This document shows positions 1-64,000 of a stretch of DNA of 64,000 nucleotides, one piece after another; position 1 is the first letter of the stretch, and each line of letters starts with the position of its first letter. The notes under the pieces are model-generated. The model ran no database searches. It had not been told where the DNA came from and was given only the letters and a program-made list of their open reading frames with translations. A program made the translations under genes and the position numbers. The stretch is from Halogeometricum sp. S1BR25-6 (GTDB taxonomy: Archaea; Halobacteriota; Halobacteria; Halobacteriales; Haloferacaceae). The stretch lies in NCBI RefSeq assembly GCF_031624495.1, contig NZ_JAMQOP010000001.1:558001-622000 (forward strand), written 5' to 3'.

Positions 1-77
1 ACGTTTCGACTCCGCGCGAACCCGGCGGGGTTGAGAAACCCTTATGCGCGGGGACAGGCTATCACACGGCGGACACT

Positions 78-344
78 ATGACCGTTCGACTCAAGGATTT
101 CTACGCCGATTGGTGCGGCCCGTGTAAGACGCAGGACCCCATCCTGGAGGAGTTGGAGGCCGACTACGCGGACGTCGAGTTCGAGAAGGTCGACGTGGAC
201 GACGAGCAGGACGTGGCCAACGAGTACCAGGTTCGCTCGCTCCCGACGCTCATCGTCGAGAACGACGACGGCATCGTGGACCGCTTCGTCGGCGTCACTC
301 AGCGCGAAGACATCGAGTCGGCGCTGCAGAAGGCGGGCGCCTGA
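78..344 (+). CDS. Thioredoxin-family protein
   Basis: Small thiol-disulfide oxidoreductase of the cytoplasm. The active site WCGPCK is at residues 12-17 and the cis-proline loop SLPT at 54-57, as in classical thioredoxins. At 88 residues it is shorter than the usual 105-110 because the first beta-alpha unit is missing, a form I know from haloarchaea. A TATA-like stretch (41-46) lies about 35 bp upstream of the ATG, which fits a short-leader transcript. The next gene, L40e, follows on the same strand after about 100 bp. The fold call is firm. The physiological partner (thioredoxin reductase or glutaredoxin-like reductant) cannot be read from the sequence. Confidence 0.92.
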   Translation: MTVRLKDFYADWCGPCKTQDPILEELEADYADVEFEKVDVDDEQDVANEYQVRSLPTLIVENDDGIVDRFVGVTQREDIESALQKAGA

Positions 345-446
345 GACGACGGCACGACTTCTCGTCGGTTCTCCGCTTCCGAGAGCGGCGGCGCCGGTGT
401 CCCCCGTCTCGCAAGCGTTATACGGACGGCTGGGGAAACGTCCTGC

Positions 447-596
447 ATGCCCAGCAACGAATCCGCAACGAAGCGAACGCTCGAAAAGCAGATCTGTATG
501 CGTTGCAACGCGCGCAACCCGCCGCGAGCGGACAGTTGTCGCAAGTGCGGCTACAAGAACCTCCGTCCGAAGTCGAAGGAACGCCGCGCCGCGTAA
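447..596 (+). CDS. rpl40e: 50S ribosomal protein L40e
   Basis: A 49-residue basic protein with a four-cysteine zinc finger (C17, C20, C31, C34; CxxC-x10-CxxC) and the C-terminal Arg/Lys-rich tail typical of archaeal L40e (eukaryotic eL40 without the ubiquitin fusion). It binds rRNA in the large subunit. Its basic composition contrasts with the acidic proteins around it, as expected for a ribosomal protein. The ATG at 447 gives the normal family length and stops at TAA 594-596. Confidence 0.93.
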
Positions 597-611
597 TCGA
601 GCGACTTCGCC

Positions 612-1238
612 CTACTCCTCGGGATACTTCGGTTCGCGACGCTCCGCGCGCATCAGCGCCCGCTGTATCACCTCGCGCACCGAGTCGCCGTCCGGTTCGT
701 TCCGGAACACGTCGCCGTGGCCCGCGTACAGTTCTTCGACGGACTCGGGCGTCCGTTCGAGGAGCGTATCGAGGCTCTGGACGAGTCGCTCGCGCGACTG
801 CCCGGACATGTCCGTGCGGCCGAAACTGCCGTCGTCGAACGCGCCGTCGTTGTACACCACCACGTCGCCGCTGAACAGGCGCGTCTCGCTCACGAACGAG
901 ACGTGGTCGGAGGCGTGTCCCGGCGTGTACACCACCTCGAACGTCTCCTCACCCATCGTCACCTCGTCGCCGTCTTCGAGGGCGCCGTCGCGGCGCGGGT
1001 GCTCCGCGTAGGCGTACAGGTCGGCGTCGAACCGGTCCAACACGGCGTCGAGTTCCGCGACGTGGTCGGTGTGCTGGTGCGTGAGGACGACTGCGTCCAC
1101 CTCTTCCGTGTGCTCGGCGACGACGTCCTCGACGCCGGGCATCGCGCCGGCGTCGACGAGAACGGTCCGGTCGCCGACCACGAGGTACGCGTTGCAGGTG
1201 AACTGCTCGGCGCCCTCGGTCACCGCGAATATCTCCAT
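612..1238 (-). CDS. MBL-fold metallo-hydrolase
   Basis: Metallo-beta-lactamase superfamily hydrolase, 208 residues. The zinc signature HQHTDH is at residues 54-59. Further ligands follow in TPGHASDH, SGDVV and the C-terminal GHGD, so a two-metal site looks complete. Single-domain proteins of this size include glyoxalase II-like thioesterases and other small-molecule hydrolases; the substrate cannot be told from the sequence. It converges on L40e and diverges from the small acidic protein at 1405, sharing a 166-bp promoter region with it. Confidence 0.9.
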   Translation of the reverse strand: MEIFAVTEGAEQFTCNAYLVVGDRTVLVDAGAMPGVEDVVAEHTEEVDAVVLTHQHTDHVAELDAVLDRFDADLYAYAEHPRRDGALEDGDEVTMGEETFEVVYTPGHASDHVSFVSETRLFSGDVVVYNDGAFDDGSFGRTDMSGQSRERLVQSLDTLLERTPESVEELYAGHGDVFRNEPDGDSVREVIQRALMRAERREPKYPEE

Positions 1239-1404
1239 ACCGTCCGGTGCATCCCCGCGACGGAAAAAGTCCCCCGAGTCGGCAAGACCCTAGGCGGTCG
1301 AACCCCACGGATCGGGCAAAATCGTATATTTCCTACGTTCAGGCACCGAACAAAATCCCGATTAGCGTATCACTTTTCCGTCCGAACGTGCTATGTGGAA
1401 GTGT

Positions 1405-1581
1405 ATGGGATTTGGGAGCTACGACGAGTCAGAACAAGAGAGTCAGGACTACGACCAAGATCTCGACGAGAACGACGGCGTCGCGACCTCCGAGAGCGAC
1501 CACAAGGGCGAGGTGAACTTCGAGAACGGGGCCTCGAACGACGAACTGCTGGACCGCCTCAAAGAGATCAAGGACGACTGA
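1405..1581 (+). CDS. Small acidic haloarchaeal protein (DUF5786 type)
   Basis: A 58-residue, very acidic protein that begins MGFGSYDESEQ, the start I associate with the haloarchaeal DUF5786 family. I chose the internal ATG at 1405 over the ATG at 1393 because the family starts there. No cysteine pairs or membrane segment; the C-terminal part looks helical (ELLDRLKEIKDD). It ends 9 bp before the GTG of the DUF99 gene, so the two are probably co-transcribed. Function unknown. Confidence 0.8.
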   Translation: MGFGSYDESEQESQDYDQDLDENDGVATSESDHKGEVNFENGASNDELLDRLKEIKDD

Positions 1582-1590
1582 CGACCCGTC

Positions 1591-2208
1591 GTGACGCCGA
1601 CGCTGAAGTCGGGCACGCGGGCACTCGGCGTAGCGGAGTCGTACGCTGATCAACGGTCGCCGAAGGGTCGGGGCGTCGACGCGAGCGAACGGCCCGACGC
1701 GGAGAGCGTGCTGTGCGGCGCGGTCGTCCGCGCGGACCGCGTCGTCGACGGCGCGGCCTACGGTACCTGCGCCGTCGGCGGCACGGATTCGACGGACGCG
1801 ATACGTCGGCTTTTCTCGGACCTCGGACGCGAAGACGTGCGTCTGCTGTTCGTCGCGGGGGTCGCCCCCGCGTGGTTCAATCTCGTCGACCTCGAACGAC
1901 TCGCCGACGCCGTCGAGCGACCCGTCCTCTCGGTCTCCTTCGAGGGGAGTTCGGGGCTGGCGTCGGCGCTCCGCGAGCAGTTCTCCGGCGACGCACTCGA
2001 CGCCCGCCTCTCCGTCTACGAGTCACTTCCGCCGCGGCGACCCGTCGACGTCGGCGACGACACCGTGTTCGTCCGCGCCGTCGGCATCGACGACGAGGCG
2101 GCGGCGCGCGCCGTCCGCGCGTACACCCCCGAGGGGAGCGGACGTCCCGAACCCCTCCGAGTGGCGCGCCTCCTCGCCCGGTCCGGCCGGCGGTGGCGCG
2201 AGGGGTAG
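1591..2208 (+). CDS. DUF99 family (endonuclease V-like fold) protein
   Basis: 205 residues with the conserved DUF99/UPF0215 features: N-terminal KSGTRALGVAES, central GTDSTDAI, and the LLFVAGVAPAWFN segment. DUF99 has been linked to the endonuclease V/RNase H-like fold, but I know of no proven activity. The start is GTG, 9 bp after the preceding gene. It is followed 70 bp later by a uracil-DNA glycosylase, a suggestive but weak hint of nucleic-acid repair. Function remains inferred. Confidence 0.85.
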   Translation: MTPTLKSGTRALGVAESYADQRSPKGRGVDASERPDAESVLCGAVVRADRVVDGAAYGTCAVGGTDSTDAIRRLFSDLGREDVRLLFVAGVAPAWFNLVDLERLADAVERPVLSVSFEGSSGLASALREQFSGDALDARLSVYESLPPRRPVDVGDDTVFVRAVGIDDEAAARAVRAYTPEGSGRPEPLRVARLLARSGRRWREG

Positions 2209-2278
2209 GAGTCGGAGCAAAGCGCAGGGCGCGCCGACCGACCGCCGCCGCTAAGTCGGACCGGCCCGCCTCTCCGAT

Positions 2279-2881
2279 ATGAGCGACGACGCGATGGACG
2301 GCCTCTGCGTCCGCGAGTGCGAGCGCTGTCCCGCCCTCGTCGAGTCCCGGAGTCGAATCGTCAACGGCGTCGGCCCCGACGACGCCGACCTCCTCTTTCT
2401 CGGCGAGGGGCCGGGGGCCAACGAGGACGAACAGGGGGAACCGTTCGTCGGGCGGTCGGGGAGCGTTCTCGACGACGCTCTGCGGGAGGTGGGTCTGGCC
2501 CGCGCCGACGTCCGCATCACGAACTGCGTCCGGTGTCGACCGCCGGAGAACCGCGACCCGACGAAGGAGGAACTGGGGAACTGTCGCGGCTACCTCGAAG
2601 CAGAACTGAAACGCGTCGCCCCGGACCTCGTCGTCACCCTCGGGAAGGTGCCCTCTGAGCACCTGCTCGACCGCTCGGTGGCCGTGACGAAGGAGGCGGG
2701 CGACGTCGTCGACGTGCGCCTCGGGGACCGCTCGCAGCGAACGCTCGTCTCTGTCCACCCCGCGGCGACGCTGTACGACGGGAGCCAGAAGGAGGCGTTC
2801 TTCGACGCCGTCGCGAAGGCGGCCGACCTCTCCGGTCTCGCCGACGGCGGCAACGGGCAGTCCAGTCTCGGCGACTTCTGA
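2279..2881 (+). CDS. Uracil-DNA glycosylase, family 4 (4Fe-4S)
   Basis: Removes uracil from DNA as the first step of base excision repair. The 200-residue protein carries the family 4 motif A GEGPGANEDEQG (42-53) and the HPAA motif (160-163). Four cysteines suited to the iron-sulfur cluster are C14, C17, C86 and C102 (CxxC then C-x15-C). Family length is about 190-210, so it is complete. The C-terminal tail ending SSLGDF is acidic and probably disordered. Same strand as the DUF99 gene with a 70-bp gap. Confidence 0.93.
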   Translation: MSDDAMDGLCVRECERCPALVESRSRIVNGVGPDDADLLFLGEGPGANEDEQGEPFVGRSGSVLDDALREVGLARADVRITNCVRCRPPENRDPTKEELGNCRGYLEAELKRVAPDLVVTLGKVPSEHLLDRSVAVTKEAGDVVDVRLGDRSQRTLVSVHPAATLYDGSQKEAFFDAVAKAADLSGLADGGNGQSSLGDF

Positions 2882-2981
2882 GCCGTTCTCACCCGCGCTC
2901 TTCTCCGGGTCGTCGACCGTCCGGGGCGGCCGAATCTACCCCGAGGGAAAGCCACTTGACCGCGCTCCTCCCATCTCTGGT

Positions 2982-3644
2982 ATGAGCACGACGACGGCCG
3001 AAACGCGGGAGACGGTGGCCTCGGTGGTCATGGTCGACTACGGCCTCGGCAACCTCCGGAGCGCGCGGCGCGGCCTCGAACGCGCGGGCGCGGACGTGAC
3101 CGTCTCCGACGACCCAGAGACGTTCGCCGACGCCGACGGCATCGTCCTCCCGGGCGTCGGCGCGTTCTCCGAGGGGATGGAGAACGCCGGCCCGTTCCGG
3201 GAGGCCCTCGCCGAGGCGGCCGACCGCGGCCAGCCGATATTCGGCATCTGCCTCGGGATGCAGATGCTCCTGACAACCTCGGAGGAGGCCGCCCACGCCG
3301 GCGAGGGGGACGTCGAGGGTCTCGACCTGATTCCCGGTCGCAACGTCCGCTTCGACCAGGGACAGAAGGTGCCGCACATGGGCTGGAACGAACTGGACGT
3401 GGAGCGAGAGCACCCCCTCGTCGAGGGGGTAGACGGACAGTACGCCTACTTCGTCCACTCCTACTACGCCGTCCCCGACGACGCGGACGCCGTCGTCGCC
3501 TCGACGGACTACGGCGTCGAGTTCCCGGCTATCGTCGCCAACGAGGCGGGCAACGTGTTCGGCACGCAGTTCCACCCCGAGAAGTCCGGCGAGACCGGAC
3601 TACAGATACTCCGGAACTTCGTCGACTTCTGCGCGGAGCGGTAG
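2982..3644 (+). CDS. hisH: Imidazole glycerol phosphate synthase, glutaminase subunit HisH
   Basis: Class I glutamine amidotransferase that feeds ammonia to HisF in histidine biosynthesis. The nucleophile is C90 in GICLGMQML and the other triad members are H198 and E200 in QFHPEK. The N-terminal VDYGLGNLRS is typical of HisH. Length 220 is normal with a short extra N-terminus. No other his gene is nearby, consistent with the scattered his genes of haloarchaea. It converges on the lipoprotein gene with a 9-bp gap. Confidence 0.95.
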   Translation: MSTTTAETRETVASVVMVDYGLGNLRSARRGLERAGADVTVSDDPETFADADGIVLPGVGAFSEGMENAGPFREALAEAADRGQPIFGICLGMQMLLTTSEEAAHAGEGDVEGLDLIPGRNVRFDQGQKVPHMGWNELDVEREHPLVEGVDGQYAYFVHSYYAVPDDADAVVASTDYGVEFPAIVANEAGNVFGTQFHPEKSGETGLQILRNFVDFCAER

Positions 3645-3653
3645 GGAAGGCGC

Positions 3654-4244
3654 TCAGGACAGCGTCACGTCGTCTATCGTCCGGGCCACCTCCGTCTCCC
3701 AGACGACGCTGATGCCGACGGCGACGATGCCGACGTCCTCGGCGTCCACGTCGTACTCGTATCGGCTCCACCCGGCGCGGTCCTCTATCGCCCGTTCGGT
3801 GTCGAACTCCTCCTCGCGCAACCATCCGCGCTCGGGCCGCGGACCGGCGTAGGCGGCGAGTCTGGTGATGGTGTTGAACGACTCCTCCGGCGAGTGAACG
3901 GACACCGAGAGCGTGTCCACCTCGTCGAAGCGAGCGGCCTGCTGGGCCCAGATGACGCCGTCGTCCTGCAGACCGTTGATGAAGAACTGGAGGGCGGCGT
4001 CGCCCGAGGCGACGGGGTCGTCGACGACCCTCGCGGCCGATTCGACCGGGAGGCCCGTGTTCGGGTCCGTCGGCAGGTGACGGCCGATCAACCACCCTCG
4101 GAGCCCCGACTCGAATCCCGGATTGACGACCTGTGCGCTCGGGTCCGTCGTCCCGTCGTCGACGACGGGCGCGTTGCACCCTGCGAGGGCCGCCAGACCG
4201 GCGCCGCAGGCGGCGAGGTAGCGTCTTCTGTTCACGGACTCCAC
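3654..4244 (-). CDS. Predicted Tat lipoprotein of unknown function
   Basis: 196 residues. The N-terminus has a twin-arginine run (residues 6-8) followed by a short hydrophobic stretch and a lipobox ending at C23 (LAGC), so it should be exported by Tat and lipid-anchored, which is common in haloarchaea. The mature part (about 170 residues) resembles a carbohydrate-binding or beta-sandwich module: NPGFESGLRGW is reminiscent of CBM-like domains and SRYEYDVDAEDVG fits late strands. That last reading is inference. It is divergent from pheA. Confidence 0.75.
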   Translation of the reverse strand: MESVNRRRYLAACGAGLAALAGCNAPVVDDGTTDPSAQVVNPGFESGLRGWLIGRHLPTDPNTGLPVESAARVVDDPVASGDAALQFFINGLQDDGVIWAQQAARFDEVDTLSVSVHSPEESFNTITRLAAYAGPRPERGWLREEEFDTERAIEDRAGWSRYEYDVDAEDVGIVAVGISVVWETEVARTIDDVTLS

Positions 4245-4351
4245 CCACGCCCGCGGGGGATATCATACCACCCGTCGACGGCGGAGCGCTCGGAGCGTCC
4301 GCGACGAGCGGACCCGAGAGCCTTTTACAGAGGGGTAGAGAACGTCGGCCC

Positions 4352-5158
4352 ATGCAGGCAGTCACGCTGGGCCCGGCCGGGACGTACTCACACCGCGCGG
4401 CGCGCGCCGTCGCCGACGACGTGGCGTTCCGCGAGTCGGTGTCAGCCATCGTCGACGCCGTCGACGCCGGCGAGTACGAACGCGGCGTCGTCCCCATCGA
4501 GAACAGCATCGAAGGCAGCGTCACGGAGACGCTGGACGCCATCGCCTCCGCGAACATCGCCGTCACCCGCGAAATCGTGACGCCCATCCGGCACGCCCTC
4601 CTCGCGCAGTCCGAGGAGTTCTCCGTCGTCGCCTCCCACTCGCAGGCCCTCGCGCAGTGTCGGACCTACCTGGAGACGAACTACCCCGAGATGAAACTGG
4701 AGGCCGTCGCCAGCACGGCCCGCGGCGTCGAACGCGCCCGCGAGGACTCCTCCATCGCCGGTATCGGCCACCCCGACAACGCCGGCGAGGGACTCTCCGT
4801 CGTCGCGGAGGACATCCAAGACCAGTCCTCGAACGCGACGCGCTTTTTCGTCATCGCCCCCGAATCCGCCCGGTCCGACGCGGGCGGGAAGTCCACCGTC
4901 GTCGTCTATCCGAACGCGAACTACCCCGGATTGCTGCTCGAACTGCTCGAGGCGTTCGCCGAACGGAACATCAACCTCTCGCGCATCGAGTCCCGCCCCA
5001 GCGGGAACCGCCTCGGCGACTACCTGTTCCACGTCGATTTCGAGGCCGGCCTGTACGAGGAACGCGCCCAGGAGGCCCTCGACGCGGTCGAAGAGATCGC
5101 CTCGCGCGGGTGGGTCAAACGCCTCGGCTCGTACGACAGCCAGCACGTCCTCTACTGA
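4352..5158 (+). CDS. pheA: Prephenate dehydratase
   Basis: Converts prephenate to phenylpyruvate in phenylalanine synthesis. The 268-residue protein starts MQAVTLGPAGTYSHRAA, the usual family N-terminus, and this fixes the start at 4352 rather than at upstream ATGs. The SNATRF motif of the catalytic domain is present, followed by a C-terminal ACT domain (ESRPSGNRLGDYLF) that normally gives feedback control by phenylalanine. No chorismate mutase domain is fused, as usual in haloarchaea. Confidence 0.95.
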   Translation: MQAVTLGPAGTYSHRAARAVADDVAFRESVSAIVDAVDAGEYERGVVPIENSIEGSVTETLDAIASANIAVTREIVTPIRHALLAQSEEFSVVASHSQALAQCRTYLETNYPEMKLEAVASTARGVERAREDSSIAGIGHPDNAGEGLSVVAEDIQDQSSNATRFFVIAPESARSDAGGKSTVVVYPNANYPGLLLELLEAFAERNINLSRIESRPSGNRLGDYLFHVDFEAGLYEERAQEALDAVEEIASRGWVKRLGSYDSQHVLY

Positions 5159-5238
5159 ACGGCGACCGGCCGTCCGTCGCGCCGCCCTCGCGCCCGCAAA
5201 AACCTTGATGCCGGGACGGGTCGAACTGCCACACGGCC

Positions 5239-5655
5239 ATGGCGCGTCAGAACCCCTTCGACGAGATAGAACAGTTCTTCAAGCGGATGGGACGCGAGTT
5301 CGAGGAGTCCGGCCTCGCCTCGCTTCGGGACGTCTCCGTCGACGTCTCCGAGACGGACGACACCGTCGTCGTCACCGCCGACTTGCCCGGCTACGAGAAG
5401 GACGACATCGACATCTCCGCGTCCGGGCGCGAACTAACCATCAGCGCCGAGCGAAGCGCCTCGGACGAGGAGTCGGGCGACCGGTACATCCGCCGCGAGC
5501 GCACCCGCAACAGCATCAAGCGCTCGCTGACGCTCCCCGAGGAAGTCGTCGCGGAGGAGGCGTCCGCCACGTACAACAACGGCGTCCTCACCGTCACCCT
5601 CCCGAAGGAGTCGGTGGACGAGGACGAAGAGTCGACGGACATCGACGTTATCTGA
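5239..5655 (+). CDS. Small heat shock protein, Hsp20/alpha-crystallin
   Basis: 138-residue holdase chaperone. The alpha-crystallin domain runs from about residue 30 (VDVSETDDTVVVTADLPG) to 125 and ends with the YNNGVLTVTLPK motif. The N-terminal MARQNPFDEIEQFFKRM is an amphipathic helix typical of haloarchaeal Hsp20. A paralogue follows 138 bp downstream on the same strand, and two further Hsp20-type genes lie in the window (38040 and 43426). Confidence 0.92.
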   Translation: MARQNPFDEIEQFFKRMGREFEESGLASLRDVSVDVSETDDTVVVTADLPGYEKDDIDISASGRELTISAERSASDEESGDRYIRRERTRNSIKRSLTLPEEVVAEEASATYNNGVLTVTLPKESVDEDEESTDIDVI

Positions 5656-5793
5656 ACGGGCTCGGACGTCTTCGACTCGACTGTCGAAAGCGGAGTATTT
5701 TCGGGGCCAGAGGCTCCTACCGTGCGAATTGTCGTCTCGCATCCCGCGGTATTTATCTCCTCGAACGGCGTTATAGCGCTCGGTGAATTACCA

Positions 5794-6255
5794 ATGATGC
5801 GACGTTCTAACCCCTTCGAAAACATGGAATCGATGTTCGAGCGAATGTCCCGACAGTTCGACGAGATGAGCCGTCAGTTCGACGACTCCCAGTGGACCGG
5901 TTCCTCGACCCGGGGCATGGAAGTCGACGTCCGCGACGGCGACGAGGAGTTCGTCGTCGTGGCCGACCTGCCCGGGTTCGAGAAGGAGGATATCGACCTC
6001 TCCATCACCGAACGCGCGCTGACCATCTCCGCCTCCCGCGAGACGGAAACCGAGACCGACTCCGGTGAGGGCGCCGACGGCGGCGAGTACCTCCGCCGCG
6101 AACGGCGCCACGAGTCGATGCACCGCACCTTCCGCCTCCCCGGCGACGTGACGGCCGAGGACGCCGCCGCCTCCTACAAGAACGGCGTCCTCACTGTCAC
6201 CCTCCCGAAGGTGACCATCGACCGCGAGGACTCCCGCCACATCGACATCGAGTGA
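5794..6255 (+). CDS. Small heat shock protein, Hsp20/alpha-crystallin
   Basis: 153 residues, paralogue of the preceding gene. The N-terminus MMRRSNPFENMESMFERMSR matches the family start, so I use the ATG at 5794 (5797 is also possible). The crystallin domain includes VVVADLPGFEKEDIDLSI and the C-terminal YKNGVLTVTLPK. A repeated MSRQFDEMSRQFDD stretch in the N-terminal arm is a small internal duplication. An AT-rich stretch around 5749-5756 is a candidate TATA box, giving a short leader. Confidence 0.92.
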   Translation: MMRRSNPFENMESMFERMSRQFDEMSRQFDDSQWTGSSTRGMEVDVRDGDEEFVVVADLPGFEKEDIDLSITERALTISASRETETETDSGEGADGGEYLRRERRHESMHRTFRLPGDVTAEDAAASYKNGVLTVTLPKVTIDREDSRHIDIE

Positions 6256-6300
6256 GCGGCCGACCGGGACCGCACACCTCGAACGCGTACCGCCGCCACC

Positions 6301-6316
6301 GAGGCCTTCGGGCCTC
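6301..6316. terminator. Hairpin between convergent genes
   Basis: Perfect 6-bp stem GAGGCC / GGCCTC with a TTCG loop, between the second hsp20 gene and the convergent beta-propeller gene. Pyrimidine-rich DNA follows on the + strand (CTTCTTTCGCTTCTTT, 6330-6352). A role in 3'-end formation is inferred. Confidence 0.45.
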
Positions 6317-6373
6317 GACGTTCAGGTCTCGACGCCTTCTTTCGCTTCTTTACCGTTCAGCCGTCCGACCCGC

Positions 6374-7546
6374 CTACCCGTCGGACTCGGCCGACGCCGT
6401 CGATTCGGATTCGGCTCCGTTCTCGCGCCCTTGTTTCCCCTCCCCGTTCTCGGCGTTTTCGCCGCCTTCGCCGCTCTCCTTCTCCCCCCGCTTCGTCTCC
6501 GCCGCCTTCGCCGCGAACGGGTGCGCCCGCAGAATCGCGCCGTCCTCCGGGCTCGAATTGGCGAAGTTACAGACGAACAGGTCGCTCCGCTGTCGCGGCG
6601 TCACGCCGAACAGTACGTCCGACGGGAAGACGAGGCCGTCGTCCGCGTCGGCAACGATGTCGACGCACCGGTCGGGCGCCACGCGGACGACTCGGTTCCG
6701 CGAGTTGGCGGCGACATACACGTCCGGCCCGTTCGTGGTGACGCCGTCGGCGCCGAATATCTCCGGCGATTCGAGGTACGTCTCGGACTCGCCCGCCCGG
6801 CCGTCCGCCTTGACGGCGACGCGGACGAGTCGCCCCACGTCCTCCCCCTCGTCGCTCCTCGCGCGCGTGACGGCGACGTACAGGGAACCGTCGCGGGCGA
6901 ATGCGAGGCCGTTCGCTCCGAAACTCTCCGTCTCCAGCGCGGCCGACTCGAACCACACGTGCGCCGCCGGGTCCTCCTCGCTCAACGGCACCTCGTAGAC
7001 GGCGCCGCCCGTCGACTCCGTGACGAGGAGTCGGTCGAAGTCCGGGTCGTACAGCACGTCGTTCGGGAAGCCCGAGATGGACGCGACCGGTCGCGGGTCG
7101 CCGCCGTCGCGCGGCACCTCCCAGACGCCGGTGTCGTCGCCGCCCGTCGAGGAGGCGACGTATATCGACCCGCAGGGGACAACTTCGACGCCGACGACGC
7201 TGCCGGGGAGCGTCGCCACCCGGGTGAGATGCTCCGGTATCAGCCCCGTCTCCTGCGTCTGCGCGTTCGTCACCTCCCACACCTCCCCCGCGGTGATGCC
7301 GAAGTACAGCGTGCCGTCCCAGTCGAGAGCGAGGTTCTCCGGCACCGGTTCGCCCGGTATCTCGACGACCGTCTCCACCGGCGCGCCGGCGCTCCCCTCT
7401 CCGTCGTCCGCGCCGTCCCGACCCTGACCCGTCTCGTCGCTCTCCTCGTTCGCCTTGCCGTCCGCCATCGCGCTCCCCGGAAGCGCCGAGAACGCCAGTC
7501 CAGCCCCGAACAGCCGTAGTGTCGAACGCTTGGTAATCTCTGTCAC
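6374..7546 (-). CDS. Secreted SMP-30/NHL-like beta-propeller protein
   Basis: 390 residues from a GTG start at 7546, chosen because it puts KRSTLRLFGAGLAFSALPGSAMA at the N-terminus as an export signal (one basic pair plus hydrophobic core; Tat or Sec). The mature protein has a Gly/Asp/Glu linker followed by repeated blade-like units (NLALDWDGTLYFG, NGLAFARDGSLYVAV, NGPDVYVAANSRNRVVRV) seen in SMP-30/gluconolactonase and NHL propellers. The C-terminus is a low-complexity Glu/Gly/Ala/Ser tail, probably disordered. Enzyme activity cannot be assigned. It diverges from leuS. Confidence 0.75.
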   Translation of the reverse strand: MTEITKRSTLRLFGAGLAFSALPGSAMADGKANEESDETGQGRDGADDGEGSAGAPVETVVEIPGEPVPENLALDWDGTLYFGITAGEVWEVTNAQTQETGLIPEHLTRVATLPGSVVGVEVVPCGSIYVASSTGGDDTGVWEVPRDGGDPRPVASISGFPNDVLYDPDFDRLLVTESTGGAVYEVPLSEEDPAAHVWFESAALETESFGANGLAFARDGSLYVAVTRARSDEGEDVGRLVRVAVKADGRAGESETYLESPEIFGADGVTTNGPDVYVAANSRNRVVRVAPDRCVDIVADADDGLVFPSDVLFGVTPRQRSDLFVCNFANSSPEDGAILRAHPFAAKAAETKRGEKESGEGGENAENGEGKQGRENGAESESTASAESDG

Positions 7547-7731
7547 GTCTCGGCTAGGGAGGTTCCGAACATAGTAGTTGTAGGTCGTCGTGGTGAGTGT
7601 CGGCCGAACTGTTCTGTCTCCGTCCGCACGAGTTCCCCGCTTCTCCGCCCGAGCCGTGTTCTCCTGTGACGCGTCACCATTCACCACGGATTCTCTTGGG
7701 ACCGGACGGCCCCGAAAGTCGGGTATAGGAG

Positions 7732-7739
7732 TTAATTTA
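7732..7739 (+). promoter_or_regulatory. TATA box of leuS
   Basis: TTAATTTA lies 25-32 bp upstream of the leuS ATG, the spacing expected for a leaderless haloarchaeal transcript. Confidence 0.6.
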
Positions 7740-7763
7740 TGCGCGCATCCTGTTCTCACAGAC

Positions 7764-10631
7764 ATGGAATACGACCCGCAGGAACTCGAGGAGCGCTGGC
7801 GGGAGCGGTGGGCCGAGAGCGGTCGGTACGAGGCCGACCCCTCTGAGGCCGACGAGGACCCGACGTTCATCACGGTCCCCTACCCGTATCCCAGCGGCGG
7901 GATGCACATCGGACACGCGCGAACCTACACCGTCCCCGACGTGTACGCCCGCTACCGCCGACAGCAGGGGGACAACGTCCTGTTCCCCATCGCGTGGCAC
8001 GTCACCGGCACGCCCATCATCGGCGCCGTCGAACGGCTGAAGAAGGGAGAAGAAAAGCAGCTCTCGGTTCTGCGCGACACGTACAACGTCCCCGAGGAGA
8101 CGCTGACGGACCTGGAGACGCCGATGGGCTTCGCCCGCTACTTCATCGAGGAACACTACAAGAGAGGGATGCAGTCGCTCGGCCTCTCTGTCGACTGGCG
8201 CCGCGAGTTCACGACGAACGACGAGCGCTACTCGAAGTTCATCACGTGGCAGTACGAGACCCTGCGAGAGCGCGGTCTGCTGGAGAAAGGTCTCCATCCG
8301 GTCAAGTACTGCACGAACGAGGAGCAACCGGTCACGACGCACGACTTGCTCGAAGGCGAAGAAGCGGAGTTCCAAGAGTACACGCTCGTCCGCTTCGGCC
8401 GCGGCGACAGCGTCGTCCCGATGGCGACGCTGCGCCCCGAGACGGTTCGCGGCGTGACGAACGCCTACGTGAACCCCGACGGCGACTACGTCTACGCCGA
8501 CGTCGACGGCGAGGAATGGTTCGTCTCGGCGGCCGCCGCCGAGAAACTGCGCCTGCAGGCTCACGACGTCGAGGTTCGCGAAGAAGTCTCCGGCGCCGAG
8601 TTGGTCGGCGAACGCGTCACCAACCCCGTCACCGGCGACGAGGTGCTGGTCCTCCCGGCGGACTTCGTCGACCCCGAGAACGCGACGGGCGTCGTGATGT
8701 CCGTCCCGGCGCACTCGCCCGACGACTACGTCGCCCTGCAGGAGGCGAAGGACGACGACGCCCGGATGGAGGAGTACGGCATCGACCCGGCCGACGTGGA
8801 GGCCATCGAACCGATTCCGATTCTGACCGTCGAGGGCTACGGCGAAATTCCCGCGCAGTCGGCCGTCGAAGAGGCGGGCGTCACGAGTTCCGACGACCCC
8901 GCCCTGGAGAAGGCGACGAAGGACCTCTACAACAAGGAGTTCCACGCGGGCCGCATGAACGACGACTACGGCGAGTTCGCCGGCGAACTCGTCGAGGACG
9001 TGAGAACGCGATTCCGCGACGCCCACCGCGAGGAGGGCGCCTTCGGGACGATGCAGGAGTTCTCCGAGGACGTCGTCTGCCGGTGCGGCGGCGACGTCGT
9101 CGTCGCCGAACAGGACACGTGGTTCCTGCGCTACGACGACGAGGACTGGAAAGCGAAGGCCCACGAGGTGGTCTCCGAGATGGACGCCGTCCCCGAGAAC
9201 ACCCGCGGCGAGTACGACCACACCATCGACTGGCTGAACGAGTGGCCGTGCATCCGCAACTACGGACTCGGAACCCGCCTGCCGTGGGACGAGGACTTCG
9301 TCATCGAACCGCTGTCGGACTCTACCATCTACATGGCCTACTACACCATCGCGCACCGCCTGCAGGACGTGCCGGTGGAGGAGTTAGACCGGGAGTTCTT
9401 CGACGCCCTCTTCTACGGACCTGAGGCCGTCGACGACGCCCCCGAACGCGCGGTCGACCTGCGCGAGGAGTGGGACTACTGGTACCCCGTCGACTACCGC
9501 TTCTCGGCGAACGACCTCATCTCGAACCACCTGACGTTCTACCTGTTCCACCACGCCGAACTGTTCGACCGGCCGAACTGGCCGCAGGGCGTCGTTATCA
9601 TGGGGATGGGGCTGTTGGAGGGCGAGAAGATGTCCTCCTCGAAGGGACACGTCGTCCTCCCCGGCGCCGCCATCGACGACTACGGCGCCGACACGGTGCG
9701 CTTCTTCCTGCTCAACTCCGCGGAACCGTGGCAGGACTACGACTGGCGCGACGACCAGGTCGAGTCCGTCCGGAACCAACTGGAGCGCTTCTGGACCCGC
9801 GCCGACGAGATACTCGAATCGGACGCGCCCGCGGAGCGACCCGAACTGGCGCAGGAGGACCGCTGGCTTCTGTCGAAACTGCAGGCGACGGTTCGGGAGG
9901 TGACCGAGGCGATGGAATCCTCGGAGACCCGAAGCGCCAGTCAGACGGCGTTCTACGACTTCGAGGAGCAACTGCGCTGGTACCGCCGCCGCACCGACAC
10001 CGACCGCCCGGCCGCGCGGTGGACGCTCCGCGAGGTCTTGGAGACGCGCCTGCGCCTCCTCGCGCCGTTCGTTCCGTTCATGACGAACGAACTGCACGAG
10101 CGCTTGACCGGCACGCCTGCCGAGGACGCGCCGTGGCCCGAACCGGACGAGTCCCTCGAGAGCGAGGCCGTCGAGGCGAGCGAGTCGCAGATAGAGCGGC
10201 TGACCGAGGACATTCTGGGTATCCAGCAGTCGCTGGCGAACGCCGACGAGAACGTGCCGGAGGCCGACCCCGACAGGATAGTCGTCACCGTCGCCGCCGA
10301 CTGGAAGCGCGAGGTGTTCGACGCCGTCGCCGCGGAGGGAGGCGACCAGGGCGCCGTGATGAGCACGGTGATGCAGAACCCCGACCTGCGCGAACGCGGG
10401 AACGAGGTCAACGACCTCGTGGGCGAACTCGTGGAGTTCGCTCGCGGACACGACGACGACGAGGTGGCCGCACTCGCGGACCTCGACGAGTACGAGACGT
10501 ACGAGGCGGCGACCGAGTTCCTCTCGCGGGAGTTCGACGCCGAGGTGGAGATTCGACTCGAAGGCGACGACGCCGAGGCGACGAAGCGGGCGATTCCGCT
10601 CCGTCCCGCCGTCGAACTCGAAGTCGAGTAG
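7764..10631 (+). CDS. leuS: Leucyl-tRNA synthetase
   Basis: Charges tRNA-Leu. The 955-residue protein has the class I signatures: HIGH (48-51, in GGMHIGHARTY) and KMSSS (about 621-625). The connective editing domain lies between them (TLRPETVRGVTNAYV; VVMSVPAHSPDDY). The C-terminal anticodon-binding and archaeal extension is present, so the length is normal for archaeal LeuRS. The ATG at 7764 is set by the family start MEYDPQELEERW and the TATA box just upstream. Confidence 0.97.
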   Translation: MEYDPQELEERWRERWAESGRYEADPSEADEDPTFITVPYPYPSGGMHIGHARTYTVPDVYARYRRQQGDNVLFPIAWHVTGTPIIGAVERLKKGEEKQLSVLRDTYNVPEETLTDLETPMGFARYFIEEHYKRGMQSLGLSVDWRREFTTNDERYSKFITWQYETLRERGLLEKGLHPVKYCTNEEQPVTTHDLLEGEEAEFQEYTLVRFGRGDSVVPMATLRPETVRGVTNAYVNPDGDYVYADVDGEEWFVSAAAAEKLRLQAHDVEVREEVSGAELVGERVTNPVTGDEVLVLPADFVDPENATGVVMSVPAHSPDDYVALQEAKDDDARMEEYGIDPADVEAIEPIPILTVEGYGEIPAQSAVEEAGVTSSDDPALEKATKDLYNKEFHAGRMNDDYGEFAGELVEDVRTRFRDAHREEGAFGTMQEFSEDVVCRCGGDVVVAEQDTWFLRYDDEDWKAKAHEVVSEMDAVPENTRGEYDHTIDWLNEWPCIRNYGLGTRLPWDEDFVIEPLSDSTIYMAYYTIAHRLQDVPVEELDREFFDALFYGPEAVDDAPERAVDLREEWDYWYPVDYRFSANDLISNHLTFYLFHHAELFDRPNWPQGVVIMGMGLLEGEKMSSSKGHVVLPGAAIDDYGADTVRFFLLNSAEPWQDYDWRDDQVESVRNQLERFWTRADEILESDAPAERPELAQEDRWLLSKLQATVREVTEAMESSETRSASQTAFYDFEEQLRWYRRRTDTDRPAARWTLREVLETRLRLLAPFVPFMTNELHERLTGTPAEDAPWPEPDESLESEAVEASESQIERLTEDILGIQQSLANADENVPEADPDRIVVTVAADWKREVFDAVAAEGGDQGAVMSTVMQNPDLRERGNEVNDLVGELVEFARGHDDDEVAALADLDEYETYEAATEFLSREFDAEVEIRLEGDDAEATKRAIPLRPAVELEVE

Positions 10632-10742
10632 CCGCCCCGCCCCCGCCCCGAGTGCGGAGCGACGGGCGAACGGACGCGCCGGCGACCGTTCTGAACGGCC
10701 GACGACGAACGGGTTTTTGTGCCGGGGAGCGTAGCGGCCGGT

Positions 10743-10976
10743 ATGGCAGACGAAGAAGAATCTCCGGACGCACTGCGACGCGTCTACCGGACGGTGACGC
10801 CGGGGTACAAATCGCACACCGACAGCGGCATGAACTCCGTGGGTTGGATCATCTTCCTGGTCCTCCTCGCACTGTTTCTCCCCCTGCTCCCGTTCTTCCT
10901 CGCCGTCTGGGCCGTGACGAAACTGCTCGAGTTCCTCGCGGCGCAGCGAGGACCGAGCGAAGAGGACGAGACGTAG
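10743..10976 (+). CDS. Small membrane protein, one long hydrophobic segment
   Basis: 77 residues. A polar N-terminus with the motif VYRTVTPGYKSH is followed by a long hydrophobic stretch (about residues 30-64, containing IIFLVLLALFLPLLPFFLAV) that could be one or two membrane helices, then an acidic tail. Haloarchaea carry many proteins of this design with TPGY before the membrane segment. Function unknown. Start chosen at MADEEE, 112 bp after leuS. Confidence 0.75.
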   Translation: MADEEESPDALRRVYRTVTPGYKSHTDSGMNSVGWIIFLVLLALFLPLLPFFLAVWAVTKLLEFLAAQRGPSEEDET

Positions 10977-10989
10977 ATAGCCGACCGAT

Positions 10990-12000
10990 TCAGCGCTCGC
11001 TTCGACCCTGACCGGCGAGTCCGAGCAGGTCGAACTCGTAGCCGTTGTCGTTCTCGTCGGCGTGTTCGTAGACGACGTGCGCGGCGGCGACGTCCTGAAT
11101 CGCGAGGCCCGTCGAGTCGAAGACGGTGATGCCGTCCTCGGCGGTGCGGCCCGCCTTCTCCCGGACGACTATCTCGCCGATGGCGCCGTAGATATCCTCG
11201 TCGGTGAGGGTGCCCTCGCCGTATGGGACGTTTATCTCGCCCGAGTGGGTGGTCTGCTCGTGGTCGTCGATGACGAGTTTCGAATCGAGGAGCACCTCGT
11301 CCGCGAGTTCGTGTTTCCCCTCGGCGTCCGCGCCCATCGCGTTGATGTGCGTGTGTTCGCCGACGGCGTCCCGGGGGACGATGGGACTTTCGACGGGCGT
11401 CACCGTCGAGAGCACGTCGCAGGCGGCGGCCTCCTCGACGGACCCCGCCCGAACGTCGAACTCGTCCTCGAAGGCGTCGAGAAAGCGCGCGACGCGTTCC
11501 TCGTCGAGGTCCGAGACGACGACCTCTTCGATGTCGCGGACGGTGGAGATTGCCTCCAACTGCGTGTACGACTGGACGCCCGCGCCGACGATTCCGAGAG
11601 ACGTCGCGTCCTCGACGGCGAGGTGGTCGGTGGCGACGGCGGCGGCCGCGCCCGTCCGCTTCATCGTCAGTTCGGTGCCGTCCATGATGGCGAGGGGGAA
11701 CGCCGTCTCCGGCGAGGAGTACACCATCGTCCCCATCACGGTGGGCAGGTCGAACTTGTCGCCGTTGTCCGGGTGGACGTTCACCCACTTGATGCCCGCG
11801 GCGTCCCAGTCGCCGGCGTCCATGTACGCCGGCATCGACCGGAAGTCGCCGTTGTACTGCGGCAGGTCGACGTAGGACTTCGGCGGCATCTGCGCGTCGC
11901 CGCGTTCGAAGGCGGCGAACGCCTCCTCGATGGCGGGGACGAGGTCCCCCATGTTCGCGTTCTCGTGGACGTCGTCGCTGTTCAAGAGCAGCGTGTACAT
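10990..12000 (-). CDS. Ornithine cyclodeaminase / mu-crystallin family protein
   Basis: 336-residue NAD(P)-dependent enzyme. The N-terminal half has the KSYVDLP segment, and MKRTGAAAAVATDHLA is the substrate/nicotinamide region. The Rossmann motif is GIVGAGVQSYTQL. The family includes ornithine cyclodeaminase, archaeal alanine dehydrogenase and imine reductases; the sequence alone does not decide among them, though alanine dehydrogenase is a well-known archaeal member. It converges on the small membrane-protein gene. The 276 bp upstream, shared with the cupredoxin gene, is relatively AT-rich and holds no gene that I can see. Confidence 0.87.
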   Translation of the reverse strand: MYTLLLNSDDVHENANMGDLVPAIEEAFAAFERGDAQMPPKSYVDLPQYNGDFRSMPAYMDAGDWDAAGIKWVNVHPDNGDKFDLPTVMGTMVYSSPETAFPLAIMDGTELTMKRTGAAAAVATDHLAVEDATSLGIVGAGVQSYTQLEAISTVRDIEEVVVSDLDEERVARFLDAFEDEFDVRAGSVEEAAACDVLSTVTPVESPIVPRDAVGEHTHINAMGADAEGKHELADEVLLDSKLVIDDHEQTTHSGEINVPYGEGTLTDEDIYGAIGEIVVREKAGRTAEDGITVFDSTGLAIQDVAAAHVVYEHADENDNGYEFDLLGLAGQGRSER

Positions 12001-12276
12001 CTTACCACCCTGTTCCGCGGTGCGTTACTTAGTTCATGCTGAATACGACCGAACTCTCACGAGTTCGTCGCTATTTGGATGAGGTACCTTTCCAAGGAGA
12101 ATTTTGAGAGATAGATAGAACTACCTCGTTCGGGCTGGCCGCCGAATCCGCGCCCGCCGACCGGTTCGCCCGTAACTTCAACCATACATCACTTGTGCGA
12201 ATTAGAGCGTCCCGACGGTCTGAAACTCCCGAAATGCGCAGAAGAGGCTTTCTACGCGTCCGGTCATCATACCTCG

Positions 12277-13305
12277 ATGTCAGATCCAAACACCACCCCC
12301 GACGGCCGGACGGATGCGGAGACGACCGACGCGCAGAACGCGTTCGCCCTCCGGCGTCGGACCCTCGTGCGGGCGGCCGGTATCGGCGCCGTCGCCGCCG
12401 GCGGCGTCGGCGCGTGGGGGATGACCGCGGCGGCCGACGAACACGCCGACGAGACCACCGACGACGGGGCGGGCGAGGAGACGGACGGGACGAACCAACC
12501 CCCCTCGGCCGACCCGGTGTTCGGATACGCGTCCATCTCTCCGGACGTGACCCCGCCCGTCGAACCCGACCACGAGGTCGAGTTGCTCGTCCGGCCGGTC
12601 GAAGGCCGCGAGATTCCGGAGTTCTTCTACGACCCCTGCGGTCTGTACGTCGTCCCCGGCGACACGGTGAAGTTCTCCTACACGACGCCGCACCACACCA
12701 TCACGGCGTACCACCCGGCGCGCGGCGAGATGCGGCGAGTTCCCGAGGGCGTCCCGCCTTTTTCTTCGCCCGTGTTGAACGCCGGCGCCTACTGGCTCTA
12801 CACGTTCGAGATACCCGGCGTCTACGACCTCTACTGCGGGCCGCACGAGGCGTTCGGTCACGTGATGCGCGTCGTCGTCGGGACGACCGAGGGGTACGAA
12901 CCGCTCCCGGACCCCTGTGCGGCGCCGCCGGCGGAGACGGAAACCGAGACGGAGATGCCGACGGCCGCGGCTCCCGAAACGGCCACGCCGACCGCGACTG
13001 AGACCGAAACTGACACTGAAACTGAGACCGCTACGGACGCGACGACGGCGGCACCGACGGAGACGAGGACGGAGATTCCGACCGAATCCGAGACGCCGAC
13101 CGAGGACGGGGGCGAGGGCGGCGAACCCGAACTGCGCCTCCCCCTGTTCACCGGGCTGACCGTCCTGCGCGACCCCGCGCTCGACCCGGAGAACATCGTC
13201 GCGGACGGCGAGATTCACTGGGACGACCTCGCGGCCGAGAGCAAGCAGTTGTTCCTTCGCGTGGAAGGCTTCCCGCCCTGCTTGACCGACGAGGAGAGCG
13301 AGTAA
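12277..13305 (+). CDS. Exported plastocyanin/halocyanin-like cupredoxin with Thr/Glu stalk
   Basis: 342 residues. A Tat-type signal (ALRRRTLVRAAGIGAVAAGG) is followed by an acidic linker. A blue-copper domain spans about 75-205, with ligands suggested by FSYTTPHHTIT, YDLYCGPHEAFGHVM (His, Cys-x2-His, Met). After it comes a roughly 65-residue Thr/Glu/Pro/Ala stalk (TETETEMPT, TETDTETETATDA) that looks like a glycosylated spacer, then an ordered C-terminal segment (LRLPLFTGLTVLRDPALD to the end). It should carry electrons or bind copper outside the membrane. The start was chosen for the signal peptide. Confidence 0.85.
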   Translation: MSDPNTTPDGRTDAETTDAQNAFALRRRTLVRAAGIGAVAAGGVGAWGMTAAADEHADETTDDGAGEETDGTNQPPSADPVFGYASISPDVTPPVEPDHEVELLVRPVEGREIPEFFYDPCGLYVVPGDTVKFSYTTPHHTITAYHPARGEMRRVPEGVPPFSSPVLNAGAYWLYTFEIPGVYDLYCGPHEAFGHVMRVVVGTTEGYEPLPDPCAAPPAETETETEMPTAAAPETATPTATETETDTETETATDATTAAPTETRTEIPTESETPTEDGGEGGEPELRLPLFTGLTVLRDPALDPENIVADGEIHWDDLAAESKQLFLRVEGFPPCLTDEESE

Positions 13306-13324
13306 TCGCACTGCTCGGCTCGTC

Positions 13325-13330
13325 TTTTTT
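13325..13330 (+). terminator. T6 tract after cupredoxin gene
   Basis: A run of six T residues 20 bp after the cupredoxin stop codon; T-rich tracts are the usual archaeal intrinsic termination signal. Confidence 0.45.
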
Positions 13331-13457
13331 CGTCTCGCTCGCTCGGAGCAACCGCTCTTCGACGGGGCACCGAAAGAAAATCGGGTTCGGCCTGCGGGCC
13401 GACGGTCGCGCGGCGATTCGAGGTCGGGACGGAGTGTGAGTCGGGCGGTTCCCTACT

Positions 13458-15122
<1,665 letters not shown>

Positions 15123-15148
15123 AGTCACCGCAGGATTGTTTGTGATTC

Positions 15149-15163
15149 TATATAAAAGCTTCG
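15149..15163 (-). promoter_or_regulatory. Thermosome promoter: TATA box with upstream CGAA
   Basis: On the minus strand CGAAGCTTTTATATA reads into the gene, with the TATA box centred about 31 bp before the ATG, so the mRNA is leaderless or nearly so. A CGAA next to the TATA box resembles the heat-shock element described for a Haloferax volcanii chaperonin promoter, from memory. Confidence 0.65.
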
Positions 15164-15439
15164 CTACGACTTACCGTGCGGGGTGTCACCACGATTCAGG
15201 GAACGTCCCGAAAACCACCCCGCGTGTCGCGTTTCCGTCGTCGCTGTCGTCCGTCCGACGCGCGTGCGAACGCGGAGTCGAAACGCCGTTCGTGGGGTAG
15301 TTTATATACTCTCGGACGGTGGAACGAACCCGCGGTTCGGCCGTGGCCGTCGCCGTCGAACGATAGTCACCGAGCGGAGCAGCGCCGCCGCTCGGGGGTT
15401 GAGATTCCAAAAAATCGCGCGAGGGAGGCCGACGGCCGG
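15164..15439. other. Intergenic region with a second TATA-like site
   Basis: No coding potential recognised. A strong TATA-like sequence TTTATATACT lies at 15301-15310 and could serve either strand. If it works on the minus strand, a transcript would start near 15275, about 150 nt before the thermosome ATG. Confidence 0.4.
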
Positions 15440-15619
15440 TCAGCGGCCGTCGGGGAGTTCGTCGGCGAGGAACTCTGATTCGCGGGGTCGGTCCGACTCG
15501 AACGGTGGAAGCTCGTCTTCTGTGTCGAGGGCGTCCATCTCTTCGGTATAGAGGCTCTCTTGGAGCTGACTTCGCTTGTTACGACCCTTGCGCTCCCTGC
15601 CGTTCTTTGTGTCTGGCAT
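15440..15619 (-). CDS. Small charged haloarchaeal protein
   Basis: 59 residues beginning MPDTKNGRERKGRNKRSQLQ, a basic N-terminus, and ending in an acidic half (MDALDTEDELPPFESD). This basic-then-acidic layout looks like conserved hypothetical proteins that I recall from other haloarchaea. No motif, no membrane segment. I prefer the ATG at 15619 to the GTG four codons upstream. Function unknown. Confidence 0.65.
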   Translation of the reverse strand: MPDTKNGRERKGRNKRSQLQESLYTEEMDALDTEDELPPFESDRPRESEFLADELPDGR

Positions 15620-15751
15620 TGTCAAACACACCTACTCGCGGCACGCTCATCAATCTTTGGGAGAAGTTCGCACGGTGAAGTCGCTGCTGTTTCGCCACAC
15701 GGTCCGTGTGATTTCTCTTCGACGCTGTGACCGTATCCCGGACGCCACCGT

Positions 15752-15817
15752 CGCTCGGCGATGAAACGCCTCGCTCGGGGACTGAAATCAGCAGAACGCC
15801 GGGACAGGGATTTGAAC
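15752..15817. repeat. Direct-repeat copy of tRNA-Ser 3' end plus flank (copy 1)
   Basis: Repeats 16020-16085 at an offset of 268 bp with three differences. It carries the last 21 nt of the tRNA-Ser gene plus about 45 bp of downstream flank. The T-arm part (15806-15815) pairs with an inverted copy at 15848-15857. A perfect 7-bp hairpin GCACCGC-TTC-GCGGTGC sits between them (15824-15840). Confidence 0.8.
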
Positions 15818-15929
15818 TCACTCGCACCGCTTCGCGGTGCTCGCTGCTCAAATCCCTTCCTAGTCGTTTCGACGCTCACGGTGGTGAGCACACGCTACGC
15901 GGTGCTCGTCGGGTAGTTCGCGTCAGAAA

Positions 15930-15989
15930 CGCCGGGCAGGGATTTGAACTGCGGTCGCTCGCTGCGCTCGCTCCCTGATTCAAATCCCT
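15930..15989. repeat. Second tRNA-Ser 3'-end fragment with inverted partner
   Basis: CGCCGGGCAGGGATTTGAAC at 15930-15949 is the tRNA-Ser 3' end with one base missing. Its T-arm (15938-15948) is matched by an inverted 11-bp copy at 15979-15989, and CTCGCTGCGCTCG (15958-15970) lies between them. Offset from the intact tRNA is 135 bp. Confidence 0.8.
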
Positions 15990-16064
15990 TCGTAACCGTT
16001 CACGGATTCCAGTCGCGTACGCTCGACGATAAAACGCCTCGTTCGGGGACTGAAATCAGCAGAA

Positions 16065-16145
16065 CGCCGGGACAGGGATTTGAACCCTGGATCCCAAAGG
16101 GAACACGCTTTCCAGGCGTGCGCCTTACCACTCGGCCATCCCGGC
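16065..16145 (-). tRNA. tRNA-Ser(GGA)
   Basis: 81-nt cloverleaf with acceptor stem GCCGGGA/TCCCGGC, discriminator G, anticodon GGA in loop CTGGAAA, a long class II variable arm (TTCCCTTTGGGATC region) and T-arm CAGGGTTCAAATCCCTG. CCA is not encoded. Two fragments of its own 3' end lie downstream (15797 and 15930), the subject of a finding. Confidence 0.93.
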
Positions 16146-16172
16146 TCAATTCGAGGTAGCCCGGTGATGCGT

Positions 16173-16379
16173 TTAAGTCCTTCCTTTCGCGCTGAGACGG
16201 TGTTCGGTGGCGTACGCCGTGGCGGTGACCACGAGTCCGACGAGGACGGCGACGGCGGCCGTCGCACCGAACCCGATGTTCAGGGTTCCGACGAGGAGGC
16301 GGTACCCCTGCACGAGGACGAGAAACGAGAGCGTCCCCACGAGACCCCACAGCACCGCCGACCGGGTGCGCGGCGTCAC
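16173..16379 (-). CDS. Two-helix small membrane protein
   Basis: 68 residues with two hydrophobic segments (about 8-30 and 36-58) and a short basic C-terminus. Its ATG overlaps the stop of the RidA gene (ATGA type), which supports translation coupling and a real gene. The tRNA-Ser gene follows on the same strand after a 27-bp gap. No recognisable family; function unknown. Confidence 0.65.
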   Translation of the reverse strand: MTPRTRSAVLWGLVGTLSFLVLVQGYRLLVGTLNIGFGATAAVAVLVGLVVTATAYATEHRLSAKGRT

Positions 16380-16762
16380 TCCCCCGACACGTCGGCGATA
16401 GCCTCTATCTCGACGCTCGCTCCCTTCGGCAGGGCTCCGACTTCGAGGGCGCTCCGTGCCGGCGGTTCCTCCTCGAAGTACTCCGCATAAGTCTCGTTCA
16501 TCTCCTCGAAGTCGTCGATATCGTCGAGGTAGACGTTCACCTTGAGCACGTCCGAGACGCCAGCGCCTTCCGATTCGAGGATGGCCACCACGTTGTCGAG
16601 CGACTGCTCCGTCTGCGTGGCGACGTCTTCGTCATCGAGGAGTTCGCCGTCCGGGGTGAGAGGAATCTGTCCGGCCGTGAACAGGATAGAGCCGTTCGTC
16701 GTCGCCTGACTGTACGCGCCCACCGCCGCGGGAGCATCGTCCGTGCTGATGGTTCGCTTCAT
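16376..16762 (-). CDS. RidA family enamine/imine deaminase
   Basis: 128-residue YjgF/YER057c/UK114 protein. The family N-terminus (DAPAAVGAYSQA), the mid-region ILFTAGQIPLTPDG and the C-terminal RSALEVGALPKGASVEIEAIA are all present; the arginine in PPARSALEV is the catalytic one. RidA hydrolyses the reactive enamines made by PLP dehydratases. Here it is on the same strand 79 bp downstream of threonine dehydratase, an arrangement that fits this role directly. Confidence 0.93.
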   Translation of the reverse strand: MKRTISTDDAPAAVGAYSQATTNGSILFTAGQIPLTPDGELLDDEDVATQTEQSLDNVVAILESEGAGVSDVLKVNVYLDDIDDFEEMNETYAEYFEEEPPARSALEVGALPKGASVEIEAIADVSGE

Positions 16763-16841
16763 ACGCGGATTCTCAGCTCCCCCCGACTTAAAACTGAGAG
16801 AACTGCGGTCCTTCTCTCCGCCGTCGGAGTCGCTCGCCCGC

Positions 16842-18053
16842 TCAGACGAGCACTTCGACCGCGTAGCCTCGGTCGCGGAGGGACGACAGCAGGTCCTCGA
16901 CGTGGTCGTGCCCCCGCGTCTCCAAGTCGAGTTCCACGTCCGTCTCGTTCATGCCTATCTCCCGGGACGTCCGGTCGTGTCTGATGGCGTAGATGTTCGC
17001 CTGCGCGTCGGCGATGACCGACAGCAGGTCGCGGAGGGCGCCCGGTCGGTCCCGGAGTACCGTCCGAACCTTCAGATACCGACCCGTCTCGACGAGGCCG
17101 CGCATGACGACGGTGGTGAGTTGGTTCATGTCGATGTTGCCGCCGCAGAGGGCGGGGACGACCACCTCGCCCTCCTCGTAATCGAACTTCTCGAACACGA
17201 GGGCGGCGAGAGCGACGGCGCCGGCTCCCTCGACCAGCGTCTTCGACCGTTCGAGCAGGTAGGTGAGCGCCACGGCTATCTCCTCGTCGGAGACGGTGAC
17301 AATCTCGTCGACGCGCTCTCGGATGACCTCGAACGGTTTGTCGCCCACACGGCGCGTGGCGATGCCGTCGGCGATGGTGTTGACGCTGTCGAGTTCGTGG
17401 ACCGACCCCTTCCGGAGCGACTCGGCCGCGCTGGAGGCCCCCTCGGCCTGCACCCCGACGACGCGCGCGTCGGGCAGTTGCGCTTTCACCGCGGTGGCGA
17501 TGCCGGAGATGAGGCCGCCGCCGCCGATGGGGACGACGACGGTGTCCACGTCGGGGCAGTCCTCGACGATTTCGAGGCCGATGGTGCCCTGCCCGGCCAT
17601 CACGTAGTCGTCGTCGAACGCGTGGACGTAGGTGCGGCCCTCTTCGGCCTCTATCTCGTGCGCCCGCGCCTGCGCCTCGTCGTAGTCCGCCCCGTGCAGC
17701 ACCGCCCGCCCGCCGTACCGGCGCGTCGCCTTCACCTTCGAGATGGGGGCGTGCTCGGGCATCACGACCGTCGAGTCGACGCCCGCCCGGGTCGCCGCGA
17801 GGGCGACGCCCTGCGCGTGGTTGCCGGCGCTGGCGGTCACGACGCCCGCCTCCCTCTCCTCCTCGGAGAGCGTCGCGATGCGGTTCATCGCGCCGCGTAT
17901 CTTGAACGACCCCGTGCGCTGGTTGTTCTCCAACTTCAGGTGGACCGCCGCGCCGGTCATCTCCGAGAACGTGTACGAGTAGTCCAGCGGCGTGTGCTTT
18001 GCGACCTCCTCCACCCGGTCGCGCGCCGCCTCGACGTCGGCAAGCGATATCAT
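16842..18053 (-). CDS. ilvA: Threonine dehydratase with ACT domain
   Basis: PLP enzyme that deaminates threonine to 2-oxobutyrate, the entry to isoleucine synthesis. The PLP lysine is K51 in GSFKIRGAMNR. The Gly-rich loop SAGNHAQG and the VPIGGGGLISG phosphate-binding loop follow. A C-terminal ACT domain (about residues 325-403) suggests allosteric control. The ATG at 18053 gives 403 residues and the usual start MISLADVEAAR. The region upstream to 18313 has no gene that I trust. Confidence 0.93.
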   Translation of the reverse strand: MISLADVEAARDRVEEVAKHTPLDYSYTFSEMTGAAVHLKLENNQRTGSFKIRGAMNRIATLSEEEREAGVVTASAGNHAQGVALAATRAGVDSTVVMPEHAPISKVKATRRYGGRAVLHGADYDEAQARAHEIEAEEGRTYVHAFDDDYVMAGQGTIGLEIVEDCPDVDTVVVPIGGGGLISGIATAVKAQLPDARVVGVQAEGASSAAESLRKGSVHELDSVNTIADGIATRRVGDKPFEVIRERVDEIVTVSDEEIAVALTYLLERSKTLVEGAGAVALAALVFEKFDYEEGEVVVPALCGGNIDMNQLTTVVMRGLVETGRYLKVRTVLRDRPGALRDLLSVIADAQANIYAIRHDRTSREIGMNETDVELDLETRGHDHVEDLLSSLRDRGYAVEVLV

Positions 18054-18313
18054 ACGCCGCGATTCCGCGGCCCGCCGGGTAAGCGTTCGCATTACGCTTT
18101 CGAACGCGTCAATTTGTGCGCCGCCGGAGAGTCGCCGCGGCCTCTGCTCCCGGGCGCCGCGGCTCGGAGAAGTGTAAGGGGGAATGCACGCGTATGACGT
18201 GCAGTTGTTCTACCGACCGGCTACTACATAAACATCATCCAGGCGCGGTGAAAGTGAAACCGGGAGACGGGAGCGCCCCGAACGGCGCGTCAGACGGTCG
18301 TCGTTCGACTGTC

Positions 18314-18706
18314 TTATCCTGACTCTCTCGGTTCGACCACAACGCTGTTCTCTGACAGATACCGCTCGACGCGGGTTCGGAGGTCACCCTCGCCGGGCCA
18401 CTCGGCGTCCGCGTTCAGGCGGCCGGCGTCGCCGACGTAGGCGTACGCGCTTCCGCCGTCGGCGCGCGGGAGTTCGACGCGGACGTACAGGCCGGAGTCG
18501 ACGCCCTCGTAGGTGTCCAGCGTCGCCGTCTCGTCGGTTTCGAGCAGGCGTCCGGAGACGGACCCGCCGGGCGCCAGCGTCGGGTAGCGTCCCTCGGCGC
18601 GGTGCAGTCCGTCGACGCGCGCGTCGGGGCCGAACGACCACTCGTTGAGGAGTCGGGCCACCTGTACGGAGTCGGTCAGCGTACCGTAGACGAAGAACGG
18701 CGGCAT
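18314..18706 (-). CDS. Gamma-glutamylcyclotransferase (AIG2-like) family protein
   Basis: 130 residues starting MPPFFVYGTLTDS. VYGTL is the family's phosphate-binding signature, followed by GRYPTLAPG, SGRLLE and LDTYEGVDSGLYVR, so the fold is clear. Members cleave gamma-glutamyl compounds to 5-oxoproline; in haloarchaea, which use gamma-glutamylcysteine as main thiol, such a substrate is plausible but unproven. Divergent from the MATE gene, with 72 bp between starts. Confidence 0.88.
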   Translation of the reverse strand: MPPFFVYGTLTDSVQVARLLNEWSFGPDARVDGLHRAEGRYPTLAPGGSVSGRLLETDETATLDTYEGVDSGLYVRVELPRADGGSAYAYVGDAGRLNADAEWPGEGDLRTRVERYLSENSVVVEPRESG

Positions 18707-18778
18707 GAGCGGACCGTTCGACGCCGAGGCACCTTCCGTTTCCGGTACCGTCAAGCGCGCCCCGCGACTCGTGGCCGC

Positions 18779-20158
18779 ATGGACTCCGGGCGACTCCGCG
18801 GCGTCTGGCGACGCGTGTTCTCGCTGGCGTGGCCCGTCATGGCCGAGCAGACGACGCGGACGCTGATGCGCACCGTCGACGTGCTGGTGACCGCGGCGCT
18901 GTCGCCCGCCGCCGTCGTCGCCATCGGCCTCGCGGACCTGTTCGCCCGCTTTCCCCTCCGCATCGGCCTCGGACTCGGCGGCGCCGCCATCGCCCTCTCC
19001 AGTCAGGATACCGGGAGCGGTGCCGACGCCAACCGCGACGAGGCGGTGACGCAGGCGATACTCGTCGCGTTCGCCGTCGGTCTGCCGTTCGTGCTCGCCG
19101 GCCACTTCCTCGGCGACGCCCTCGTCGGTCTGTTCCCCGCCAGCGACGACGCCGTCCGCCTCGGCGGCACCTACCTCGCGGTCATCTTCGCCACTGCGCC
19201 CGCGCGACTCGTCGTCCTCGTCGCCGCGCGCGCCCTGCAGGGCCTCGGCGACACCCGCACCCCGATGTACGTCAACGTCGTCGCCAACGTCCTCAACGTC
19301 TCGCTGTCGGTGGGTCTCGGGTTCGGTCTGGTCGGCCTCCCGCGACTCGGCGTCCTCGGCGTCGGCCTCGCCACCTCGGCGGCGAACGTTCTCTCGGCCG
19401 CCCTCCTCCTCGTCGCGACTTACCGACCGTCCTCGCCCGTCGCGTTCGCGCGGCCGACGGACCCCACCGTCGGCGCGCAACTCGTCCGCGTCAGCCTTCC
19501 TCGGATAGCCGAGGGGTTCACCGCCGAACTCGCGGAGTTCCCGTTCAACGCCCTGCTGCTCTCGTTCGGGGATATCGCGAACGCCGGTTTCCAAATCGGC
19601 CGCCGCGTCTACCAGCAGGTGACGGGACCGCTCGTCCGCGGCTACAACGTCGCCGCGAGCGTCCTCGTGGGACAGGCGCTCGGCCGGGAGGACCCCGCGA
19701 CGGCCCGGTACGAGGGGTGGGCGACGGCCGCCCTCGCCCTCTGCACCGTCGGCCTCATCGGTCTCTTGCTCGTCGCGTTCGCGGACCCCGTCGTCGCCGC
19801 CCTCGGTTTCGGCGGGTCGACCGCCGCGCTCGAATACGCCGCCGAGTTCGCCGTCGTCTACGGTCTCTCGGCCCCGCTCCTGGCCCTGTTCGTCTCGCTG
19901 TCGGGCGCGTTGCAGGGCGCGGGGGCGACGCGACTTCCCTTCCTCGCGCGACTGACGGGCATGTTCGGCTTCTTCGTCGGGTTCTCCTACCTCGCCGTCT
20001 ACCGGCTTGAGATGGGTCTGTTCGGCGTCTACGTCGGCGTGTTCCTCGCGTACGCGTGGATGAGCCTGTTCGTCCTCGTCGCCTTTCGGTACGCCGACTG
20101 GGCGGGGACGGCGGCCGGCCTCCTGCGCGAACGGGGGAGCGTCGAGGGCGACGACTGA
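18779..20158 (+). CDS. MATE family efflux transporter
   Basis: 459-residue integral membrane protein with about 12 helices in two similar halves. The start MDSGRLRGVWRRVFSLAWPVMAEQ matches the family (short cytoplasmic segment before TM1); the longer upstream reading frame overlaps the divergent gene and is rejected. MATE proteins export cationic drugs or metabolites using Na+ or H+; specificity cannot be predicted. A FNT-type channel gene follows 71 bp later. Confidence 0.9.
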   Translation: MDSGRLRGVWRRVFSLAWPVMAEQTTRTLMRTVDVLVTAALSPAAVVAIGLADLFARFPLRIGLGLGGAAIALSSQDTGSGADANRDEAVTQAILVAFAVGLPFVLAGHFLGDALVGLFPASDDAVRLGGTYLAVIFATAPARLVVLVAARALQGLGDTRTPMYVNVVANVLNVSLSVGLGFGLVGLPRLGVLGVGLATSAANVLSAALLLVATYRPSSPVAFARPTDPTVGAQLVRVSLPRIAEGFTAELAEFPFNALLLSFGDIANAGFQIGRRVYQQVTGPLVRGYNVAASVLVGQALGREDPATARYEGWATAALALCTVGLIGLLLVAFADPVVAALGFGGSTAALEYAAEFAVVYGLSAPLLALFVSLSGALQGAGATRLPFLARLTGMFGFFVGFSYLAVYRLEMGLFGVYVGVFLAYAWMSLFVLVAFRYADWAGTAAGLLRERGSVEGDD

Positions 20159-20229
20159 GCGCCGCGGCGGGACTTGCGTTCCCGACGCGACCGAATGGAT
20201 TTTTCCGCGAGCGTCTGTAGCCGAACGCC

Positions 20230-21180
20230 ATGGACGATTCACCGGACGACGAGACGGTTCGACAGGCCATCGAACACTCCCGGCGCGGCGCGCCCGCCGT
20301 CGGCGGCGTCGTCAGAGACCAGTTCGAGACCCACGAAGTGTTCCAGCGAATCGTCGCCGCCGCGGACGAGGAGGCGACGACGGGCGTCCGGGAGCTGTTC
20401 TTCAGCGCCCTCGCCGCGGGGTTCGCCATCACCGTGACCTACCTCTTGTACGCGTCGATGACGGCGGCGACCGGCGGCGACCCGGTGTTGAGCGCGCTCC
20501 TCTACCCGCTCGGGTTCGTGTTCATCATCATCGGGGGGTACCAACTGTACACCGAGAACACGCTCCCGCCGGTCGTCCTCGTTTTGGAGCGACTGGCGAG
20601 CGTCCCCCGACTGCTCGCCATCTGGTCCGTCGTCATCCTCGGCAACTTCGTCGGCGGCGGCCTCGGAGCGCTCATCCTCGCCCGGACCGGCGTGCTCTCG
20701 ACCGACGCCGCGGCCGCGGCCGCCTCCCTCGCGACGAAGGGCGTCGAGACGCCGTTCTGGGACCTCTTCTACAAGGCGGCGTTCGCCGGCCTCATCGTCG
20801 CGGGCGTCGTCTGGTTGGTGTACGCCGTCAACGACAGCACCACGCGCTTTCTCGTCGTCTACGTCGCGTTTCTCGCGATACCGTTCGGCAACCTCTATCA
20901 CTCCGTCGTCTCGTTCACGGAACTGACCTACCTCGCCCTCGTCGGGCAGGTGGCGTTCCTGCCCGGTCTGGTCGGGTTCGTTCTCCCCGTCCTCCTGGGG
21001 AACACCCTCGGCGGCGTCGTCCTCGTCACCGTCGTCAACTACTTCCAGACGACCGAAGAGCGCCTCGACATCGCCCGCAGGGACGGCGCGGAACGGAAGC
21101 TATCGACGAGAGAGTGGCTCTTCGGACGCGGAAACGGTCGGTCGTACGTCCCGGTTCAGAACGAGGGCGAGGACGAGTAA
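20230..21180 (+). CDS. Formate/nitrite transporter (FNT) family protein
   Basis: 316 residues with six hydrophobic segments between about 55 and 270. The two pseudo-symmetric FNT signatures appear as GNFVGGGLG and LGNTLGGVV. A 55-residue polar N-terminus and a charged C-terminal tail flank the pore. It resembles the YfdC branch of the family more than FocA or NirC; the transported anion is not certain. It converges on citrate synthase. Confidence 0.88.
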   Translation: MDDSPDDETVRQAIEHSRRGAPAVGGVVRDQFETHEVFQRIVAAADEEATTGVRELFFSALAAGFAITVTYLLYASMTAATGGDPVLSALLYPLGFVFIIIGGYQLYTENTLPPVVLVLERLASVPRLLAIWSVVILGNFVGGGLGALILARTGVLSTDAAAAAASLATKGVETPFWDLFYKAAFAGLIVAGVVWLVYAVNDSTTRFLVVYVAFLAIPFGNLYHSVVSFTELTYLALVGQVAFLPGLVGFVLPVLLGNTLGGVVLVTVVNYFQTTEERLDIARRDGAERKLSTREWLFGRGNGRSYVPVQNEGEDE

Positions 21181-21195
21181 CGCGACGAACGGCCC

Positions 21196-21269
21196 TTACC
21201 GCTCGTCGACGGGCGCGAACGTGCGGTCCTCGTCGCCGACGTAGCGGGCGCGCGGGCGGATGAGGCGGT
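21196..21269 (-). repeat. Extra copy of the last 74 bp of citrate synthase
   Basis: Direct repeat of 21396-21469 at exactly 200 bp offset, 72 of 74 identical. It contains the last 23 codons and a stop codon; both differences are synonymous in the citrate synthase frame. It lies downstream of the intact gene and is not part of any larger gene that I can see. Confidence 0.9.
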
Positions 21270-21279
21270 CGACCTGTAC

Positions 21280-21315
21280 CTTTTTGCCGCGCTCGCTCCG
21301 CTCGCTGGCAAAAAG
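21280..21315. terminator. Strong hairpin behind citrate synthase
   Basis: Perfect 9-bp arms CTTTTTGCC / GGCAAAAAG around a core with CTCGCTCCGCTCG (21292-21304). It could end the citrate synthase transcript, since read on the minus strand the arms give T5 runs. The same core occurs behind several tRNAs in this window. Confidence 0.6.
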
Positions 21316-21395
21316 CTACGCCAAAAAGCCTCCTCCCTCCCGGTGGTCGGTCGTCGGCCCGCTCCCGCCTTCGGCGCTCGCGGTCCTAGGGCCGG

Positions 21396-22535
21396 TTATC
21401 GCTCGTCGACGGGCGCAAACGTGCGGTCCTCGTCGCCGACGTAGCGGGCGCGCGGGCGGATGAGGCGGTTGTCCTCGTACTGCTCGATGACGTGGGCGAC
21501 CCACCCGCCGACGCGGGACATCGCGAAGATGGGCGTGTAGATGTCGACGGGGATGCCCATCTGGTAGTACGTCGACGCCGAGTAGAAATCGACGTTCGGC
21601 GCGAGGCCTTTCTCTTCGCCGATGTACTCCTCGATGGCGACCGAGTAGTCGTACCACTTCATGTCGCCCGCGGCCTCGCCGAGTTCCTCGCTTTTCTCGC
21701 CGAGGATGACGGCGCGCGGGTCCTTCACGTTGTAGACGCGGTGGCCGAACCCGGGGACGCGGCGGCCGCCTTCGAGGGCGTCCTGCACCCACTTCTTGGG
21801 GTCTTTATCGCTGTCGTCTATCTCCTTGAGCATGCTCATCACGTTGGCGTTCGCGCCGCCGTGCAGCGACCCCGCGAGCGTCCCGACGGCCGAAGTGACC
21901 GCGCTGTGCATGTCCGACAGCGTCGACGCGGTGACCATCGCCGAGAACGTCGAGGCGTTCAGCCCGTGGTCGGCGTGCAGGACGAGGGCCATATCGAACG
22001 TGTCCGCGAGCACCTCGTCGGGTTCCTCGCCGTTGAGCATGTAGAGGAAGTTCGCGGCGTGTCCGAGGTCCTGCCGGGGGCTCACCACGTCCTCGCCGTT
22101 TCGCAGGCGGTTGAACGCCGCCAGCGCGGTCGGTATCTTCGCCGTGATGCGCCGGCCCTTCCGGACGTTCGCTTCGAGGTCCGTCACGTCCTCGTGGTCG
22201 GCGTCCTCGTCGTACGCCGACAGCGACGAGACGACGGTGCGGAGCGCCGCCATCGGCACCTCGTCGGCCTCGGCGAGTTCTCGAATCTCCGCCAGCACGC
22301 CGTCGTCGAGTTCGCGCTCCTTCGACATCTTCTCGGAGAACTCGTCCAGTTCCTCGCGCGTCGGGAGTTCCCCATGCCAGAGGAGGTAGACGACTTCCTC
22401 GTACGACGCGTCGGGCGCGAGGTCCTCGATGGCGTACCCGCGATACACCAACTCTCCGGCGTCCCCGTCGATGTGGCTCAGTTCCGACTCAGCAACGAGA
22501 ACGCCTTCGAGACCCCGCTTTAACTCGTCTGACAT
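21396..22535 (-). CDS. Citrate synthase
   Basis: Condenses acetyl-CoA and oxaloacetate at the entry of the TCA cycle. 379 residues, the length of archaeal/short type II-like enzymes. Conserved active-site regions include ALVLHADHGLNASTF, GSLHGGANA and VPGFGHRVY, with the final catalytic Asp in NVDFYSAS. The last codons are duplicated 200 bp downstream with a different stop context (see repeat). The promoter region upstream (22536-22799) is shared with the divergent PhoU/TrkA-C gene. Confidence 0.97.
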   Translation of the reverse strand: MSDELKRGLEGVLVAESELSHIDGDAGELVYRGYAIEDLAPDASYEEVVYLLWHGELPTREELDEFSEKMSKERELDDGVLAEIRELAEADEVPMAALRTVVSSLSAYDEDADHEDVTDLEANVRKGRRITAKIPTALAAFNRLRNGEDVVSPRQDLGHAANFLYMLNGEEPDEVLADTFDMALVLHADHGLNASTFSAMVTASTLSDMHSAVTSAVGTLAGSLHGGANANVMSMLKEIDDSDKDPKKWVQDALEGGRRVPGFGHRVYNVKDPRAVILGEKSEELGEAAGDMKWYDYSVAIEEYIGEEKGLAPNVDFYSASTYYQMGIPVDIYTPIFAMSRVGGWVAHVIEQYEDNRLIRPRARYVGDEDRTFAPVDER

Positions 22536-22799
22536 ACTGTTACGGTTCCCGTCCGTCTCAAAAAAGCGTTATCGTTCACCCCAAGATATTTTCGACGATC
22601 GTCGACCAATCGTTCGACGGAATCGCCGTCAGTCACCCGTCTGTGAGCGATTCACTGCCGCTCTCGCGAAGCGGTCCGTCCGATTCGAGGCGTGCCGAGG
22701 ACTCGCACGCCGATACGCAGATATCGGCGCTCCGCGTACGGGGTTCGACAAACGTTGTCGCTAACAAACCTTTTCACACGACGGGCAGAACATCGTCCC

Positions 22800-24023
22800 A
22801 TGAACCCCGAGGACGTGGAGTACGAACCGGTCAGCGTCAAGGCGGTGCTGGCCGAGATGAAGGACACCGCCGAACTCCTCATCGACCTCTCGTTCTCCGC
22901 GGTCCTCAACGGGAGCGACGACATCGCCCGCGAGGTGCTCGAACTCGAAGCCCGCATGGACGTGCTGCAACTGCAGGGTCGGATGAGCCTCCTCATGGCC
23001 GCGCGGACCCCCGAGGACGCCGAACAACTCGCCCCCGTTCTCGGCGTCATCAGCGCGGCGGAGAAGATATCCAACGCCGCGGGCGACATCGCGAAAGTCG
23101 TCCTCGAAGACATCGGCCTGCCGGACGCCATGCGCTCGGCGCTCCCGGAGGCGACGGAGATGCTGGTGCGCGCCACCGTCGACGACGCCTCGACGTACGC
23201 GGGTCGCTCGCTCGCCGACATCAACATGGAGACGGAGACGGGCGTCCGCGTCATCGCTATCCGCCGCCGGTCGGCCACCGGCAAGCGCCGGTGGATCACC
23301 AACCCCCACCACGAGACGACCGTCGAGGGGGGCGACATCCTCCTCCTGCGCGGCCCCCAGAGCGGCGTCCGGACCGTCTTCGAGGCGGCCGCCGGCGCCC
23401 CGTTCGAACTCCCCGAGACGCACGACGAACCCATCGAGGACCTCGAACGCGCCGTCGACTCCATCATCCTGATGAAGGACATGAGCGAACTCGCCGTCGA
23501 CCTCGCGTACGGGTCGGTGCTGTTCGACTCCGAGGACGTGGCCGAGGAGGTGTCCGAACTGGAGGCCGAAGTCGACGCGCTCAAATCGCGGTTCGAGGCG
23601 TGGGTGCTCCGCGCCGCCGAACGCGTCGAGGACCCCGTGCAACTCCGGGGCCTCTTCCACATCGCCTCCGCGACGGAGGTCATCTCCGACGCCGCCCTCG
23701 AAATCTCCGAGGGCGTCCTGCGCGGCATCGACGCCCACCCCGTCGTCGCCGCCGCCGTCGAGGAGTCCGACGAGATAATCGTCCGCTTCCGCGTCGGCCC
23801 GGACAGTTCGCTGGCCAACGAGACGCTGGGCGACCGGATGGTCAAGACCGAAACGGGGATGCGCGTCATCGCCGTCCGCCGCGCCGACGGCAGCGAGTGG
23901 GTCGTCCAACCCGGTCCGACCACCGCCCTCCGCCCCGAGGACGTTCTCATCGCCAAGGGGACCCGCGCGGGGGCCGAACGCCTCGGCGAACTCCTCGACG
24001 ACCCCCAGCAGTTCGAGGGGTGA
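22800..24023 (+). CDS. PhoU-like / TrkA-C (RCK_C) tandem-repeat protein
   Basis: 407 residues made of two similar halves (about 8-205 and 220-403). Each half has a helical PhoU-like part (VKAVLAEMKDTAELLIDLSFS; MKDMSELAVDLAYGS) and a TrkA-C ligand-binding part (NMETETGVRVIAIRR; KTETGMRVIAVRRA) ending in a DILLLRG/DVLIAKG strand. Such soluble proteins regulate K+ or other cation transport, often through nucleotides or ions. No channel gene is adjacent. The start at 22800 matches the family N-terminus. Confidence 0.85.
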   Translation: MNPEDVEYEPVSVKAVLAEMKDTAELLIDLSFSAVLNGSDDIAREVLELEARMDVLQLQGRMSLLMAARTPEDAEQLAPVLGVISAAEKISNAAGDIAKVVLEDIGLPDAMRSALPEATEMLVRATVDDASTYAGRSLADINMETETGVRVIAIRRRSATGKRRWITNPHHETTVEGGDILLLRGPQSGVRTVFEAAAGAPFELPETHDEPIEDLERAVDSIILMKDMSELAVDLAYGSVLFDSEDVAEEVSELEAEVDALKSRFEAWVLRAAERVEDPVQLRGLFHIASATEVISDAALEISEGVLRGIDAHPVVAAAVEESDEIIVRFRVGPDSSLANETLGDRMVKTETGMRVIAVRRADGSEWVVQPGPTTALRPEDVLIAKGTRAGAERLGELLDDPQQFEG

Positions 24024-24062
24024 GACCTCGACGCGGGGCCGGACGCCGACGCCGCGCCCTTC

Positions 24063-24353
24063 TCAGACCTCCTTCGAGAGCCTGTAGGCCGAGACGGCCG
24101 TCAGCGCAGCGGTCACGAGGAGTGCCGTCGACGACGCGAGGACGAACGCCAGCACGGCGAACCAGCCCTCGGCCCCGAGCAGCGGGTACCGTTGCGTGCC
24201 GGCGAACGGGCCGAGCAGTTCGAGGACGCGGAACAGATAGGCGAGGCCCGCGAGGAGGACGCCGACGGCGGCGCCGACTTTCGCGTTCCGCGGGACGTGC
24301 AACGCGTGGGCGAGTCCGCCCTGCGGCGGCCGCCCGGGAACCTCGTCGCTCAC
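24063..24353 (-). CDS. Two-helix haloarchaeal membrane protein
   Basis: 96 residues with two hydrophobic segments (about 26-48 and 64-88), a polar N-terminus and the ending SAYRLSKEV. It is of a type that I recall as conserved in haloarchaea but cannot name with certainty. It sits 50 bp downstream of the MFS transporter on the same strand, so co-transcription is likely. Function unknown. Confidence 0.65.
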   Translation of the reverse strand: MSDEVPGRPPQGGLAHALHVPRNAKVGAAVGVLLAGLAYLFRVLELLGPFAGTQRYPLLGAEGWFAVLAFVLASSTALLVTAALTAVSAYRLSKEV

Positions 24354-24403
24354 ACTCCCCCGTTATCGCCCGGTTCGCATAGCCTCGTCGGAACGCGCCG
24401 CCC

Positions 24404-25735
24404 TCAGGTGTAGGCCTCGAACTCGCGGCCGAACGCGAGGAAGTAGCCCGTCCCGAGCACTCCCACCGCCGTCGCGACGAGGAACGCCGTCTCGGGGTCT
24501 CTGGCGTAGAGCCACCCGCCGACGGCCGCCGACGGGATGGTGACGGCGTTGCGGACGAGGTAGTAGGAGCCGACGACGCGCCCGCCGGCGTTCTCCTCGG
24601 CGGGGCCGACGATGAGCGCCTTGTGCGCGGGCAGGCCGGCGAACCGGAGCCCCGAGAAGGCGAACAGCAGCGTCACGACGAGTGCGCTGTCGGGGGCGTT
24701 GACGAGGAGCACCGGGAATATCGCGTAGACCGCGAATCCGACGGCCACGACGGGCTTGAGGCCGACCCGGCGGGCGAGTTTCGCCACCGGTACCATCGTC
24801 AGCAGGGCGACGGCCATCTCGACGGCGAGGAGGACGCCGAAGAAGGCGTCCGGCGAGAGCGTCACGCCGAGCGACGGGACGGAGAGGCCGACGCCGAGGA
24901 ACTCGACGACGACGATGACGAAGAAGACGTACACCATTCCGTTGGCGAAGCGGACCAGCGTGTCGCCGACGAGCAGGGGTCGGAGGGCCGCGGGCATCCC
25001 GCGCAGGTCCGAGACGACGGTGGCGACGCCCTCGAGGGACTTGCCGACGCCGTCCTCGCTCGCGTCGTAGAGGACGTGCTGGGCCACCGTCGCGACGGCG
25101 GCGAACAGGGCGGCGACGACGAGAACGATTCGAAATCCGCGCTCGAAGGCGAACAGCGAGAGGACGCCGGCGGCGAACAGGGGGCCGAGGAGGAAGGCGG
25201 TGCGCCGGAACGTCTCGGTGCTTGCGAACCCCGTTGCGAGGCGGTCCGGGGGAACGCTCTGCTTCACGATGGCGAACGTCGCGCCGAGGCCGAACGACTT
25301 CCACGCCTGCGCCAATAGCAGGCCGAGGAAGATGCCGACCGGGAGCAGCACGGGGTCGACGCCGAACGCGCCGAGGGAGAACCCGGGCAGGGTCACCGTC
25401 CCGAAGGCGTCGGCGAACGCCCAGACGAGGAAGCCGACGGTGGAGGCGAGGCCGAACGCGGTCAGCGACGCCCGCGACCCGATGCGGTCCGAGAGCGCGC
25501 CGCCGGGGTAAGGGTAAACGGCGCTGATGAGGTTGCCGAAACTCCCGTACAGACCGATGACGACGCTGCCGGCGCCGAGGACGCTCAGGTACCGCGGCAT
25601 GTACCGCCCCGTCATCTGGAAACCGAGGCTGAACGCGAACATCGCCGCCGAGAGGACGAGCACGTCGCCGTCGAGGGCGAAGAACTGGCGGAACGTCGAG
25701 AGCGCGTCCGGGTCGTCGGTTTCGCCGCGTGCCAT
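24404..25735 (-). CDS. MFS transporter
   Basis: 443 residues with about 12 hydrophobic helices. The loop between TM2 and TM3 carries GGALSDRIGSRASL, the MFS motif A (GxLSDRxGxR), which fixes the superfamily. The second-half equivalent is KLARRVGLKP. The substrate cannot be predicted. The hydrophilic N-terminus (MARGETDDPDALSTFRQFF) is short. Confidence 0.88.
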   Translation of the reverse strand: MARGETDDPDALSTFRQFFALDGDVLVLSAAMFAFSLGFQMTGRYMPRYLSVLGAGSVVIGLYGSFGNLISAVYPYPGGALSDRIGSRASLTAFGLASTVGFLVWAFADAFGTVTLPGFSLGAFGVDPVLLPVGIFLGLLLAQAWKSFGLGATFAIVKQSVPPDRLATGFASTETFRRTAFLLGPLFAAGVLSLFAFERGFRIVLVVAALFAAVATVAQHVLYDASEDGVGKSLEGVATVVSDLRGMPAALRPLLVGDTLVRFANGMVYVFFVIVVVEFLGVGLSVPSLGVTLSPDAFFGVLLAVEMAVALLTMVPVAKLARRVGLKPVVAVGFAVYAIFPVLLVNAPDSALVVTLLFAFSGLRFAGLPAHKALIVGPAEENAGGRVVGSYYLVRNAVTIPSAAVGGWLYARDPETAFLVATAVGVLGTGYFLAFGREFEAYT

Positions 25736-25831
25736 ACGGCCGTATTCGAGCGCGAGAAGAAGTCTTTCCCGGTCGTGTGGAACTCTCCCGGTGTGTGCTA
25801 AACGTTGACTAACGGGGCGTTCGGTACGCCT

Positions 25832-26455
25832 CTACAGGTGGAGCCAGCGGGTCGACCCGTGCTCCGGGAGGTGCCAGCGCTGGTATATCTTGTCGTCCTC
25901 CGCGCGGACGTCGACCTGCGCGTCGCAGGACGCCGCGAGCGAGTCCCGGAACGGGGTGTCGTCGGCGTCGACGTGGTAGTAGGCCATCCCGCGGACGCCG
26001 ACCACGGAGTCGGTGACGCCGCCGAGGAGGTCGACGGTCCGGTCGTCGCCGACCGTTTCGGTGAGTTCCGCCATCGAGTCGACGCTGAGGCGGAGTTCGC
26101 CGGGTCCCAGCGACCCCGACGCGCCGAACGTGTCCACGGCGTCGCAGACGGTGTCGCACAGGCCGTCGGCCCCGGCCTGCGGCGTCGACGCCTCGTCGAG
26201 GATGTTCCGGAACCCGACGACGGAGACGGAGTCGCTGCCGACGCCGACGCCGCGGGGGAGTCGTTCTCCCAGCGTCTCGTCGTCTTCCTCGGCCGTCACG
26301 ACGACCCGCGGGTAGTCGGGGAGCGACCCGAGCGTCCGACGACTCGCTCGCTTCGTACATAGGTCGTCCTCGCAGCTAACGAGAACAGAACAACCGCCCT
26401 GCTTCATTCGGAGAAGCGCTCGTCGGAACGTCTCCGGTTGCAATTCCGCGGACAT
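25832..26455 (-). CDS. Haloarchaeal RecA/DUF7504-like protein of unknown function
   Basis: 207 residues. The layout, an N-terminal SVLVSCEDD, an ordered RVVVTAEE strand, a central DTVCDAVDTFG helix and a C-terminal GVRGMAYYHVDAD segment, resembles the large set of degenerate RecA-like haloarchaeal proteins (DUF7504 type), but no Walker motif is intact. Two Cys pairs (residues 22/28 and 100/104) are not arranged as a classic zinc finger. The gene is monocistronic, with an AT-rich upstream region. Assignment is tentative. Confidence 0.6.
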   Translation of the reverse strand: MSAELQPETFRRALLRMKQGGCSVLVSCEDDLCTKRASRRTLGSLPDYPRVVVTAEEDDETLGERLPRGVGVGSDSVSVVGFRNILDEASTPQAGADGLCDTVCDAVDTFGASGSLGPGELRLSVDSMAELTETVGDDRTVDLLGGVTDSVVGVRGMAYYHVDADDTPFRDSLAASCDAQVDVRAEDDKIYQRWHLPEHGSTRWLHL

Positions 26456-26673
26456 AGTGTCGGTATATACCCATATTTTTCAGGGCTTCTCATCTTGTTA
26501 TTATCTATGGACACGGATAACTGTTGTTTCCGAATGGGTACCGCTTTTGATTTAACGGGTGAAGAGAACCTCCGCTCCTCGGTACGGGTCTCTCCCTGTC
26601 GACCCGTCCGCCGCCCCGCGGACGTGAAGCGATACCGAACGGATAAAGGGCGGCGCATCCGACCGTCTTAGTA
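26456..26673. promoter_or_regulatory. Divergent AT-rich promoter region
   Basis: The 26459-26520 part is unusually AT-rich, with GGTATATACCCATATTTTTC and TTGTTATTATC, and probably holds the promoter of the minus-strand gene. GGATAAAG (26641-26648) is a candidate TATA box for the plus-strand hydrolase. No convincing gene lies inside. Confidence 0.45.
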
Positions 26674-27630
26674 ATGATTTCGCTCGGCAGTGCGAGTGCG
26701 GCCCCCGGCGAGGCGGACACGGGCCGCCTCGAAGTGGGTGAGATGCGCGACGGGTCGCCCGTGGGGCTTCCCTGCGCCGTCATCAACGGCGCCTCCGACG
26801 GGAAGACGCTCTACCTGCAGGCGGCCTCGGACGGGGACGAACTGAACGGCGTCGGCGTCGTCCAACGGTTGTTTCCGCGCCTCGCCCCCTCGGAACTCTC
26901 CGGTCAGATATTCGTCGTCGGCATCGTCAACTTCCACGCCTTTCAGGTGGCCCAGCACCGGAACCCGATAGACGATACGAAGATGAACCGGGCGTACCCG
27001 GGCGACAGCAACGGCACCTCCTCGGAACGCATCGCGGCGGCGACGTTCGACGTCGCCCGGGAGGCGGACCTTATCGTCGACCTCCACCAGGGGTCGACCT
27101 CGCAGATGATCGACGAGGTTCGGGTTCGATGCGGCCGCCACCACCGCCTCCACGGCGACTGTCTCTCCCTCGCGAAGACGTTCGGGTGCGGCTACGTGTT
27201 GGACCAGAAGGGACCGGACGGCCAACTCGCCCGCGCCGGCCCCGACGAGGGCGTCCCGACCATCGACCCCGAACTCGGGGGCTGCGTCGGGTGGGACGAG
27301 GAGAGCATCCGCAAGGGCGTCCGCGGCGTCGAGAACGTCCTCCACGGCTACGGCTTCCTCGACGGTTCCGTCGAGACGGAACGGCAGACCCGCGCGACGG
27401 GGTTCGACCAGTACGGCGCGCCCGCCGGCGGCCTCGTCCGTTTCCAGAAGAGCCTCGGCGAACGGGTGTCGGCCGGCGACGTGGTGTTCGAGGTGACGGA
27501 CGTGTTCGGCAGCCTCAAAGCCCGCGTCACCGCCGACGGGTCGGGCATCTTCTGGCGCTCCCGCCGCCTCCCGCAGGTCGCCACCGGCGAGTACGTCTGC
27601 TCCGTCGGCACCGACGTCGACAGCTACTGA
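26674..27630 (+). CDS. Succinylglutamate desuccinylase/aspartoacylase family protein
   Basis: 318-residue zinc carboxypeptidase-like deacylase. The usual zinc motif HGxE appears as SDGDELNG (residues 34-41): the His position is Asp while the Glu is kept. The second motif KMNRAYPG and the third zinc ligand in DLHQGS are intact. The C-terminal 90 residues form a barrel-sandwich, biotinyl-like domain (RFQKSLGERVSAGDVVFEV). Members remove acyl groups from amino acids; substrate unknown. It overlaps the next gene by 1 base. Confidence 0.85.
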   Translation: MISLGSASAAPGEADTGRLEVGEMRDGSPVGLPCAVINGASDGKTLYLQAASDGDELNGVGVVQRLFPRLAPSELSGQIFVVGIVNFHAFQVAQHRNPIDDTKMNRAYPGDSNGTSSERIAAATFDVAREADLIVDLHQGSTSQMIDEVRVRCGRHHRLHGDCLSLAKTFGCGYVLDQKGPDGQLARAGPDEGVPTIDPELGGCVGWDEESIRKGVRGVENVLHGYGFLDGSVETERQTRATGFDQYGAPAGGLVRFQKSLGERVSAGDVVFEVTDVFGSLKARVTADGSGIFWRSRRLPQVATGEYVCSVGTDVDSY

Positions 27631-28721
27631 TGTCCCTCTCTTCGCTCTCCCTCCGGTGCTCGGCGTGCGGCGAGACGTACGAGTCCGCGTGGACGTGGCG
27701 CTGTGACTGCGGCGCCCCCCTCGACTTCCTCGCGGACCCACGCCCCTCGCGCGACGCCCCGGACCCGCGCGGATTCGACGACCGGCGCGGCCTCTGGTCG
27801 TTCGCGGACTTCCTGCCCGTCGGCCCGCACGTCACCCTCGGCGAGGGGATGACGCCCCTCGCCGACGCCCCCGAGTGGGACGCCTCGTTCAAACTGGAGT
27901 ACGTCTTCCCCACCGGGTCGTTCAAGGACCGCGGCGCGACGACGACGCTCTCCGTCGCCGCGGAACTCGGCGTCGAGACGGTCGTCGAGGACTCCTCCGG
28001 CAACGCGGGCGCCGCCATCGCCACCTACGCCGCCCGCGCCGGCATCGACGCCGAGATATACGTCCCGGCGTCGGTGAAGGCGTCGAAACTCCGGGCCATC
28101 GAACGCGCCGGCGCGACGCCGGTCCGCGTCGAGGGGTCCCGCGAGGACGTCACCGACGCCTGCGTCGACGCCGTCGAACGGGGGGAGGGCTGGTACGCCT
28201 CCCACGCGTGGAACCCGGCGTTCTTCGCCGGGACGGCCACGTTCGCCCACGAGGTGGCCTATCAGCGCGGGTGGTCCGCGCCCGACGCCGTCGTGACCCC
28301 CCTCGGCCACGGGACGCTCTTCCTCGGCGCCTACCGCGGCTTCCGCGCCCTCCGCGACGCCGGGTGGATAGACGAGATGCCGAAACTGCTGGGCGCGCAG
28401 GCGGCCGGCTACGCCCCCGTCGCCGAGGAGTTGCACGGGCCGAGCGAGGGGACGAACGAGGCTGCGGACGGCATCCAGATACGCGAACCGGCGCGCCTCG
28501 GGCAGATTCTCGCCGCCGTCGACGCCACCGACGGCGACGCCATCGCGCTCTCGGAGTCGGCGGTCGAAGGGGAGCTAGAAGAACTCCACCGCCGCGGCTT
28601 CTACACGGAACCCACCTGCGCCGTCGCGCCCGCCGCCCTCCGCGAGTACCGCGAGCGCGGCGTGCTGTCGCCGGACGACGACGTAGTGGTACCGCTCACG
28701 GGGAGCGGCCTGAAGGGCTGA
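27630..28721 (+). CDS. Threonine synthase-like PLP enzyme
   Basis: 363 residues. An N-terminal zinc ribbon (C10, C13, C25, C27) precedes the fold type II PLP core, with the Schiff-base lysine K99 in TGSFKDRGAT, SSGNAGAAIA for the substrate carboxylate and a late PLTGSG loop. This zinc-ribbon layout is usual for archaeal ThrC-like proteins that convert O-phosphohomoserine to threonine; a paralogue with another substrate cannot be excluded. Its ATG overlaps the TGA of the hydrolase (TGATG), so the two are translationally coupled. Confidence 0.88.
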   Translation: MSLSSLSLRCSACGETYESAWTWRCDCGAPLDFLADPRPSRDAPDPRGFDDRRGLWSFADFLPVGPHVTLGEGMTPLADAPEWDASFKLEYVFPTGSFKDRGATTTLSVAAELGVETVVEDSSGNAGAAIATYAARAGIDAEIYVPASVKASKLRAIERAGATPVRVEGSREDVTDACVDAVERGEGWYASHAWNPAFFAGTATFAHEVAYQRGWSAPDAVVTPLGHGTLFLGAYRGFRALRDAGWIDEMPKLLGAQAAGYAPVAEELHGPSEGTNEAADGIQIREPARLGQILAAVDATDGDAIALSESAVEGELEELHRRGFYTEPTCAVAPAALREYRERGVLSPDDDVVVPLTGSGLKG

Positions 28722-28765
28722 GTTCGCTTCCGCGCGACCGACGACGAAACCGACGAAAAATCGAG

Positions 28766-29047
28766 TTAGCTCGGCCGGCCGGCGTCCCGGCCGGGGGTCT
28801 CCGCGTCCGTCTTCGCCTCACCGCGGTACGTGTCGATTCCGAGTGCGCGGTTGAGCGGGCACTTCTGCGTGATGCCCGTCACCGCGAGGACGGAACCGAC
28901 GACGAGGGCGATTCCCGCGAGGGCGAGACCGAGCGTCCCGGCCGCGACGGTGATCACCCCGCCGAACGCCGCAGCACCGAAGACGACGAGGAGCGGTCCG
29001 ACGACGAGTCGAGCGATGCGGTCGTAGCCACCGACGTTCTTCTGCAT
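28766..29047 (-). CDS. DUF2892 (YgaP-like) membrane protein
   Basis: 93 residues. MQKNVGGYDRIARLVVGPLL is the family start, followed by two membrane helices and the loop ITQKCPLNRALGIDT. The single Cys in KCPLN is conserved in this family. In bacteria the domain is fused to rhodanese in YgaP; here it stands alone. It is probably related to sulfur or redox handling, but this is family inference. Confidence 0.88.
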   Translation of the reverse strand: MQKNVGGYDRIARLVVGPLLVVFGAAAFGGVITVAAGTLGLALAGIALVVGSVLAVTGITQKCPLNRALGIDTYRGEAKTDAETPGRDAGRPS

Positions 29048-29119
29048 TTTTCCTCGTGGTTCCCTACGCCGCGCGAGCGCATAACGGACGCCGCTGTTTC
29101 CCGAAACCGGAGAATCGAG

Positions 29120-29881
29120 CTATCGCTCGTATCGTCGCCGTCGTCCGCTCAGCCGCTCGTCCCAGTCGATCCACTCCTGCTCCCACCCGGTCGGCGCGAA
29201 GTAGCCCGTCTCGTCGCTGTCGAGTTCGGCGTCCTCACGGGCCGTCCGGTTGCGGGCGAGGCCGCTCCGCTGTTCGCCCTCGACGAGGAGGGGTTCGAGG
29301 GCGACCGGACCGTGCTTTTCCACCACCTCGCCCGCGTCGTCGACGCTCACGAGCGTCTGTTTGGGGCCGCCCATCGGGAAGACGAGTCGACCGTCGGGCG
29401 CCAGTTGCGAGACGAGGCGCTCCGGCGGGCCGATGGCAGCCGCCTCGACCAGAATGCGGTCGAACGGCGCGTACTCGGGGAGTCCCTCGGCGCCGTCGCG
29501 GCAGTCGACGAGGACGGCCGAGGCGTCCGCGGACTGGAGGTTCGAGCGGGCCGCGTAAACGAGCGTGCGGTCGATGTCGACGGCGTGAACGTGCGTCTCG
29601 CCGACGATTTCGGCCAGCAGCGCGGCGGTGTAGCCGACCCCCGCGCCGACGACGAGCACGTCCTCGTCGGGGTCCGCCGAGAGCGCCGAGAGGAGTCGGG
29701 CGACGTTCGCCGGCGAGAGGACCGTCGAGCCCTCGTAGTCGCCGTCGCGGTTCTGATACGGGGCGTTCTCGACGAACTCGTGTCGCGGGACGGTTCGCAT
29801 GGCGAGGGCGACGGACTCGGCCACGTCCATCCCGTGTTCGAGGCCGTCGACCATGTCTTCTCGCAGTACCGCGGGGTCCAT
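29120..29881 (-). CDS. pcm: Protein-L-isoaspartate O-methyltransferase
   Basis: 253-residue SAM-dependent enzyme that starts repair of isoaspartyl residues in damaged proteins. Family motifs: RTVPRHEFVE, the SAM-binding VVGAGVGYTAALLAEI, and FDRILVEAA. The C-terminus is extended by about 40 residues (TGYFAPTGWEQEWIDWDERL), as in haloarchaeal members. It is 21 bp downstream of another methyltransferase and probably in the same operon. Confidence 0.92.
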   Translation of the reverse strand: MDPAVLREDMVDGLEHGMDVAESVALAMRTVPRHEFVENAPYQNRDGDYEGSTVLSPANVARLLSALSADPDEDVLVVGAGVGYTAALLAEIVGETHVHAVDIDRTLVYAARSNLQSADASAVLVDCRDGAEGLPEYAPFDRILVEAAAIGPPERLVSQLAPDGRLVFPMGGPKQTLVSVDDAGEVVEKHGPVALEPLLVEGEQRSGLARNRTAREDAELDSDETGYFAPTGWEQEWIDWDERLSGRRRRYER

Positions 29882-29902
29882 ACCTCCTCTCGGAATCCCG
29901 CA

Positions 29903-30856
29903 CTAATCAACCGCACGCTCGGGGCGGCGCGCGACGACGGCCGAGCGGTCGTCGCCGGGTACCGGGCGCACCGTCGTGTCGACGAACCCGGCCGCATCGA
30001 GCCACGAGCGGTACGTCTCCTCGGGGTAGGCGTCGCCGCGGCCGACGCCCAGCGCGCGGACCCGCGCTCGGACGGCCGCGGGCGACCCGTCGCGTAAGGC
30101 GTCCACGACGACGAGCGTCCCGCCCGGTTCGAGGGCGTCGAACGCGGCCGACAGGAGCGTCCGGTTCTCCGCGGGGTCGAACCGGCTCGTCGCCTCCGCC
30201 GCGAACGCGAGGTCGAACGGCCCGCCGGCCTCGAAGTCGGCCGCGCCGGGCACGCCGGCCGCGACGGTCCGAACGTCCCGGTGGGCGAGCATCGGCGCCG
30301 CGGCGTCGACGGCGGCCGGTTCGTCGACGAGCGTCGTCTCGAACCCGCGGGCGGCGAATTCCGTCGCGTACGCGCCCGAGGCGCCGCAGACGTCGAGGAC
30401 GCGGTCCGCCGCGGGCGCCTCGCGGACGGCGGCGGTGACGCGCGCCCGCACCCGCGCCTCGTCCGTCGCGGCGTGCGCCCCCAGTCGGTTCCGCGTCCAC
30501 TCCGCGGGCGGGTCGGGCGCCTCGCCCGTCCGCATCGTCTCGGGGAGGGCGGTCCAGTAGTCGAACAGGTCCAACGCGTGCGGCAGGCGGCCGATGGAGC
30601 GCACGTCGCGCTTGGCGAGGAAGCCGAGGGCGCGGTTCGTTATCTCGTACTCGCCGCCGACCCGGCGGAGGTAGCCGAGGTCCGCGAGCGACTCGACGAG
30701 GGCGCGCGCGGCGGGTTCGGCCACGCCGGCCTCGGCGGCCGCCGACTCGGCCGTTCCTGCGGTGTCGAGGAGCGCCCCCAGGACGCCGCTCCGCCGGGCG
30801 GCCCACAGCACGAACAGTTCCTCCCAATCGAGCGACGACCGGTCTCGCGTCGGCAT
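29903..30856 (-). CDS. Class I SAM methyltransferase with N-terminal winged helix
   Basis: 317 residues. The N-terminal 90 residues form a winged-helix dimerisation domain (GTAESAAAEAGVAEPAARALVESLADLGYL), and the Rossmann domain has VLDVCGASGAYATEF as the SAM motif and LEPGGTLVVVDAL as a late strand. This is the design of small-molecule O-methyltransferases (hydroxyneurosporene/acetylserotonin type). Substrate unknown. The upstream 226 bp to the DUF7344 gene carries promoters in both directions. Confidence 0.88.
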   Translation of the reverse strand: MPTRDRSSLDWEELFVLWAARRSGVLGALLDTAGTAESAAAEAGVAEPAARALVESLADLGYLRRVGGEYEITNRALGFLAKRDVRSIGRLPHALDLFDYWTALPETMRTGEAPDPPAEWTRNRLGAHAATDEARVRARVTAAVREAPAADRVLDVCGASGAYATEFAARGFETTLVDEPAAVDAAAPMLAHRDVRTVAAGVPGAADFEAGGPFDLAFAAEATSRFDPAENRTLLSAAFDALEPGGTLVVVDALRDGSPAAVRARVRALGVGRGDAYPEETYRSWLDAAGFVDTTVRPVPGDDRSAVVARRPERAVD

Positions 30857-31082
30857 ACGTTTCCCGACGGGAGGGCGGGTGAAAGCGACTCCGCTCCGCC
30901 CCGATTTCGCTCGGTGACCCGTCGAAGCGTGGCCATAACATTCTTTAGTAGAGAACTGTTTCGGACCGTTTCACGCCCGAAATCGGCAGACAGCGACCGG
31001 GTTCGTCGAACTCGTTCCAAATCGTTACCCAACGGAACGTACGGGATAGTTAATACATCACTGGCGGTATCTTGCTCTCACG

Positions 31083-31559
31083 ATGGGTGCCCGAGAAACC
31101 TCCGCACACGACTCGGCGTACGACACTCACACCTCCGCGACCCGAACCGACGGCGACCGCTCGGCCCGGCGTGCGCGCATCTCGCGCGACGACGCGTTCC
31201 ACGTCCTCCAAGACAGTCGTCGTCGCGCGGTTATCCGTTTCCTCCTCGCCGAGGGAACGGACACCCCGACGCCGCTCTCGACGCTCGCCGCGTTCGTCGC
31301 GGCCGTCAAGCACGACGACAGCGAGTCGACGGCCGTCGGCGAAATCGGAGAGCGGGTACGCGTGGCGCTTCACCACTCGCACCTGCCGATGCTCGCGGAC
31401 CACGGACTCGTCACCTACGACCACGCGACGCGAACGGTCGAACCGAAACCCCTCCTCGCGGCCCTGGAACCGTTCCTCGACGACGGACTCGGCGCCGAGT
31501 CCGACCTGACGGTCGACCCGGACCGAGTCGACGGACGCGACGTCGGCGACGCTCGCTAA
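31083..31559 (+). CDS. DUF7344-type winged-helix protein
   Basis: 158 residues with one haloarchaeal winged-helix domain: DDAFHVLQDSRRRAVIRFLL, a predicted recognition region and the wing VALHHSHLPMLADHGLVTYD, the pattern of DUF7344. Likely a transcription regulator. The N-terminal 30 residues are polar and disordered. AGTTAATACA (31048-31057) is a TATA box about 30 bp before the ATG, giving an essentially leaderless mRNA. Targets unknown. Confidence 0.82.
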   Translation: MGARETSAHDSAYDTHTSATRTDGDRSARRARISRDDAFHVLQDSRRRAVIRFLLAEGTDTPTPLSTLAAFVAAVKHDDSESTAVGEIGERVRVALHHSHLPMLADHGLVTYDHATRTVEPKPLLAALEPFLDDGLGAESDLTVDPDRVDGRDVGDAR

Positions 31560-31679
31560 CCGCGCTAGCCGGGTCGACGTTCGTCTCCGACGGCCGCCGC
31601 ACCGGTCGGTATCCGGTGGGCCGCTCAAACCCCTTGAGCGTCGGCGTCGGCCGCCGCTACCGGACCCGTTCGGTCACGG

Positions 31680-32336
31680 TCACCAGGCCGACCACGCCGA
31701 GGTGGTCTTGTCGGTGCCGTACAGGCGGTTGACGTCCTTCGCGTACACCATGTCGCCGTCGTGGTCGAGTTTCCCGTGGCGGTACTCCGGCGCGTCGTCG
31801 CGGACGTGGAGGGCCTTCACGAGGAACTCCTCGTCGCCGAACGACTCCGTCTCGCCGACGGTGAACTCGTAGTCGCCGGGAACGTTCACCTTGAAACTCC
31901 GCGTGTTCTCGCGGTAGCCCGTCCCCTCCTTCGGGTTGACCGTGACGTTCACCGAGACGTTGTCGACGGCGCGGGTCCAGATGGTCTCGGCGTCCTCGAC
32001 GGTGGCCTCGTCGACGCGTTGCTCCGGGCCGACTTCGATGCCCGTGATGCGCACGAGCATGATGGCCTCGGGAGTGTCGACGATGAACTCCTCGCCGGCG
32101 GCGACGGTCTCGGTCGGCGATGCGTCCACCATCGTGGTGAACGACTCGCCGTCCTGCGAGATGACGACCTTCCGCTCGACTTCCGTCTCCTCTTCGACCC
32201 GCACTTTGTGGACGTGACTGCACTCCGTACAGCGAACCGTGGCGTGGCCGCCCGGTTTCAGCACCTCGTGCACCGTCTCCTCCGCGGGCGAACAGGAGGG
32301 ACAGTCGACCGCGATGCGGTCCTGCGTGTTGCTCAT
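31680..32336 (-). CDS. HVO_0476-type zinc finger protein
   Basis: 218 residues. The N-terminal zinc finger has C12, C15, C36 and C39 (CPSCSPAE; VRCTECSHVHKV). It is followed by beta-rich segments with VERKVVISQDGES and an OB- or TRAM-like central part, and ends LYGTDKTTSAWSAW. I recognise it as the haloarchaeal HVO_0476 family, and the neighbours (aminopeptidase, GAPDH II, PGK) match the order I recall around that gene. Function unknown; RNA or ribosome binding would fit a zinc ribbon. Confidence 0.82.
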   Translation of the reverse strand: MSNTQDRIAVDCPSCSPAEETVHEVLKPGGHATVRCTECSHVHKVRVEEETEVERKVVISQDGESFTTMVDASPTETVAAGEEFIVDTPEAIMLVRITGIEVGPEQRVDEATVEDAETIWTRAVDNVSVNVTVNPKEGTGYRENTRSFKVNVPGDYEFTVGETESFGDEEFLVKALHVRDDAPEYRHGKLDHDGDMVYAKDVNRLYGTDKTTSAWSAW

Positions 32337-32455
32337 ACGGCCCGTTATCCCGTCACGCCGTAAAAATCCGCGCTTCCGCCGCTCCCGTGAGACGGGTTCT
32401 CTGTCACGGCCGAACGGGACGGTAGTTTGACAGCTACGGCCGACGATCGACGGAT

Positions 32456-32620
32456 ATGGTCGCTCCCGATACGAAAGTCACCGCCGCGTTCGTCGTCCTC
32501 TCCCTCCTGTTGTGGCTCCTCGCGGGGCAGTTCACCGATAGCTCGTGGATACTGTTGGGAATCCTGCTCGGCGTCGGCGTGGTGGTACCGACGCTGGTGA
32601 ACGAGGTGCGAAGTCGGTAG
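32456..32620 (+). CDS. Small two-helix membrane protein
   Basis: 54 residues: MVAPDTKVTAAFVVLSLLLW and a second hydrophobic stretch (ILLGILLGVGVVVPTLV) separated by a short polar turn with a Gly/Gln. It ends in basic NEVRSR, so the termini should be cytoplasmic. Diverges from the zinc finger gene and converges on the aminopeptidase. Too short for a family call; composition and position support a real gene. Confidence 0.6.
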   Translation: MVAPDTKVTAAFVVLSLLLWLLAGQFTDSSWILLGILLGVGVVVPTLVNEVRSR

Positions 32621-32633
32621 TTCGGGTCGCCGA

Positions 32634-33590
32634 CTACTCGGCGCTTGGGAGTTCCACTTCCTCCCCATCTGCATAGACTGTCGGGTCCTTGATGATGCCG
32701 TCCAGATGGAGGGGCGCCTCGGTGTCGCCGCCGATGCCGGCGTCGTCGCCGATGGCGACGTGCACCGTGCCGGCCGCCTTCTCGTCTAAGAGCACCGAGC
32801 CGACGAGGTGGTCGACGCCGACGTTCGTGCCGATGCCGAGTTCGGCGAGGTTGTAGGCGTCGCGGCCGACCTCTTCCGCGCCCGCCTCGACCTGTTCGCG
32901 CACGCTGTCGTCGGAGATGTCGGTCACGTAGCCGTCCTCCACGTCGAATCGGAGCTGTTGACCCCCCTCAAGCAGGCCGTGCGGCATCATCGTTCCGTCG
33001 ACGACGTAGGTGCCGTTCGCGTTCTCGGGGGAGACGAACACCTCGCCCGCCGGGAGGTTCGAGAACCCGCCCGCCTCGTGGACGATACCGGTGTCGGCGC
33101 GCCACTCCCGCGCGCCGGGTTCGAAGGTGATGTCGGTGCCCGAGGGCGTCTCGACGCGGACGACGCTGGCCTCCGTCACCTGTTCGAGCACGTCCAGACA
33201 GTGCCGGGAGATGGCGTCGTAGTCGGCGTCCAACCCGGCGAGGAACACGTCTTCGGTGATACCGGGTAGCGTCGCGCCGCGCGCGCCGCTCTCGCAGGCG
33301 TCGCTGCGGGCGCGGGTGTGACTCAGGCTCTTCGTCGTCGGCGCGAGGAACACGTCCGCCGCGGCCATTGCGGCGGCGACGGCAGTGGGCGGTTCCTCGC
33401 CGTGCTGATTCCCCGGCGGGTAGCGCAGGAGCGTCGCGTCGTCGGTCACGTCCGAGGCGGCGTCGTAGAGCGCTTCGCCGATATCGATGCGCTCGTCGTC
33501 GGTGACGACGACGCAGGATTCGTCCGCTCCGATGGCCATGCACTGGCCGATTGCCGTCTCCGCGGCGTCGCGCAACTCGTCGTCCGTCAT
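32634..33590 (-). CDS. M29-type (AmpS/aminopeptidase T-like) metallopeptidase
   Basis: 318 residues, starting at the ATG at 33590 (MTDDELRDAAE); the upstream 210 bp in frame overlap the GAPDH II promoter and are rejected. Conserved pieces are FEPGAREWRADTG, the LPAGEVFVSPE metal-binding region, LAELGIGTN and GTVHVAIGDD, as in COG2309 aminopeptidases. The family uses two divalent metals to remove N-terminal residues. The protein is shorter than bacterial members (about 370-410), as usual in haloarchaea. Confidence 0.85.
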   Translation of the reverse strand: MTDDELRDAAETAIGQCMAIGADESCVVVTDDERIDIGEALYDAASDVTDDATLLRYPPGNQHGEEPPTAVAAAMAAADVFLAPTTKSLSHTRARSDACESGARGATLPGITEDVFLAGLDADYDAISRHCLDVLEQVTEASVVRVETPSGTDITFEPGAREWRADTGIVHEAGGFSNLPAGEVFVSPENANGTYVVDGTMMPHGLLEGGQQLRFDVEDGYVTDISDDSVREQVEAGAEEVGRDAYNLAELGIGTNVGVDHLVGSVLLDEKAAGTVHVAIGDDAGIGGDTEAPLHLDGIIKDPTVYADGEEVELPSAE

Positions 33591-33744
33591 GCAGCGAACT
33601 GGGTCGGCCGGCCGGTTAGTCGTTCCCATCCGACCCCCGTCTCGCGGTACCGACCGAGTTGACGAACCCGCGAGGAGTAACTCGCGCTCGTACGAATCCT
33701 CCGCGTTACTCGCCGCGGAGTTAATTTCTCCCAAAAAATCCCCG

Positions 33745-33754
33745 AAATAACTAT
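33745..33754 (+). promoter_or_regulatory. TATA box of GAPDH II gene
   Basis: AAATAACTAT lies 27-36 bp before the ATG of the GAPDH II gene, consistent with leaderless transcription. Confidence 0.55.
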
Positions 33755-33780
33755 TGTCCTCGGCCGTCGACACCTCACCG

Positions 33781-34866
33781 ATGATACGAGTGGGTGTCAA
33801 CGGCTACGGCACGATCGGCAAACGCGTGGCCGACGCCGTCGACGCACAACCGGATATGGAACTCGTGGGTGTGGCGAAGACCCAACCGAACTTCGAGGCT
33901 CACACCGCCGTTCAGCGAGGATACTCGATGTACGCCGCGATCCCCGAGCGGATGCCGCTGTTCGCCGAGGCGGGTATCGACGCCGAGGGCGCCGTCGACG
34001 AGATGGTCGCCGACGCCGACGTCGTCGTCGACTGCACGCCGTCGGGAATCGGCGCGGATAACAAGGCCCTCTACGAGTCGCACGACACGCCCGCCGTCTT
34101 CCAGGGCGGCGAGGACGCCGACATCGGCGACGTGAGTTTCGTCGCCCGCGCGAACTACGACGACGCTCTCGGCGCGGATTACGTCCGCGCGGTCTCCTGC
34201 AACACGACCGGCCTCTCGCGGATCGTCGCCCCCCTCGAAGAGGAGTACGGCGTCGAGAAGGTGCGCGCGACGCTCGTCCGCCGGGGCGGCGACCCGGGTC
34301 AGAACTCCCGTGGTCCCATCAACGACATCCTCCCGGACCCGATCGACATCCCGAGTCACCACGGCCCCGACGTGCGGACCATCTTCCCCGATCTGAAGAT
34401 AGACACGCTAGGTCTGAAGGTGCCGGCGACGCTGATGCACGTCCACAGCCTCAACGTCACCCTGGAGGACGACGTGACGGCGGCGCACGTCCGCCAACTC
34501 CTCGAAGCGGAGTCGCGCGTCTTCGTCATCTCCGAGGGGATGGGTATCGACGGCGCGGGCAAACTGAAGGACTTCGCGCACGACGCCGGCCGCCCCCGCG
34601 GCGACCTCTGGGAGAACTGCGTCTGGGGGGAGTCCATCGCCGTCGAGGGCCGCGACCTCTACTTGTTCCAGGCCATCCACCAGGAGTCCGACGTCATCCC
34701 CGAGAACGTCGACGCCATCCGCGCGATGACCGAGTCGGCGAGCAAAGCCGAGAGCGTGGCGACGACCGACGAGTACCTCGGCGTCGGCATCACGGGCGAC
34801 CCCTCGGGGTTCGGTGGCGAGGACCGCTCGGACCGCGTCCCCGGGACGGAACTCGCGGACGACTGA
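33781..34866 (+). CDS. gapB: Glyceraldehyde-3-phosphate dehydrogenase, type II (archaeal)
   Basis: 361-residue archaeal GAPDH. Rossmann start [17 protein letters not shown], catalytic C140 in SCNTTGL, and the archaeal-type [11 protein letters not shown] segment. After the second strand it has KT (VGVAKTQPN), a position that often favours NADP+. In Haloferax the type II enzyme works in gluconeogenesis while type I works in sugar breakdown, from memory. It lies on the opposite strand from pgk and GAPDH I, separated from them by a phosphatase gene, so separate control is expected. Confidence 0.93.
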
Positions 34867-34876
34867 GGACCGAGAC

Positions 34877-35365
34877 TCACACCTCGTAGAACGCCACCTC
34901 TTCCTCCTCGGTGTCTAACAGCGCGACGTGATAGGTGTCGTCGGCGCCGGGAATCGGGAGTCCGCCGGGGTTGACGTGGACGGTGTCGCCTCGCTCCTCG
35001 TAGGTCCGCTGGTGCGTGTGTCCCCGGAAGACGTAGTCGTACGTCCCCGCGTCGACGAGTCCGTCGACCAGCGTCTCGTTCGTCCCGTGGTACAGCGCCA
35101 CCGACGCGCCGTCGAACTCGAACGTCGCGCAGTCGCCGTGGTAGGTGCCGAACGACTCGATTACCGATTGCAGGTTCCACTCGCCGTCGTTGTTACCGCG
35201 GACGGCGTGGAACTCGAAACCGGAATCGAAGACGTTCGCCGTGAACGGTGAGACGACGTCGCCGCAGTGAAGCACGGTTTCGACGCCGGCGTCCTCGAAC
35301 GTCTCGACGGCGCCGCGCGCGAGGTCCAGATTGTCGTGCGTGTCCGAACAGATTCCCACTCTCAT
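34877..35365 (-). CDS. YfcE/MJ0936-type metallophosphoesterase
   Basis: 162 residues. Metal-binding motifs in order: GICSDTHDN (D, H), VLHCGDVVS (D), RGNNDGEW (N, D), and the paired FRGHTHQRT and VNPGGL motif near the end. The family hydrolyses phosphodiesters such as p-nitrophenyl esters or cyclic nucleotides; natural substrate unknown. I use the ATG at 35365 (MRVGICSDTHDN). It sits between GAPDH II and pgk, 10 bp from the GAPDH II stop. Confidence 0.9.
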   Translation of the reverse strand: MRVGICSDTHDNLDLARGAVETFEDAGVETVLHCGDVVSPFTANVFDSGFEFHAVRGNNDGEWNLQSVIESFGTYHGDCATFEFDGASVALYHGTNETLVDGLVDAGTYDYVFRGHTHQRTYEERGDTVHVNPGGLPIPGADDTYHVALLDTEEEEVAFYEV

Positions 35366-35439
35366 GGCCCCGTGTTCGGCGGACGCGCGCAAGAAAGTTG
35401 GCGCGTCGGAGACGCCGGTTCGTCGCAGGTCCGACCGTC

Positions 35440-36651
35440 TCAGTTCTGTTCGAGCATCTCGACGCCGACCAGCGAGGCGCCCGTCAGCGCGCGGATGTAG
35501 GCGCCGCCGGCGATGGAGACGTGGCCGAAGTCGTCCTCGTCGAGTCCGTACATCTCGATGGCGCGGGAGGTGTCGCCGCCGCCGACAACGGAGAAGCAGT
35601 CCGTCTCGGAGATGGCTTCGAGAACGCCCACCGTGCCGTTCGAGAACCGTTCGTCCTCGAACAGTCCCAGCGCGCCCTTCACGAAGACGGCCTCCGAATC
35701 TCGAATAACGGGGTCGTACTCGGCGACGGTGTCCGACCCGACGTCGAGGTATCCCTTGTCCTTCTCGTCGATGTCTTCGACCGATATCTCGGCGCGTTCG
35801 TCGTCCTCGTCCTCGTAGGCGAGGTCAACCGCGAGGGAAATCTGGTCGCCGCGTTCGTCTATCAGGGATTCGATGGTCTCGTGGTTCTCCTCCCACTGGT
35901 CGTCGAAGAGGTCCATCTCGCCGACGTCGAAGCCCACGTCGTGGCCGGCGGCGCGAAGGAACAGTTCGCCCGCGATGCCGCCCAGCAGGAACTGGTCCAC
36001 CGTCTCGCCGAGGTTGTTCATCACGTCGATGACGTCCGTCGCCTTCGTCCCGCCGACGACCATCGTCACCTGTCCGTCGAACTCCCGCGTCGCTATCGAG
36101 GAGTTGGCCTCGTACTCCGTTTCCATCACGCGCCCGGCGTAGGCGGGCAGTTCGAGGGGGAAGCCGACGAGCGAGGCGTGCGAGCGGTGCGCCGCCGAGT
36201 AGGCGTCGTTGACGTAGGCGTCGAACAGCGGTGCGAGCGTCTGGACGAACTCCGTCTTGGCCTTGTCGTCGGGGTGCTCTTCCGGCAGTTCGTCCTCGCA
36301 CATCCGGGTGTTCTCCAAGAGGAGTATCTCCCCGGACTCCAGCGACTCGATGGCCTCCGTCGCCTCGTCGCCGTACGTGTCGGCGACGAACGCCACGTCG
36401 CGGCCGACGTGTTCGGCGAGGATGTCGGCGTGCTGGTCGAGCGAGACGAAGTCGTCGTCGCCGGGGCGGCCCTGGTGGGCCATCAGGACGACGCGGTGGC
36501 CCGCTTCGGCGAGTTCGCGGACGGTCTGGGCGTGGCGCTCGAAGCGTCGGTTGTCCTGCACCTCGCCGTCTTCGACGGGCGAGTTCAGGTCGAGGCGGAC
36601 GAGGACGCGCTGGTCGGAGTCGAGGTCGTCGAGAGTCTTGAACGTGGACAT
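35440..36651 (-). CDS. pgk: Phosphoglycerate kinase
   Basis: Interconverts 1,3-bisphosphoglycerate and 3-phosphoglycerate. 403 residues: N-domain substrate basic patch VLVRLDLNSPVEDG and LMAHQGRPGD, hinge, and the nucleotide loop VVGGGDTSRAIEMYG near the C-terminus. The start at 36651 (MSTFKTLDDL) is right for length; the reading frame continues upstream only as antisense of the GAPDH gene. GAPDH I lies 73 bp upstream on the same strand, so the two form a glycolytic unit. Confidence 0.96.
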   Translation of the reverse strand: MSTFKTLDDLDSDQRVLVRLDLNSPVEDGEVQDNRRFERHAQTVRELAEAGHRVVLMAHQGRPGDDDFVSLDQHADILAEHVGRDVAFVADTYGDEATEAIESLESGEILLLENTRMCEDELPEEHPDDKAKTEFVQTLAPLFDAYVNDAYSAAHRSHASLVGFPLELPAYAGRVMETEYEANSSIATREFDGQVTMVVGGTKATDVIDVMNNLGETVDQFLLGGIAGELFLRAAGHDVGFDVGEMDLFDDQWEENHETIESLIDERGDQISLAVDLAYEDEDDERAEISVEDIDEKDKGYLDVGSDTVAEYDPVIRDSEAVFVKGALGLFEDERFSNGTVGVLEAISETDCFSVVGGGDTSRAIEMYGLDEDDFGHVSIAGGAYIRALTGASLVGVEMLEQN

Positions 36652-36724
36652 GGGTGTGCGTGTGTCGTCGAAAGACGGAGAGCGGTTACTTAGTGGTGAG
36701 TGGACCGCGAGTCGGACCGGACGT

Positions 36725-37771
36725 TCACTCGTAGGTGACGAACTGCGCCACGTCGAGCATCCGGTTCGAGAAGCCGTACTCGTTGTCGTACCAGGTGAGA
36801 ATCTTGTACAGACCGCCGTCGTTGACCATGTTGGTCGACTGGAGGTCGACCGTCGAGGAGAACGGCAGGCCGACGATGTCCGAGGAGACGACTTCGTCGT
36901 CGGTGTAGCCGAGGACGCCCGCGAGGGGGCCGGAGTCGGCGGCGTCGCGGAAGGCATCGTTTATCTCCTCGACGGAGGGCGCCTCGTCGAGGGAGACGAC
37001 GAGTTCGGTGATGGAGCCGTTCGGCACGGGGACGCGCATCGCCATCCCGTCGAGTTTCCCCTCCAACTGCGGCAGAATCTGAGTGGCGGCTTGCGCGGCG
37101 CCCGTCGACGTGGGGACGATGTTCTCGGCGGCGGCGCGGCCGCGGCGCTTCTTCGATTTGGGGCCGTCGATGAGGTTCTGGGACCCGGTGTAGGCGTGGA
37201 CCGTCGTCAGGAGGCCCGAGTCGATGCCGAACTCCTCGTCGAGTACCTTCGCGACCGGCGTGACGGAGTTCGTCGTACAGGAGGCGTTCGAGACGACGTC
37301 CTCGCCGTCGTACTCGTCGTGGTTGACGCCGTAGACGATCTGTTTGATCGGGTCGTCGCCCTTCGGCGGCGCGGAGATGAGCACCTTGTCGGCGCCCGCC
37401 TCGAGGTGCGCGGAGGCGTCTTCCTTCGTGCGGAAGATCCCCGTACACTCGAGCGCCACGTCGACGTCGAGTTCGTCCCACGGCAGTTCGGCGGGGCTCT
37501 GGACGTTGTAGAGGGGAACGGAGCTATCGCCGGCGACGAGTTTCTCGCCGTCGAGCGAGACGTCGTCCAGCCGACCCATGACGGTGTCGTACTTCGCGAG
37601 GTACTCCATGTCCTCGAAGTCCATCACGTCGTTGACGCCGACGAGTTCGACGCTCGGGTTCTCCATCACTGCGCGGAACACGTTCCGCCCGATGCGACCG
37701 AACCCGTTCAGTCCGACGCGAACGACGTCGTCCGCGTCTTCAGCCGAGCCGAAGTTCGACTTTTCACTCAT
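36725..37771 (-). CDS. gapA: Glyceraldehyde-3-phosphate dehydrogenase, type I
   Basis: 348-residue bacterial-type GAPDH. VGLNGFGRIGRNV (19-31) binds NAD, with D48 (NDVMD) favouring NAD+ over NADP+. The catalytic Cys is C165 in SNASCTTNS, and the tetrose-phosphate loop PTSTGAAQA follows. A 16-residue acidic N-terminal extension precedes the Rossmann fold. Paired with pgk on the same strand. A TATA-like GATACTTGA (37792-37800) about 25 bp before the ATG suggests a leaderless mRNA. Confidence 0.96.
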   Translation of the reverse strand: MSEKSNFGSAEDADDVVRVGLNGFGRIGRNVFRAVMENPSVELVGVNDVMDFEDMEYLAKYDTVMGRLDDVSLDGEKLVAGDSSVPLYNVQSPAELPWDELDVDVALECTGIFRTKEDASAHLEAGADKVLISAPPKGDDPIKQIVYGVNHDEYDGEDVVSNASCTTNSVTPVAKVLDEEFGIDSGLLTTVHAYTGSQNLIDGPKSKKRRGRAAAENIVPTSTGAAQAATQILPQLEGKLDGMAMRVPVPNGSITELVVSLDEAPSVEEINDAFRDAADSGPLAGVLGYTDDEVVSSDIVGLPFSSTVDLQSTNMVNDGGLYKILTWYDNEYGFSNRMLDVAQFVTYE

Positions 37772-38039
37772 ATCCGAGTATCGGCGGGCGAGATACTTGA
37801 ATCCCTGTGTCTCCCGTCAGCGACGAAGATGCCCGAAATCGGTGTCGTCACTCTTCGCAACTATCGTTTCCGCCTGAACGATGATTGAGGTCACCGCGCG
37901 ACGACGCACGTCTACGTGCGCAGAGACGAACAGTAACGCTCATCATCGTGCAACGGGCGATTCGACGCGCACCCGATTGCCCGCGCGCCGCCGCCGGGGG
38001 GAGAAGGCTTTTGATGAGAACACACCAACGAACTCTTGC

Positions 38040-38402
38040 ATGAGAGATGAGCGCGACGATCCGTTCGACAACATCTTCGACGAGATCGAACGGATGATGA
38101 GCGAGATGACCGGTGGGGACACCACCGGATTCGCCTCCGAGACCCACATCGACGTCTACGATGAGGGCGAGGAGGTTCGACTCGTCGCGGATTTACCCGG
38201 AGTGGAGAAGGACGCCATCGACCTGAAGTGCGACGGCGAGACGCTCACTGTGAGCGCAGCGAGCGACCGGCGCGAGTACGACGAACGGATTCGTCTCCCC
38301 GTTCGCGTGGACGAACACTCCGCGTCGGCGTCGTTCAAGAACGGCGTCCTCCAGGTCACATTCCAGAAGGCAGAGGACTCCGCAGCCATCGACGTCGAGT
38401 AG
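38040..38402 (+). CDS. Hsp20/alpha-crystallin family protein
   Basis: 120 residues, the third Hsp20-type gene of the window. N-terminal helix MRDERDDPFDNIFDEIERMM, then THIDVYDEGEEVRLVADLPG as the start of the crystallin domain and FKNGVLQVTFQK as its end. More acidic and shorter than the pair at 5.2-6.3 kb. The start at 38040 was chosen for the helix; upstream 269 bp to GAPDH I holds a likely promoter (GGCTTTTGATGAG, 38006-38018) and no gene. Confidence 0.9.
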   Translation: MRDERDDPFDNIFDEIERMMSEMTGGDTTGFASETHIDVYDEGEEVRLVADLPGVEKDAIDLKCDGETLTVSAASDRREYDERIRLPVRVDEHSASASFKNGVLQVTFQKAEDSAAIDVE

Positions 38403-38456
38403 CGGCGACCGCTCGACGCGATTCGACTCGGATTTTCACACGCTCCGTCGAGGCTC

Positions 38457-39320
38457 CTACCGCTCGGTCCGCCCCGCCGTCCGCCGTATCAACGCCGCCA
38501 GTCGGTCCCAGAAGTCCTCGTCGTACTTCTCGTGGTCTATCGTCGGCCGGGCGTTCGTCTCCGAAACGAGCGTCCGGTCAGGGGAGACGAGCAAGTCGAC
38601 GCCGAGGTAGTCGATTCCGAGCGTCTCGGCCACCGACTCGGCCAGGTCGCGGTGCTCGTCGGGGACGTCAACCGCCGTCGCCGCCGCGCCCCGGTGGACG
38701 TTGTGCTTCCAGCGCCCCTCGCCCAATGACTCCGGGAGTCTGCGCTCGACGCCGCCGACCACCTCGCCGTCGACGACCATCACGCGGTAGTCGCGCGCGT
38801 CGGCGACGAACTCCTGAATCAGGTAGGATTTGTCGCCCGTCGACCGGAAGTCGTGGACGAGGTTCAGGTAGTCGACGACGCCGAGCAGCGAGTCCGCGTC
38901 GGCCACCTTGGCGACGCCGACGCCGCGCGTCGCGGAGTTGGGTTTGACGACGAGGGGGAACGAGAGGTCCGCGACGGCGTCGAGGACGACGTCCTCGTCC
39001 ACCGGGTTCGACAGCATGCGCGTCTCAGGAACGGGGAGTCCCGCGCGCGCCAGTTCCGCGACGACGCCGCCCTTGTTCCGCGAGGTGAGCACCGCCTCGC
39101 GTCCGTTCACCCACGGCATCGGCGCGCGCGCGTCCAGCGCGCCGCCCTCCATCAGCCGCGTCGGGTAGACGAAGCCGACGTCGAACGACTCGCCCGCCCC
39201 GGTCAGCCGAATCGACCGCTCCTTCGCCGGCAGGTGTTCGACGGCGATTTCGCGCGCCGCCAGCGGGTCCCGCATCCGCTCGAACGTCTCGCTGTCCGTC
39301 GTCACCGCCAGTCGGAGCAT
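38457..39320 (-). CDS. RimK-like ATP-grasp ligase
   Basis: 287 residues with ATP-grasp features: SRNKGGVVAELARAGLPVPET (phosphate loop), FPLVVKPNSATRGVGVAKV (ATP lysine and Gly-rich loop), YLIQEFV, YRVMVVDGEVVGG and the metal-binding SETNARPTID. RimK relatives add amino acids to a carboxylate, for example glutamate on proteins or F420, or LysX/ArgX in lysine/arginine synthesis. No partner gene (LysW or cofactor genes) is adjacent, so the substrate is open. Confidence 0.88.
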   Translation of the reverse strand: MLRLAVTTDSETFERMRDPLAAREIAVEHLPAKERSIRLTGAGESFDVGFVYPTRLMEGGALDARAPMPWVNGREAVLTSRNKGGVVAELARAGLPVPETRMLSNPVDEDVVLDAVADLSFPLVVKPNSATRGVGVAKVADADSLLGVVDYLNLVHDFRSTGDKSYLIQEFVADARDYRVMVVDGEVVGGVERRLPESLGEGRWKHNVHRGAAATAVDVPDEHRDLAESVAETLGIDYLGVDLLVSPDRTLVSETNARPTIDHEKYDEDFWDRLAALIRRTAGRTER

Positions 39321-39394
39321 CTGCTACGGAATCGGCGCGACGAAAGTAAAAGTGGCCGGGTCTCGGCTGTTCGGAATCGAAGGTGCGCGCCGAG

Positions 39395-39925
39395 TTACGA
39401 GACGAGCAGTTCTTCGCCCTTCTCCACGTCGATGCGGCAGGGCGGCGACATCTTGTTGTAGGCGCGTCGGAGTGCGTCCTTCGCGATGGCCGCGTCCTCG
39501 ACGCTACAGTAGATGGTGAAGACGCGTTCGTTCTTGTGGATGCGCGCGGCGGTTCCGACGACCTTTCCGAACGACTGGCGCATTCCGTCGGAGACGCGGT
39601 CCGCGCCCGCCCCGGTCGCCTGCTTGTTCTCGCGCAGGACCTGGTGGGGGAACTTGCGGAGCACCATCTTGTAGTTCTCCTGTCCGACCTGCTTGAGCAT
39701 CACGCGGTTGGCGGACAGACGCGCCGATTCGAGCGACCCGTGGCGGACCTGACAGTCCTCCTCGAGACGGAGGCTGATCTGCACGGGGTAGTCCTGGGGG
39801 CCCGTCTGCAGGTTGCCCATGTTGTGCTGTGCGATCTTCGAGCCGGGAATACCGGTGATGTACTCGCGTCGGGTGTACGACGGCTTGTCGATGTTGCGGT
39901 ACATCGAGGCGGGCTTGTCTGCCAT
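39395..39925 (-). CDS. rpl10e: 50S ribosomal protein L10e
   Basis: 176-residue archaeal uL16 (L10e). The start [20 protein letters not shown] and the mid-region [11 protein letters not shown] are diagnostic, and [20 protein letters not shown] lies in the loop near the peptidyl-transferase centre. Near-universal length of 174-177. Monocistronic here, between the RimK-like and NucS genes. The long upstream reading frame (to 40009) is out of line with all known L10e starts. Confidence 0.97.
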
Positions 39926-40141
39926 GGTTACTTGTGCGGAAGAACGGTCATGCGGCCTAAAAGCGCTTCGAACATCGACCGCCTCGACGGCCGTGTGCTC
40001 CGTTCGCACTCGGAACCCCCGTCACCGACGGATTCTCCTCGCGCGCCGACGTGGGTCACGCACGATTCTCGTCTTGGAAAACGAGGTGGACCCGCCGACG
40101 CGCTACTTCGTCCCCGAGATCCGCCGCCTGCTCGAAGCCGC

Positions 40142-40879
40142 TCAGGCCTCTTCGTCCCCGTCCGTCGCCACGGGGTCGACGGCGACGAACGACAGACCCT
40201 TCTCGTCCAGCAACTCCTGTGTCCGGTCGGTGACCGACGGCGCGACGAGTATCCCGCGCACGCCCTCGTCGGGGAACTCGGCGTCGACGGCCTCCACGTA
40301 GCGCCGGAGTTGGCTGGCGGCGGAGGGGCCGACCCGCCGCCGCTTCAACTCCACGACGAGGGGACGCCCCTCGGCGTCCTCGCCGAACACGTCCACCGGT
40401 CCCGCCGCCGTCTCGCGTTCGGTCGCCCGCGGGACGAACCCCTCCTCGACCAAGGCGGGGTCGTCCAGAATCCGCTGTCGCAGGTCCTCCTCGCTCCCGG
40501 TGAGACGCAGGTCGCTCCGGTCTGTCACCTCGTAGGCCGACACCTGTTCGAGCCGTTCGAACCGCACGTCGAGGCGCTCCGTCGGCGTCGAACGCTCGCT
40601 TCTGACTCGTAACCGACCGTCGCGGACGCTCGCGCGGTGGGTACACCCCGGCGGCTGCCAGTTCACCGGCTTGCGCTGCTCGTCGGTGTGGACGAGGATG
40701 GTCCCGTCGGGTTTGCAGACGACGAGTCGGTCGCCCGGTCCGAGACTCGACTCCGCGCGGCCGTCGTACTCGACCGTACAGCGCCCGAACATCGTCACCA
40801 TACGCCCGTCGCCGAACGCCTCCTCCAAGAGGGCGAGGGCGTCGCGGTGCGTCGGGCGGTGGAGCGTCGTGACCGTCAT
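40142..40879 (-). CDS. nucS: Endonuclease NucS/EndoMS
   Basis: 245 residues. The N-terminal DNA-binding domain has MVTMFGRCTVEYDGRA and DGTILVHTDEQRKPVNWQPP. The C-terminal RecB-like nuclease has the active-site series GFVPRATERETAAGPVDVFG, then VVELKRRR (the E-x-K of the catalytic site), and QLRRYVE. NucS cleaves ssDNA flaps and, as EndoMS, G/T and related mismatches; a sliding-clamp peptide is usual at the C-terminus but is not obvious in this one. The start at 40879 gives family length. Confidence 0.93.
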   Translation of the reverse strand: MTVTTLHRPTHRDALALLEEAFGDGRMVTMFGRCTVEYDGRAESSLGPGDRLVVCKPDGTILVHTDEQRKPVNWQPPGCTHRASVRDGRLRVRSERSTPTERLDVRFERLEQVSAYEVTDRSDLRLTGSEEDLRQRILDDPALVEEGFVPRATERETAAGPVDVFGEDAEGRPLVVELKRRRVGPSAASQLRRYVEAVDAEFPDEGVRGILVAPSVTDRTQELLDEKGLSFVAVDPVATDGDEEA

Positions 40880-41017
40880 CGAAACTACGTCCGCCCTTCG
40901 CCGCCGTCGCGTAAAAAGCGCGCGTCGACGGCGCGTTGTGGACGCCAACGGCCGAGTCGCCGACCTCCCGCCCGAGAAAGGCCACAATATTTGCCGACAC
41001 AAGTCGTAGTAGGAGAC

Positions 41018-41473
41018 ATGGTCGTGAGAGACACGGACGAGTTCGAACCGCTCCAGGGCGACCCGATGGACCACGACGAGGTGGATGAGTTCCTGCGGGA
41101 ACACGGCGTGGGCGTCCTCTCGCTCGCCGACGAGGGAGAGGCGTACGGGGTGCCGATATCGTTCGGATACGACGGCGAACACCTCTACTTCGTGTTCCTC
41201 CGCGGGGAGACCAGTCGAAAGGAGACGTTCGCCGAGGCGACGACCCGCGCGACGCTGACGGCGTTCGACGTGGCGGGGCGCCACGCGTGGGAGAGCGTCG
41301 TCGTCGCGGGACGCCTCGAAGCCGTGGCCGAGGACGAGTGGGACGCGGTGGTCGACGCGATGGAGGACAACGCGTGGTTCCCGAGTCTCTTCTCCGAGTC
41401 GGAACCGATGCGGGGTATCGCCGGGTGGGTGCTGGAGATAGACGAGGCGACGGGCCTCCGCAGTCGACCGTAA
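41018..41473 (+). CDS. Pyridoxamine 5'-phosphate oxidase-fold flavoprotein
   Basis: 151 residues. Split-barrel fold: DEVDEFLREHGVGVLSLADEGEAYGVPISF is the opening of the family, then YFVFLRGETSRKETF and SVVVAGRLEAV. Members bind FMN, F420 or heme, and many haloarchaeal ones have no known substrate. A good Shine-Dalgarno-like AGGAG lies 5-7 bp before the ATG at 41018. TATA candidate AATATT at 40986-40991. Divergent from nucS. Confidence 0.87.
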   Translation: MVVRDTDEFEPLQGDPMDHDEVDEFLREHGVGVLSLADEGEAYGVPISFGYDGEHLYFVFLRGETSRKETFAEATTRATLTAFDVAGRHAWESVVVAGRLEAVAEDEWDAVVDAMEDNAWFPSLFSESEPMRGIAGWVLEIDEATGLRSRP

Positions 41474-41568
41474 GCGTCCCTCGGTGCCCCTCGCCGGTCG
41501 GCGGGAGGCGCCGGCGCCGTCCGTGCGGTCTGAAGGTTCAGACGGTCCGAACGTTAACGTTGCCCCTG

Positions 41569-41952
41569 TCAGTCGGGCTGACTCGCCAGAGAGCGCCTGA
41601 TGGCGGCGTACGCCGCCGCTCCGACTCCCGCGCCGACGGCGTTCGCCGCGGCGTCCGCGAGTCCGGCGTGGCGCGCCGGCAGCGTCGCCTGCAGGAGTTC
41701 CACGCCGCCGCCGAGGGCGACGGCGACGAGGGCGGCGAGTCCCACTCGCCGAACGTCCCGCGCGCGGAGGGCGAACGCCGCGAGGTACGCCGCCACCGCG
41801 TACGCGCCGAGATGGACCCACTTGTCGACGCCGAGTCCGAGCGGACCCGCGGCGCCCAGTCCGTCGCCGGGCGGCGTCGCGGCGGAGGCGACGACGACGC
41901 AGAGGCTCCAGACGATGAGGGGGGCGACGCGGCGGAGTCGCTCGGGAACCAT
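41569..41952 (-). CDS. VanZ-like family membrane protein
   Basis: 127 residues with four short hydrophobic segments. The family motif pair is complete: DKWVHLGAYAVAAYL and GGGVELLQATLPARHAGLAD with NAVGAGVG after it. VanZ-like proteins are small membrane proteins of unclear role; in Gram-positives VanZ gives teicoplanin resistance, which is not transferable to archaea. The Ala-rich sequence gives strong antisense reading frames that I ignored. Confidence 0.85.
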   Translation of the reverse strand: MVPERLRRVAPLIVWSLCVVVASAATPPGDGLGAAGPLGLGVDKWVHLGAYAVAAYLAAFALRARDVRRVGLAALVAVALGGGVELLQATLPARHAGLADAAANAVGAGVGAAAYAAIRRSLASQPD

Positions 41953-42016
41953 GAAGGCTCTCGTCGCCGCGGCCGCCTGAGCATTTCTCTTTTCGTCTCT
42001 CCTCCTCTTCCGCCGA

Positions 42017-42844
42017 CTACCGCAGCATCCCCTTCACCATCGACGCCCCCGTCTTCAGCAGCGAGGGGCGCGTCACCTCGTCAACCTCCTCGCGGCTGAG
42101 TTTGAAATCGAAGATGGCGAGGTTGGCCGCGAGGTGGTCGCGGCTGGTGGATTTCGGAACGACGGCGACGTTCCGGTGCTGGGTGGCCCAGCGTAGCGCC
42201 ACCTGCGCCGGCGTCTTGTCGTACCGCTCGCCGATTTCGCGGAGCGTCCCGTCGTCGACGACGTCGCCCTGCGCCAGCGGACTGTACCCCGTCAGCAGCA
42301 GGTCCTCGGACTGGCAGTACCGGAGAAGCTTTCGCTGGGGCCGGTGGGGGTGGAACTGCACCTGATTCGTGAGTACCGGCACGTCGGACACCTCGCGGGC
42401 CTTCTTCAGCATCGGGACCGGAAAGTTGCTCACGCCGACGTGGTGGACGCGCCCCTCGTCGACCAGTTGCTTCATCGCGTCCATCGTCTCCTCGACCCTG
42501 ACTAACGGGTTCGGCCAGTGGAGGAGCAACAGGTCGACGTACGGGGTGTCGAGGCGGTCGAGACTCGCCTTCGTGGACTCGACGACGCTGTCGCGGCCGG
42601 CGTTCCGGGGGTTCACCTTCGTCGTCAGGAACACGTCCCGCCGGTCCGCGTCGGCGTCGGCCAGCGCTCGCCCCACCTCGGTCTCGTTGTCGTACATCTG
42701 CGCGGTGTCGACGTGGCGGTAGCCGAGTTCGAGCGCCGTCGACACGGCGTCGTAACACTCCTCGCCGGACAGTCGCCACGTCCCGAGACCGACCTTCGGG
42801 ACGTGCGCGCCCCGCACATCGCAGTACTCCATCTCGTCGGACAT
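42017..42844 (-). CDS. Aldo/keto reductase
   Basis: 275 residues, (beta/alpha)8 barrel. The catalytic tetrad is visible: D in VDTAQMYDNE with Y, K in FLTTKVNP, H in LLLLHWPNP. NADPH phosphate binding is by VVPKSTSRDHL near the C-terminus. It resembles the 2,5-diketo-gluconate reductase/prostaglandin synthase branch. Start at 42844 (MSDEMEYCDVRG). Substrate unknown; reduction of aldehydes is likely. Confidence 0.92.
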   Translation of the reverse strand: MSDEMEYCDVRGAHVPKVGLGTWRLSGEECYDAVSTALELGYRHVDTAQMYDNETEVGRALADADADRRDVFLTTKVNPRNAGRDSVVESTKASLDRLDTPYVDLLLLHWPNPLVRVEETMDAMKQLVDEGRVHHVGVSNFPVPMLKKAREVSDVPVLTNQVQFHPHRPQRKLLRYCQSEDLLLTGYSPLAQGDVVDDGTLREIGERYDKTPAQVALRWATQHRNVAVVPKSTSRDHLAANLAIFDFKLSREEVDEVTRPSLLKTGASMVKGMLR

Positions 42845-43018
42845 GCCGGAGTCTACGGCGGAGGGGGGCCTGAACGTACTGGCTGGCGATGTACCTGCCG
42901 ACCGAACCGCACGGCTCAGAAAGATAGGTAGTTCAGAGAACTGCCGCATACGGACCGAACTCAATCGACCGCGGCGTCGTCAGCCTCCGTCCGCTACGTT
43001 CTGGATGTCTGCGTCGAC

Positions 43019-43213
43019 TTACAGGCGGGTGACGTTCTTCGCTCGGGGACCCTTCGGGGCGTCCTCGATCTCGAACTCGATCTCCGTACCCTCTTCGAGG
43101 TCCGGGCCGCCGACGTCTTCCATGTGGAAGAAAACGTCCTCGTCGTGGTCCTCGGTCTCTATGAATCCGTAGCCGCCCGTGTCGTTGAAGAAGTCGACTT
43201 TGCCTTTTGCCAT
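43019..43213 (-). CDS. cspA: Cold-shock domain protein
   Basis: 64 residues. MAKGKVDFFNDTGGYGFIET holds RNP1 (GYGFI) and DEDVFFHMEDV holds RNP2 (VFFHM), the nucleic-acid-binding motifs. The acidic surface (LEEGTEIEFEIEDAPKGPRA) is the halophilic form. RNA chaperone role by family. The promoter should be in the 43214-43260 region; the longer upstream reading frame is not part of the gene. Confidence 0.96.
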   Translation of the reverse strand: MAKGKVDFFNDTGGYGFIETEDHDEDVFFHMEDVGGPDLEEGTEIEFEIEDAPKGPRAKNVTRL

Positions 43214-43425
43214 AGCCTCTGGATTAAGCCGCGCCCCACTGATAACCCTTCCGAGACCGAACGCTCGGAACCGGAATCGGAAAACGTGCCCGTACGGGTC
43301 TGTAGCGGCCTCGAACGGCAGAATCAGGGGGTTCTGAAGTGTGGTGGCCAACCGCACGGTTCGCGGACGCCTCGCGGTCGCCGTGACCGCCGCGGCGTCG
43401 GAAGGGGTTGCTCCGCGCGTTCGCC

Positions 43426-43908
43426 TCACGCCGCGGCGTCGACCGGGCGGAGTCGAACCTGCAGGACGCCGTTGTTGAACGTCGTACTAGCCACGTCGAC
43501 GGGGTCCCACGGGAGCGAGACCCGTCCGGCGACGCGCCCGCTGACGGCGACGACGAACTCGCCGCGGTTGGGGTCGATGCCGGCGGTCACGTCCTCGTGC
43601 GCGGCGTCCGCGAGGTCGGCAACGATAGTCAGTTCGTCGCCCTCGCGGTGGTGGTCGACGCGGTAGTCGGCCCGCGCGTCCGTCTCTTCGCGGTCGGCGG
43701 TCCCGCCCTGTCGCCGTGCGCCGGGAGCCGCGCGACTCGGTCGACCGCTCGGTCGCTCGCTCAGCGACCGGCGGTTCGAATCCCGCTTCGCCTCGCTCAG
43801 GAGGTCGCTCAGGAGGTCGGTCACTGAGAGGTTGATGTCGATGCGCGTCCGCGGTCGCTCGTCGTCGGGTCCGTGCTCGTCGTCGTCGTCTCGGTGTGAA
43901 CGTGTCAT
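43426..43908 (-). CDS. GvpH-like/Hsp20-domain protein
   Basis: 160 residues. A disordered Asp/Arg/Ser-rich half (residues 1-80, including RIDINLSVTDLLSDLL) precedes a divergent alpha-crystallin domain (YRVDHHREGDELTIVADLAD; FNNGVLQVRLRP). The layout resembles gas-vesicle accessory protein GvpH, though no other gvp gene is near, so I call it GvpH-like only. Fourth Hsp20-type gene here. Start at 43908 (MTRSHRDDDD). Confidence 0.75.
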   Translation of the reverse strand: MTRSHRDDDDEHGPDDERPRTRIDINLSVTDLLSDLLSEAKRDSNRRSLSERPSGRPSRAAPGARRQGGTADREETDARADYRVDHHREGDELTIVADLADAAHEDVTAGIDPNRGEFVVAVSGRVAGRVSLPWDPVDVASTTFNNGVLQVRLRPVDAAA

Positions 43909-44099
43909 GATGTCGAGCCTCGCCGACCGCGCTTCGAACGCTCGTAGGCCCCGCGAGCGGATAAGCGCGATGCCCATTGACGAGGGGCGCGGACAACCGC
44001 GTCGAGGGCGGCGAGAGCGGTGGAGTCGTCCGGTTCGGGTCCGGCCACCCGACGTGTGTAGCCCCAACCGATAGGCGACGCGGAGCGGTACCGACGCTT

Positions 44100-44195
44100 A
44101 TGCTCGGAACCATCCGCTCGGCGCTTCGCGGCGTCATCAACCTCATCATCGCCATCATCACCTTCCCGCTCCGACTCCTCCGGTCGCTCCTGTAG
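44100..44195 (+). CDS. Possible 31-residue amphipathic membrane peptide
   Basis: ATG at 44100 opens MLGTIRSALRGVINLIIAII, continuing TFPLRLLRSLL and a TAG stop. It is a single hydrophobic/basic helix of the kind seen in small haloarchaeal membrane peptides and in toxin-like microproteins. GGTACCGACGCTT precedes the ATG without a clear ribosome site. No homologue recognised. The start codon could also lie further upstream in the same frame (43977), but that part has atypical composition. Confidence 0.45.
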   Translation: MLGTIRSALRGVINLIIAIITFPLRLLRSLL

Positions 44196-44237
44196 CGCCC
44201 GTCGCGCCCGGACGCTCCCATCGATTCCGGAGCGACC

Positions 44238-44320
44238 TATATAGCGTCTGCACGTCATCACTCACTCCACCGCACGACAGCGCACGGTCGGATAAGTCGA
44301 CAGTTGCAGACGCTACTATA
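44238..44320. repeat. Inverted repeat TAGCGTCTGCA with flanking TATA-like sequence
   Basis: 11-bp perfect arms at 44242-44252 (TAGCGTCTGCA) and 44304-44314 (TGCAGACGCTA), 51 bp apart. Both are bordered on the outside by TATAT (44238-44242; 44316-44320). The 291-bp region between the small peptide gene and the rhodanese-MBL gene contains no other feature except the promoter palindrome below. Confidence 0.75.
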
Positions 44321-44425
44321 TCTCCATCCCTACTCTTCTCCCTTCCAGCCGTTCCTCTCTTCAGAAGCGGCCGCTCCGTCCTCTCCTTCGCGACCCGTCC
44401 GTTACGTCTCTTCGCCGACGCACTT

Positions 44426-44445
44426 TTTATAGAATTGCGCAATTC
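44426..44445 (+). promoter_or_regulatory. TATA box followed by palindrome GAATTGCGCAATTC
   Basis: TTTTTATAG (44424-44432) abuts a perfect 14-bp palindrome (44432-44445), 41-55 bp upstream of the rhodanese-MBL start. A dimeric regulator bound here would block TBP/TFB or RNA polymerase, so a repressor operator is likely; the regulator is unknown. Confidence 0.6.
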
Positions 44446-44486
44446 TCACAAGCCTTATTCCGCCGGGAGGCGAATCCCGGGACGAG

Positions 44487-45653
44487 ATGTACGCGAAGAT
44501 ATCCGCTCGCGAACTCGCGGACGCCATCGACCGAGGAGAGGCGGGAACGATACTGGACACGCGCCCGGCGGACAGTTACGAGGCGTGGCGCGTTCCGGGC
44601 GCGGTGAACGTCCCCTTCGGACTGAACGAGACGCTGGACGACGAGCGGGAGTCCGAGATAGCCGACCTCGCCGACGGCGGACCGGTCACCGTCATCTGCG
44701 GGAAGGCCGCCACCTCGTCGACGCTGGCCGCGGAACTCGATGCGGCCGGCTACGAGGACGTGCGGGTCGTGAAGGGAGGGATGCGCGACTGGAACGACCT
44801 GTACGAACGCGCCGAGGTGGCCGTCGGCGGTGAGAACGACGGGGCCGAGGACGGCGACGGCGACGTCGACGTCGTGCAGTTCCAGCGACGCGGCAAGGGC
44901 TGTCTGAGCTACCTCGTGGGGTCCGACGGCGAGGCGGCCGTCGTCGACCCGGCGCGGCACGTCGAGCAGTACGTCGTCGCCGCCGCGGAGCGGGGATGGG
45001 AGATAACGCGCGTCCTCGACACGCACGTGCACGCCGACCACATCTCCGGCGGGCGCGAACTCGCCGACCGACTGGACGTCCCCTACCATCTCGGCGCCCG
45101 CGCGGCGGACCGGGTCGAGTTCGAGTTCGACCCCGTGGAGGACGGCGACGTCGTCCCCGTCGGCGACGTCGACCTGACCGCCCTCGCGGCGCCCGGTCAC
45201 ACCACCGAGATGGTCGCCTACCGCGTCGGCGACGGGGCGGTTCTCACCGGCGACTCCCTGTTCCTCGACTCGGTGGGCCGGACCGAACTGGAGTTCGGCG
45301 AGGAGGGGGCCGAGCGGGGCGCGGAGATGGCGTACGACACGCTCCACGACGTGTTCTCCGAACTGCCGGACGACCTGACGGTCCTCCCCGGCCACGTCAC
45401 CGTCGAGAGCGACGGGCGGTACGCGAACGGGTCGCCCGGCGAACCGGTCGCGGCGTCGCTCGGCGAGGTGACCTCCCGCCTCGACCTCCTCGGACTCGAC
45501 CGCGAGGCGTTCGTCGAGCGCATGGTGGAGAACGTCCCGGAGAAGCCGGCGAACTACGAGACGGTCATCGCCATCAACGCCGGCCGCGAGGAGTACGAGA
45601 ACGACCGGGACGCGGCGCAGTTAGAGACCGGCGCGAACAACTGCGCGGCCTAA
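44487..45653 (+). CDS. Rhodanese + metallo-beta-lactamase fusion (persulfide dioxygenase-like)
   Basis: 388 residues. N-terminal rhodanese domain (about 1-115) with catalytic-loop cysteine C71 in VICGKAATSS. A short acidic linker leads to a metallo-beta-lactamase domain with THVHADHISGG (H180, H182, D184, H185) and further ligands in AAPGHTTEMV, LTGDSLF and VLPGHVT. ETHE1-like persulfide dioxygenases with fused rhodanese oxidise glutathione persulfide or related thiols; haloarchaea would use another low-molecular-weight thiol. Activity is inferred. Its promoter carries a palindrome. Confidence 0.9.
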   Translation: MYAKISARELADAIDRGEAGTILDTRPADSYEAWRVPGAVNVPFGLNETLDDERESEIADLADGGPVTVICGKAATSSTLAAELDAAGYEDVRVVKGGMRDWNDLYERAEVAVGGENDGAEDGDGDVDVVQFQRRGKGCLSYLVGSDGEAAVVDPARHVEQYVVAAAERGWEITRVLDTHVHADHISGGRELADRLDVPYHLGARAADRVEFEFDPVEDGDVVPVGDVDLTALAAPGHTTEMVAYRVGDGAVLTGDSLFLDSVGRTELEFGEEGAERGAEMAYDTLHDVFSELPDDLTVLPGHVTVESDGRYANGSPGEPVAASLGEVTSRLDLLGLDREAFVERMVENVPEKPANYETVIAINAGREEYENDRDAAQLETGANNCAA

Positions 45654-45665
45654 AGTCGAACCGCT

Positions 45666-47654
45666 TCAGGTCTCGAACACGCGCACCTGAAACGGCGCCA
45701 GCGACACCGTCGCCTCGCCCGCTTCGGGGTCGAACTCGGGCGGCGATCCGCGGAGCGACTCGCCGCGTTCCGTCGCGTCGTCCCACTCCCACGGCAGTTC
45801 GTACCCCTCGAACTCCTGCGGACCGAGGTTGGCGACGACGACCACCTGCCCCTCGCTCCCGAGTTCGCGGTCGGCGGTTCGGCAGTAGGCGAACACGCGG
45901 GGCGCGTCCGGGTCGTCGAACGCGTGGTGGGTGTAGAAGAGGTCGGTCTCCCCGCGCTGGAGCGCCTCCGTCGAGGTCCGCAGGTGAATCAGGTCGCGAA
46001 CGCTCGACAGGAGGTCCTCATGGCCCGGGTACTCGCGGCGGTGCCACCGGATGGGGTCCTCCATCTGCCGTTGCCAGTGGCCGTAGTCAAGGTCGTGTAT
46101 CTCCCCGAACTCCTCGCCCGCGAGGAACATCGGCACGCCGACGGACGTGAGGAGGAGGGCGAACGACCCGCGAACCCGGTCGAGCGCCTCCGTGTGGGCG
46201 TCCATCCGCACTCTCGGTCCGGCGGTGGCGACGTCGTCGAGGAGGTACTGGACGTTCTCGACGGAGCCGTCTCCCAACCCCTCCGACTCGACGAGGTCGC
46301 CGAAGAAGAGGTTCATCAACCGCCGCTCGTGCGGTTCGCCGATGTCGTGCGAGGTGAGGTAGTTGACGGCCGTCGAGAGGTCGCCGAACCCGTCCTCGAA
46401 CGCCCGCTCTTGGTCGTCCCACGTCCGGTCGCCCGTCACGAGGGCGCGGACGCGGTCGGTTCGCGTCGCCTCCTCGGGTTCGCTCTCCACGCCGTCGCGG
46501 AGGAACCGACGGGCCTCGTCGCGGTAGTCGAAGTTCCACATCCCGTCGACCACGCTCCGGTCGTCGGGGTTGGCCTCGTCGTCGCGGACGATTTCGGTCC
46601 GTCCCCACGAGTCCTCCGCGACGACGAAGAACGGGCGGTCCGGGAACGCCTCCTCTTGCACCGCCCACGCCCGGTCGCGGAACTCCTGAACGAACGCGCG
46701 GTGGTCCATCCCCTTGAACTCGTCAATCCGGAAGCCGTCGACGTGGTACTCCTCGATCCAGAACGCGGCCATCCGGTGGCAGAACTCCCGTGCGGGGTGG
46801 TAGCCGTCGACGGTCGCCTCGAAGTCGAACCGGCGGCCGCCCCACTGAGGTCGGTCGGGGTCCTCCTCGGGGTCGAGGAAGAACCGGTCGCCCGCCAGCG
46901 TCACCAGCGGCGTCTCCGTCGCGTGGTTCATCACCACGTCCATCAGCACGCGGATGCCGCGCCGGTGGCAGGCTTTGATGAGGAACTTCGCGTCGACGGG
47001 GCCGCCGAAGTCGAGGTCGGGCGCGAAGAAGAAGCGCGTCCCGTATCCCCAGTTGATGCTGACGGGGGCGTCCTGTATCGGCAGCAGTTCGATGGCGTTG
47101 ACGCCCATGTCCGCGAGTCGGTCGAGGTGGTCGGTCAGAAGCGTCTGAAAGTCGCCGTCGGGCACGTCCCGCCGGTACTCGCCGGAGACCGACGCCGCCC
47201 AGCGGAGCGGCAGTTCGTAGACGACCAGTTCCTCGTTCGCCGGGAGCGAACGCTCCTCGTCCTCCTCGCCGTCCGGCGGGACCAGTTCGTCCTCCCAGGA
47301 GAACGGCGGGCGGAACCGCTCGCCGTCCCTGATGCGGAACGCGCCGCGGTGCCCGCGGAAGCGGGTTATCTCCTCGGCGAACGGGTCCGCCGCGACGACC
47401 GGTTCGTCCTCGCCCTCGCGGTGGACGACGAACTCGTACTCGTAGCGCCCGTCCGCGAGGTCGAGGTCGGCGAGGTCGATTCGGTACCACTCGTCCGCGT
47501 CGGAGTCGGCCGAGAGGTCCTCGCGGCGCCACTCGCCGGGGTCGAACCGGTCGCGAGCGAGCACCGGCGCGAACCGCATCTCGACGCGCTCGGCGTCCAG
47601 CGCCGGAACGCGGAGGACGCTGCCCTCTCGAACGTCGGGAAATTCACTGCTCAT
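45666..47654 (-). CDS. GH13 alpha-amylase family glycosidase/branching-type enzyme
   Basis: 662 residues. An N-terminal beta-sandwich (CBM48-like, about 1-110) precedes the TIM barrel. GH13 regions: I DVVMNH (239-244), II GFRIDEFKG with nucleophile D311, III acid/base E347 in VVAEDSWG, IV TSHDIG with H436/D437. The C-terminal domain ends VSLAPFQVRVFET. It could hydrolyse or branch alpha-glucans; region II with ...DEFKG is closest to branching/trehalohydrolase-type enzymes. No signal peptide, so cytoplasmic. Converges on the rhodanese-MBL gene. Confidence 0.88.
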   Translation of the reverse strand: MSSEFPDVREGSVLRVPALDAERVEMRFAPVLARDRFDPGEWRREDLSADSDADEWYRIDLADLDLADGRYEYEFVVHREGEDEPVVAADPFAEEITRFRGHRGAFRIRDGERFRPPFSWEDELVPPDGEEDEERSLPANEELVVYELPLRWAASVSGEYRRDVPDGDFQTLLTDHLDRLADMGVNAIELLPIQDAPVSINWGYGTRFFFAPDLDFGGPVDAKFLIKACHRRGIRVLMDVVMNHATETPLVTLAGDRFFLDPEEDPDRPQWGGRRFDFEATVDGYHPAREFCHRMAAFWIEEYHVDGFRIDEFKGMDHRAFVQEFRDRAWAVQEEAFPDRPFFVVAEDSWGRTEIVRDDEANPDDRSVVDGMWNFDYRDEARRFLRDGVESEPEEATRTDRVRALVTGDRTWDDQERAFEDGFGDLSTAVNYLTSHDIGEPHERRLMNLFFGDLVESEGLGDGSVENVQYLLDDVATAGPRVRMDAHTEALDRVRGSFALLLTSVGVPMFLAGEEFGEIHDLDYGHWQRQMEDPIRWHRREYPGHEDLLSSVRDLIHLRTSTEALQRGETDLFYTHHAFDDPDAPRVFAYCRTADRELGSEGQVVVVANLGPQEFEGYELPWEWDDATERGESLRGSPPEFDPEAGEATVSLAPFQVRVFET

Positions 47655-47905
47655 GTATCCAATCCCTCGTAACTACCCGGAAACGGGGAAAAAGTATGCC
47701 GGCCGACCTGCTCGGCGCAGACGCGCTGAAACCGATTCTAACACGTTCTTTCGGGTCAAACGGCTCGTTGAGCGAGCTAAACTCGTAGTTAAGGATTTTG
47801 ACCGTTCGGATATGTAACTAGTAACTAACAGGTCATATCATGGCGGTTAGGGTATCGGTAACCGCGTCGGGTCGGCCCTCGCGGTTCCCGAAACCAACCC
47901 AACCC

Positions 47906-48832
47906 ATGTCCAACGAATCCTACCCCGCGTCCGCACCCGCAGACGGTGCCGGCCGGTTACACCGCACAGTCTCGGAACACTACGGCCGATTGAGAGACGT
48001 CCTCGTCTACAGTTCGCTCTACCTCGTCGTCATCGCGATGGTCGAGGTGCTGACCGTGATGATGGCGCTCTCGCTTCCGCTGAGTCCCGCGCCCCTCGTC
48101 GTCGGCCTCGTCACGTTCGCCGTCTACGTGGGCGACCGAGTCGCCGACGCGGACACCGACGAACTGTCGAACCCCGAGCAGTCGGCGTTCATGCGCCGAC
48201 ACGCGAAGACGCTCTCGACGCTCTCGGCGGCGGCGTACGGACTGGCGCTCGCTATCTCCATCGTCGGCGGACCGCTCGCCCTGGCCATCACGCTCCTCCC
48301 CGGCGCGTTCTGGGTGCTGTACGCCTCCGATTGGCTCCCCTCCGCGGGTGCGCACTTCAAGCGACTGAAGGACGTACTCGTCGTCAACTCCGCCGTCGTC
48401 GCGGGCGCGTGGGCCATCGCGGTGCTCTTTCTCCCCCTCGCCTTCGCCGACGCCGCGTTCACCCCGACGGCGGCCGTCGTGCTCACGTACTTCTTTGTCG
48501 ACACGTTCGTCAACACGGAGATACCGAACGTCGGCGATAGGGAGGCCGACGCCGCCATCGGCGTCTCGACGCTCCCCGTCGTGTTCGGCGTCGACCGGAC
48601 CCGGCGCATCCTCTACGGCATCGACGCTTTCCTCGTCGCCTTCGTTTCGTGGGCGTTCCTCGACGGACTGCTCTCGGCGGCGCTAACCGCGGGCATCCTC
48701 GTGGGCCTCGCGTACGCCTTCGTGTTGGCCTCGTTCGTCGGCCGGAGCGAGAACTACGGCCGTCTCTCCATCGCCGGCGAGGCGAAACACCTCGTCGTCA
48801 TCGCCGTCGTCCTCGGTATCGCCGTCGTCTGA
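47906..48832 (+). CDS. UbiA family prenyltransferase
   Basis: 308 residues with about eight helices. The Mg-diphosphate motifs are VGDRVADADTD (NDxxD-type first site) and NVGDREADAAIGV (second DxxxD site), so catalysis is plausible. Members attach isoprenoid chains to quinones, heme or archaeal lipids (such as digeranylgeranylglyceryl phosphate synthase); this one is not clearly any of them. Start chosen at MSNESYPASA (47906). Confidence 0.85.
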   Translation: MSNESYPASAPADGAGRLHRTVSEHYGRLRDVLVYSSLYLVVIAMVEVLTVMMALSLPLSPAPLVVGLVTFAVYVGDRVADADTDELSNPEQSAFMRRHAKTLSTLSAAAYGLALAISIVGGPLALAITLLPGAFWVLYASDWLPSAGAHFKRLKDVLVVNSAVVAGAWAIAVLFLPLAFADAAFTPTAAVVLTYFFVDTFVNTEIPNVGDREADAAIGVSTLPVVFGVDRTRRILYGIDAFLVAFVSWAFLDGLLSAALTAGILVGLAYAFVLASFVGRSENYGRLSIAGEAKHLVVIAVVLGIAVV

Positions 48833-48974
48833 GTCCGCCGCGCGTTCGGCCGGACCTCCTTTCTTCGGACTACACTAACACATAAGAATAGTATCAACTC
48901 ACCACCGCTGACGTTCTCTTTTTGACGGATGATTCATATGGGCTGAACGAGTTACGTGCGGTATCGACGTTCCC

Positions 48975-50669
48975 GTGAATCCGCTCGTGGTGATGCTGTT
49001 CGTGTCGGTCGCCGTCGGTTCAGCGGCGGCGATACGGGCGTGGCGGGAGCGACCCGAGCCGGGGGCGACGCCCCTCGTGGCGATGCTGTCGGGTCAGTGC
49101 TGGTGGTCGGCGTGCATCATCTTCAAGCTCCAGGCGGCCGGCATCGCCGAGAAACTGCTCTGGACGCGCCTCGGGTGGCTCGGCGTCGTGGTCATCCCCG
49201 TCGCGTGGCTTCTGTTCGCCCTGGAGTACACCGGCCGCGACCAGTTCGCCCACCCGCGCCACGTCGTCCTCCTCTCGGTCGTGCCGGCGATAACGGTCGT
49301 CCTCGCGGCAACCGGCGACCACCACCAACTACTGTACGTCCAGTCGTACCTGGTCGACGCGAACGGAATCGTACAGGTCCACCAAGGCGGTCACTGGTAC
49401 TGGTTTGTCGCGGGTTACACCTACCTCCTGGGGCTCTCCGGCGTCATCCTGCTCGTCGACCTCCTCGCCAGCGAGTCGGTCACGTTCCGCACGCAGGGGG
49501 TCGCGCTCGTCGTCGGTCTGCTCGCGCCGTGGGTCACCAACGCCCTCTTCATCGCCGGAGCGCTCCCCTCTTCCAGCATCGACCCGACGCCCGTCGCGTT
49601 CTCGCTGTCCGGCGCCATCTACCTCGGCGCGCTCACCCGGTTCCGCCTGATCGGAACGAGTCCGGCCCCGCGAAAGCGCGCTCGGCAGTTCCTCTTCGAC
49701 CGGATGCAGGAGGGGGCCGTCGTCGTCGACGTCAATCACCACGTCGTCGACATCAACGACGTCGGCATCGAAATCCTCGGCGTGGACGCCTGCGAGGCGC
49801 TCGGGTCGCCCGCGAGCGCCGTCATCCCGGAGTACGACCGGTTCCCCGAGGAGGGGGCGCTGTCCGGGTACCTGACCGTCGGCGACGAGGGCGGCGGCCG
49901 CTCGTACGACGTGACGGTGACGCGCATCACCAACGTCCGCGGCGTGCCCATCGGCCGGGTCGTCACGTTCCACGACGTCAGCAGGCACCTGCGTCAACAG
50001 CAGCGACTCGAAGTGCTGAACCGCATCCTCCGGCACAACATCCGCACGGAGACGAACGTCATCCACGGCTACGTCGACCGGTTCGCCGACCACCAAGACG
50101 CCCGCGTCGTCAAGCGCCGAGCGCTCCGAATCGAGGAGATCGGTCGGAAGGGCCGCGAGGCTATCGAACTGTTCGACGAGGGACACGAGGACGCGGAGGC
50201 GAAACCGCTCGCGGACCTGCTCGGACCCTGCGTCGACGGCCTCCGCGAGTCTCACCCCGACGCCGTCGTCGACTACGACCCGCCGGACGAGGATATCGCC
50301 GTCGCGGGACTTCTCAAACCCGTCTTCTCGAACGCCCTCGCCAACGCCGTCGAACACAACCCTTCCGACCGCCCCCGCGTTCAGGTGACGACCCGCGTCG
50401 AGGGTGACCGCGTCCGCGTCTCGGTCGCAGACGACGGTCCCGGTATCGACGACTACGAACTCCGGGCGCTGACGGAGGGCACCGAGAGCGCGCTGGTGCA
50501 CGGGAGCGGTCTCGGACTCTGGATCGTCAAGTGGGGCGCCGAAATCGCGGGCGGGGAGGTCCGCTTCGCCGAGAACGACCCGACCGGGTCGGTCGTCACC
50601 GTCGACGTCCCCCTCCTCGACCGGAGCGCGGACGGTCGAGTCGCCGGGAAGGTGTCCCCGAGAGAGTGA
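48975..50669 (+). CDS. Sensor histidine kinase (7TM sensor, PAS, HATPase)
   Basis: 564 residues from a GTG start. Residues 1-225 have seven hydrophobic helices (7TMR-type N-terminus), then a PAS domain (RMQEGAVVVDVNHHVVDIND). The dimerisation helix with phosphoacceptor His is NRILRHNIRTETNVIHGY. The ATPase domain carries N-box NALANAVEHN, G1 VADDGPGIDD, and G2 GSGLGLWIVK. Signals through a response regulator that is not encoded nearby; stimulus unknown. This domain order is common in haloarchaea. Confidence 0.92.
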   Translation: MNPLVVMLFVSVAVGSAAAIRAWRERPEPGATPLVAMLSGQCWWSACIIFKLQAAGIAEKLLWTRLGWLGVVVIPVAWLLFALEYTGRDQFAHPRHVVLLSVVPAITVVLAATGDHHQLLYVQSYLVDANGIVQVHQGGHWYWFVAGYTYLLGLSGVILLVDLLASESVTFRTQGVALVVGLLAPWVTNALFIAGALPSSSIDPTPVAFSLSGAIYLGALTRFRLIGTSPAPRKRARQFLFDRMQEGAVVVDVNHHVVDINDVGIEILGVDACEALGSPASAVIPEYDRFPEEGALSGYLTVGDEGGGRSYDVTVTRITNVRGVPIGRVVTFHDVSRHLRQQQRLEVLNRILRHNIRTETNVIHGYVDRFADHQDARVVKRRALRIEEIGRKGREAIELFDEGHEDAEAKPLADLLGPCVDGLRESHPDAVVDYDPPDEDIAVAGLLKPVFSNALANAVEHNPSDRPRVQVTTRVEGDRVRVSVADDGPGIDDYELRALTEGTESALVHGSGLGLWIVKWGAEIAGGEVRFAENDPTGSVVTVDVPLLDRSADGRVAGKVSPRE

Positions 50670-50702
50670 ACGGTTATGCCGTCATGCGGCATCCTCAGTG
50701 GT

Positions 50703-51575
50703 ATGCAACCGACCGCGCGGTCGACCGGCCCCGCGCGGCGCCGCAGACGGTTCCGCGCCGCCGCCGAGGGCGTTCGCAGGCGACCGCCGACGCCACCCGC
50801 CCGGCGAGGGGACCCGGAACTGCTGGCGCTCTCGGCTGAGCCGTACGCCGACGCCGCCGAGGCGCACGACCGACTGCGGGCGCTCTGTACGGCCTTCGAG
50901 GTGCGCGGGGATCGCCGGGCGGCGTTCCTCTCGGTGTACGTGCGGATGACGGGCGCCGTCGCAGCGCGTATCCGACGCGGGGCGTTCGAGGACCCCGAGT
51001 GGGTTCACGACTACCTCGTCGCCTTCGCGAACCTCTACCGCGTCGCCGTCCACGACTACGAGTCGGGGAACGTCGCGTCGCTGGCCGACCCGTGGCTGCT
51101 GGCGTTCGACGCCGCCGAACGCGGTGACTCGCTCGTCCTCCAGGACACGGCGCTCGGCGTGAACGCCCACATCAACTACGACCTCTCGCTGGCCGTGGCC
51201 GCCGTCGGCGTCGACCCCGACCGGGCGACCAAGCGCGCCGACCACCGCGCCGTCACCGACGTCATCCGCGACGTCGTCGACGAGACGCAAGACGCGCTGG
51301 CGGCCCGGGACGCCGCCGGACTCCGGGCGCTCGACGAATCCTTCGGACCGTTCGACGAGCGATTCCTCGTGTTCACCATCGACGAGTGTCGCGACAGCGC
51401 CTGGCGGACGGCCGTCGCGCTCCGGTCGCGCTCCCGGGTCCGACGACGGTTGGCGCGCTGGACGAACGCCGTCACCTCGACGGGCGCGGCGCACCTCATC
51501 CGCTCTTCGCGGGCGAACGACCGACTTCACGAGTCGCTCCGGACGCTCGAACGCACCGCTGGCGAGGAGCGTTAA
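50703..51575 (+). CDS. DUF5995 family protein
   Basis: 290 residues. The diagnostic stretch is ALGVNAHINYDLSLAVAAVG, with HDYLVAFANLYRVAVHDYE before it and RSRSRVRRRLARWTN after it. DUF5995 proteins are all-helical and of unknown function. The N-terminal 35 residues are very Arg/Pro-rich (TARSTGPARRRRRFRAAAEG), unlike the acidic rest, so the true start may lie later. The next gene follows after 95 bp. Confidence 0.85.
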   Translation: MQPTARSTGPARRRRRFRAAAEGVRRRPPTPPARRGDPELLALSAEPYADAAEAHDRLRALCTAFEVRGDRRAAFLSVYVRMTGAVAARIRRGAFEDPEWVHDYLVAFANLYRVAVHDYESGNVASLADPWLLAFDAAERGDSLVLQDTALGVNAHINYDLSLAVAAVGVDPDRATKRADHRAVTDVIRDVVDETQDALAARDAAGLRALDESFGPFDERFLVFTIDECRDSAWRTAVALRSRSRVRRRLARWTNAVTSTGAAHLIRSSRANDRLHESLRTLERTAGEER

Positions 51576-51670
51576 CTGCTCTCACAGCGTTCGTCCTCCG
51601 AGACGGTGGGTTCTCGACGGTCCGTGGCCGAGCCGTTGATATGAGTGCGGTGTTATGGTCCGATACTTGA

Positions 51671-52567
51671 ATGTCTGGTTCGGACTCATCCACCCCGTCC
51701 CACTCGAATGCGAAGGAGGCCGGCGAATCCCTCTACGAAGGAACGCTCGACGTGCTGATGCGCGGTATCGGTATCATCATCCCGTTCATCGTCACGCTGT
51801 ACATCCTCAACGTCGCGCTCGAGTTCGTCACGAACGCGCTCCGCCCAGTTATCGACCTGTTGCAGTGGCTCGGCGTCATCTCGTTCATCAAGAGCGCCGG
51901 ATTCATCCAGCTACTCATCGAGCTGGAGCTTTACTCGGTCGTCATCGACTTCTTCACCGAACTGATCGCGGTTCTGGTCCTCCTCGGTGTCATCGTCGTC
52001 GTCGGCTCCGTCGGTCGAAATCACTACGGCGAGCAGGTCATCAGCTTCGTCGACCTCGCTATCTCCTCCATCCCCGGTCTCGGGACCGTCTACAAGAGTT
52101 TCCGGCGGATGGGCGACGTGATGCTCGACCAAGAGGCGGAGAACTTCCAGGAGATAAAGCTCGTCCAACTGCTCGGCGACGACGTCTACGTCATCGGCTT
52201 CGAGACGGCCCAGTCGCCCACGACGGTCGAGGAGACGACGGGTCACGACGAGATGGTGACGATGTTCGTCCCGCTCGCGCCCAACCCCGTCACCGGCGGT
52301 TTTCTCACCCACGTCCCCCGGAGTCAGGTGTACGACGTCGACATGACCATCGAGGAGGGCGTCCGTAGCATCCTCACGAGCGGCGTCGCCACCGGCGACA
52401 ACAGCCAGCAGAAGACCGAACTGGCGATGGGCGACTTGGAGAAGATAACCGACATCGACAACCTCCAAAACGCCATCGCGCGCGACGAGGAGAACGCCGA
52501 GAGCGGGAGCGAAGACGGTACCGGAGACGGAACCCGCCGAGACGGCCCCGACTCGAACAGTCCGTAA
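51671..52567 (+). CDS. DUF502 family membrane protein
   Basis: 298 residues. Two or three membrane helices (about 30-52 and 94-116, with a re-entrant VVVGSVGRNHYGEQ loop), then the family pattern LAISSIPGLGTVYKSFRRMGDVML, LAPNPVTGGFLTHVPRSQV and a beta-rich soluble domain. A long acidic/disordered tail follows (DGTGDGTRRDGPDSNSP). DUF502 proteins are widespread but uncharacterised. TATA candidate near 51640. Confidence 0.92.
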   Translation: MSGSDSSTPSHSNAKEAGESLYEGTLDVLMRGIGIIIPFIVTLYILNVALEFVTNALRPVIDLLQWLGVISFIKSAGFIQLLIELELYSVVIDFFTELIAVLVLLGVIVVVGSVGRNHYGEQVISFVDLAISSIPGLGTVYKSFRRMGDVMLDQEAENFQEIKLVQLLGDDVYVIGFETAQSPTTVEETTGHDEMVTMFVPLAPNPVTGGFLTHVPRSQVYDVDMTIEEGVRSILTSGVATGDNSQQKTELAMGDLEKITDIDNLQNAIARDEENAESGSEDGTGDGTRRDGPDSNSP

Positions 52568-52622
52568 GCCTGCGGGGTTTCTTTTCACCAACGCCCTTGT
52601 GTGTCGAGTGCCAACTCGAACC

Positions 52623-52796
52623 ATGGGAGTGTTGGATACCGTCCGGGACATGCTGTTCCCAGACACCGAGCGAGGCGTCCGCTACCAGTGTACCGCCTGC
52701 GGCGAGGAGTTCGAAACCGCTCGGGGCGACTGCCCCGCGTGCGGGTCGACGGACGTCAAGGAGGTGGAGGGGTTCGACGTCCGGCCGGACACCTGA
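52623..52796 (+). CDS. Small zinc-ribbon protein
   Basis: 57 residues with a CxxC pair in YQCTACGEEFE and a second in GDCPACGSTDVKEV, the standard rubredoxin-like zinc ribbon. The N-terminus MGVLDTVRDMLFPDTERG is a short amphipathic helix. Such microproteins are numerous in haloarchaea and sometimes affect growth or biofilm; the exact role is unknown. It follows DUF502 by 55 bp on the same strand. Confidence 0.8.
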   Translation: MGVLDTVRDMLFPDTERGVRYQCTACGEEFETARGDCPACGSTDVKEVEGFDVRPDT

Positions 52797-52818
52797 GCCG
52801 ACGGTTTCGAGGCGAACG

Positions 52819-53241
52819 CTACGGAGAATCGTCCGCTGGGTCGGATGCCGGCCGCGTGTATCGCCACGCCCACAGCATCAGGACGCCCTGGAGCGGGAGT
52901 CGCACCCACGCCGCGACGCGGGCGATTCCACGGAACCGGTCGGGGACGACGTCGCCCAGCGTGTCGTTGGTCGCCATGTAGACGTTCGCCGGGAAGACGG
53001 CGAACAGGAGCGCCACGAGGCCCCACGCCGACTGACGGCGCGTCCGTCGCGGGAGGACGCCGACGCCGAGAACCACCTCCGCGACGCCGGAGACGTAGAC
53101 GAGGGCGCGCCGCCGAGGGAACTGCGGCGGAACGACGCGTTCGTACGCCTCCGGCGCGACGAAGTGCATCACGCCGGCGAGGGTGTAGAAGGCGCTCATC
53201 ACGTACAACAGCGGTCGTCGGTATCGAGCGTGTGAACTCAT
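52819..53241 (-). CDS. DoxX-like membrane protein
   Basis: 140 residues with four helices: RPLLYVMSAFYTLAGVMHFV, ALVYVSGVAEVVLGVGVLP, SAWGLVALLFAVFPANVYMA and a C-terminal helix. The pattern PxxFPRRxxLVYVSGVAEVxLG is the DoxX-like subfamily found in many halophiles. Function unknown; DoxX relatives associate with respiratory quinone enzymes or redox defence. Start at 53241 fits the family; the upstream continuation lies antisense to nikR. Confidence 0.85.
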   Translation of the reverse strand: MSSHARYRRPLLYVMSAFYTLAGVMHFVAPEAYERVVPPQFPRRRALVYVSGVAEVVLGVGVLPRRTRRQSAWGLVALLFAVFPANVYMATNDTLGDVVPDRFRGIARVAAWVRLPLQGVLMLWAWRYTRPASDPADDSP

Positions 53242-53357
53242 CCTGGTTCGTCCGGGTATCGGGGCGACCGGGGAAGAGCGTTGTCGAAGGCCGCCGGTCG
53301 GACCGCGTCCCGGCGGTCGAGACCGGACCCGACGGAGACGACCGCCTCGAAAGCCCG

Positions 53358-53786
53358 CTACTTCATGTCCGCGAGCGGTCCGAAATCGTCGACGGGCAGT
53401 ACGGAGTAATCGACCGTCAGCGTGTCCTTCGTCGCTCGAATCTTCCCGACGAACGTGGAGATGTTTTCGAGCGACCCTTCGAGGACGAACAACTCCATAC
53501 AGTGGTGGCCGCCGACGTGACTGTGGAAGTTCGAGGCGACGAGGTCCTCGTGTTCGTGGCGGAGGTGCATCATCTTCTCCTCGACGCTCGTCGTCTCGTA
53601 GTCGAAGACGACCGTGACGACTCCCATCAGTTCGCGACCTTCGAGCTTCTTGTCCTCGAACTCGCCGAGGAGGTTTCGGCTCGCTTCCCGGATCACTTCG
53701 CTTCGGCCCGTGTACCCGTGCTCCTCGGAGAACTCGTCGATTCGCTCGAGCAACTCTTCCGGCATCGACACGCTGACGACGGTCAT
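53358..53786 (-). CDS. nikR: NikR family nickel-responsive regulator
   Basis: 142 residues. N-terminal ribbon-helix-helix ([36 protein letters not shown]) and a C-terminal ACT-like metal domain. The high-affinity nickel ligands are all present: H77, H88, H90 and C96 ([20 protein letters not shown]). It should repress nickel uptake genes; no transporter is adjacent. An imperfect palindrome just upstream suggests autoregulation. Confidence 0.94.
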
Positions 53787-53788
53787 AT

Positions 53789-53813
53789 AACAACTCAGCC
53801 GCGGTCAGCTGTT
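53789..53813 (-). promoter_or_regulatory. Candidate operator before nikR
   Basis: AACAACTCA-GCCGCGG-TCAGCTGTT: 9-bp half-sites match at 7 positions around a 7-bp spacer, right at the start codon and overlapping the TTTAA TATA-like site on the minus strand. This fits autorepression by a dimeric regulator. Confidence 0.5.
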
Positions 53814-54053
53814 AAAGATTGATATGCCTCGGAGGTCGCCGCGGCGCTCGACCCGGAAAGCCGTCGTCCGAGTTCGAACCTCCGGCGGCTCACTGGCGCC
53901 CGATTCTCGACGCCCTGTTCGCCGTGCTCTCAGGAGCGAGGACGGCGTAATCGGTCGATTCAGACTGTTACCGAGCGTATATGGCGTAGAATAGAGCGCA
54001 CGTTCACCGCTCGCGATTCGGCCGCTCCGCTCTCCCGGTAGTTTGCAGGAAAA

Positions 54054-54127
54054 TGCCGCCTCCCGGATTTGAACCGGGGACAGCTCGATCTTCAGTCGAG
54101 TGCTCTCCCAGTCTGAGCTAAGGCGGC
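54054..54127 (-). tRNA. tRNA-Phe(GAA)
   Basis: 74-nt cloverleaf. Acceptor GCCGCCT/AGGCGGC with discriminator A, anticodon GAA in loop CTGAAGA, T-arm with GGTTCAAATCC. No CCA. Unlike the other tRNA loci here, no 3'-end copies follow it. A T4 run (54050-54053 region on the minus strand) is a likely end signal. Confidence 0.94.
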
Positions 54128-54152
54128 GCGTTTCGAGAGAGGCCGATGATTC

Positions 54153-54158
54153 AAAAAA
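54153..54158 (-). terminator. T6 tract after the secreted-protein gene
   Basis: Six T on the minus strand about 26 bp behind the stop of the secreted protein gene, just before tRNA-Phe. Confidence 0.4.
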
Positions 54159-54183
54159 GGGTTTCGATGTGTACCGCCGCGCC

Positions 54184-54693
54184 CTACGCGACTTTTCGGC
54201 GCTCGGTGAACGTCTCACTGCCGCCGTTCCACGCTACCGTCGTGACCGCGGCCACCGACCCGCCGTTTCGCTGGACGCGGTAGGCGTCGAGCGGTCCCAG
54301 TCGCACGCGCTTCGTCACCGTCTTCGACTCGCCGGGCTTCAGCGTCCGCGCGGCGTCGTTCCCGCGCCAGATGACGCTGTTTCCGGCTTTCAGACGCGAA
54401 TTGACGCGCACGTTCCGCACCGGTTCGTCACCGATGTTCGTGACTCGGACGGTCACGTCCCGGCACGCGACTCCGCAGTTCGACGTCCGGACGAGGTCGA
54501 AGTCGAACTGCTGGTCGTCGTTTCGTTTCGCCGCCGCGGCGTTCGTTCCGCCTGGTTGTCGGGGTGCCTGCTGCGCCGCGAGCGTCGAATCGTCACTCGA
54601 CGGGGCGGGGGACGCGGCCGCGACGGACGCGACGCCGCCGACGCCCGACGCGACGAGGAGGAGCGCAACTCCGAGAGCGAGTGATCGGTGCAT
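54184..54693 (-). CDS. Secreted protein of unknown function
   Basis: 169 residues. A Sec signal (MHRSLALGVALLLVASGVGG) is followed by a Ser/Ala/Gln spacer and a beta-rich domain with C84 and C88 (SNCGVACRDVTVRVTNIGDE), which could form a small disulfide loop, plus RNVRVNSRLKAG and GESKTVTKRVRLG, typical of an Ig-like or CARDB-like fold. No family name is certain. The start at 54693 is set by the signal peptide. Confidence 0.7.
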   Translation of the reverse strand: MHRSLALGVALLLVASGVGGVASVAAASPAPSSDDSTLAAQQAPRQPGGTNAAAAKRNDDQQFDFDLVRTSNCGVACRDVTVRVTNIGDEPVRNVRVNSRLKAGNSVIWRGNDAARTLKPGESKTVTKRVRLGPLDAYRVQRNGGSVAAVTTVAWNGGSETFTERRKVA

Positions 54694-54793
54694 ACGCGTT
54701 CGGGTAGAATCCCGTGACGGGTGTAGCTGTCGGCTGTACGTCAGATCTGGCGACTGTAGCGCGCGTCCGTATGTCCCGTTGCGTTGATTCCGA

Positions 54794-54842
54794 GGGCTCG
54801 GACGGAGTCGAACCACTCCGTCAACCTCGCTACGCTCGGTTG
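54794..54842. repeat. tRNA-Val 3'-end fragment 1 plus CTCGCTACGCTCG hairpin
   Basis: GGGCTCGGACGGAGTCGAAC (54794-54813) is the tRNA-Val 3' end with one mismatch, 243 bp away from the intact gene. It is followed by CAACC/GGTTG arms (54822-54826; 54838-54842) around CTCGCTACGCTCG (54826-54838). Confidence 0.7.
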
Positions 54843-54906
54843 CCGCAAGGTTTGCTCCGCCACTTCCGTCACGGAAATCCTGCTCGCCGTCGTTCGCAGA
54901 TTTCAG

Positions 54907-54975
54907 TGGGCTCGGGCGGAGTCGAACTATCGTCGTTCCGCTCACTTCGTTCGCTCCACTCCCGAGTTCGACTCC
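54907..54975. repeat. tRNA-Val 3'-end fragment 2 with inverted partner
   Basis: TGGGCTCGGGCGGAGTCGAAC (54907-54927) is identical to the last 21 nt of tRNA-Val (129-bp offset). Its T-arm GGAGTCGAAC has an inverted copy at 54966-54975 with CTCACTTCGTTCG (54941-54953) in between. A second hairpin with CTCGCTTCGCTCG (55003-55015) follows before the tRNA. Confidence 0.8.
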
Positions 54976-55035
54976 ACGTCGCCATTTCGATGCCACGGAC
55001 GACTCGCTTCGCTCGTCGCTGCGTGTCGTCAGAAA

Positions 55036-55108
55036 TGGGCTCGGGCGGAGTCGAACCACCGATCTCTTCCTTGTAAGGGAAGCGTCATAACCACTAGACC
55101 ACGAGCCC
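55036..55108 (-). tRNA. tRNA-Val(TAC)
   Basis: 73-nt cloverleaf. Acceptor GGGCTCG/CGAGCCC, discriminator A, anticodon TAC in loop CTTACAA, T-arm GGTGGTTCGACTCCGCC. Two 3'-end fragments of it lie downstream on the minus strand (54794 and 54907). Confidence 0.94.
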
Positions 55109-55199
55109 GCAACACGAACGAGTCCGCACACGCGGATAACGGTTTCCAATCGCCGCGCGCGGGGGAACCGTTAGGTCGGCCGCGTCCGTTTCTCCGGCT

Positions 55200-55700
55200 A
55201 TGGTCGCTTCTCGGTACTCGCTTGGGTCGGCTCTCCTCGCCGCCCTCGTCCTCGTCTCGGTCGGTGCCGTCGTCGTCGCCTCCAACCCGGCGCTACTCCC
55301 CGGCGGCGACGACTACAACCGGACGTCCGTCGCAATCGTCTCCGACGGCGAGGTCCTGACGGAAGTCGACGTCCGCGTTGCCGCCACCTACGAGAAGCGC
55401 TATACGGGGCTCAGCGACACCGAGTCGCTCGGCGCCGACGAGGGGATGCTGTTCGTCCACGACTCCGAGGGCGAACACGCCTACGTGATGCGCGAGATGG
55501 CCTTCCCGCTCGACATCGTCTTCGTCGATGCCAACGGCACCATCACCCGGATACACCACGCCGAACTCCCGCCCGAGGGCTCCGAGGACGACCTGACGCG
55601 CTACCGCGGCACGGGGAAGTACGTGCTCGAAGTGCCGTACGGCTACACCAACGAAACCGGCGTCGACGTGGGCGATACCGTCAGAATCGGCGACTACTGA
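55200..55700 (+). CDS. DUF192 family exported protein
   Basis: 166 residues. An N-terminal membrane anchor or signal (YSLGSALLAALVLVSVGAVVV) precedes a beta-barrel DUF192 domain: RYTGLSDTESLGADEGMLFV, YVMREMAFPLDIVFVDANG and YVLEVPYG are the family motifs. The role is unknown; it is often exported. Ordinary single gene with a GTTAGG-rich upstream region after tRNA-Val. Confidence 0.9.
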   Translation: MVASRYSLGSALLAALVLVSVGAVVVASNPALLPGGDDYNRTSVAIVSDGEVLTEVDVRVAATYEKRYTGLSDTESLGADEGMLFVHDSEGEHAYVMREMAFPLDIVFVDANGTITRIHHAELPPEGSEDDLTRYRGTGKYVLEVPYGYTNETGVDVGDTVRIGDY

Positions 55701-55786
55701 CGGTTCGACCGCTCGCGTCGCTCTGTCCGCGTCGCTCGGCGCTCGGAAGCGAAACACCGAGGACCGCCGAACACGAACGTCGGAAT

Positions 55787-56062
55787 ATGAGCGACGCCGC
55801 AGACGCCGCCGCGTTGGCTGATTTGGAGGGATGGCGCACCGAGGGATTCGCCGCTCGCGTCCACTACCGCGGCGCCGGCGACCGATACAGCATCGAGTAC
55901 TACGAACCCTCCGCGTGCGTCCTCTACTGGAAGGTGAAGGGCGACGGCGAGACGGCGGTCCCCGTCGGCCGCGACACCGTCCCCGACCCCCTCCGCGCGC
56001 GCGTCCGAGCGGACCTCTCCGAGGCCGGCATCGACCCCGAGGTGGAGTCGAGACAGCTCTGA
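55787..56062 (+). CDS. Conserved haloarchaeal protein of unknown function
   Basis: 91 residues with one compact alpha/beta domain (WRTEGFAARVHYRGAGDRYSIEYYEPSACVLYWKVKG). One Cys; no metal motif. It stands 86 bp after DUF192 and 96 bp before the ABC exporter on the same strand. I recall proteins of this pattern in other haloarchaea but cannot name the family with certainty. Confidence 0.7.
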   Translation: MSDAADAAALADLEGWRTEGFAARVHYRGAGDRYSIEYYEPSACVLYWKVKGDGETAVPVGRDTVPDPLRARVRADLSEAGIDPEVESRQL

Positions 56063-56158
56063 GATACGAATGCGAGTTCGACCCGACGCGGCGCGACGTC
56101 GGTTTCCCGGCGTGTTTCGGTTCGTAACGAACGCTTTAGTGCGACCGTCCCTTGAAAA

Positions 56159-58111
56159 ATGTCAATGGCTCCTCCTGTAGACGAAGACGACCCTTTCGAG
56201 GACCAACGGGCGAACGTCGACAACCCGATGCGTCGGCTGTTCGCCGAGTACGGACGCGAGAACTCGTTCGCGTTCGTCGTCGGTCTCTTCTCCAGCGTCG
56301 CCGCCCGCCTCCTCGACCTCATCCCGCCGGTGCTGCTCACCGTCGCCGTCGACGCCATTTTCCTCGACGAGCGGACGTTCGATCTCTGGTTCGTCCCCGA
56401 CGCGTGGATACCGAGCACGCAGACGGGACAGCTCTACCTCTCGACGGCGCTCATCGCCGCCGCCTTCTTCGGCGGCGCGGCGTTCCACTGGTCCCGCAAC
56501 TGGGGGTGGAACTCCTTCTCCCAGCACATCCAACACGCCGTTCGAACCGATACCTACGACAAGATGCAGCGGCTCAACATGGACTTCTTCGCCGACAAGC
56601 AGACCGGCGAGATGATGTCCATCCTCTCGAACGACGTCAATCGATTAGAAAGATTCCTCAACGACGGGATGAACTCCGCGTTCCGCCTCGGCGTGATGGT
56701 CATCGGCATCGCCGCCATCCTCCTCTACTGGAACTGGCAGTTGGCCATCGTCACCTTACTCGTCGTCCCCCTCATCGGCTACTTCACCTACCAGTTCATC
56801 CAGATCATCCAGCCGAAGTACGCGGACGTCCGCTCGTCGGTCGGCCGCGTCAACTCCCGCCTGGAGAACAACCTCGGCGGCATCCAGGTCATCAAGACGT
56901 CCAACACCGAGAGCTTCGAGTCCGACCGCGTCGAGGACGTCTCGGGCGACTACTTCGACGCCAACTGGGACGCCATCGGCACCCGCATCAAGTTCTTCCC
57001 GGCGCTTCGCGTCATGGCGGGCGTCGGCTTCGTCCTCACCTTCCTCGTCGGCGGCGTCTGGGTGCTCACCTACCAGGCGACCGATTCGGCCCCGCTCTTC
57101 TTCAGCGGGTCGCTCACCCCCGGCGAGTTTGTCGGCTTCATCGTCTTCACGCAGCGCTTCATCTGGCCGATGGCCCAATTTGGTCAAATTATCAATATGT
57201 ATCAGCGAGCGAAGGCCTCCAGCGCCCGCATCTTCGGGCTGATGGACGAACCCTCCCGGATAACCGAGGACCCGGACGCCGACGAACTCGCCGTGGACGA
57301 GGGCGGCGTCGTCTACGACGACGTGACGTTCGGCTACGACGAGGGCGAGACCATCGTCGAGGACGTCTCCTTCGAGGTCGGCGGCGGCGAGACGCTCGCT
57401 CTGGTCGGTCCCACGGGCGCCGGGAAATCGACGGTGCTGAAACTGCTCCTCCGGATGTACGACGTGGACGAGGGCGCCATCGAAATCGACGGCACGGACG
57501 TCCGCGACGTGACCATCCCGAGTCTCCGGCGGGCCATCGGCTACGTGAGCCAGGATACGTTCATGTTCTACGGCACCGTCGCGGAGAACATCAAGTACGG
57601 GTCGTTCGGCGCCACCGACGAGGAAGTCGTCGAGGCGGCGAAGGCCGCCGAGGCGCACGGCTTCATCTCGAACCTTCCGGAGGGGTACGACACCGAAATC
57701 GGCGAGCGGGGGGTGAAGCTCTCGGGCGGGCAGCGCCAGCGACTCTCCATCGCTCGCGCCATCCTCAAAGATCCCGAGATTCTCGTCCTCGACGAGGCCA
57801 CCTCGGACGTCGACACCGAGACGGAGATGCTCATCCAGCGCTCGTTGGACCGCCTCACGGAGGACCGGACGACGTTCAGCATCGCTCACCGCCTCTCGAC
57901 CATCAAGGACGCCGACACCATCCTCGTGCTCGAAGACGGCCGGGTGGTCGAGCGCGGTGGACACGACGAACTACTCGCCGAGGACGGTCTCTACGCGCAT
58001 CTCTGGGGCGTGCAGGCCGGCGAGATAGACGAACTGCCGGAGGAGTTCGTCGAACGCGCGAGTCGCCGCGCCTCGCGGACGACCGTCGAGTCCGAATCCG
58101 GCGACGACTGA
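56159..58111 (+). CDS. ABC exporter (fused permease and ATPase)
   Basis: 650 residues. An N-terminal six-helix exporter domain (about 40-350) with MQRLNMDFFADKQTGEM in the coupling region, then the ATPase: Walker A GPTGAGKST, Q-loop YVSQDTFMFYG, signature LSGGQRQRL, Walker B ILVLDEATSD and H-loop AHRLSTI. A half-transporter of the MsbA/lipid-drug type that must dimerise. Substrate unknown. MSMAPPVDED start; the second Met (56165) is an alternative. Confidence 0.93.
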   Translation: MSMAPPVDEDDPFEDQRANVDNPMRRLFAEYGRENSFAFVVGLFSSVAARLLDLIPPVLLTVAVDAIFLDERTFDLWFVPDAWIPSTQTGQLYLSTALIAAAFFGGAAFHWSRNWGWNSFSQHIQHAVRTDTYDKMQRLNMDFFADKQTGEMMSILSNDVNRLERFLNDGMNSAFRLGVMVIGIAAILLYWNWQLAIVTLLVVPLIGYFTYQFIQIIQPKYADVRSSVGRVNSRLENNLGGIQVIKTSNTESFESDRVEDVSGDYFDANWDAIGTRIKFFPALRVMAGVGFVLTFLVGGVWVLTYQATDSAPLFFSGSLTPGEFVGFIVFTQRFIWPMAQFGQIINMYQRAKASSARIFGLMDEPSRITEDPDADELAVDEGGVVYDDVTFGYDEGETIVEDVSFEVGGGETLALVGPTGAGKSTVLKLLLRMYDVDEGAIEIDGTDVRDVTIPSLRRAIGYVSQDTFMFYGTVAENIKYGSFGATDEEVVEAAKAAEAHGFISNLPEGYDTEIGERGVKLSGGQRQRLSIARAILKDPEILVLDEATSDVDTETEMLIQRSLDRLTEDRTTFSIAHRLSTIKDADTILVLEDGRVVERGGHDELLAEDGLYAHLWGVQAGEIDELPEEFVERASRRASRTTVESESGDD

Positions 58112-58112
58112 G

Positions 58113-58118
58113 AAAAAA
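58113..58118 (-). terminator. T6 tract for the DUF5789-type gene
   Basis: Six A on the + strand, i.e. T6 on the minus strand 19 bp behind the DUF5789-type stop codon; also the end of the convergent ABC gene. Confidence 0.4.
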
Positions 58119-58136
58119 GCGTCCGACCGTCCGAAC

Positions 58137-58436
58137 TCAGAACGACTCGGTCTCTTCGTCGGGTGCCGTGCCGGCGCCGCGGTCGCTGTGGCCCTCGTCC
58201 GCCGCCTCGCCGCTGACCATCATCATCACCGTCTCGTACACCTCTTCGGCCGACTGGAACTCCTCGACGCCGACGCCTTCGAGGACGTCGCCGAACGATT
58301 CCTCGCCGTCGTTGTACTCGACGGTCTCGTCGCCGAACTCCTCGCGCAGTTCCTCGGGCGTCGCCGGGTAGTCGTAGTTCTCGATGTCGTCCTCTACGTC
58401 GCCGAAGTCGACGCCTTGGCTTCGTTCGTCACTCAT
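58137..58436 (-). CDS. DUF5789-type acidic protein
   Basis: 99 residues, extremely acidic. The pattern VDFGDVEDDIENYDYPATPEELREEFGDETVEY and FGDVLEGVGVEEFQSAEEVYETV matches the haloarchaeal DUF5789 family as I recall it. All-alpha domain of about 70 residues with a disordered tail. Function unknown. Converges on the ABC gene. Confidence 0.75.
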   Translation of the reverse strand: MSDERSQGVDFGDVEDDIENYDYPATPEELREEFGDETVEYNDGEESFGDVLEGVGVEEFQSAEEVYETVMMMVSGEAADEGHSDRGAGTAPDEETESF

Positions 58437-58751
58437 ACCCGAGCGTTCTCAGGCCCGCCTGAATGGTCTTTGGGCCGCCCCGTCGTTCGGTCCCATCTCG
58501 CACGCTACCCGACCGCCGCCCCCGGTTCCCGCCGGTTACAAGCGACTCTCGGGGGCGACGCGGACGGACCGTATCGGACCCCGCGGTCGAACGCCGATAT
58601 CGCCTATCTGCCGTCGGCAGCACCGAACAGCACGGCCCGCACGCACCGCTCGGAACGGACGCGTTCACCGCCGAGGCCGTCGTCGAACGGGACGTCTCGC
58701 GGCCCGACTGACGCGAGTGAGGCGGCTTCGAGGACGCGAAGCGAACCGGCG
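58437..58751. other. Intergenic region without recognised gene
   Basis: 315 bp between two acidic-protein genes. Reading frames here have Arg/Pro/Thr-rich composition unlike neighbouring proteins and look like non-coding high-GC DNA. The start of the minus-strand gene at 58436 should have its promoter here. Nothing repeated was noticed. Confidence 0.5.
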
Positions 58752-59267
58752 TCAGTCGTCCGCTTCGGCCTCGTCCGCGGATTCCTCGTCGGCGTCGACG
58801 TCCGCCTCCGCTTCTTCCGCTTCTTCTTCGTCGTCCGCCTCGGCTTCGTCCTCCTCGGCCGCCGCTTCGGCGGCGTCCTCGGCCTCCTGCAACTGACTCC
58901 GCAGTTGCGGCATCGTGCTCGTGAGTTCGCCGACGAGTTCGCCCGCCTCGCGGACGGAGTCGAGCAGTTCGGTCATCGACTCGATTTCCTCTTCGAGGTC
59001 GTCGGCGTCCTCGAACGCGTCGGCTCGCTGGCCGACGATGAACGTCTTCTTGGCCTGCCGCAGGTGGTCGTCGGCGTCGCCCACGTCCAGCGAGGAGCGC
59101 AGGCCGTTCAGGACGCCGAGGACGTTGTCGGCTTCGGCGTCCCAGACGTCGTCGGCGTCCGGAAGCGCGTTCCGGGCGTCGTCGAGATGGTCTTCCACCT
59201 CGGCGCGCATCTCCTCAGCAGCCTCTCCGAACAGGTCGTCATCAGCGAGTGTGCTCTGGCTACTCAT
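58752..59267 (-). CDS. DUF5790-type acidic coiled-coil protein
   Basis: 171 residues. Start MSSQSTLADDDLFGEAAEEM and the helical core (DNVLGVLNGLRSSLDVGDAD, KKTFIVGQRADAFEDADDLEEEI) match the haloarchaeal DUF5790 family as I recall it. The last 60 residues are almost only Glu/Asp/Ala and must be disordered at low salt. Function unknown. Confidence 0.78.
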   Translation of the reverse strand: MSSQSTLADDDLFGEAAEEMRAEVEDHLDDARNALPDADDVWDAEADNVLGVLNGLRSSLDVGDADDHLRQAKKTFIVGQRADAFEDADDLEEEIESMTELLDSVREAGELVGELTSTMPQLRSQLQEAEDAAEAAAEEDEAEADDEEEAEEAEADVDADEESADEAEADD

Positions 59268-59351
59268 ACCCGTCGCTTCGACGCGGAACGGTTTAAATAC
59301 ACGCCCGAAAGTGAAAGTGAAATCCGGTTCGAGGGGACGTCTCGACGCGGA

Positions 59352-59696
59352 TTACCCGTCGACGGCGACGAGTTTCATCAGCGGGTAGCCGTCCTCCATC
59401 TCCATCCGCGTCTCCACGCTCAGCCCCTCGTACTCGATGTCCATCTCGACGTCGAGGAACCGTCCCGTCAGTTCGGTGTAGTCGGCCGTCGACGCCGCGA
59501 GTTCGGTCTCTAGTTCGTCTTCGAGCACCGTCACGCGCACGTCCTCGCAGTGGGGTTGGTTCTCTATCGACTCTTCCATCGCCCGCGCGAGGCTGTCGGC
59601 GCTCTCGGGGCTGACGGGCGTTCCGGCGAACTGATGGTACAGCGAACCGAACTTGATTCCCGCCTCGAAGCAGGCGTTCTCGGCGTCGGTGGGCAT
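59352..59696 (-). CDS. mptD: Dihydroneopterin aldolase, archaeal MptD type
   Basis: 114 residues with the MptD/DUF372 features: CFEAGIKFGSLYHQFAGTPVSP near the N-terminus (catalytic Glu/Tyr region) and the later EDGYPLMKLV. In archaea MptD makes 6-hydroxymethyl-7,8-dihydropterin for the methanopterin/folate pathway, and haloarchaea are known to have it in folate synthesis. Divergent from azf with 94 bp between starts. Confidence 0.88.
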   Translation of the reverse strand: MPTDAENACFEAGIKFGSLYHQFAGTPVSPESADSLARAMEESIENQPHCEDVRVTVLEDELETELAASTADYTELTGRFLDVEMDIEYEGLSVETRMEMEDGYPLMKLVAVDG

Positions 59697-59790
59697 GTCC
59701 GAGGCTCCGGGTGAGCGGCCATAGGCGTGTCGCCTCGCCCGCGGTGCGAATCGGATATTTCTTAGCCGTCCTTCGCACAGTAGCTATCGA

Positions 59791-60591
59791 ATGGACGAAC
59801 CGGTTCTGCTGACAGGGGCTGGCGGGCGTGTCGGACAGGCCATTCTCCGGCACATCGGGGACCGATTCGAGTGGCGACTGCTGGACCGCGAACAGCTAGG
59901 TGAGGAGAAACGACCGGACTCGGTGGGCGAGGACGACGTGTTCGCGACGGATATCACCGACGAGGCAGGCGTTCGCGAGGCGATGGACGACGTCTACGCC
60001 GTCGTCCACCTCGCCGGCGACCCGCGTCCGGAGGCGCCGTGGGACAGCGTCCTCCGGAACAACATCGACGGCACGCACACGCTCTTTCAGGCGGCGGTGG
60101 ACGCCGGCGTCGAGAAGTTCGCCTTCGCGTCGTCGAACCACGCCGTCGGCGCCTACGAGACGACCGACCGGAAGCCGGACCTCTACCGGCCCGAGGACGA
60201 GTTCCGCCTCGACGGCACCGAACCTCCGCGGCCGAGCAACCTCTACGGCGTGAGCAAGGCGACCGGAGAGATTCTCGGCCGCTACTACCACGACCACCAC
60301 GACCTCTCGGTCGTCAACGTCCGCATCGGCAACCTCACCGAGGGGCACCCGCCCATCGACTACGAACGCGGACAGGCGATGTGGCTCTCCTACCGCGACT
60401 GCGCGCACCTGTTCGAGCGCTGCGTCCTCGCCGACTACGACTACGAAATCGTCTACGGAATCAGCGGCAACGACCGCCGGTACTACTCCATCGATCGCGC
60501 GCGCTCCGTCCTCGGCTACGAACCCACCGACAACTCCGCCGAATATGAAGATGAGAGCAAAGACGAACACGGAGACGGCACCGACGACTGA
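59791..60591 (+). CDS. azf: NAD-dependent glucose-6-phosphate dehydrogenase, Azf type
   Basis: 266 residues, extended short-chain reductase. NAD-binding GAGGRVG (9-15), D32 after beta-2 (WRLLDREQ) for NAD+ preference, catalytic Y152/K156 in NLYGVSK with S114 upstream (FASSNHAVG). The sequence matches, from memory, Haloferax volcanii Azf, which starts the oxidative pentose phosphate pathway of haloarchaea. Two neighbours of Hfx chromosomal context are also here, which supports orthology. The last 15 residues are acidic. Confidence 0.88.
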   Translation: MDEPVLLTGAGGRVGQAILRHIGDRFEWRLLDREQLGEEKRPDSVGEDDVFATDITDEAGVREAMDDVYAVVHLAGDPRPEAPWDSVLRNNIDGTHTLFQAAVDAGVEKFAFASSNHAVGAYETTDRKPDLYRPEDEFRLDGTEPPRPSNLYGVSKATGEILGRYYHDHHDLSVVNVRIGNLTEGHPPIDYERGQAMWLSYRDCAHLFERCVLADYDYEIVYGISGNDRRYYSIDRARSVLGYEPTDNSAEYEDESKDEHGDGTDD

Positions 60592-60598
60592 CGACTTC

Positions 60599-61216
60599 TC
60601 ACTCGAACAGTCCGGAGACGTCTTCTTCCCGTCCGCGCCGCCGTTCGGTGTGCTCTCGCAACCGCTGATAGACGAGGCCGCGCCGTTCCCCCCCGACGAA
60701 CTCGAACAGCAGGGCGACGAACCGCGTCGTTGAGGCTCCCGACTCGACCTCCTCGCGACCGTAGCGCGCGGCGTCCTCGACCACGTTCTCATCCCAGCGT
60801 TCCCCGTCGGCGGCGAGGATTCCCGCCGCCTCTGCGGCCTCCTCGAACGAGAGGTCGTCGGCGCGCACGGCGACGCCGCCGACGGTCAGCGGGAGGGGGG
60901 ACGCTCGCTCGGCGAACTCCGGGTCGGCGGCTAGACGGCCGAGGTACGTCCGGACCGCTTCGACGTTCACGTCGCGGTAGTCCGGTGCCACCTCGTGGAG
61001 ATACTCGCCCGCGCTCTCGGCCAGCCCTCGTGCGCCGCCCCAGTTGCGGTTCCGCGCGTGATACACCGCCGCGGTGTACTGGATAAGTCCGTGCAGCAGT
61101 CGCTCGTCGGACGTCTCCGATTCGAGCGGAAGCCACTCGTCCTCCCACGCGTCGTGGGCGGCGTGGTGGTCCCCCTCGTTGAACACCGCCGCGCCGACGC
61201 GGAGCGCTCGTTCCAT
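60599..61216 (-). CDS. DUF309 family protein
   Basis: 205 residues. DUF309 pattern: FNEGDHHAAHDAWEDEWLPLESETSDERLLHGLIQYTAAVYHARN, with the WE residues and the HGLIQ helix. All-helical, function unknown. The start at 61216 (MERALRVGAAVF) is supported by the family; upstream the frame continues only as antisense of the small zinc-finger gene. It is convergent with azf (7-bp gap). Confidence 0.88.
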   Translation of the reverse strand: MERALRVGAAVFNEGDHHAAHDAWEDEWLPLESETSDERLLHGLIQYTAAVYHARNRNWGGARGLAESAGEYLHEVAPDYRDVNVEAVRTYLGRLAADPEFAERASPLPLTVGGVAVRADDLSFEEAAEAAGILAADGERWDENVVEDAARYGREEVESGASTTRFVALLFEFVGGERRGLVYQRLREHTERRRGREEDVSGLFE

Positions 61217-61363
61217 GCGTCTTCGAGGGCCTTCCGGATTCAAATACCTCACGCGAGCCGACCGCCGTTCATTCTCGGTGACAAGCTTATCTACTCTCGG
61301 GACATATGTGTATTGATAGCATATGAACAGACTCCGACCCTCGACTCCCGCGGGGGACGTCGG

Positions 61364-61585
61364 ATGAAACGACTCAGCACCTCCACCTGCGTCGGGTGCG
61401 GCGACCCGTACCTCTTCACGAGCACCTACAAGGGCAACTACTGCGCCGACTGCCACGAGACGTGGTCGACCCGACGGTCCGACCGCGGGCGTCCGAAACC
61501 CCGCCCGATGCGCTCGCGGGTCGTCTCCTCGGTCCGACGTATCGTCGACGAGGACGACGCGCCCTCGCGGTACGACCGGGAGTAA
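61364..61585 (+). CDS. Small zinc-finger microprotein
   Basis: 73 residues. MKRLSTSTCVGCGDPYLFTS and GNYCADCHETW give CxxC...CxxC for one zinc, followed by a basic Arg-rich tail (RSDRGRPKPRPMRSRVVSSVRR) and an acidic end. Suggests nucleic-acid binding. A T6 tract follows after about 20 bp (61604-61609). The ATG at 61364 is 147 bp upstream-separated from the divergent DUF309 gene. Confidence 0.65.
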   Translation: MKRLSTSTCVGCGDPYLFTSTYKGNYCADCHETWSTRRSDRGRPKPRPMRSRVVSSVRRIVDEDDAPSRYDRE

Positions 61586-61603
61586 ACGGCGTCGACTCCA
61601 TCG

Positions 61604-61609
61604 TTTTTT
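61604..61609 (+). terminator. T6 tract after small zinc-finger gene
   Basis: Six T residues 18 bp after the TAA, in a pattern like the other gene ends in this window. Confidence 0.4.
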
Positions 61610-61813
61610 GCTCGTCGTGTCGCGTCTCGTAGACTCGCCTCTCGTCGTGTGAGCTTCGGGTCCAGTCGCTGCACTCACGACGTCGCACGCTGAACACGTC
61701 CTGACGGAGTCCCACGCGAGCGGACGCGAGCGTGGGGCAAGTCAGGTCATGAACAGCGCGGGACCTTCGGTCCCGCGAGCAACCGGAAGCTTCGCTTCCG
61801 GTGATGAAATGAG

Positions 61814-61873
61814 CGTCCTGACGGAGATTTGAACCCACTCGCTCACTGCGTTCGCTCGCTGCTCAAATCTCCG
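61814..61873. repeat. tRNA-Arg 3'-end fragment with inverted partner (copy 1)
   Basis: CGTCCTGACGGAGATTTGAAC (61814-61834) equals the last 21 nt of tRNA-Arg (121-bp offset). Its T-arm (61822-61832) is matched in inverted form at 61863-61873, with CTCACTGCGTTCG (61842-61854) between. CTCGCTGCGCTCG follows at 61901-61913. Confidence 0.85.
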
Positions 61874-61934
61874 CGGTGGAGTTTCGCGAGACGTAGGCTC
61901 CTCGCTGCGCTCGTCGCGTAACGCCTCGCAGAAA

Positions 61935-62007
61935 CGTCCTGACGGAGATTTGAACTCCGGTCCCTGGCTCCGCAAGCCAGGAGGATAGTCCACTACCCTA
62001 TCAGGAC
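61935..62007 (-). tRNA. tRNA-Arg(GCG), copy 1
   Basis: 73-nt cloverleaf. Acceptor GTCCTGA/TCAGGAC, discriminator G, anticodon GCG in loop TTGCGGA, T-arm CGGAGTTCAAATCTCCG. No CCA. Identical to the gene at 63726-63798. Confidence 0.94.
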
Positions 62008-62010
62008 TCA

Positions 62011-62761
62011 TGCTTCGATACAGCGCATCCACTTAAGACGGTTACGATGTCATTGGTGCGTTTCCGAGACGACGAGATACCGAGTCACCTCGCAGAACGC
62101 TACGTGGACGGAACGAGCCCTCACTATCGGCATACTGGTTCGGAAGGAAGCGGATACGCATCGAAAACTCTCGTGCGGCGTTCTCTGCGACGACCGCCGT
62201 CCTCGTATCCAACTTTGCTCACTCTCACCCGTTCACCGAACGATGTGTGGAGGAGTCGGGAAAGTACGACTCGCCGTGGACGCGGTATAAGTGGGTTATA
62301 CGGTTAAGATACAAACCGATGCGGTTACGGGTCGTCTTTCAATCTGTATGCCACAGCGAACCCCCGTCGGCGAGCGGACCGGAGAGACCGAATTGAAAAT
62401 TTACCCTCCCGCCGGGTCCGACCCGTCGTTCGTCACTAGTCGATTGGAGACGATCTGGAAGATGCTTTTCACCCACGGGGCTGAATATAGACATAGCCGT
62501 GGACGAACGCGTTGAAACAGTCGGTTCGGAGGAAGACTACGTTGCCTTCCGGCCGACTAACCCGGTCCGCTCGACAGACGTGAGACGCGGGGCGTCGACC
62601 AGGTGCCTCGTATTCGCGACCCGTGACCGGCCGGCGCCGGTAAGCCGCTTCACGGCCAGTGCTCCGACTTCGGTAGCAAGCACCGCGATACCGGGTCTCG
62701 TCGGGCGCCTCGAAAACCTTCGCGTGACATTCGACGCGGTAAAATCGAGATTCCAGAGAAC
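62011..62761. other. Region between the tRNA-Arg repeats, no confident gene
   Basis: About 750 bp with lower GC and several small reading frames (for example 62047-62307 and 62291-62515) that I cannot assign; none has good codon use or a recognisable motif. TATA-like sites are near 62290 (GTTATACGG) and 62482 (GAATATAGAC). It could hold remnants of a degraded gene or an inserted segment. Confidence 0.4.
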
Positions 62762-63427
62762 ATGACCGACGTCAAAGCGGTCGTCCGAGCCGAGCATTCA
62801 GACATCGTCCTCACACAGACCGTCGCACACGACAGAAGCTCGAAAGTGAAGTCGGTGTCCGAGGCGGGAACCGACCCGACGTCGGGGAAGTTCTTCTATC
62901 AGATAGAGTCCTCCGACTTCTCCCGGTTCGAGGACGGGTTGCGGGACGATAGCACCGTTCGCGAGTACGAACGAGTCATCGAAACGAGAGGCGAGAAGGC
63001 TATCTACAGCTTCGAGTATACCGACGAAGCGAAGATTCTCTCGCCGGTAATCTCGGCCGCCAACGGTGTCGTCCTCGACATGGAGAACGACGGAAGCGCT
63101 TGGATACTCACGGTGTGGATTCCCGAGCGAACGGACTTAGTCCACCTCTGGGACTACGCGCAACAGAACGGCATCGACCTCGATCTCCTGCGCGTGAACG
63201 AGTACGATAGTTTAGGGAGTACGGACGCCGGATTGACCGACAGCCAACGAGACGCACTCCTCGTCGCACTCGAAACGGGGTACTTCGAGGAACCACGGGA
63301 CGCAACTCTCGGCGAGGTCGCCGCCGATCTGGATATTTCTCAACCCGCAGCCAGCGGTCTCCTTCGACGCGGAATCAGACGACTCATCGTGTCGTCTCTG
63401 ATGGACGACAGCGAAGCACCGGATTGA
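62762..63427 (+). CDS. Bacterioopsin-activator-type HTH regulator
   Basis: 221 residues. A beta/alpha sensor-like N-terminal domain (residues 1-150, with YQIESSDFSRFEDGL) and a C-terminal Bat-type HTH: LTDSQRDALLVALETGYFEEPRDATLGEVAADLDISQPAASGLLRRGIRRL. This HTH is found in many haloarchaeal regulators, some acting on opsin or other genes. Target unknown. It is the only clear gene between the two tRNA-Arg repeats, with slightly lower GC than neighbours. Confidence 0.87.
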   Translation: MTDVKAVVRAEHSDIVLTQTVAHDRSSKVKSVSEAGTDPTSGKFFYQIESSDFSRFEDGLRDDSTVREYERVIETRGEKAIYSFEYTDEAKILSPVISAANGVVLDMENDGSAWILTVWIPERTDLVHLWDYAQQNGIDLDLLRVNEYDSLGSTDAGLTDSQRDALLVALETGYFEEPRDATLGEVAADLDISQPAASGLLRRGIRRLIVSSLMDDSEAPD

Positions 63428-63604
63428 TGGACTATCGGTCGATGGAAGCGGTGCACAACCCGGCGCAGGGTCCTCGCTTCGCTCGTCGTGTCGCGCTGAT
63501 AAAACGGGCGTACGGAGTGAGTGTGAGGCACGTCAGGTCGCGAACAGCGCGGGACCTTCGGTCCCGCGAGCAACCGGAAGCTTCGCTTCCGGTGATGAAA
63601 TGAG

Positions 63605-63664
63605 CGTCCTGACGGAGATTTGAACCCACTCGCTCACTGCGTTCGCTCGCTGCTCGAATCTCCG
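63605..63664. repeat. tRNA-Arg 3'-end fragment with inverted partner (copy 2)
   Basis: Same arrangement as at 61814-61873: 21-nt 3'-end copy, CTCACTGCGTTCG core, inverted T-arm (with one mismatch). Confidence 0.85.
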
Positions 63665-63725
63665 CGGTGGAGTTTCGCGAGACGTAGGCTCCTCGCTGCG
63701 CTCGTCGCGTAACGCCTCGCAGAAA

Positions 63726-63798
63726 CGTCCTGACGGAGATTTGAACTCCGGTCCCTGGCTCCGCAAGCCAGGAGGATAGTCCACTACCCTATCAGGAC
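63726..63798 (-). tRNA. tRNA-Arg(GCG), copy 2
   Basis: Identical in sequence to the gene at 61935-62007, with the same 3' flank for at least 190 bp. Two identical genes for a CGC-reading tRNA are expected to be functionally redundant. Confidence 0.94.
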
Positions 63799-63960
63799 TC
63801 ACTCGACTGTAACCGCCACCCCTTGAAATCGGTTCCGATACGGCGTCCGCGCGCGCCGTGCCACCCCGCCGCGCGGAACGGCGCCGGTCGTCTCTCCCGG
63901 AACGCGACCGCCCACCGAACGCGCGGTGGCTCTAACTCCGCTGAGCGCGTTGGACCGCCC

Positions 63961-64000
63961 ATGACCGACGACTCGACGGACGGCGCGGGCGAGGGGCCGA
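63961..64000 (+). CDS. Possible start of a gene cut by the window edge
   Basis: ATG at 63961 opens MTDDSTDGAGEGP, an acidic N-terminus typical of haloarchaeal proteins, preceded by a 160-bp gap after tRNA-Arg. Too short to identify. Confidence 0.35.
   Translation, partial: MTDDSTDGAGEGP

Follow-up and report, generated by a model that had tools for sequence, protein, structure and literature searches.

A hairpin-bounded duplication of the citrate synthase 3' end in a haloarchaeal chromosome, a likely mobile gene-end cassette spread by homologous recombination

The duplicated 3' end of the citrate synthase gene

The window, a stretch of 64,000 nucleotides that forms part of contig C1 of Halogeometricum sp. 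S1BR25-6 (G000), a haloarchaeal chromosome, carries a citrate synthase gene (CS) whose last codons occur a second time behind it. Read in the direction of the gene, the CS 3' end and its TAA are followed by a 126-bp spacer with no gene inside and then by a 74-nt copy with its own TAA, and the stop of a convergent gene lies 15 nt beyond this copy. The locus is made up of the following features.

21396..22535, minus strand: citrate synthase gene (CS, 379 aa), host of the insertion; an ORF present in 59 of 60 related genomes
21396..21469, minus strand: X, the in-gene 3' end (last 23 codons and TAA), which probably arrived with the unit; 97% identical to X'
21321..21395, minus strand: T, a GC-rich stretch (GCGAGCGCCGAAGGCGGGAGC...) closing with GGCTTTTTGG, terminator-like by its sequence
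21270..21320, minus strand: H, a second hairpin, GTAGCTTTTTGCC...GGCAAAAAGGTAC, with a tail ACAGGTCGA reaching the X' junction (inverted repeat, fold)
21196..21269, minus strand: X', the displaced native CS 3' end, now outside the gene; the match to the sister species G004 lies directly behind it
20230..21180, plus strand: convergent neighbour gene (316 aa; ORF), whose 3' end marks the undisturbed downstream flank; G004 has the same neighbour directly after CS

The direct repeat (21196-21269 and 21396-21469) covers 74 nt at 97% identity with an offset of 200, and can be extended to 80 nt at 95% identity; a match of this kind, 200 bp away, excludes chance. As CS lies on the minus strand, the copy at 21196-21269 is downstream of its stop. 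The copies differ at two codons, TTT/TTC and CGA/CGG, both synonymous, and TAA closes each of them, which agrees with an earlier sequence-only reading of the window that described the last 23 codons and stop of CS as repeated at a 200-bp offset with synonymous differences alone. The strong hairpin that the same reading placed in the 126-bp spacer was likewise recovered: a 13-nt inverted repeat (21276-21288 and 21307-21319, 92% complementary) folds into a stable hairpin, and the frame of H in the window is that of a dispersed family, TTTTTGGTCCAGCTTTTTGC...GCAAAAAGGTGG. A comparison with Rfam returned tRNA and one sub-threshold hit only.

The empty site that had been anticipated in related genomes was found in G004, whose CS, like that of G001, is 97% identical to the CS of the window and has no second copy. 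The 120 nt behind X' match the DNA directly behind the G004 CS stop at 90% (159 bits), whereas the DNA behind the in-gene X reaches only 23 bits against the same post-stop DNA. Therefore, about 200 bp comprising X, T and H appear to have been added, in frame after CS codon N356, leaving X' at the native position and CS ending in X. The same polarity was observed in ten carriers compared with an uninserted congener (G000, G008, G035, G284, G178, G170, G115, G249, G188 and G336), with more than 50 bits for the DNA after X' and at most 23 for the DNA after X; four carriers (G123, G195, G229 and G288) show the opposite tendency, the DNA after the in-gene X matching some congener better. As to which copy matches relatives, a comparison that had also been suggested from the sequence, X carries TTT and CGA while X', together with G004 and G001, carries TTC and CGG. 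We infer that the in-gene copy of the window is the newcomer and the copy at 21196 the displaced native end, with only two sites bearing on which of the copies is foreign.

Recurrence at citrate synthase and behind other genes

A gene 3' end had at first been regarded as an unusual target; the locus proved instead to be one member of a recurring family. Of 392 genomes sampled from the order, 20 have a second CS C-terminus on the same strand, 170-285 bp downstream, as does G022, which came from an earlier sample. These carriers span 11 genera and five families, and include Haloarcula vallismortis, Halosimplex aquaticum, Halorhabdus salina, Halomicroarcula sp. SYNS111 and Halarchaeum rubridurum. 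The counts are lower bounds, since the census (a 31-aa C-terminal query over the 392 genomes, followed by a listing of genomes with multiple matches) misses very short or decayed copies. Three CS-end copies are present in G336, and in G154 a third, decayed copy lies at the far end of the array. X' starts in nearly all CS carriers at the codon after a conserved Asn, that is, between N and RLIRP, and 45 nt later in Halarchaeum; the shared junction codon could reflect a site preference instead of shared descent. Homology between X and X' mostly stops at the stop codon regardless of the length of X, and continues past it in G035, G154, G249 and Halarchaeum. Within most congeneric carrier groups, the CS hairpins are 91-97% identical and the 4-fold sites of CS 72-88% identical.

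As a separate observation, 806-816 bp lie between the CS ends of G220 and G286 (L080 and L081) and hold two ORFs, one for a Fic/Doc-like toxin by motif reading and the other small; the pair may be a toxin-antitoxin cargo carried at this gene end.

When the chromosome of G000 was scanned for local repeats (1.26 Mb, taken as stretches), the high-scoring repeats that were recognised as duplicated gene ends flanking a hairpin included a single 3' end of a protein gene, that of CS, the rest being tRNA 3' ends. The hairpin itself is dispersed well beyond CS. With the CS hairpin of G309 as query, each of five genomes of the Haloarcula family gave 10-17 matches, which stop at the last base of H, and 13 distinct loci outside CS carry, starting 0-10 nt behind H, a duplicate of the 3' end of the gene upstream. 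Displaced ends are known behind at least ten genes besides CS, with NCBIfam names that include gatB, a rad3-like helicase, TYW1, thiolase, pheT, gyrA, purM and a PINA-type ATPase. A duplication accompanies 18 of 28 H loci (13 non-CS and five CS); among control positions taken from these loci the figure was 9 of 1800, and among random positions of G000 10 of 2000. The duplications are 32-125+ nt long with their right edge at the stop codon, and no breakpoint lies farther than about 10-20 nt from the H hairpin. At the purM-like locus, X and X' are orthologous alleles, 81% identical. Where H comes without a duplication, it mostly adjoins the 3' terminus of a convergent gene or of a tRNA, not random sites.

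The family is also present in the genus of the window, at 6-13 matches per genome; one exact hairpin pattern gave no match in G000, and a search with relaxed arms recovered the family. At L344-L372, also in this genus, H-type hairpins lie directly against the stops of convergent genes or the 3' ends of tRNAs and end in AAAAAGGTGG plus 0-6 nt, an arrangement that suggests a standard bidirectional terminator.

Movement between species and the proposed route of spread

At most CS loci only 0-3 synonymous differences separate X from X', and the case for a foreign origin of X therefore rests on gatB, on L208, L220 and L230, and on G229. Uninserted gatB genes in the genus of Haloarcula end in ..REELES, ..EELEG, ..EELDG or ..EELAE. 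In G115 the in-gene end reads ..QEELN before the stop, and the displaced end reads ..REELES before its stop and runs on into native downstream DNA; at least six uninserted congeners have the ..EELES form of X' as their native end. Compared in this way, the supplied in-gene end of gatB is demonstrably foreign and the old end native. A unit with the EELN end stands in G249 in front of an older unit, which G252 carries alone, and by this order the newest unit is the one next to the gene. Over the last 12 coding nt, the stop, T and H, the gatB units of G115 and G249 are identical at 109 of 112 positions, while the 4-fold identity of the two genes is 65%, and 47% in codons 375-450 of the alignment; G252, the closest to G249 in the compared table (gatB 4-fold 0.83), is without the EELN unit. 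This near identity of the unit, set against 65% at 4-fold sites and its absence from the closer G252, shows recent movement of the gatB unit between species. The left part of X in the gatB unit resembles the host and its right end is shared, a mosaic as expected for a crossover within X, and independent units occupy four gatB positions.

Decay can be seen at the same gene. In G343 (L235), gatB has the EELN end, T-H is deleted, and the scar left behind continues into the terminal part of the older copy, a structure read as a decay product of the unit.

We consider it likely that the window's locus is a mobile "gene-3'-end cassette" spread by homologous recombination, by which the native CS end was displaced. 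The unit would consist of X, the 3' coding end of an orthologous CS with its stop, of the terminator-like T, and of H, a hairpin flanked by T5 and A5 and ending in AAAAAGGTnnnGG. An existing locus with the order gene-X-T-H-X' would pass to orthologs by ordinary homologous recombination of transferred DNA, with gene/X as the left arm and X' as the right arm of a double crossover, an addition made feasible by the homology of the recipient's single 3' end to the DNA on either side of T-H. Recombination or gene conversion between X and X' would equalise the copies or delete the unit cleanly. Homologous recombination is the best-supported route of spread, and it is from the comparison of sequences that we infer transfer of units between species. 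In this regard, haloarchaea are polyploid, and intermolecular gene conversion is reported to be efficient in Haloferax volcanii (PMC8223754, PMC11276520). As for the first capture of a gene end by H, a homology-anchored, one-sided illegitimate event at the H end would be favoured, because the breakpoint always falls within about 10-20 nt of the hairpin; this constant junction argues against purely random illegitimate recombination, and the variety of targets against a single att site.

Sequence and fold place a hairpin and T tracts behind the stop, as in a transcription terminator. Since T5 tracts are efficient terminators in Haloferax (PMC7237163), T-H probably terminates on both strands, and as a bidirectional terminator it would probably keep the unit harmless or useful. 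Strong selection as a terminator could also explain part of the conservation of H.

An alternative that we regard as unlikely is that a trans-acting tyrosine recombinase inserts a mini-element with its own 3'-end copy at an att site in CS. Such integration would account for the common junction codon of nearly all CS carriers and for the partial 3'-end copies with hairpins behind five of the 17 tRNA genes found in the 1.26 Mb of G000; archaeal elements restore gene 3' ends likewise (PMC6563490), and at gatB of G115 and G249 the target is restored by an element-borne 3' end. However, the unit carries no integrase and the integrases of G000 lie elsewhere. No CS att came to light in phages, plasmids or viral contigs, the matches listed from these collections including no CS-end fragment outside intact CS-family genes, and among the contig-end and partial matches from G117, G263, G167, G111, G242 and G283, those that were read contained no large integrase-bearing element at CS. 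The junctions, moreover, fall at four positions in gatB and at another position in the CS of Halarchaeum, and the target genes have no common core: CS by itself would suggest a constant att core shared by element and target, which is lacking at gatB and between genes. The sequence-only reading had pictured a short element that brings its own functional C-terminus, as some integrative elements do. In essence this holds, given the in-frame end with its stop and the foreign end supplied at gatB; a classical integrative element does not fit the absence of an integrase, of a CS att and of a common core, or the varying junctions.

Local tandem duplication of the gene end, with a hairpin arising or captured at the junction and no transfer between species, would explain why copies are near-identical within genomes and why the repeat passes the stop in the four carriers named above. 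Against it stand the gatB loci, where the in-gene end is foreign and common to two species while X' is native, as well as the dispersal of the H family and the fact that, however long X is, homology mostly halts precisely at the stop codon. Tandem duplication is thus contradicted at gatB and very improbable as a general account, although for single loci it could hold. Relatives with the same arrangement and diverged copies, which had been named as a sign of old tandem duplication without mobility, do occur; they do not carry that meaning, because empty sites and foreign in-gene ends occur alongside them.

Least probable of all is that H is a MITE- or REP-like transposon that makes very long target-site duplications: it is indeed short, multicopy and hairpin-ended with defined ends, but the 32-125+ nt duplications ending at the stop are not a short target-site duplication of fixed length, X and X' are orthologous alleles at gatB and the purM-like locus, and the copies without duplication abut gene 3' ends. 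A diversity-generating retroelement was considered and dropped, the differences between X and X' having no adenine bias and no reverse transcriptase being seen.

Relation to known systems and tRNA-end arrays

The recombination reading favoured here resembles the displacement arrays of T6SS effector-immunity genes and Rhs "orphan" 3' ends, in which displacement proceeds via homology-facilitated illegitimate recombination (HFIR; PMC5361080). In both, a new 3' module joins the conserved upstream part of a gene and the old end is pushed downstream, and the array grows with the newest module beside the gene (here G249 against G252, and the decayed distal copy of G154). A homologous upstream anchor with the old 3' end displaced downstream, as in HFIR, was found here as well. 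In contrast to those arrays, the genes concerned are housekeeping genes with unchanged protein function, and the module, about 100-200 bp in length, includes a terminator and is bounded by a defined hairpin. This hairpin is always the site of the illegitimate junction, which in HFIR has no fixed end.

Integrative elements at the 3' ends of tRNA and protein genes, such as thaumarchaeal iMGEs (PMC6563490) and those of archaeal tyrosine recombinases (PMC8371274), likewise restore the gene end with sequence that they carry, which has another stop codon, and leave the original end downstream. Unlike them, the units described here have no integrase, usually no cargo and no common att core, their junctions vary, and they occupy many genes per genome. 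With small dispersed palindromic repeats (REP, MITE, PATE), H has in common that it is short, multicopy, hairpin-forming and intergenic; it differs in its link to a duplicated 3' end of the adjacent gene and in the absence of a short target-site duplication. Neisserial DNA uptake sequences (PMC2397512) also form hairpins behind genes, possibly as terminators, and may spread with flanking DNA by homologous recombination; H, however, has no known uptake role, and the neisserial sequences are not known to displace gene ends. In our literature searches, mostly outside subscription journals, a hairpin-ended, cargo-free unit at housekeeping genes was nowhere described.

More tentatively, these loci may represent a new class of mobile unit in haloarchaea, in which a hairpin captures the 3' end of a housekeeping gene with its terminator and moves as a target-homologous cassette without a recombinase of its own, replacing the ends of protein genes, and perhaps of tRNA genes, genome-wide; we hold this to be possible, with the balance somewhat against it. 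If true, the 3' ends and terminators of haloarchaeal core genes would be exchanged as modules, and trees based on gene 3' ends would be mosaic. Downstream "gene fragments" would then be native ends that had been displaced, not the remains of pseudogenes, and the terminator hairpin would at the same time serve as a carrier in horizontal transfer. Such a unit would also offer a testable case of a selfish or useful non-coding element that rides on homologous recombination without an enzyme of its own.

Some further features of G000 concern its tRNA genes. Two tyrosine-recombinase genes (627894 and 637324) lie downstream of tRNA-Met(cat), at 627389-637803 of C1 (L111), with no second tRNA-Met end beside them within 18 kb. 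Arrays of tRNA 3' ends were observed on the same contig at 876628-877128 (L123), 937046-937276 (L126), 1599548-1599671 (L139) and 1346962-1347366 (L181); they follow tRNA-Met (four copies), tRNA-Ser(cga) and two tRNA-Arg genes. In the window itself, at 15752-16145, tRNA-Ser(gga) is followed by two further partial copies of its 3' end, with a 66-bp direct repeat at an offset of 268. The hairpins there, AGGGATTTGAA...GTTCAAATCCCT, have as left arm an inverted copy of the T-arm, and their layout is the same as at citrate synthase.
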